From Polynucleobacter meluiroseus (GTDB lineage Bacteria > Pseudomonadota > Gammaproteobacteria > Burkholderiales > Burkholderiaceae), in the NCBI GenBank assembly GCA_945947155.1, contig CAMEXM010000017.1:1-34168 (forward strand): a stretch of DNA of 34,168 bases, read 5' to 3'. The translations under genes and the position numbers were made by a program. How positions within the stretch are numbered: position 1 is the stretch's first letter; each line of letters starts with the position of its first letter. A model generated the notes under the pieces. That model was not told where the DNA came from. It was given only the letters and a program-made list of their open reading frames with translations, and did not search any database. This document shows, piece by piece, positions 1-34,168 of the stretch.

Positions 1-192
1 TACACCACTCAATAATGTGCTGAGCTCATCCGCTGAAATTTTTGGATTGTTTGCCAACACTGCCACATCCGGCATTTCCGACAGCCGTGCTAGTTCGGTA
101 AGCTGAGCCAAAGAGGAGCTTAGCTCTGCAGGTTTAACGCTTGAAAAAAGCGCCTCAGCGTAAGGGCGTGCAATGGTAGCTAAATCAGCCAT
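1..192 (-). CDS. atpH: ATP synthase F1 subunit delta (N-terminal part, truncated by window edge)
   Basis: Reverse complement reads MADLATIARPYAEALFSSVKPAELSSSLAQLTELARLSEMPDVAVLANNPKISADELSTLLSGV..., start at 192, directly upstream of atpF. Confidence 0.88.
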   Translation of the reverse strand, partial: MADLATIARPYAEALFSSVKPAELSSSLAQLTELARLSEMPDVAVLANNPKISADELSTLLSGV

Positions 193-193
193 A

Positions 194-664
194 TTAAAGC
201 TCTGCCTTGAGTTGGTCTAGCAAGGCGGCGTGGGCTTTTGGGTCCACTTCGCGGCGCAAAATTTGCTCGGCTCCACGCACTGCTAAGTTTGCAACTTCGA
301 CTCGTAACACATCGCGAGCCCGGGATACTTGCTGTTCTGCGTCTTGTTTTGCTTGATTAATAATTCGTGCCGCTTCTGCCTGTGCATTGCTACGAATCTC
401 ATCCGCGCTCAGCAATGCGCGCTTTTCTGCTTCAGCTACGCGCTGTCCGCCCTCTTGGCGAGCGCGCACTAACTCTTCCTCGGCCAGCTTTGATGCGGAG
501 GCAAGATCAGCCTTGCCACGTTCAGCGGCTGCCAAGCCTTCTGCAACTTTGGTGGCGCGCTCGTCTAAAGCCTTTACTAATGGGGGCCACACAAAGCGTG
601 CAACTACCCACCATAAAATGAAAAAGACGATCATTTGCGCGAATAGGGTTGCGTTCAGATTCAC
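194..664 (-). CDS. atpF: ATP synthase F0 subunit b
   Basis: 156 aa; N-terminal TM helix then long charged coiled coil; operon position. Confidence 0.95.
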
Positions 665-726
665 GGTATTCCTTTCGGTATTGTTGAGAGCATGCGGACA
701 ACACAGCGTTGCCCGCGTCAGAACAA

Positions 727-1935
<1,209 letters not shown>

Positions 1936-2427
1936 TTAACGCCTAAACAGCCCCAGAAGATAACATTTGAGCGTGACAATATAAGTCAGCAACAACGGTA
2001 TCCATTTTAATTCTGCGTAATTAAACGCCAACCAAATAAACATTGCGATTGTAGCGGTAATTTTTATTACTTCACCAGAAACAAGCGCTGACAAAAAACC
2101 GCCAGAGGTAAGGCGCTGAGCGCCTCTTGCAATTTCTAAGCGGAGCAAAAATAGTGTGGCAGGCAAAACGCCAATTAACCCGCCTAGAAAGGCCGAGTAA
2201 GTATAAACGCCAATACGTCCGTCGTCCCAAAAAACGCAACTAATGAGCGCGCCCACGATGGTCGCCAGCATTTGACCGACTACTACCCCCCATGGCAATG
2301 TCAACCTACTTTTGCCTGCGCTAGTTTGCAATAGCGCTTGCATCTCTTCGCTGCTATAGACCCGATAGGGCTCTTCTGGCTCCTTCCAAGGATCATCGGC
2401 CTTCGGTTGATTGGTTGGCGCTTTCAA
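1936..2427 (-). CDS. atpI: ATP synthase subunit I (AtpI-like membrane protein)
   Basis: 163 aa multi-TM protein at the head of the atp operon. Confidence 0.8.
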   Translation of the reverse strand: MKAPTNQPKADDPWKEPEEPYRVYSSEEMQALLQTSAGKSRLTLPWGVVVGQMLATIVGALISCVFWDDGRIGVYTYSAFLGGLIGVLPATLFLLRLEIARGAQRLTSGGFLSALVSGEVIKITATIAMFIWLAFNYAELKWIPLLLTYIVTLKCYLLGLFRR

Positions 2428-2452
2428 ATAGATCCCTTAACTTATCCGGTGT

Positions 2453-3337
2453 TTACGTTTCAATACCCAGTTTTTTTAAAAGGGCATCTAGTTCATCTGC
2501 CTTACTGAAACGAATCCGCAGCTCTCCGCCTTTACCTTTGAGCTTAAATTCGGCACTAAGGCCGATTAAGTCTGAAATATCTCGTGATAAGCGCTGCAAA
2601 TCTGGATCTGCCGCGCGCGCATCGGCTGCTTTTTTGGACTTCTTCGCGCCCATCTGCCCGCCTGCCTTTGCAAGCACTGCTGACAGGCGCTCGGCCTCCC
2701 GCACCGAAAGCCCTTGGGCCATGATTTTTTGCGCCAACGCAACCTGACTCGCTCCCGGCAGGGGGAGTAGGGCGCGCGCATGGCCCATATCAATATCGCC
2801 GGCCAATAACATAGCCTGTACTGGCTTTGCCAGCTGGCTAAGGCGCAATAAGTTGCTGATGGCGCTTCTTGATTTGCCTACGGACTTTGCGGCCTGTTCG
2901 TGGGTAAAGCCAAACTCTTCAATCAGGCGCGCCAGTCCCTGGGACTCCTCTAGGGGATTTAAGTCCTCGCGCTGCATGTTTTCGATGAGCGCCATTGCTG
3001 CCGCTCCCTTATCGTCTGCCAAGGACACCAGGACTGGAACCTCAGTAAGTCCAGCTAGGTTGGCAGCCCTAAAGCGGCGCTCGCCGGCAATAATTTCGTA
3101 CTTACCTGCGGAAATTGCGCGCACCAAGAGGGGTTGCATGATGCCTTGTTCGCGAATGCTTTCAGCCAATTCTTGTAGCGGGCCTGAGTCCATTTTTTGG
3201 CGGGGCTGGTATTTGCCAGCCTGCAGTGCGCTAAGGGGTAGGCTAGTTATGGCAACGCTATCTTGGGCCGGCTTTGATTTTTCGCCCAGCAAGGCCTCAA
3301 GGCCCCGGCCAAGGCCTTTTTTCTTCATTGTGCTCAT
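2453..3337 (-). CDS. parB: Chromosome partitioning protein ParB
   Basis: KGLGRGLEALLG N-terminus, GERRFRAANLAGL box, HTH (SVGKSRSAISNLLRL). Confidence 0.96.
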   Translation of the reverse strand: MSTMKKKGLGRGLEALLGEKSKPAQDSVAITSLPLSALQAGKYQPRQKMDSGPLQELAESIREQGIMQPLLVRAISAGKYEIIAGERRFRAANLAGLTEVPVLVSLADDKGAAAMALIENMQREDLNPLEESQGLARLIEEFGFTHEQAAKSVGKSRSAISNLLRLSQLAKPVQAMLLAGDIDMGHARALLPLPGASQVALAQKIMAQGLSVREAERLSAVLAKAGGQMGAKKSKKAADARAADPDLQRLSRDISDLIGLSAEFKLKGKGGELRIRFSKADELDALLKKLGIET

Positions 3338-3350
3338 GGTCTTTGATCAA

Positions 3351-4121
3351 TCACATTTGTTGAATTCGTTGAATCATTTCCGCGCCAAAGTCCAAATACG
3401 CTTTGGCGCCACGGGATGTCTTATCAAAGGAAACCCCTGGCAAACCATACGATGGCGCCTCTGCTAAACGGACATTGCGTGGAATGATTGTTTTAAATAC
3501 TTTGTCGCCAAAGTGTTCCAGCAATTGCTCCGACACCTGTTGCTGTAAGCTCATACGCGGATCAAACATCACCCGCAACAGGCCAATAATCATCAAATCT
3601 GGATTGAGGTTGGCGTGCACTTGTTTGATGGTGTTCACTAAGTCCGATAAGCCTTCTAGGGCAAAGTACTCACACTGCATCGGAACAATAACGCCATTCG
3701 CTGCGCATAGGCCATTGAGCGTCAGCAAGGAGAGTGCGGGCGGGCAGTCAATCAATATGAAGTCATACTCGGCACCCACCAAAGCAAGCGCAGCCTTTAG
3801 GCGTAGCTCGCGCTCATCAAGATCAACCAACTCGATTTCTGCGCCCGCTAAATCGCGGTTTGCTGGCAGCACATCATAACCAGCGCTCTCACACCGCTGC
3901 ACAGACCCCGCTACCGTTGCCTGACCAATCAACACCTGATACACGCTCATGACAAGCTCTGCTTTTTCAATGCCAGAGCCCATGGTTGCATTGCCTTGTG
4001 GATCCAAATCAACCAACAGTACCCGCTGCTTATGCCCTGCCAAACCAGCGGCCAGGTTCACTGCTGTCGTGGTTTTTCCAACGCCGCCTTTTTGATTTGC
4101 AATGCAGAATATTTTGGCCAT
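3351..4121 (-). CDS. parA: Chromosome partitioning ATPase ParA (Soj)
   Basis: Deviant Walker A KGGVGKTTTAVNLAAGLA; DLDPQGNAT. Confidence 0.96.
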   Translation of the reverse strand: MAKIFCIANQKGGVGKTTTAVNLAAGLAGHKQRVLLVDLDPQGNATMGSGIEKAELVMSVYQVLIGQATVAGSVQRCESAGYDVLPANRDLAGAEIELVDLDERELRLKAALALVGAEYDFILIDCPPALSLLTLNGLCAANGVIVPMQCEYFALEGLSDLVNTIKQVHANLNPDLMIIGLLRVMFDPRMSLQQQVSEQLLEHFGDKVFKTIIPRNVRLAEAPSYGLPGVSFDKTSRGAKAYLDFGAEMIQRIQQM

Positions 4122-4137
4122 GGGTTTTTATTTGCCT

Positions 4138-4800
4138 TTACGTTGTGATTTTCGCATGGGGCGTAAAGACCAAAAGTCGCCGCTCCGCCGTGCTGTTGGG
4201 AATCAATACAAAGCGGTCTGTCAAAAGCCGCCAGCGCTTGGTCGATACGGTTGCCAACTCCTCATCCGCACGCTTTGCCTTCATAGCAAAAACCAGGCCG
4301 CCTGGTTTCAAGAATGGCTCTGCCAAGTCTAAAAAACGATCTAGGCTTGTAAATGCCCTGGAAATAACTGCATCGTACTTGCCTGGCTCTTGGCTTGCAA
4401 CGTGCTCCACGCGATCGCTGTAAATCGATGCATTACTGAGGCCAAGCTTGCCTTTTACGTTTTGCAAAAAGGCCGTTTTCTTGCGAACCGCCTCAATCAG
4501 GCTAATGCTCCAATTGGGCTGTGCAATTGCAATGGGTATTGCGGGCAAACCCCCGCCAGATCCAAGGTCTGCTATGCGCACGTGCGTTAGCGGTAAAAAT
4601 TCACGCATTATTGGTAAAATTGCAATAGAATCAATGAGATGCAGATCAATGCTGGCTTGCTCGCCCTCGACCGAGGTTAGGTTATGCACGCGATTCCAGC
4701 GCTCAAGCTCTTGCAAGAACACATTTAAATCGGCCAATTGTTTCTGCGATAAGGCCAAACCAAGCTCAGCAACCCCAAACTCAAGACCTGCCTGCTTCAC
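4138..4800 (-). CDS. rsmG: 16S rRNA (guanine-N7) methyltransferase RsmG (GidB)
   Basis: [20 protein letters not shown] motif; partner of mnmG; 4-bp overlap with mnmG. Confidence 0.95.
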
Positions 4801-6710
4801 ACTGACTCCTGGGATTTGCCAATGCCCCGCTTTAAATGGACCAACAATAAAGAAATGGCCGCTGGAGTGACCCCCGATATGCGTGCGGCCTGCCCCAACG
4901 TTTCTGGTTTTTGCGCGTCTAATTTCTGCTGAACTTCTTTAGATAGGCCCCGAACCAAGCTGTAATCCAAGAATTCCGGTAGTGGATGGCCCTCATTAAA
5001 CTCTTGGCGGGCGATTTCCAGGGCCTGCCGATCAATGTAGCCCGCATATTTAATCGAGATCTCAACCTGATCCTGGATTTGCTGGTTTAAGTTTGAGTCC
5101 GCATCGAGCTGGGGTACAGAGCCCGCATAGGCCTCAGATAGCATTGCGTAGGTAACTGTGGGCCGCTTTAAAATCTCGGCTAAGCTGGCCTCATGGGACA
5201 GCCCTTGTCCTAAAAGCCTCGCCAAAGATTGGGCGGAAGCATGCTTTGGGCTCACCCAAGCCTCCTTGAGCCGCATTGTTTCACGTGAAACAGCGTCCCT
5301 TTTCTTACAAAAGAATGTCCAGCGCGCGTCATCCACCAAGCCAAGGGACCTTCCGATCTCAGTTAGGCGCAAGTCCGCATTGTCTTCTCTCAGGCTAAGC
5401 CGATACTCGGCCCGGCTTGTAAACATCCGATAAGGCTCTTGCACACCCCGAGTAATGAGGTCATCTACCAAAACCCCGATATAGGACTCGCTGCGTTTGG
5501 GCACCCAGGGCGAGCCGCCCTTAGCGGCAAGTCCGGCATTCATTCCAGCAAGCAAGCCTTGGGCTGCAGCCTCCTCATACCCGGTTGTGCCATTGATTTG
5601 GCCGGCAAAATAAAGCCCCTCAATGGCCTTGGTTTCTAAGCTATGCCGCAGTTGGCGCGGGTCAAAAAAATCATATTCAATGGCATAGCCAGGGCGCACG
5701 ATGGTGGCATTTTCGAGGCCCCGAATGCTGCGCACCAAATCCCACTGCACATCAAAAGGCAGGCTGGTTGAAATTCCATTGGGGTAGTACTCGTTTGTTG
5801 TCAGGCCCTCAGGCTCTAGATATATCTGGTGGCTATTTTTTGAGGCAAAACGATGAATTTTGTCTTCAATGGAGGGGCAATAGCGCGGCCCAACGCCCTC
5901 AATAACGCCGGTATACATGGGTGAGCGGTCTAGGCCGCCACGAATAATCTCATGGGTTACTTCGTTCGTGTGGGTAATCCAGCAGGGAACCTGCCTTGGG
6001 TGTTGCTCGGGCCGCCCCAAATAAGAAAAACAGGGGATGGGATCCAGATCCCCCGGCTGCTCTAGCATCACTGAAAAATCGATGCTTCTACCATCTATTC
6101 GTGGGGGGGTACCTGTTTTTAGGCGCCCTTGTGACAAAGCAAGCTCCTTTAGCCGCGCTGAGAGAGTCAGGGCGGCGGGATCACCGGCGCGGCCGCCTGA
6201 ATGGCTATTCAATCCGACGTGAATCTTGCCATCCAAAAATGTACCCGCCGTTAAAACAACGCGGCCAGCGGCAAACTCAAGACCGGATTGGGTGCGAACT
6301 CCAACTACGGCATTGCCCACAACAAGAAAGTCATCCACGGCAGCTTGAAATAGGCTCAAATTGGCCTGATTTTCAAGCCTACGGCGGATTGCTGCTTTAT
6401 ATAGAATGCGATCGCCCTGGGCCCGCGTTGCCCTAACTGCAGGGCCTTTGCTGGCATTCAATATACGAAACTGAATACCCGCCTCATCGGTGGCAGCGGC
6501 CATTGCGCCGCCCAGTGCGTCGATTTCTTTTACTAAATGACCCTTACCAATGCCCCCAATCGAGGGGTTGCAGCTCATTGCACCAAGCGTCTCTATGCTG
6601 TGGGTAAGAAGCAGGGTGTCGCAACCTATACGTGCAGAAGCCAGCGCCGCCTCGGTGCCAGCGTGTCCACCACCAACCACAATCACATCAAATTTTTTAG
6701 AATACCGCAT
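4797..6710 (-). CDS. mnmG: tRNA uridine-5-carboxymethylaminomethyl modification enzyme MnmG (GidA)
   Basis: ORF 4797-6731; [19 protein letters not shown] motif; likely start MRYSKKFDV at 6710. Confidence 0.96.
5277..5292. promoter_or_regulatory. parS: parS centromere site (intragenic, within mnmG)
   Basis: Perfect 16-bp palindrome TGTTTCACGTGAAACA. Confidence 0.92.
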
Positions 6711-6750
6711 GGTTTGCCTCAATAAGGGCAATTATCATATCATTTTGCCC

Positions 6751-6766
6751 TGTTTCACGTGAAACA
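6751..6766. promoter_or_regulatory. parS: parS centromere site (upstream of mnmG)
   Basis: Perfect 16-bp palindrome TGTTTCACGTGAAACA. Confidence 0.92.
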
Positions 6767-6812
6767 AAGGCAGACTAGTTTATACGAAAAAAGCCCTAAA
6801 CAATTGATTTAA

Positions 6813-7622
6813 TTAAGAAAAATAGGCATCCCAGGCCGACTTTAAAATTAAAACAGAAACAAAAATCAGGAATGCCTTCCGCACGAAGCTGCTGCCATGC
6901 TTAATTGCGAGGCGGCTACCAAAGTGACTGCCGGCGATGTTTGCAGCCATCATTGCAAAGCCAAGGGCCCAGCTAATTTTGCCCAGGCCGCCCAACATAA
7001 CAATCGACGCCAAATTTGTCGCCACATTAACCAGCTTTGTGGCGGCAGACGCATGCAGAAAATCAAATTGAAAAAAGCGTACAAAGCCGAATAACAGGAA
7101 GCTTCCTGTGCCCGGTCCAAAAAACCCGTCGTAGAAGCCCACCACCAAACCCAAACCAACCCCCTTTAGCTGCAACAAGCGGCTATGAGCTGCGGGCTGA
7201 TGGTCTTGACCAAGCGAAGGTTGAAAAAACGTATAGATCAATAGAAAAAATAAGAGGAAGGGAAGGGCCTTGCGCAAGGGCTCGGCGGGAAACACACTGA
7301 CCGCATTGGCGCCGAAAAGCGCGCCTACAAAGCCCGCAATAATCGCCGGAACAATCAGCGCCCAAGGTAGGCGCACGTAGCGCAAGTATTTGCGAGCTGC
7401 ATTGATGGTGCCGCCAATAGCAGACACTTTGTTGGTACCGAGCAGGGTAGCCGGATGAACTTCGGGATAAGCAGCAAAAAGGGTGGGCACTTGAATTAGG
7501 CCGCCACCGCCCGCAACCGCATCGACCAGGCCCGCAAAAAAGGAGGCCGCCAATAATAGGGGCCACAAATACAAGGAAAATTCAATGGCCGTTTCAAGCA
7601 AGGCAACAACCCGCACGCTCAA
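6813..7622 (-). CDS. TSUP/TauE-SafE family sulfite exporter-like permease
   Basis: 269 aa multi-TM; FFAGLVDAVAGGGGLIQVPTL and GFYDGFFGPGTGSF motifs. Confidence 0.88.
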   Translation of the reverse strand: MSVRVVALLETAIEFSLYLWPLLLAASFFAGLVDAVAGGGGLIQVPTLFAAYPEVHPATLLGTNKVSAIGGTINAARKYLRYVRLPWALIVPAIIAGFVGALFGANAVSVFPAEPLRKALPFLLFFLLIYTFFQPSLGQDHQPAAHSRLLQLKGVGLGLVVGFYDGFFGPGTGSFLLFGFVRFFQFDFLHASAATKLVNVATNLASIVMLGGLGKISWALGFAMMAANIAGSHFGSRLAIKHGSSFVRKAFLIFVSVLILKSAWDAYFS

Positions 7623-7639
7623 ACAGTCGCAACCAAGCC

Positions 7640-7849
7640 TTACCGCGCAAGGAACGCTTTCAATGCGCTGCGCGCAGTTTCATCAAGCACATCCAGGGGG
7701 ATGCGGGCTGAGCCCTGAACAATCATCATCGCGTAAGGCTTTGCCAATGCAGAGGCTTCGACGCACAACTGAAAGGCCTCGCCCGATGCAGGGGATTGAT
7801 TGCGCCAATAATTAATCGCCGCCTCTAATTCTTGAATGGACACAAACAT
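7640..7849 (-). CDS. Small protein resembling the DUF3717 family
   Basis: 69 aa; SIQELEAAINYWRNQSPASGEAFQLCVEASALAKPYAMMI; fits tightly between neighbours. Confidence 0.7.
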   Translation of the reverse strand: MFVSIQELEAAINYWRNQSPASGEAFQLCVEASALAKPYAMMIVQGSARIPLDVLDETARSALKAFLAR

Positions 7850-7861
7850 GATGACGCCGTC

Positions 7862-8356
7862 TTACTTATCGCGCTTGGCAAGCATGGTACCTCTGCAGCG
7901 CTTGGCACCGCAACGGCATTCGTAATCTTTTTTCATTTGTTTTGTGACGCGGCCTTCGACATCCAGCGAGTAGTCGTAAAACAATTCCTCTCCAGGATCT
8001 AAGTCACGCTTAGCAAAAATAAATACGCGCGGCATATCTTCGTATGAGCCTTCTTGCGCTTCGCAATTTGGTTTGCAAGAGTGGTTAATCCAGCGGGCTG
8101 CATTACCACCACGATTGGCATCAATGACGCGGCCACTTTCCAAAGAAAAATAGAAGGTGTGATTTGGCTCTTCTGGGTTATGTGGATGGCGACGTTCCGC
8201 CTCCTTCCAGCTAATGCGTTCACCCTCGTATTCAATTAAGACAGTGCCTTTTTTAATGGCAGCCTTTGCAAATACGCCCTTGCCATGAATAGGGGAGGAG
8301 CGCACTACAATAGCGGCGCGATTCACCTTGGGCAGCTTCAACTTCTTTTTTTTCAT
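7862..8356 (-). CDS. SET domain-containing protein lysine methyltransferase-like protein
   Basis: 164 aa; SPIHGKGVFA, RWINHSCKPNCEA, GEELFYDYSL and post-SET CRCGAKRCRG. Confidence 0.9.
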   Translation of the reverse strand: MKKKKLKLPKVNRAAIVVRSSPIHGKGVFAKAAIKKGTVLIEYEGERISWKEAERRHPHNPEEPNHTFYFSLESGRVIDANRGGNAARWINHSCKPNCEAQEGSYEDMPRVFIFAKRDLDPGEELFYDYSLDVEGRVTKQMKKDYECRCGAKRCRGTMLAKRDK

Positions 8357-8359
8357 GCG

Positions 8360-10864
<2,505 letters not shown>

Positions 10865-10869
10865 CTAAT

Positions 10870-11985
10870 TTAAATGCGCATTGGCATTACAACGTACTTA
10901 AAGTCCTCGGAGGCAGGCAGGGTAATCACAGCGCTGCTGTTTGCATCACCTAAACTAATTTGAATACTCTCCACTTTGACGTTTGCGAGGACATCAAGCA
11001 GATAGCTCACGTTGAAGCCAATTTCAACCGAATCACCCGTGTACTCGGTTTCAATATCCTCTTGAGCCTCTTCCTGTTCGGCATTGGTGGATTGAATCGT
11101 GATGCGATTGGGTGATAAGGAAAAGCGAACGCCCTTAAATTTGTCAGTTGTCAAAATAGCAGCTCTTTGTAGCGCTGCTTGGAGTGTTTCACGAGTAACA
11201 ACTAGTGTATTTTTGTGGCCCTTTGGAATAACCCGTTGGAAATCAGGGAACTTGCCCTCTACCAACTTAGAGATGAGCTCAACATCACCAAAACTAAACT
11301 TAATTTGATTGGAGGACAGACTCACATCCAGGTCGGCATCAGTATCGTCTAATAAGTGTTGGCACTCTAAAATTGTTTTCCGAGGAATTATAATTTCTTG
11401 ATGGCCACCACTTCCAACAACCGGTTGTGCCAATTCAACTCGACTATAGGCCAATCGATGCCCGTCTGTAGCAACCGCAACAACCTCTTTACCATCAATA
11501 ACCAATAACATGCCATTAAGATAGTAGCGAATGTCCTGTTGCGCCATCGCAAAATGCACTTGACTAATTAATTGCTTAAATGCCTTTTGGGGCATTTTCC
11601 AGCTTGCCGTCACCTCACCTACAGCCTGCATTACTGGGAACTCAGTAGCGGATAGGGTTTGAAGGGTGAAGCGACTTTTTCCGCTCTGCACCACCAATTT
11701 TGAATCTTTTAAGTTTAACGATACGGGGCCCTCAGGCAGCGCTCGCAGAATGTCTAACAATTTACGAGCCGCAACCGTAGTTGTCGCATCCGAGTCGCCA
11801 ACCCCAAAATTTGCACTGGTTGCTATTTGAATTTCGATGTCGGTAGAAACAAACGAAACGCGCTCTCCTGTTTTTTTAAACAATAGATTGGCCAGGATAG
11901 GAAGGGTGTGTCGACGCTCAACAATGCCGCTTACGATTTGAAGTGGTTTTAATAAACTATCGCGCGATGTATTTATAAGTTGCAT
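10870..11985 (-). CDS. dnaN: DNA polymerase III subunit beta (sliding clamp)
   Basis: 371 aa; SGIVERRHTLPILANLL N-terminus; C-terminal YVVMPMRI. Confidence 0.98.
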   Translation of the reverse strand: MQLINTSRDSLLKPLQIVSGIVERRHTLPILANLLFKKTGERVSFVSTDIEIQIATSANFGVGDSDATTTVAARKLLDILRALPEGPVSLNLKDSKLVVQSGKSRFTLQTLSATEFPVMQAVGEVTASWKMPQKAFKQLISQVHFAMAQQDIRYYLNGMLLVIDGKEVVAVATDGHRLAYSRVELAQPVVGSGGHQEIIIPRKTILECQHLLDDTDADLDVSLSSNQIKFSFGDVELISKLVEGKFPDFQRVIPKGHKNTLVVTRETLQAALQRAAILTTDKFKGVRFSLSPNRITIQSTNAEQEEAQEDIETEYTGDSVEIGFNVSYLLDVLANVKVESIQISLGDANSSAVITLPASEDFKYVVMPMRI

Positions 11986-11989
11986 TGCT

Positions 11990-12246
11990 TTTAAATCCTT
12001 GTATATGTCTAACTAGTAATAGTAATAAGCCTCAAAAAAACGGTGGATAACCCATTAAAGACTTACACAACAACCACTTATATCTAAAAAAACCTGTGCA
12101 CAATCTTGGTATAAGCTAAGGACAGATTTGGGATAACCTTTTCAACCAACCCTATTTTTGCATAACAGCGATGTTTTCCCCAATTTATGCACATGAAATT
12201 TGCTCGGTTACACACAGACTCATCCACAGGGTTATCCACAAACCAT
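11990..12246. other. oriC: Candidate replication origin segment (dnaN-dnaA intergenic region)
   Basis: DnaA-box-like 9-mers at 12042-12050 (GGTGGATAA), 12185-12193 (TTATGCACA), 12220-12228 (TCATCCACA), 12232-12240 (TTATCCACA); AT-rich; TAGTAATAGTAATAA at 12014-12028. Confidence 0.65.
12232..12240 (+). promoter_or_regulatory. Consensus DnaA box
   Basis: TTATCCACA exact. Confidence 0.85.
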
Positions 12247-13692
12247 TTAGGCCTTCAGCGTCTGCTCAATCACATGAATTTCGTGGTTTAGCTGGCTATC
12301 GTGGGAGCGCTCTTCTGTAATTTTACGGACCGCATGTAAAACGGTGGTGTGATCCCGCCCGCCAAACAACTCACCAATCTCTGGAAGGCTTTTTTGGGTC
12401 AATTCTTTTGCCATAAACATGGCAATTTGCCGGGGCCTAGCAATGTTGGCGGGCCTGCGCTTGGAGTACATGTCCGCTACCTTTATGTTGTAAAAATCGG
12501 CTACGGACTTTTGAATGTTTTCAACTGAAATTTGGCGGTTTTGAATTGACAGCAGGTCTTTCAGGGCCGCGCGGGCAACATCAATGGTTACGTCGCGCCC
12601 ATGAAAGCGCACAAAAGCCAATATCTTTCGCAGCGCACCCTCTAGTTCGCGCACATTTGAGCGAAGGTGTTTGGCTACAAAAAAAGCAACGTCTTCTGAC
12701 ATTGGTATGCCCTCAGCCGCGGCCTTTTTCATCAAAATAGCTACGCGCATCTCCAGTTCGGGCGGCTCGATTGCCACTGTGAGGCCAGAATCAAAACGTG
12801 AAATAAGGCGTTCATCGATGCCCGCCATCTCTTTGGGGTAGGTATCACTAGTAATGATGACTTGTGAACGATTGCCCAAAAGGGCCTCAAACGCATAAAA
12901 AAACTCTTCTTGCGTCCGCGATTTGCCGCTAAAAAACTGTATGTCATCGATCAGCAAAAGGTCAAGGGAGTGGTAATACCGCTTAAAACGATCAAACGCC
13001 TTTTGCTGATATGCCCTTACAACGTCCGACACATATTGCTCAGCATGGATGTAGCGAATGCGGGCATTGGGGCTTTCTTTTAATAGATGATTGCCAATAG
13101 CATGAATTAAGTGAGTTTTACCTAAGCCAACACCCCCATACAAAAACATAGGGTTGTATGAGGTGCCTGGGTTGTGTGCCACCTGAATGGAGGCTGCGCG
13201 CGCCAATTGATTTGCTTTACCTGTAACAAAGGTTTCAAAGGTCAACATGGGATTTAATTTTGAGTGATCTTCCAACTCAAAGGCGGGCGGCTCGCCTAGA
13301 TCAACCTCAGGCGCGACTTGCAAATAAGCAGAAGGCGCGGCATTTGCTTCTTGGGGTTTGCCTGAGAGGTGTGTGGCCGAGGCGCTGCCGGTTGATGTGG
13401 GGCCGCCATCATCCAACACAAACATCAAGGTAAAAGGCCTGCCAAAATAGCCATGAGCAAGCTCCTGAAGTCGATCGGAAAACGTTTTTTTCGTCCAATC
13501 TAACTTAAAACGGTTTGGAGCGGATATTGTAAGCAAACACTCACTCTCATCAAGGCCATATAACTTTAAAGGTTGTATCCAAGTCTTGAACTGTTGCGGC
13601 GAAAGTTCGCGCAGCAAGGTGGCAATGGCGTGATCCCAAAAGCCCAGCGGGCTTAAGGAAGAAAGGGAGGCGTTATTTTCTAGATTACTCAT
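12247..13692 (-). CDS. dnaA: Chromosomal replication initiator protein DnaA
   Basis: 481 aa; [22 protein letters not shown] Walker [25 protein letters not shown] box-binding signature. Confidence 0.98.
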
Positions 13693-13913
13693 TTTCGGAG
13701 GGTTGATTGTAGCGATTTTCTAAAGTTATCCACAAGCCATTGATAGGTGTAAAACCTGTGGATAAGTTGTGGCCAAACGATAAAAAACCATATAAATCAA
13801 ACAACAAAGAAAAAAATAGAAAATAAAATAAGGGAAAAACCCAATAAAGGTACAACTTAGGTTGACCTTTTGGGCGCCACAAAGGAAAATACTTGGCTTT
13901 CCCGAGGTCAAAC
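13693..13913. other. dnaA-rpmH intergenic region with inverted DnaA boxes and AT-rich tract (second candidate origin module / dnaA control region)
   Basis: TTATCCACA 13726-13734 and TGTGGATAA 13757-13765, both exact; A/T-rich stretch about 13779-13835. Confidence 0.65.
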
Positions 13914-14048
13914 ATGAAAAGAACATATCAACCATCCGTAACCCGCCGCAAACGCACCCACGGATTTCGTGTGCGCATGAAAACACGTGGTGGCCGCACC
14001 GTTTTAAATGCACGTCGTGCCAAAGGCCGTAAACGCCTAGCAGTGTAA
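13914..14048 (+). CDS. rpmH: 50S ribosomal protein L34
   Basis: [44 protein letters not shown] (44 aa, below the ORF-track cut-off). Confidence 0.97.
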
Positions 14049-14058
14049 AGTCGCTCGC

Positions 14059-14379
14059 TTGAATAGCGCACGCATATCCGAATTACTTAAAACAAATCCC
14101 AAAACATCAAAAAACTGGGGTTTGTATTTGGGGTCACGCAGTCAAGGCATGGATGGCGCCCTGGGAATAACTGTTGCCAAAAAATTGGCCAAAAGAGCGG
14201 TTGATCGAAACAAACTCAAACGCTTCATACGAGAAAGCACGCGCCAACCGCATAGCACCATATTAGAGACCCACGATATTGTTGTTCGACTTAAAAAACC
14301 AATTGGCCAAACAACGCGGGGACGATTGCGCTCTATGGAATTTTGCGCCCTAAAAGAGCAATTAGTGGAGTTAATTTAA
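14059..14379 (+). CDS. rnpA: Ribonuclease P protein component
   Basis: VAKKLAKRAVDRNKLKRFIRES signature; TTG start; downstream of rpmH. Confidence 0.94.
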   Translation: MNSARISELLKTNPKTSKNWGLYLGSRSQGMDGALGITVAKKLAKRAVDRNKLKRFIRESTRQPHSTILETHDIVVRLKKPIGQTTRGRLRSMEFCALKEQLVELI

Positions 14380-14619
14380 GTGCAGATCATTAACCGCGCA
14401 GCAATAGCAATGATCCGTATCTACCAGATAGCCCTGAGCCCATTTTTTGGTACTCAATGCAAATACGAACCAAGCTGTTCCCAATACGCATGCGATTGTT
14501 TTAAAGCCCACGGCAGCGCTAAAAGCGCCAGACTGATTGTCTGGCGGCTATTGCGATGCAACCCTTGGAGTCATGGTGGCTATGACCCAGCAATTAACCC
14601 ACGCAAGATAAAAGAATAA
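14380..14619 (+). CDS. yidD: Membrane protein insertion efficiency factor YidD
   Basis: YQIALSPFFGTQCKYEPSCSQYACDCFKAHG; GTG start. Confidence 0.94.
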   Translation: MQIINRAAIAMIRIYQIALSPFFGTQCKYEPSCSQYACDCFKAHGSAKSARLIVWRLLRCNPWSHGGYDPAINPRKIKE

Positions 14620-14623
14620 ATAC

Positions 14624-16288
14624 ATGGATACGAAAAGAACCATCCTCTGGGCCGTTTTCTCAATCGCAGGACTGCTCCTTTACAACAACTGGTTGGCATA
14701 CGAGGGCAAAACACCGCTATTTGGACCTCAAAGCATGAGCAAGCAAGAAAGCGCGCCCATTAGCGATGAAAAGAAGAGTGACGTCCCGGTACCAACAGCA
14801 ACCAGCGCCAACACCGCACCAGTGCTTGCGCCAAAAGCAATTCCAGCAAGCATGGCACAACTGGCAAACAAAGAGCGATTCACTTTACAAAACGACATGC
14901 TGGCAATTGAGGTCAGTGCAGACGGTGCAAATGTAGTTAGCGCAACCTTGTTAAAAGAGCTGGAAATTGACAAGAAACCAATGCAACTGATGCAGGTAAC
15001 CCCCGGCCACCAGTATTTTGCGCGCTCGGGATTAATTGCCGCAGGCAACGCAGAGCTCCCAAATCACACCAGTGAGTTCAAGTTACAAAGCAGCGGCAAA
15101 GATGGGTCAGGACGCCCCTTCTTGGTAGTTGCCAGTGAGCGCAATGGCGTAATCCTTGAAAAAACTTTTATTTTAAATCTTGGTAGTTATGTGATTGATG
15201 TGATGCACCGCGTAACTAAAAATAATGCGGCAGTAGGCCCGCTGGTTTTATACACCGAATTAGTACGCGATGGAAGCAAGCTAGAGGAGAGTCAGTTCTA
15301 CAGCACGTTTACAGGCCCGGCAGTTTATACCGACAAAGAGAAATTTAATAAGCTTGAATTTACCGACATTGAAAAAAATAAAATTACCATACCAAAACAG
15401 GTGCCTGCTGGAGATCCTGCATGGGTGGCGATGGTGCAGCACTATTACGCGAGCGCATGGATACCTAGCGACAAATTAAACCGCGATATTTATGCTGGAA
15501 AAATCGACACCAATGTGTATCGCGTTGGCATTCAAACTCCCCTCGAAAATATTGCAGTAGGTAAAACAACCGTTGAAACCGCGCGTTTATTTGTAGGGCC
15601 GCAACAGGAAAGCACGCTAGAGGCAATAGCGCCCGGATTGGAACTGCTTAAAGATTATGGGTATTTAACCATTCTTGCAAAGCCGATATTTTGGACTCTG
15701 GAGCGTATTTATGAATACGTGAACAATTGGGGTTGGTCAATTGTTATATTGACTTTCTTGATTAAGCTCTTGTTCTACCCGCTATCTGCCGCAAGTTATA
15801 AGTCAATGGCGCGCATGAAAGAGGTGCAGCCACGCGTGATGGCAATGCGAGAGGCCAACAATGGCAACCCGCAAAAAATGAATCAAGAAATGATGGCCTT
15901 ATATAAAAAGGAAAAGATTAATCCCCTTGGTGGTTGTTTGCCAATGTTGATCCAGATACCTGTATTTATTTCCTTGTATTGGGTTTTGTTGTCGTCGGTT
16001 GAAATTCGCAACGCACCTTGGATTCTTTGGATTCATGATTTGGCCGTGCCAGACCCCTATTACATTTTGCCGGTCATTATGGCGGTATCCATGTGGGTTC
16101 AAACTAAATTGAACCCAACTCCACCAGACCCAATTCAGGCAAAAGTGATGCTCTATATGCCAATCATTTTTTCCGTTATGTTCTTTTTCTTCCCGGCCGG
16201 ATTAGTTTTGTACTGGGTGGTAAACAACATATTGTCGATTGCGCAGCAGTGGCAGATCAACAAGATGATTATTAAACGAGCAATGTAA
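14624..16288 (+). CDS. yidC: Membrane protein insertase YidC
   Basis: 554 aa; MDTKRTILW N-terminus, C-terminal 60KD_IMP-type domain. Confidence 0.97.
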   Translation: MDTKRTILWAVFSIAGLLLYNNWLAYEGKTPLFGPQSMSKQESAPISDEKKSDVPVPTATSANTAPVLAPKAIPASMAQLANKERFTLQNDMLAIEVSADGANVVSATLLKELEIDKKPMQLMQVTPGHQYFARSGLIAAGNAELPNHTSEFKLQSSGKDGSGRPFLVVASERNGVILEKTFILNLGSYVIDVMHRVTKNNAAVGPLVLYTELVRDGSKLEESQFYSTFTGPAVYTDKEKFNKLEFTDIEKNKITIPKQVPAGDPAWVAMVQHYYASAWIPSDKLNRDIYAGKIDTNVYRVGIQTPLENIAVGKTTVETARLFVGPQQESTLEAIAPGLELLKDYGYLTILAKPIFWTLERIYEYVNNWGWSIVILTFLIKLLFYPLSAASYKSMARMKEVQPRVMAMREANNGNPQKMNQEMMALYKKEKINPLGGCLPMLIQIPVFISLYWVLLSSVEIRNAPWILWIHDLAVPDPYYILPVIMAVSMWVQTKLNPTPPDPIQAKVMLYMPIIFSVMFFFFPAGLVLYWVVNNILSIAQQWQINKMIIKRAM

Positions 16289-16307
16289 AACTGCATTCAA
16301 TTTCACT

Positions 16308-17687
16308 ATGTTAACAATGGGGCCTGCATCCAGAAAAATCCCCATTGTTGCTATCGCTACCGCGCCTGGCAAAGCCGGGGTAGGGGTTGTTCGTATCAGT
16401 GGCGAAGGCTTGCAGGAACTTGCCATTGCCATTACTAATAAACGTCTGCAGCCCCGCAAAGCCACTCTAGTTGATCTGCGCAACCAAGACGGGCAAATCA
16501 TTGATTCATGCCTTGCAATTTACTTTTTAGGGCCCCATTCATTTACGGGCGAAGATGTACTAGAGCTACAGTGCCACGGCGGGCCCCAACTTCTGGATTT
16601 GGTTGTGCGGCGCTGCCTGCAGCTCGGCTATAGTGCCGGTCTGGCGATAGCCGAGCCAGGCGAATTCTCCCTGCGCGCTTTTTTAAATGGAAAAATTGAT
16701 TTAGCCCAAGCAGAGGCCATTGCTGATTTAATCGATGCGCAATCACACGCCGCCGTTATGGGTGCGGCACGATCCCTGCAGGGCGCATTCTCAGAAGATA
16801 TTCATCGTATAGTACAGGCCCTAACGCAACTGCGCATTTTGGTGGAGTCCACCCTTGATTTTCCGGAAGAAGAAATTGAATTTTTAGAAAATGCCCATGC
16901 GCGCCAACAATTGACGGAAATTCAAGAACACCTCCAGCGTTTACTTGCTACGGCTAAACAAGGGCAAATATTACGAGATGGCGTGCAGTTGGTGCTGGTG
17001 GGCGCGCCCAATGTAGGCAAAAGCTCTTTGTTAAATTGCCTGGCTGGTGAAGAAATTGCAATTGTTACTGCCGTCCCCGGAACAACGCGGGACAGAGTAA
17101 AACTAAGCATCACGCTCGATGGCGTACCGCTACATATTATTGATACCGCCGGCCTACGGCAGACCGATGATGAGGTCGAGGCAATGGGGATCGAACGCAC
17201 TTGGGCTTCGATACGCACAGCCGATTTGCTTCTGTTTATTGAGGCCCCGGGAGCGGCTTCGGCGGAGGAGCCACTTTCTGCAGAAGTGACAGCAGCACTG
17301 CCTGTTGGCTGCACGGTCTTGCGCTTAGTTAATAAAGCAGATCTACTTAGCGCGGCTGAGAAAGCCACAGGCTCCGAACCGCTTTACGTCTCTGCCAAAA
17401 CGGGCGCCGGTATTGCAGAGTTAAAAAATGCGATCTTGTCCCGCATTGGCTGGCGGGCAGGCCAAGAAGATGTTCTCATTTCCCGTCAACGCCACATCGA
17501 CTGTTTAATGCATGCCGAAGCAGCATTAAACAAGGCCGGCCTCTATGCGCTCCAAGGCAATCGCGCACTGGAACTGTTCGCTGAAGAGCTCCGTTTGGCA
17601 CAAGAGCAGCTTGGCCAAATTACTGGCCGCCTATTGCCAGACGATTTGCTTGGAAAAATATTTAGCCAATTTTGCATCGGAAAATAA
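16308..17687 (+). CDS. mnmE: tRNA modification GTPase MnmE (TrmE)
   Basis: [32 protein letters not shown] motifs; C-terminal FCIGK. Confidence 0.97.
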
Positions 17688-17832
17688 CAGCGACATTGCC
17701 CATTCTTTTTCCCGGGCATTTCTTCTTCTACCAGCAAAAACAAGAGCTTGCAGCTTCTCGGGGGATGAAAAACGCTTACAGGAAAATGCTAAAATCATTA
17801 AAACAAAGATATTAAAAATGCGAGGGCTTTAC

Positions 17833-19701
17833 ATGAACCAACCATTAACGCACGATGCTATTTCAGTTGCCGCACCAGAATATGTGAAAAACCAAAAACT
17901 CATTCAATGGGTTGCCGAAGTTGCTACGCTAACCAAGCCGGACAACATTCATTGGTGCGATGGTTCGCAAGCCGAATATGATCGACTATGCGATCTAATG
18001 GTGGCTGCTGGCTCATTCAAACGCCTAAATCCAGCCAAGCGTAAAAATTCATTTCTGGCAATATCCGACCCCCAAGATGTCGCCCGCGTAGAAGACCGAA
18101 CCTTTATTTGCTCAGAGCACAAGGATGATGCGGGCCCCACTAATAATTGGGTCGCTCCCGACGAAATGCGCGCAACACTGAAGCCTTTGTTTGCGGGCTG
18201 CATGCGCGGCAGAACGATGTATGTGGTTCCCTTTTCAATGGGCCCCATTGGCTCACCGATCGCACACATTGGTGTAGAGCTATCGGACAGTCCCTATGTG
18301 GCCATCAACATGCGCATCATGACCCGCATGGGGCGCGCTGTCATTGATCAGCTCGGCAGTAGCGGCAATTTTGTACCATGTATTCACACGGTAGGTAAGC
18401 CCTTAGAGGCGGGTGAAAAAGATGTTGTCTGGCCCAACAACCCAACCAAATACATTGTTCATTACCCTGAGACCCGGGAAATCTGGTCTTTTGGTTCGGG
18501 TTATGGCGGAAATGCGTTGTTGGGTAAGAAGTGCTTTGCATTGCGTATTGCATCTACCATGGGACGAGACCAAGGCTGGTTTGCAGAGCACATGCTCATT
18601 CTTGGCGTTACTTCGCCACAAGGAAAGAAATACCACATCGCAGCTGCATTTCCTTCGGCGTGTGGCAAAACCAACTTCTCCATGATGATTCCGCCAAAAG
18701 GATTTGAGGGCTGGAAAGTGACAACCATCGGCGACGATATCGCCTGGATTAAGCCACGCAAAGATGCTGCGACCGGCAAGATGCGTTTTTATGCAATCAA
18801 CCCAGAGTCGGGTTACTTTGGTGTTGCACCAGGCACCAACCGCAAAACAAACCCCAATTGCATAGACTCACTTAACCAAGACGTTATCTTTACCAACGTA
18901 GCGCTAACAGATGACGGCGATGTGTGGTGGGAGGGTTTGACCGAAACGCCACCAGCCCATTTAATTGACTGGCAAGGAAAGGACTGGACTCCGGCAGACG
19001 GAGCAGCCGGAAGAAAAGCGGCCCATCCCAATTCGCGCTTCACCATGGCGGCAACCAATAATCCGGCCGTTGATCCTAATTGGAATGATCCTGACGGCGT
19101 GCCCATTGACGCCTTCTTGTTCGGTGGTCGCCGCTCTACCACCGTACCGTTGGTGAGTGAAGCCCGAGACTGGGAAGAGGGCGTTTATATGGCCGCGACG
19201 ATGGGCTCGGAAACCACCGCCGCCATCACGGGCCAAGTCGGCGTCGTGCGCCGCGACCCGTTTGCAATGCTCGCGTTTGCAGGCTACAACATGAGCGATT
19301 ATTTTCAGCATTGGCTAAGTCTTGGCAAAAAATTAATGGCGTCGGGCGCCGAACTGCCGAAAATTTATTGCGTCAACTGGTTCCGCAAAGACGAAACCGG
19401 CCGATTTGTGTGGCCTGGCTTTGGTGAAAACATGCGCGTATTGGCTTGGATTCTTGAACGCGTGGACGGCAAAGCAAATGGCAAAGAAACCATTTTTGGT
19501 GTCTGCCCTGAGTACAAAGACCTTCATTGGGATGGCCTTGATTTTTCAGCCGAGCAATTCAATCACGTCATGTCGGTAAGCAAGTCAGACTGGCAGGCAG
19601 AAGTGCAGTTGCATTCCGAGCTATTTGAGCAGCTAAAGCACCGCTTGCCAGCCGAACTCTTGGCAACGCGCAGCAAAATTGAGCAACGCATAGGAAGCTA
19701 A
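17833..19701 (+). CDS. pckG: Phosphoenolpyruvate carboxykinase (GTP)
   Basis: ORF 17545-19701; [13 protein letters not shown] kinase motif; likely start MNQPLTHD at 17833. Confidence 0.95.
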
Positions 19702-19715
19702 TTCCTGATTGTCAT

Positions 19716-20945
19716 ATGATCGCCCCCCAGCACCATGGCATCGTGGTGATTGGGGCCGGCATTGCAGGCGCAAGCATTGCGCAAGAAATCATTTCTCGGG
19801 GTCACGCAGTATGCGTTGTCGAGGCCGAGAGTGACCTTGCTACAGCCTGCTCAAGCCATGCCTATGCCATTGCGCATCCCCACATCACTCGGGGTTCGGC
19901 AAAGTTACTGCAATTAACCCGCATTGCATTTGAACTGGCATTAGCGCGTTGGGGCGATCAATGGGTACACCGCGGCGCACTACAACCCTTAAAAAATGGC
20001 GTTGATTTTGATCGTGATGCTATGGCTCTGCAATTAAATGAGCTTGGCCTAAGATCTGAAATAGCGCTCCCCGTTTCTGCAGAAGAAGCAAGTCAATTGG
20101 CGGGGGTAGCTCGAGCGGGTGTTTGGTTTGCGAATGCTGGAATGCTAAGCCTAGAAAAAACCGCAAAACAACTATTGCATCCTTGCGCGCAGTTAACGCA
20201 GATCAATCAGATGAAGATAGACTTCTTGGTGCGAGAAGGCAATCACTGGCTGTTGACCGATGCGTCTAAAAAAATTACTATACGCGCAGATAAGGTCATT
20301 GTTGCTGCTGGTTTGGCCTCCAAAAAAATAATGAGCAGTGTCCAAATCAAGTTACCACTCAAACCGGTGCGCGGTCAGCTGAGTTTTTTTAAAATTAGAC
20401 CAAATAGCAACTGGGCGGCCCGCTTACCTCGCGCCATTATCTGTGGTGACGGTTACTGCATTCCGGCGAGTCAATTAGAAAATGGCGATATGCGCTGGAT
20501 TGTGGGCTCGAGCTTTGATGAAAACGAAACCGACAACCATCCCCGCCACGAAAGTGATCGCTTTAACCAAGAACAGGCTGCTGGCCTACTCAACTACGCT
20601 GAAGGCGACCAAAGCGAGCTAATGCCAGACGGACAGTTTGTTGGCATTCGTTGCGTTGCAGGAGATCGACTGCCCATCATCGGCGCATTGCCGCAGCAAC
20701 CCGGCATCTTCGTGGCTACTGCCCTTGGATCACGCGGCATTTTGTGGTCTGCATTGGCAGCAAAGTTAATTGCAGATCAGGTTTTGGCGGGTGACTTTGC
20801 TTTACTAACGCGTTTGGGCTTTACCTCTGCCTTGGCTGCAGCACTCGCGCCCGACCGTTTTTTGGCAGGTGCCGTGCCGCCTGCTTTAGGTGCTTTCGCT
20901 TCAAATTCAAATCCAATTTTGCCGCCATCGCCAAGGGCCAGATAG
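19716..20945 (+). CDS. FAD-dependent oxidase resembling the MnmC C-terminal (o) domain, stand-alone
   Basis: GIVVIGAGIAGASIA dinucleotide fold; ICGDGYCIPAS, GIRCVAGDRLPIIGALP and ALGSRGILWSALAAKLIADQ...LAPDRFL resemble MnmC oxidase motifs from memory; no methyltransferase domain. Confidence 0.75.
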   Translation: MIAPQHHGIVVIGAGIAGASIAQEIISRGHAVCVVEAESDLATACSSHAYAIAHPHITRGSAKLLQLTRIAFELALARWGDQWVHRGALQPLKNGVDFDRDAMALQLNELGLRSEIALPVSAEEASQLAGVARAGVWFANAGMLSLEKTAKQLLHPCAQLTQINQMKIDFLVREGNHWLLTDASKKITIRADKVIVAAGLASKKIMSSVQIKLPLKPVRGQLSFFKIRPNSNWAARLPRAIICGDGYCIPASQLENGDMRWIVGSSFDENETDNHPRHESDRFNQEQAAGLLNYAEGDQSELMPDGQFVGIRCVAGDRLPIIGALPQQPGIFVATALGSRGILWSALAAKLIADQVLAGDFALLTRLGFTSALAAALAPDRFLAGAVPPALGAFASNSNPILPPSPRAR

Positions 20946-23446
20946 GCCTTAAAGCCGCGCCCGGTGCGATTGGACTTAAAGTTGGTTAACAAATCAGTTT
21001 TGCCGGTAGTCAGCAACTTCTGGACTTGTTCCGTCGATATCTCTTGCTGCAACACGACCTTGCCGGTTTTGAAATCACAGGTTTTGCTTGGCCCCGTATT
21101 GCGTTCACAAACATAGCGCATGCCATCTTCATAGATTGCACCAGAACATTTTGGGCAAACACCCAAGGCGGTGCGACCAGTAAAGTCGATGGCTTCCGTT
21201 TCATCATCTCCGGTGTTGCCGAAATCGAACTCCAATTTAAAGCCAGCGTTGGGATAGTCTTTATCGTCTTCCGGAATTTCAGTCAGTTGAATAATGGCTG
21301 TAAACGGGCGGCCAATCTTGCTACGAAATCCCTGCAAGGGTCCGATGGTTTTGTCGCGCAACAGCATCTCGACTTCATCGTATTCAAATGCCCGCCCACC
21401 CGGCGTTTTACTAATCGTAAAGCCACATTTCTCGCAAGCAAAGCGCCGGTAATTTTCTTTGACCGACCCTTTGCAATGCGGACAGGGGGTAGTGAGGGTG
21501 GCGTAGTCACCCGGAATGGTATCGCTGTCATATTCTTTGGCGCGCTTCACGATGCGCTGAGTCATCTGCGCTATTTCCTGCATAAATGCATCGCGCTTCA
21601 TCTTTCCTTGCTCAATAAGCGAGAGCTTGTTTTCCCAATTGCCAGTGAGGTCGGGGCGCGTCAACTCTTCCACGTCTAGACCACGCAACAGGGTCATGAG
21701 CTGAAATGCTTTGGCGGTTGGTATCAGCTCCCTCGCCTCGCGCACCATGTATTTTTCTGCTAGAAGCCCCTCAATGATGGCGGCGCGAGTTGCGGGAGTG
21801 CCAAGACCCTTTTCGGCCATCGCTTCACGCATATCGTCATCATCAACCCACTTGCCAGCACTTTCCATGGCCGAGAGCAGGGTTGCTTCGCTATAGCGGG
21901 CTGGCGGTTTTGTTTTTAAAGCAACTGCCTCAATGGTGTCGCTTTGTACTGTTTCATTTTCTTGTACGGCAACCAGTTCGTCGTCTGCTTGGTTGCTGCG
22001 GCCATAGACGGCCAGCCAACCAGGGTGAATTAAGACGCGCCCTTCGGTTTTAAAGTGGTGCCCCGAACATTCCGTTATGCGCGTGGTGACGCGGAACTCC
22101 GCTGCAGGAAAAAACACAGCCAAGAATCGACGCACAACCAAATCGTAGAGTTTTTGCTCCGGCTCGCTGAGGGTTTTAGGTGACTCCAGCGTTGGAATAA
22201 TGGCGAAGTGGTCGGATATTTTGGAGTTATCAAAAATCCGCTTATTGGGTTTGATCCAGCCATACCCTTTTGTTTTTACTGCGCTATCTTTACCATCGCC
22301 CTTTAATATCGCGTTGGCATGCAGACGATATTCATTGGAATTGGCGGCTAGATTTTCAACGGTCTGCTTGACGGTTTCCAAATAGTCCTCTGGTAGCGCC
22401 CTTGAATCGGTTCTTGGGTAGGTGAGTACCTTGTGGCGTTCGTATAGGGCTTGAGCAAGCCCCAAGGTATTTTTTGCAGAAAAACCAAAACGCGCGTTTG
22501 CCTCGCGCTGTAGGCTAGTTAAATCAAATAACTGGGGCGCTAGTTGTGTTGCTGGTTTTGCCTCTTCACGTACGGTAGCCTTTTTGGTGCGGCATGCCGC
22601 CACAATGCTGTTGGCGGCGGCCTCACTCCACAGTCGGCTCTCACGCAAATCTGGTTCTGCGGCATCTTTCTTAAACTTCGGATCAAACCAACGGCCCTCG
22701 TAAACACCGGCTGAAGCCAGAAAATCAGCCTTAACCTCCCAGTAATCTTTAGAAATAAATTTACGAATGAGCTCTTCCCGCTCGACCACAATCGATAGGG
22801 TTGGGGTTTGTACGCGCCCCACCGTCGTCAAAAAGAAGCCGCCACTTTTGCTATTAAAGGCGGTCATGGCGCGGGTGCCGTTGATGCCCACCAACCAGTC
22901 GGCCTCGGAGCGGCAGCGGGCAGCATCCGCTAGGGGCTGCATGTCCGTATCGGAGCGCAGCGCACCAAACCCCTCGCGGATGGCGTTGGGCGTCATTGAT
23001 TGCAGCCATAGGCGCTTGATTGGTTGACTTGCCTTGGCGTGTTGTGCGATCAATCGAAAAATGAGCTCACCCTCGCGACCCGCATCACATGCGTTGACTA
23101 GTTCGGCGACGTCTTTGCGCTTAATGAGTTTTTGTAACACCTTGAGTCGCGATTCAGTTTTTATAATTGGCCGCAAGTCAAAATGGGGAGGAACCACAGG
23201 TAAATTAGCAAACGACCATTTTCCGCGTTTGACGTCATATTCCTCGGGGGCAGCAATTTCCAAAAGGTGACCCACAGCCGAAGAAACTACAAACTGGTCG
23301 TTTTCAAAGTAATCATCGAATTTAGTAAAGCCGCCTAGGGCCTTGGCAATGTCACTGGCAACCGACGGCTTTTCTGCAATGATCAGTGTTTTAGGCGTGC
23401 TGCCTGCAGTCGATTTGGATGCGGTTTTGATAGTTGCTTTAGCCAC
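20777..23446 (-). CDS. topB: DNA topoisomerase III (type IA) with C-terminal zinc/repeat domains and basic Ala/Lys tail
   Basis: 889 aa; LIIAEKPSVASDIAKALG TOPRIM, CDAGREGELIFR, TTVGRVQTPTL, YPRTDSRAL catalytic Tyr; CPHC...CEKC and CPKC...C zinc motifs. Confidence 0.94.
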   Translation of the reverse strand: MAKATIKTASKSTAGSTPKTLIIAEKPSVASDIAKALGGFTKFDDYFENDQFVVSSAVGHLLEIAAPEEYDVKRGKWSFANLPVVPPHFDLRPIIKTESRLKVLQKLIKRKDVAELVNACDAGREGELIFRLIAQHAKASQPIKRLWLQSMTPNAIREGFGALRSDTDMQPLADAARCRSEADWLVGINGTRAMTAFNSKSGGFFLTTVGRVQTPTLSIVVEREELIRKFISKDYWEVKADFLASAGVYEGRWFDPKFKKDAAEPDLRESRLWSEAAANSIVAACRTKKATVREEAKPATQLAPQLFDLTSLQREANARFGFSAKNTLGLAQALYERHKVLTYPRTDSRALPEDYLETVKQTVENLAANSNEYRLHANAILKGDGKDSAVKTKGYGWIKPNKRIFDNSKISDHFAIIPTLESPKTLSEPEQKLYDLVVRRFLAVFFPAAEFRVTTRITECSGHHFKTEGRVLIHPGWLAVYGRSNQADDELVAVQENETVQSDTIEAVALKTKPPARYSEATLLSAMESAGKWVDDDDMREAMAEKGLGTPATRAAIIEGLLAEKYMVREARELIPTAKAFQLMTLLRGLDVEELTRPDLTGNWENKLSLIEQGKMKRDAFMQEIAQMTQRIVKRAKEYDSDTIPGDYATLTTPCPHCKGSVKENYRRFACEKCGFTISKTPGGRAFEYDEVEMLLRDKTIGPLQGFRSKIGRPFTAIIQLTEIPEDDKDYPNAGFKLEFDFGNTGDDETEAIDFTGRTALGVCPKCSGAIYEDGMRYVCERNTGPSKTCDFKTGKVVLQQEISTEQVQKLLTTGKTDLLTNFKSNRTGRGFKAYLALGDGGKIGFEFEAKAPKAGGTAPAKKRSGASAAAKAEVKPKRVSKAKSPAKT

Positions 23447-23616
23447 GCGTGAACCTAAATTAAGTACAGATTAGTCAAATTAAAGCCATCGATGCGGCGC
23501 TGATTTGCGGCGCACTTCCTTTTTTATTATTAACCGATAAATCAAGAGTTGTCCAAAATGCCCACTTTCCGCTGTATTTACAGCTGATTTACAGCGTTTT
23601 TGTCTGGCGGGATCCA

Positions 23617-24297
23617 CTACAAATTAGGGCCCTGGGGTAGTTCAGCCAAAATATCCCCCAAGGTATGGACTAGTTTGGCCCCATTTTGAATTAAGCTGTG
23701 GCACCCTTCCGAGTAGCCGCCAAGGATCGAGCCGGGCACCGCAAAAACCTCTCGACCCAGCTCTGCGGCTAGGCGTGCGGTGATGAGCGATCCCGATTGC
23801 TTGCTCGCCTCCACGACCACTACGCCTAGAGCAAGGGCGGCAATCAGGCGGTTGCGCCTCGGGAAATGAAACGGCCGTGGGCCTATCCCAGGAGGGAATT
23901 CTGATATGAGTAGGCCGGAATGGGCCACGGCCTCTGCGAGCGCAAGGTGTTCATAGGGGTAGACGCGATCAAGCCCAGTGCCACAAATAGCGCTGGTTTT
24001 GCCGAGGGGCGATTTCAGGGCCGCGCGGTGTGCTGCCCCATCAATGCCCCGCGCCAAGCCAGAAACGATCAAAAACCCAGCCTCTACAAGCCCTTTTGAC
24101 AGCTCGGACGCAATATACAGGCCTTGAAGGCTAGCATTGCGTGATCCCACAACGGCTATGGCTGGCCGTTGAAATAAAGCAGTATCACCGCATATATATA
24201 GAGGACTAGGCGGGTCATTTAAATCGAGCAGGCGTTTTGGATAGCCCGGTGAGTCGGGGTAAAGTAATTGCATGGGGGGTGGTTTCGCATAAACCAA
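23617..24297 (-). CDS. dprA: DNA-processing protein DprA/Smf (Rossmann-fold core only)
   Basis: 226 aa; VVGSRNAS, VSGLARGIDGAAHRAAL, FPRRNRLIAAL, ASKQSGSLITARLAAELGREVFAVPG. Confidence 0.93.
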   Translation of the reverse strand: MVYAKPPPMQLLYPDSPGYPKRLLDLNDPPSPLYICGDTALFQRPAIAVVGSRNASLQGLYIASELSKGLVEAGFLIVSGLARGIDGAAHRAALKSPLGKTSAICGTGLDRVYPYEHLALAEAVAHSGLLISEFPPGIGPRPFHFPRRNRLIAALALGVVVVEASKQSGSLITARLAAELGREVFAVPGSILGGYSEGCHSLIQNGAKLVHTLGDILAELPQGPNL

Positions 24298-24362
24298 TTT
24301 TTGAGCACAGGCTTTTGTTTGCCAATCAGCCCAGCCTGATTAGTCTGTAAGATAATTCCTAT

Positions 24363-24878
24363 ATGACTTTGTTAAACGTTATCCACTACCCCGACCCTCG
24401 ATTGCACAAGGTAGCAAAGCCCGTTGCCGTGGTGGATGGGCGTGTGCGCAAGATCGTTGCCGATATGGCGGAGACGATGTACGAGGCCCCCGGCATTGGT
24501 CTGGCCGCGACCCAGGTGGATATTCATGAGCGCATCATCGTGATTGACGTATCAGAGGAACAAAACCAACTGATGGTCTTCATCAACCCAGAGCTCGTTT
24601 GGGCAAGTGAGGAGAAAAAAGCATGGCGCGAAGGATGCTTGTCGGTGCCAGAGTTCTTCGATGAAGTGGAGCGACCCGATCAAATTCGGGTAAAGGCGTT
24701 GGACGTTAACGGTAAGCCATTTGAAATCAAGGCAGACGGCCTGCTTTCAGTTTGCTTGCAACACGAAATGGATCACTTGCTTGGAAAGGTCTTTGTTGAA
24801 TACCTCTCTTTTCTAAAGCGCAATCGCATCTCCCTCAAAATGAAAAAGCGTGCCAAAGAGTTGGTAGGCCGGCACTGA
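24363..24878 (+). CDS. def: Peptide deformylase
   Basis: [30 protein letters not shown] motifs. Confidence 0.97.
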
Positions 24879-24888
24879 GAGAGCGCCC

Positions 24889-25899
24889 ATGATGAGGGTC
24901 ATTTTTGCTGGCACCCCGAATTTTGCGGCGCATGCTTTAGCGGCGATTGAGGCGGCGGGCCATACGATTGTATTGGTGCTGACCCAACCTGATCGGCGTG
25001 CCGGCCGAGGAATGCATTTACAAGCCAGCCCCGTCAAGGAATTTGCGTTGGGCAAGGGCATCCCGCTGCTACAACCCACATCCCTCAACATCAGTAGCCT
25101 TAACGAGATAAAAAGAGCCGAAGCAATCTCAACTCTGAACGTCATCAGCCAAATACAGTTTGATGCCATGGTGGTGGTTGCCTATGGGCTGATCGTTCCG
25201 CAGGCAATATTGGACTTGGCTGAGCAGTCTGGACGGCATGGCGCATTTAACATTCATGGTTCACTATTGCCGCGTTGGCGCGGCGCCGCACCGATTCAGC
25301 GGGCAATTGCTGCGGGGGATGAGCGTACTGGTATCACCATTATGCAAATGGATGCGGGGCTGGACACCGGCGACATGGTGATAAGCGAAGCGATCAATGT
25401 CCGACCGGATGAGACCAGCAGCAGTTTGCACTACCGCCTTGCCGATTTAGGCGCTAGGCTGATGGTGCGCTGTCTGGCGATGCTTGATGCGCAAGAAGAA
25501 ACGCCGCGTACGCCCCAGAGTGAAGAGGGGGTATGTTACGCCGAGAAAATACAAAAAGCCGAGGCTGAAATTGATTGGTCTCAAACCGCAATCACCATTG
25601 ATCGCCTGATTCGGGCATTTAATCCCTTTCCTGTTGCCAGCTCTACGCTGAGTGGTCAAAACCTAAAGTTTTGGCGTGCTCGCCCTTTATCGAAGGTGCT
25701 AGCAGACCAATACCAAGGAAACCATCGCCCTGGGTCGATTGTGGGCAAAAGTAAAGATGGATTTGTGGTGTCGTGTAAGGACGGCGCATTAGAGGTGTTG
25801 GAGATACAAAAGCCAGGCGGTAGACGTACGTCCGCAGCGCAATGGATTCAATCAGAAAAGCCAGCGGGCGCATTGCAATTTACTAAGGCGACCACCTAA
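24889..25899 (+). CDS. fmt: Methionyl-tRNA formyltransferase
   Basis: MRVIFAGTPNFAAHAL; NIHGSLLPRWRGAAPIQRAI. Confidence 0.97.
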   Translation: MMRVIFAGTPNFAAHALAAIEAAGHTIVLVLTQPDRRAGRGMHLQASPVKEFALGKGIPLLQPTSLNISSLNEIKRAEAISTLNVISQIQFDAMVVVAYGLIVPQAILDLAEQSGRHGAFNIHGSLLPRWRGAAPIQRAIAAGDERTGITIMQMDAGLDTGDMVISEAINVRPDETSSSLHYRLADLGARLMVRCLAMLDAQEETPRTPQSEEGVCYAEKIQKAEAEIDWSQTAITIDRLIRAFNPFPVASSTLSGQNLKFWRARPLSKVLADQYQGNHRPGSIVGKSKDGFVVSCKDGALEVLEIQKPGGRRTSAAQWIQSEKPAGALQFTKATT

Positions 25900-25988
25900 G
25901 CTGTGAATAAAAAAAAGAGGATGCATGGGCGATCACGCACAATAGGCAATCCTGAATTGCCTTGCGCTTGGCCATTGGCAGTGAGCGC

Positions 25989-27323
25989 ATGGTGATGACG
26001 TCAAAAGCACAGCCCCAAAATCTGCCCTTATCGCAGGCGATCACGATTGCGGCACAAGCCATTGGCGAAGTCACATCGGGAAGGTCCTTGACCCAGGTTT
26101 TAGAAGAGCTAGAGCCACAAGAGCGACCTATCGTTCAAAGTATTACGTTTGATACCTTTCGTCGCTGGACGCGTTCGCACGCGCTGATAAAGGAGTTCGT
26201 GCCAAAGCCACCAAGCAAGCCAGTGGAGCACGTCTTGGCGGTAGCAATTACACTTTTGCTGGATCGCACTGTTGTGGCCAAAAAAGGCTATGCAACCCAT
26301 ACCATCGTCAATGAGTCCGTAAGCGCATGCGGCCAATATGATGAAACGTTGTATGCCAAGGGTTTGATGAATGCAGTGCTGCGAAAAGTGAGCGCTGCCT
26401 TGGATGCCCAGGGCGCAAAACGACCAGACCATAACAGCATTGGTGAGTCGTACTTTCCGCCCTGGTGGATTGCTAATCTGAAAAAAAATTACCCGAAGGC
26501 GTGGCAATCCATTTGTTTACAACAATCACTGCGCCCACCACTAACCCTGCGCGTCAATCGGCGCTTAATTTCCCGTGCCGATTACGCCGCCGTGTTACAG
26601 GCCGCACAGATCGAGGCCGAACCAATAGAGCAGGTTGCCAATACCCTACTGGATGCTGCCTTGGTAATTAAAGAACCGATACCCGTTGCGAGCATCCCGG
26701 GATTTTTTGATGGGCTGGTTTCAGTTCAGGATGCGGGAGCACAGCTTGCGGCTACACTCCTTCGTCCGATGACAGGCGAGCGCGTTCTTGACATGTGTGC
26801 TGCACCCGGGGGCAAAGCTGCCCATTTGCTGGAGTGTGCAGATATCGATCTAGTGGCAATTGACGTAGATCGAGAGCGATTAAAGCGCGTGAGTGAGACC
26901 TTCGGTCGCTTAAAGTTGAGCGCATCGCCCGGACAAACAGTCGAATGCATTGCCGCCGATGCTGCGTCGCTCGCCTGGTGGGATAAAAAACCCTTTGACA
27001 AAGTACTGATTGATGCGCCGTGCTCTGCTTCCGGAATCGTGAGTCGGCATCCCGACATTCCTTTTTTGCGCCGTGCAGATGACATAGCCGAGTTGCAAGT
27101 ACGCCAGCGTACTTTATTGGAGGCCGGTTGGCGCGTGCTGAAGGAAGGCGGATTGCTACTCTACATCACCTGCTCTATTTTTCCAGAAGAGGGCAAAGAC
27201 CAGGCAGAATGGTTTATGGCGGGACACCAGAATGCGTTACGATTAGACGCACCCGGACAAATACTGCCTGGCCACCTGCACGACGGCTTTTACTATGCTC
27301 TCTTTAAAAAGAATGGGCCATGA
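25989..27323 (+). CDS. rsmB: 16S rRNA (cytosine-C5) methyltransferase RsmB
   Basis: ORF 25962-27323; NusB-like N-terminus; VLDMCAAPGGKAAHLLE, DAPCSASGIVSRHPDI; likely ATG start at 25989. Confidence 0.94.
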   Translation: MVMTSKAQPQNLPLSQAITIAAQAIGEVTSGRSLTQVLEELEPQERPIVQSITFDTFRRWTRSHALIKEFVPKPPSKPVEHVLAVAITLLLDRTVVAKKGYATHTIVNESVSACGQYDETLYAKGLMNAVLRKVSAALDAQGAKRPDHNSIGESYFPPWWIANLKKNYPKAWQSICLQQSLRPPLTLRVNRRLISRADYAAVLQAAQIEAEPIEQVANTLLDAALVIKEPIPVASIPGFFDGLVSVQDAGAQLAATLLRPMTGERVLDMCAAPGGKAAHLLECADIDLVAIDVDRERLKRVSETFGRLKLSASPGQTVECIAADAASLAWWDKKPFDKVLIDAPCSASGIVSRHPDIPFLRRADDIAELQVRQRTLLEAGWRVLKEGGLLLYITCSIFPEEGKDQAEWFMAGHQNALRLDAPGQILPGHLHDGFYYALFKKNGP

Positions 27324-27910
27324 CCCAGCGGCTTAAGCAACTCCTTCTATCGGCAATTGTGCTGATGGGCCTTGTGCTGGCCCCAGCCGTAAATGCAGAA
27401 GGCATTAAGGTCAAGTTTTTTGAGCTTGAGCGCGTAGAGTCTGAGTGGTTTTTAAATGCAGCTTTTCAGATTGAGCTATCACCCGGGCTCGAGGATGCAA
27501 TTCAAAAAGGGGTGGTGCTGCACTTTCAGACCGAATTTGAGTTAACCCGATCAAGGTGGTATTGGTTTGATGAGCGACCCGTTTTGGCATTGCGTCAAAC
27601 CAGGCTTTCTTATCAGCCCTTAACGAAGCAGTTCCGCATTGCCTCAGGCGGCCTTACCTTCACCGCGCAAACCATTGCAGAGGCATTGCAGGTCGTTGGG
27701 AGCATAGGCGGCTGGCGCGTGATTGATGGACCAGCCATCGACCCCAGCAAGCCTTATTCGGCAGCGCTACGCATGAGCCTTGATTTGAGTAAGCTACCCA
27801 AGCCATTTCAAGTCAACGCGCTTAATAACAAAACATGGAATGTGTCTAGCGATTGGACCCGCTTTACGTTTACGCCAGATGCGCAATCTGTATTAAAGCG
27901 CCAAGAGTGA
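27320..27910 (+). CDS. DUF4390-like secreted/periplasmic protein
   Basis: 196 aa with signal peptide; ATGA overlap with rsmB; precedes the NtrY-like kinase. Confidence 0.75.
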   Translation: MTQRLKQLLLSAIVLMGLVLAPAVNAEGIKVKFFELERVESEWFLNAAFQIELSPGLEDAIQKGVVLHFQTEFELTRSRWYWFDERPVLALRQTRLSYQPLTKQFRIASGGLTFTAQTIAEALQVVGSIGGWRVIDGPAIDPSKPYSAALRMSLDLSKLPKPFQVNALNNKTWNVSSDWTRFTFTPDAQSVLKRQE

Positions 27911-27920
27911 GCATCTTAAA

Positions 27921-30221
27921 ATGAGCTTGTTTCGTTTCGATAGGCCCGCCTGGAAGCGCCGCGCGCTTCCAATAGCAACGGCCGCCACGGGCATTTTTGC
28001 GCTTGCTTTGCTGGTACTGTTGTCCACTGCCACCTCAAATACCACCTTTTTTGATAATTACTTTATTTGGCTTTATGCCGCTAATGTGGTGGTTGGCGTT
28101 TGTTTGTTGCTGGTTATTGTGACCTTGGTCGTTGTGATTACCATTCGCTGGAAAAAAGGCCGTTTCGGCACGCGCCTGATTGCCAAGCTTGCGATGATTT
28201 TTGGCCTCGTCGGCGTAGTCCCCGGCCTGATTTTGTATGGCGTGTCCTTGCAGTTCGTGTCGCGCAGCATTGATACGTGGTTTGATGTGAAGGTGGAGTC
28301 AGCCTTAGAGGCTGGACTCGAGCTTGGCCGCGCGACATTAAGCGCTTCATTGCAAGAGTTACAAGATGAGGGCCGCATTGTTGCTGATCAAGTGCAGCGC
28401 ATTCCAAATCAAGCCAGCCCAGCAGAGTTAACCTTATTGCTTTCCCGCATGCGGGATCAGTTTGGCATACAAGAAATTACCATTTTCAATGCGCGGCAAG
28501 CCGTAGTTGCTACGGCATCATCCAGCGTAGCATCCAGTATGGCAGTAGCGCCAACGGCAGAAATCATGAGCCAGGCCAACAAAGTCAATGGCGTTGGCCT
28601 TATAGAAGAGTTGCAGGGCTCACAAGGCTATCGATTGAAGGCGGTCATTCCGCTCGTAAAAGAAAAGTCGGGCAGCGGCCAAGGCTTTGGACTTAGTCTG
28701 CAGTATCAGCGCGAGCTATGGTACTTGCAACTGATTAAACGGGTTCCAGACGAGATTACAAAAAACACGCTCGCTGTGCAGGCGGCTTACAGCGATTACC
28801 AAGAAAAATCCTTGGGCCGAACGGGTCTTCGCCAAATGTACATCGGCACCCTTACGCTCACCCTATTTTTCGCCCTATTTGTAGCGGTCACTTTGGCCCT
28901 GTTGCTGGGCAGGCAGTTGGCACGCCCACTGCTCATGTTGCTGCGCGGAACGCAGGCAGTTGCGCAGGGTGATCTTTCCCCTAAGCCGGAACTGGATACA
29001 GGCGATGAATTAGGAATGTTGACGCGTCAATTTAATGTTATGACGCGGCAGCTGGCTGATACTCGAACCTCGCTGCAGGAATCCAAGTCATTTTTGGAGA
29101 CGGTGTTGAGCAATTTAACGGCCGGAGTCTGCATTTTTGATGATGACTTTAAGTTGGTTTCGAGCAATGCTGGCGCCGACACTATTTTTAGGCACGACCT
29201 AACCCAGCTCACTGGCAAAGCGCTGAGCCAACTTCCTGCTTTGGCTGAATTTGAAGTAGCGGTAAAAGAGGGATTTGATGCCATGCAAATGACGGTCGGG
29301 CCGAGGGCGGACAGGGATTTGCCCGCCACAGGGGAGGCGCCCCAGATTGGCGCTCGGGTATGGCAAAAACAAATTCAGCTGCATGCAAGCGGTGAGTTTG
29401 ACCAAGAGCTTGGCGTCACTATTTTTGTGCGCGGTACAGAGCTAGCCCCAGGGCTTAATATGATTGTGTTTGATGACATCACCGATGTGGTTACGGCGCA
29501 GCGCTCAATAGCGTGGAGCGAGGTTGCGCGCCGCTTGGCCCATGAAATCAAAAATCCGCTTACCCCAATCCAGCTGTCCGCTGAGCGGCTGCAGCAAAAG
29601 CTGGCAGGTAAAGTAAGCCCTGAGCAAGAAGAGATGATGAACCGGAGTACTGCCACCATCATTGGTCAAGTAGAGGCAATGAAGCAGATGGTGAATGATT
29701 TTCGGGATTTCGCAAAGACGCCTGCGCCACAGCTGCGAACAGTTCCGATTAATCAGCTAATTCAGGAAATTCTGGTGTTGTATGAGGGTAGCCCCATGGA
29801 AGTATCGCTCGATATAGCTTGCCCAGATATATTGGGCGACCCTACACAACTGCGCCAAGTGATTCATAATCTCTTACAGAACGCCCAAGATTCGACTTTA
29901 GAGAGTCAGCGCACCGGGGCGTCTGTCGTCATTTCAACCGAAGCAGTACCCTACAAACAGGCCAATGGTGTGATGCAAAAAGCGGTGCGATTTAGTATTG
30001 CTGACTCGGGAACTGGATTTCCAGCTAAGATACTGGCAAGAGCTTTTGAACCTTACGTCACAACAAAAATGAAGGGTACGGGTTTAGGCCTAGCGGTGGT
30101 GAAAAAAATTGTGGATGATCATGGTGCAAAAATTGAGATTCGGAATCGAATGCAAGGGGATACGTTACTGGGCGCACAGGTGTCTATTTTGTTTATGAAT
30201 CTAGCGAAAGAGGCAGCTTAG
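27921..30221 (+). CDS. NtrY-like membrane sensor histidine kinase
   Basis: 766 aa; multi-TM, HAMP region, PAS-like region, SEVARRLAHEIKNPLTPIQLSAERL H-box, GTGLGLAVVKKIVDDHGA G-box. Confidence 0.92.
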   Translation: MSLFRFDRPAWKRRALPIATAATGIFALALLVLLSTATSNTTFFDNYFIWLYAANVVVGVCLLLVIVTLVVVITIRWKKGRFGTRLIAKLAMIFGLVGVVPGLILYGVSLQFVSRSIDTWFDVKVESALEAGLELGRATLSASLQELQDEGRIVADQVQRIPNQASPAELTLLLSRMRDQFGIQEITIFNARQAVVATASSSVASSMAVAPTAEIMSQANKVNGVGLIEELQGSQGYRLKAVIPLVKEKSGSGQGFGLSLQYQRELWYLQLIKRVPDEITKNTLAVQAAYSDYQEKSLGRTGLRQMYIGTLTLTLFFALFVAVTLALLLGRQLARPLLMLLRGTQAVAQGDLSPKPELDTGDELGMLTRQFNVMTRQLADTRTSLQESKSFLETVLSNLTAGVCIFDDDFKLVSSNAGADTIFRHDLTQLTGKALSQLPALAEFEVAVKEGFDAMQMTVGPRADRDLPATGEAPQIGARVWQKQIQLHASGEFDQELGVTIFVRGTELAPGLNMIVFDDITDVVTAQRSIAWSEVARRLAHEIKNPLTPIQLSAERLQQKLAGKVSPEQEEMMNRSTATIIGQVEAMKQMVNDFRDFAKTPAPQLRTVPINQLIQEILVLYEGSPMEVSLDIACPDILGDPTQLRQVIHNLLQNAQDSTLESQRTGASVVISTEAVPYKQANGVMQKAVRFSIADSGTGFPAKILARAFEPYVTTKMKGTGLGLAVVKKIVDDHGAKIEIRNRMQGDTLLGAQVSILFMNLAKEAA

Positions 30222-30223
30222 CC

Positions 30224-30925
30224 ATGGCGAGTATTTTGGTGGTCGACGATGAAATGGGCATTCGTGAACTTCTCAATGAGATTCTGACGGATGAGGGTCA
30301 TACCGTGTATTCGGCAGAAAGTGCGATACAGGCGCGAACGGTACGAGAGCAAATGCGGCCCGATTTAGTTCTCTTGGATATTTGGATGCCCGATACGGAC
30401 GGCATCACTTTACTTAAAGAGTGGTCCAATACAGGGCAGCTCACTATGCCGGTAGTAATGATGTCGGGTCATGCCACGATTGATACTGCAGTGGAGGCAA
30501 CCCGCATTGGCGCTCTTAATTTTTTAGAAAAGCCCATTGCACTACAAAAACTGCTTAAGACAGTGAACAAGGCGCTTGAAAGTGCGCCAAAACAGACGCA
30601 GATCGAAGAGTCGGCGGTAATATTGCCATCGTCAAAGCCCGCGGCTGAATTAAAGCAGGTTGCCACTTCAGCGCCGCCGCAGGGCGAATACATTAGCGGC
30701 ATTGCCAAGATGTATTTTGATCTGCCCTTGCGCGAGGCAAGAGACCTTTTTGAAAAAGCCTATTTTGAGCATCAGATGCAAATCATGGGCGGAAGCATGA
30801 CCCGCATCTCAGAATACACTGGGCTTGAGCGCACGCACTTGTACCGCAAACTCAAGGCGCTTGGCGTGGACGCTACTAAAAGTAAGGGAGAAGCAGTGCC
30901 AGAGTCCCCGCTAGTCAAGCAGTGA
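30224..30925 (+). CDS. NtrX-like response regulator: receiver + Fis-type HTH, no AAA+ domain
   Basis: 233 aa; ASILVVDDEMGIRELL, LLDIWMPDTDG, K in LEKPI; C-terminal Fis-type HTH ISEYTGLERTHLYRKLKALGVD; no GAFTGA-type region. Confidence 0.9.
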   Translation: MASILVVDDEMGIRELLNEILTDEGHTVYSAESAIQARTVREQMRPDLVLLDIWMPDTDGITLLKEWSNTGQLTMPVVMMSGHATIDTAVEATRIGALNFLEKPIALQKLLKTVNKALESAPKQTQIEESAVILPSSKPAAELKQVATSAPPQGEYISGIAKMYFDLPLREARDLFEKAYFEHQMQIMGGSMTRISEYTGLERTHLYRKLKALGVDATKSKGEAVPESPLVKQ

Positions 30926-30999
30926 CTCAGCTTAATGCAGTCAGTGAGTAAAAGCGGCCTACCGGGCATGGAATGTAAGCAAGGCCTTTCTAGAAAATA

Positions 31000-32340
31000 A
31001 TGCAGGATAAAAATAGGCTCGTAATTATTGGGGATGGCTTTGCCGCTACAGTTACGGCCATACATCTCTTGCGCAAGGGCATTGCAGCAGACTCGCTCAC
31101 CATCATGGGGAGCGGATTCTTGGGCAAAGGCAACGCCTATGGTTGCGCAAGCCCATACTTTCGGCTTAATGTTCGCGAAGATTTGCCCATTGTTTTCTCA
31201 GAAGACCCTTTGCATTTTGCGCGCTGGGCTGAAGCAAATATAGATGATCCTGAAGCAAAAACAAGTGCGGGATTTTTTTATCGTCGTGCCGATTTTGGGC
31301 GCTATATTTCTGAACTCATCGCCGCAGAAATAGGGTTCGATAAAATTCAGCGCATACAAAGTAAGGCATGCGCCCTCAATCAAGCGCACGGCTTATGGAA
31401 GTTGGATACCGCTGATGGCGGTGTTATCTATGCAGAGAAAGCCATTATTGCAACTGGCAACTCGCCGCCAACCTGGCCATGCCCTATACAAAAAGAGGGC
31501 GGTGAACAAGCCTCTGCACGAATAATTGAAAATCCATGGACGGGGCACTACCTCCCATCTATTGGCGCAGAGGAGCGCATCGTGCTGCTGGGTGGAGGCC
31601 TCACTGCCTTGGATGCAATTTATGCATTAGCTGCGCAGGGGCATCGCGGCCTTATTACAGTGGTGGGGCCGCGGCCCGTATTCCCCCCAACACAGGCGCA
31701 ATGGGCTCGCCAAAAGCAGCCGAACTGGCCTGAGAAATTAAGTCCAGCAAGGCTACTTCGATTTATGCGCCACTATTTGCCGCCAGCACCAGCAACAAGC
31801 ACGGAATGGCAAAACGCTTGGGAAGAGTTAAGGCCGAACTTAAATTCGATTTGGCAGAAATTTACATCGCATCAGCGTCAAATTGTGTTTAAGCGCTTGG
31901 GATGGGCATGGTCTTTGTATCGGTTTCGTGCCTCCCCGCAAACAATAAAAGCGTATGAGCAGCTCAAAGCAAATCATCAAATCCAGTTTGTCGTTGGGCG
32001 GGCAAAGCAAGTAGGGTCCTCGAAGAGCGCAATAACGGTAGAACTGAATAATGGCCAACGTATTCGGGCCGAGCGAATAATTAACTGCACTGGCGTTGGA
32101 GCAGATTTATTTCTTCATAAACTGATCGCCGATGCGATTGCGATCCCAGACCCTCTATTCACTGCAATAGCGGTCGATACAAACCTCAATGTAATTAAGC
32201 CAAATCTGCAGGCCTGGAATAACCTATGGATGCTGGGTCCAGCAACGATGGGTAGCTTGGGTGACGTTGTTGCTGCTAGTACAATTTCAAAGCAAGCGGA
32301 GGAGCTGGCTGCACAAATTCAGGCCGAGGCAAGCGTCTGA
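31000..32340 (+). CDS. FAD/NAD(P)-binding protein (FAD-NAD(P)-binding / hydroxyacylglutathione-type family)
   Basis: 446 aa; RLVIIGDGFAATVTAIHLL Rossmann motif; VLLGGGLTALDAIYAL second dinucleotide fold; INCTGVGAD. Confidence 0.8.
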   Translation: MQDKNRLVIIGDGFAATVTAIHLLRKGIAADSLTIMGSGFLGKGNAYGCASPYFRLNVREDLPIVFSEDPLHFARWAEANIDDPEAKTSAGFFYRRADFGRYISELIAAEIGFDKIQRIQSKACALNQAHGLWKLDTADGGVIYAEKAIIATGNSPPTWPCPIQKEGGEQASARIIENPWTGHYLPSIGAEERIVLLGGGLTALDAIYALAAQGHRGLITVVGPRPVFPPTQAQWARQKQPNWPEKLSPARLLRFMRHYLPPAPATSTEWQNAWEELRPNLNSIWQKFTSHQRQIVFKRLGWAWSLYRFRASPQTIKAYEQLKANHQIQFVVGRAKQVGSSKSAITVELNNGQRIRAERIINCTGVGADLFLHKLIADAIAIPDPLFTAIAVDTNLNVIKPNLQAWNNLWMLGPATMGSLGDVVAASTISKQAEELAAQIQAEASV

Positions 32341-32383
32341 AGAAGGCAATGTAATACAAAAATAGGGCGATTAACCCGCCACA

Positions 32384-32698
32384 TCAGCCCACTTTGAGCA
32401 AAATGACACCAAGCAAGATCAAGGCCGCGCCGAGCCATCGGATCGGAATATTGGGGTCACCAAAAACAAGTACGCCAATAGCAAAGGTACCAACCGCTCC
32501 AATCGAGGTCCATACGGCATAGGCCGTACCAATGGGGATGCCCTTTAATGAATACCAAAGCAAAAAACCACTCATTGCCATGCTGGAGCCGGCCAAAGTA
32601 AGGCCCCAGATTTTCATAGTCGGATTACTCGACAGCTTTAGGCCAAGTGGCCAGCCAATTTCGAAAATGCCTGCCAATAATAGAGATAACCAGTACAT
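32384..32698 (-). CDS. Small multidrug resistance (SMR) family exporter, Gdx/SugE-like
   Basis: 104 aa, four TM; GIFEIGWPLGLKLS and GTAYAVWTSIGAVGTFAIGVLVFGDP. Confidence 0.87.
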   Translation of the reverse strand: MYWLSLLLAGIFEIGWPLGLKLSSNPTMKIWGLTLAGSSMAMSGFLLWYSLKGIPIGTAYAVWTSIGAVGTFAIGVLVFGDPNIPIRWLGAALILLGVILLKVG

Positions 32699-32846
32699 GT
32701 TGACCTAAGAAATTGAAAGATCCACTGTATCAAAGTATCTAAGCCGCCGACAAGGGTCGCACTCCGTATGCTGATAGGGTTTGCGGGCTTTTATCCAGGG
32801 GCTAGACATGGTTGCATGCATTTCTCAAGCCTAAAAACAGTTCCGT

Positions 32847-32852
32847 TATAAT
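32847..32852 (+). promoter_or_regulatory. Putative -10 element of the tRNA-Phe promoter
   Basis: TATAAT exact, about 10 nt before the mature tRNA 5' end; no convincing -35. Confidence 0.5.
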
Positions 32853-32862
32853 TTCAGTTCTT

Positions 32863-32938
32863 GGCCTGGTAGCTCAGTCGGTAGAGCAGAGGATTGAAAA
32901 TCCTTGTGTCGGTGGTTCGATTCCGCCCCGGGCCACCA
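32863..32938 (+). tRNA. tRNA-Phe (GAA), CCA encoded
   Basis: 76 nt cloverleaf: acceptor GGCCTGG/CCGGGCC, anticodon loop TTGAAAA (GAA), T arm GGTGG-TTCGATT-CCGCC, 3' ACCA. Confidence 0.97.
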
Positions 32939-32940
32939 AG
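32913..32940 (+). repeat. Direct repeat copy 1 (tRNA-Phe 3' end, attachment-site-like)
   Basis: TGGTTCGATTCCGCCCCGGGCCACCAAG, 28 bp identical to 33603-33630. Confidence 0.95.
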
Positions 32941-32945
32941 AAACC

Positions 32946-32970
32946 AAAACCACCTTCGGGTGGTTTTTTT
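32946..32970 (+). terminator. Rho-independent terminator after tRNA-Phe
   Basis: AAAACCACC-TTCG-GGTGGTTTTTTT hairpin with T tract. Confidence 0.92.
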
Positions 32971-32995
32971 AATTAAGGTGAGTTAGTATCGGATT

Positions 32996-33583
32996 ATGAA
33001 AAAACTAATCATTTCTTTGGTCCTAGCTTCGCTCTCAATTGACTCATTTGCTTTTGAGATCTTTGCTTTAGGCACCAGCAATACCAACTGTAAAGGCGCG
33101 GGTCAGGCTTATACGATAAAACTTAATGAGCTATTGGCACAAGAAAAAATCAATGCCACCGTAATAAATGCCGGCGTAGATGGCGATCGACCGGCTTTTA
33201 TGATGACTAGATTAGAGCAAGGCTTAAAAGCCAATCCTAATATTAAGATAGTGATTTTTGAACCAGGCCCAAATGAGAGAAATAAGAGTTTTAATCTTGG
33301 TCCTTCAGCGCAGATTTTGTCATTCCTTCAAAAAATTAACATGCCAACTATCTATGTATCTCATGTATTGCTTCAAAGTAATGAAGAAGCACAAGAATTT
33401 GCGACAAAATATGGCGCCTACTATTATGGCCATTGGGTAAAGGATGTTCCAACGAACGCCACAAACCGACAATATGATCAGCCTGGTGCTGCAGGCCATA
33501 TGACAGTTGTGGGCTGTCAATTATGGGCAAACAATATGTTTCCTTTTATTAAAGAAGTGATTAAGGCTAGAAACATCCAATAA
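32996..33583 (+). CDS. Secreted SGNH/GDSL-hydrolase-like protein
   Basis: 195 aa; signal peptide MKKLIISLVLASLSIDSFA; FALGTSNT (block I-like), NAGVDGD (block II-like), FEPGPNE (block III-like), PGAAGHMTVVGCQLWA (His block-like). Confidence 0.6.
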   Translation: MKKLIISLVLASLSIDSFAFEIFALGTSNTNCKGAGQAYTIKLNELLAQEKINATVINAGVDGDRPAFMMTRLEQGLKANPNIKIVIFEPGPNERNKSFNLGPSAQILSFLQKINMPTIYVSHVLLQSNEEAQEFATKYGAYYYGHWVKDVPTNATNRQYDQPGAAGHMTVVGCQLWANNMFPFIKEVIKARNIQ

Positions 33584-33602
33584 GATTTAACGTCTTTTGA
33601 CC

Positions 33603-33630
33603 TGGTTCGATTCCGCCCCGGGCCACCAAG
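33603..33630 (+). repeat. Direct repeat copy 2 (partial tRNA-Phe 3' end remnant)
   Basis: 28 bp identical to 32913-32940; no 5' tRNA half upstream. Confidence 0.95.
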
Positions 33631-33637
33631 ATTCTAT

Positions 33638-33660
33638 AAACCACCTTCGGGTGGTTTTTT
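33638..33660 (+). terminator. Duplicated terminator hairpin after the second repeat
   Basis: AAACCACC-TTCG-GGTGGTTTTTT, same as the tRNA-Phe terminator. Confidence 0.88.
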
Positions 33661-33719
33661 ATTTGGTCTGGCGGATGAGGTTCCGTTAGCTAGGATCACA
33701 AGCCCATTAAAATGGACCA

Positions 33720-34166
33720 ATGAAATTAACTAGAGCCATCCACTCTGATGTTCCCGAACTCGTTGAGTTGTTAAAGATCCTCTTTGAGCAAGAGGCAGAG
33801 TTCGAGCCTAACTCAGAAGCCCAAAGAAAAGCCCTTAGCAAAATCATTCTTGATCCAAAGATTGGCATCATTTTGGTTGCTAGAGATGATGAAAAAATAT
33901 TAGGAATGATTAACCTGCTGTTTACTGAATCTACTGCTCTAGGCTCCAAAGTCGCCAATCTTGAAGATATGGTTGTTCTAGCCAAATCTAGAGGGGAAGG
34001 TATCGGCTCCAAGTTAATTGACTATGCGATTAGCGAAGCCAAAAAAGAGGGCTGTAAACGAATTACCTTATTAACTGATATTGAAAATACCAAGTCCCAG
34101 TCTTTTTATCAAAAGAAAGGCTTTGTGAAATCCAAGATGACGCCCTATAGGCTTTTGCTGGATTAG
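33720..34166 (+). CDS. GNAT family N-acetyltransferase
   Basis: 148 aa; LEDMVVLAKSRGEGIGSKLIDYAISEAKKEGCKRITLLTD acetyl-CoA motif; FYQKKGF. Confidence 0.9.
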   Translation: MKLTRAIHSDVPELVELLKILFEQEAEFEPNSEAQRKALSKIILDPKIGIILVARDDEKILGMINLLFTESTALGSKVANLEDMVVLAKSRGEGIGSKLIDYAISEAKKEGCKRITLLTDIENTKSQSFYQKKGFVKSKMTPYRLLLD

Positions 34167-34168
34167 AC

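Follow-up and report, generated by a model that had tools for sequence, protein, structure and literature searches.

A cassette array anchored at tRNA-Phe most probably accounts for the end of the 34,168-nt stretch of DNA analysed here (the window), one whole contig (G000:C17) of a Polynucleobacter draft genome. Specifically, the window would hold the tRNA-proximal end of an array built by serial capture of circular cassettes through a short core sequence, a reading to which we assign a probability of roughly 80%. The two genes that follow the tRNA, a GDSL-like ORF and a GNAT acetyltransferase gene, are both cassettes that recur in other species, and the genomes of the genus display the anatomy of such cassettes, their orientation, their polarity along the array, the ownership of their terminators, and their transfer between species. 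A broader proposal falls a little short of even odds: a genus-wide, integron-like capture system with the essential tRNA-Phe as its anchor, in which integrase-less cassettes endowed with a dedicated, more palindromic half-site and a tRNA-protecting terminator would owe their mobility to larger phage-like elements of the same array acting in trans, and which would have a parallel array at tRNA-Lys sharing at least one cargo gene.

The tRNA-Phe locus and its two cassettes

ARAGORN places a tRNA-Phe(GAA) gene at 32863-32938 on the plus strand, which is the sole full copy in the genome and the attB/attI-like anchor of the array. Its 3' end, TGGTTCGATTCCGCCCCGGGCCACCA, is present twice in the window, at 32913-32938 and 33603-33628, and with the adjoining AG the exact repeat reaches 28 bp (32913-32940 and 33603-33630), for which shuffles give an expectation of 0 matches; the extended direct repeat covers 62 nt at 77% identity, with 690 bp from start to start. 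A CCACC-TTCG-GGTGG-T(n) hairpin stands 3' of both copies, preceded by the diverged spacers AAACCA and ATTCTAT, and the interval between the copies contains a single ORF (32996-33583, 195 aa) and no detectable integrase. The first-pass annotation had reported the exact repeat 690 bp downstream, the terminator after each copy, and the lone ORF devoid of an integrase, and on all these points it is confirmed. No copies of the repeat beyond these two were found in the window's assembly (1.87 Mb, 107 contigs, 93% complete).

Within the repeat, the 21-bp core CGATTCCGCCCCGGGCCACCA occupies 32918-32938 (copy 1) and 33608-33628 (copy 2) on the plus strand; it is the conservation block common to the 155 congener copies described below, and the crossover presumably falls inside it. 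Copy 1 is followed by a spacer and terminator (32941-32970, plus strand) that form the left end of the GDSL cassette and at present serve as the terminator of tRNA-Phe. Copy 2, read as the tRNA-Phe 3' end that predates the insertion of cassette 1, is followed by the spacer and terminator (33629-33660, plus strand) that form the left end of the GNAT cassette.

The protein encoded in cassette 1 (32996-33583, plus strand; 195 aa) has a hydrophobic, signal-like segment at its N-terminus, and its assignment as SGNH/GDSL-like is unproven. Pfam returns no match for the window's ORF, and the 70%-identical homologue of P. campilacus matches PF13472 (GDSL lipase) at 6.5e-6 with 27.2 bits, not reaching the family cut-off of 32.9. 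Ser28 (LGTSNT), the GPNE and HM motifs, and His168 are invariant across 12 homologous sequences, and we read Ser28 and His168 as the putative catalytic residues. The GDSL gene has cores on both flanks in the window and in two congeners (G048, G122), and homologues in G072, G066, and P. campilacus have the right-hand core only, directly downstream; the stop codon of the GDSL homologue overlaps the half-site that precedes this core. Relatives with at least 55% identity occur in 10 of the 150 other congeners searched, a minority at odds with the vertical inheritance of the same ORF and repeat in all relatives, which the first-pass annotation had named as a refuting case.

The cargo of cassette 2 (33720-34166, plus strand) is a 148-aa GNAT acetyltransferase with 90.5% amino acid identity to a gene of the congener G012, in which it forms, between two cores, a complete single-gene cassette of 583 bp. 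The two sequences stay colinear until the window ends (GGATTAGAC), past which G012 continues with ATCCTAGGCCCTGGTTCGATTCCGCCCCGGGCCACCA, the remaining half-site and core, and then with a terminator. The contig therefore breaks at the next repeated site, and its final 9 bp (34160-34168, plus strand) are, by colinearity with G012, the first 9 bp of the next predicted half-site. Of the three options in the first-pass annotation, that of an array running on past the window, with the GNAT gene as its next module, is the right one.

A genus-wide array behind tRNA-Phe

A tRNA-Phe gene was found in 150 of the 151 congeners searched, and the array was surveyed over 18-58 kb downstream of it in 40 closed congener genomes, counting as a core copy each match to the 21-bp core with at most 4 mismatches and using the opposite strand as a control. 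Between 1 and 13 further core copies lie 3' of tRNA-Phe in 32 of the 40 genomes; all 155 are in the orientation of the tRNA, and none was found on the opposite strand of the same genomes. Array-rich genomes reach 10-14 cores when that of the tRNA is counted. Each genome has 0-13 cassettes in this position, with contents that vary by species, so that the comparison of related genomes that the first-pass annotation had recommended reveals different cassettes behind the same tRNA; such variation between species at one tRNA gene is a trait that the array shares with additive flexible genomic islands. Cassettes measure 260-17,076 bp (median 1,228), hold a single ORF of at least 70 aa in 69 of 155 cases, and direct their longest ORF away from the tRNA in 117 of 148; the arrays end at the start of a conserved core gene block. 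The cargo includes bicarbonate and sulfate transporters, carbonic anhydrase, acetyltransferases, porins, and BrnT toxins. BrnT-type toxins make up 4 of 111 representative cargo proteins, and in integrons toxin-antitoxin pairs stabilise the arrays.

The core of tRNA-Phe itself is perfect in 40 of the 40 closed genomes, and the farther a copy lies from the tRNA, the more mismatches its core tends to contain (Spearman 0.46; permutation within genomes, p = 1e-4, the lowest value that the test allows). Such a rise is expected if the newest cassettes enter beside the tRNA, and it orders the array with its newest cassette at the anchor, as in integrons and in CALIN.

The half-site

The sequence 5' of the core separates two types of site: in type A it is a true copy of the tRNA over ~22 nt or more, and in type B it is specific to cassettes, with the consensus TAGGRTnAGGCATCCTCGGCCCTGGT(T). 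Among the 156 non-tRNA copies, the window's included, 131 belong to type B and 25 to type A. Direct reading of the sequences places GGCCCTGG opposite CCCGGGCC across the core of type B sites, which are thereby more palindromic than the tRNA itself. The right half-site of cassette 1 (33581-33607, plus strand; consensus with the final T) overlaps the stop codon of the 195-aa ORF, and a weight matrix built from congener half-sites, with the window left out, ranks the 26 nt 5' of the second core 1st of 68,284 window positions and gives the tRNA copy a negative score.

When 61 Polynucleobacter genomes and 338 genomes from 24 further genera in the same family were scanned for a 36-nt type B pattern with at most 3 mismatches, it appeared in 31 of the former and in none of the latter. 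A 34-nt version is present in 113 of 186 congeners, and its reversed control has no match in the same 186. The pairing AGGAT..ATCCT, which resembles an anticodon stem, was considered as a hairpin and discarded, as its score is barely above shuffles and many sites read TAGAGT..ATCCT. No attC-like fold 5' of the core is supported, the mean hairpin score being 3.94 against 3.50 for shuffled sequences (maximum of 20 shuffle means, 3.74). Short palindromes (e.g., GTCCTTTAAAAGGAC and TGTCGTTTAAAACGACA) lie ~90-100 nt to the right and ~30-45 nt to the left of the core in many cassettes, and could be arm-type or regulatory sites.

Terminators and the mobile unit

A terminator-like hairpin with a T run lies 3' of tRNA-Phe in 37 of the 40 congeners and 3' of 129 of the 155 downstream core copies, compared with 118 of 4000 random positions, and several unrelated terminator sequences are found among the cassettes. 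When homologous cassettes from different genomes are paired, the type of terminator at the left end is concordant in 66 of 74 pairs, and that after the right-hand core in 35 of 92, where the type frequencies predict ~35% by chance. The mobile unit is therefore spacer-terminator-gene-half-site-core, and the order gene-att-terminator put forward in the first-pass annotation is rejected, given that each terminator accompanies the cassette on its right. Left ends are swapped in the remaining 8 of the 74 pairs; recombination outside the core therefore happens too.

These features fit a simple sequence of events. A cassette is a short non-replicating unit that opens with a spacer and terminator on the left, continues in most cases with one gene that has its own start, and closes with the right half-site and the 21-bp core. 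In circular form, it would recombine core-to-core with tRNA-Phe, and the insertion would re-form the 3' half of the tRNA gene, whose transcript would now stop at the terminator of the incoming cassette, pushing the previous tRNA end and its terminator downstream. Repeated insertion would generate an array in which the newest cassettes are the closest to the tRNA.

Mobility between species

Proteins encoded in cassettes can be much more similar between two species than their core proteins are. Between G110 and G014, they reach 94-100% identity, against ~78% for core proteins; between G078 and G024, the figures are 97% and 61%, and in both pairs the near-identical cassettes occupy different positions in the array. 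One ~670-bp cassette is the 1st in three species, the 3rd in a fourth, and the 6th in a fifth, and has unrelated neighbours at its different positions. The cassettes common to the close relatives G031 and G106 follow one another in a single order, interspersed with others.

A candidate recombinase

Cassettes are probably joined by a tyrosine recombinase, and the sequences point to a family of 418-454-aa enzymes (I424), encoded by large elements with the same core, as the probable helper acting in trans. Elements of 8-17 kb are inserted in the arrays of G014, G026, G072 (two), G110, and G131, all with type A ends, and encode a 418-454-aa tyrosine recombinase together with a 188-232-aa PF00589 protein reduced to the catalytic domain. 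The full-length enzyme is found by PHROGs and is missed or weakly matched by Pfam; that of G026 matches phrog_1 at 2e-31 and escapes Pfam. The small protein was set aside as the cassette integrase since it always adjoins the full-length one, which is therefore the preferred candidate. I424 homologues occur in 92 of 186 congeners and, among the copies with at least 60% identity and tRNA-Phe on the same contig, 12 of 14 lie within ~30 kb downstream of the tRNA by their coordinates.

The window's genome, in an assembly that is ~93% complete, yielded no I424-family integrase; it encodes three PF00589 proteins, none on the window's contig, and neither the PF00589 nor the I424 search revealed an IntI-type integrase next to an attI-like site. 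The integrase in trans evoked by the first-pass annotation survives as a likely helper arrangement suggested by the same-core elements of other genomes, with no such enzyme detected in this one. A model with one shared enzyme has to contend with the ends of the elements, which are of type A in the integrase-bearing ones and mostly of type B in the cassettes (131 of 156). A viral vehicle was considered and rejected, as the 31-nt site has no exact match in viral contigs and I424 has no relatives in phage records; plasmid records hold I424 relatives at 24-33% identity only.

Further observations concern the large elements and the surroundings of tRNA-Phe. The elements of G026 (L070) and G131 (L099) encode two or three tyrosine recombinases each, the former also an AAA ATPase resembling a phage clamp loader and a DUF6641 protein, the latter a type I restriction system. 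An integrase ~46% identical to that of the arrays lies 0.3-1.2 kb 5' of tRNA-Phe and points away from it in G027, G018, G090, G060, G034, and G089, and the 5' end of tRNA-Phe is duplicated in G009 and G100; the tRNA is apparently a target on its 5' side too. Copies of the core or of a long tRNA-Phe 3' portion are located hundreds of kb from the tRNA in G081 (1.49-1.50 Mb), G098 (1.98-2.0 Mb), G059, G145, and G137, some of them near integrases, and may represent secondary sites or array pieces that have moved.

A second array at tRNA-Lys

In the window's genome, the 3' end of tRNA-Lys(UUU) is also duplicated (L161, G000:C45:233-308; L170, G000:C91:415-442), with a terminator after each copy, and several congeners likewise have tRNA-Lys 3' ends in duplicate. 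In G033 (L171), the tRNA-Lys island contains a GDSL paralogue, the second GDSL copy of that genome, which is closed by a duplicated tRNA-Lys(UUU) 3' end followed by a terminator of its own; a ~30%-identical integrase stands beside this paralogue. The duplications, their terminators, and the GDSL paralogue thus reproduce the same grammar at a second tRNA.

Alternative explanations

Homologous recombination, for instance after natural transformation, might assemble such arrays with no site-specific recombinase, by using the core and terminator as short homologies. These offer roughly 50-60 bp of common sequence, the window's genome lacks a candidate integrase, and both the internal gains and losses in the colinear arrays of G031 and G106 and the left-end swaps fit some recombination of this kind. 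As an explanation of the arrays, it is nonetheless improbable, because the junctions fall at the 21-bp core, a conserved cassette-specific half-site lies outside it, decay is polar from the tRNA, integrases reside in elements with the same core, and one cassette can be found at different positions among unrelated neighbours.

The two remaining explanations regard the window's repeat as an isolated event. That a single integrative island in tRNA-Phe decayed to one ORF and an attR, as the first-pass annotation had proposed, is very unlikely and no longer needed: in other species the same ORF makes up a cassette by itself, between intact flanking sites, the neighbouring GNAT gene belongs to a second complete cassette type, and the small size that might suggest decay is normal for cassettes, even though the enclosed single ORF, the missing integrase, and a slightly diverged right half-site would suit a relic. 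Almost certainly wrong is the idea that tRNA-Phe was once duplicated in tandem around an ORF and that the second copy is what remains of it; the core is indeed a tRNA 3' end, CCA included, but what precedes the second core is the best half-site match of the window instead of tRNA sequence, and in congeners the additional copies number as many as 13 and are separated by different genes. Serial capture of cassettes at tRNA-Phe is thus retained as the preferred reading. Through it, small and streamlined freshwater bacteria would be able to exchange individual metabolic genes across species with no need of plasmids or large islands, and the only copy of an essential tRNA gene could be a busy hotspot and still keep the end of its transcript.

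Comparison with known systems

A search of the open-access literature, with subscription papers largely outside its scope, found no paper joining Polynucleobacter and tRNA-Phe. In the additive flexible genomic islands described in Alteromonas, Ca. Actinomarinales, and Methylophilaceae (fGI-2), a tRNA is reported as the target of successive cassettes, all of which terminate in a direct repeat of its 3' part (PMC4119200, PMC7771536, PMC10872708); the Methylophilaceae account gives a 20-nt tRNA-Lys repeat in varying number and islands from 330 bp to 42 kb (PMC10872708). The Polynucleobacter array resembles them as a tRNA-anchored series of cassettes with tRNA 3' direct repeats, and is set apart from their published descriptions, as far as these go, by a half-site distinct from the tRNA, a cassette-borne terminator, numerous units of a single gene, and as many as 14 cores at one locus. 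Tycheposons, described in Prochlorococcus and reported in Methylophilaceae, span 4-200 kb and carry their own recombinase (PMC10872708). According to that account, they share with the array the targeting of tRNAs, the tyrosine recombinases of their elements, a variable cargo, and streamlined aquatic hosts, but most Polynucleobacter cassettes measure 0.3-3 kb and have no recombinase, and the window's cassette, with its 690 bp and no recombinase, falls outside that definition. Integrative elements and ICEs at tRNA 3' ends likewise duplicate this end and reconstitute the tRNA, whereas the window's cassette has neither an integrase nor transfer genes and belongs to a serial array of single genes.

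Cassette islands anchored at tRNAs are therefore already known, and what is added here is a defined unit, often of a single gene, with a travelling terminator and a cassette-specific half-site, together with the polarity of the array and a candidate helper. The 'additive island' would thus become a testable mechanism: its sites and its unit are defined, the order in which cassettes arrive is predicted, and an enzyme is proposed. The closest functional likeness is to integrons, with which the array shares its order, its mostly single-gene and same-strand cassettes behind one anchor, and the position of the newest cassette next to that anchor, and to CALIN, the integrase-less cassette arrays (PMC11389934), as most Polynucleobacter arrays lack their own integrase. 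Unlike in integrons, the anchor is a tRNA gene whose 3' end is the site, the sites have no supported attC-like fold, a terminator rather than a promoter faces the incoming cassette, and the candidate recombinase is a phage-type integrase of 418-454 aa. The Polynucleobacter array works like an integron or a CALIN without being one.
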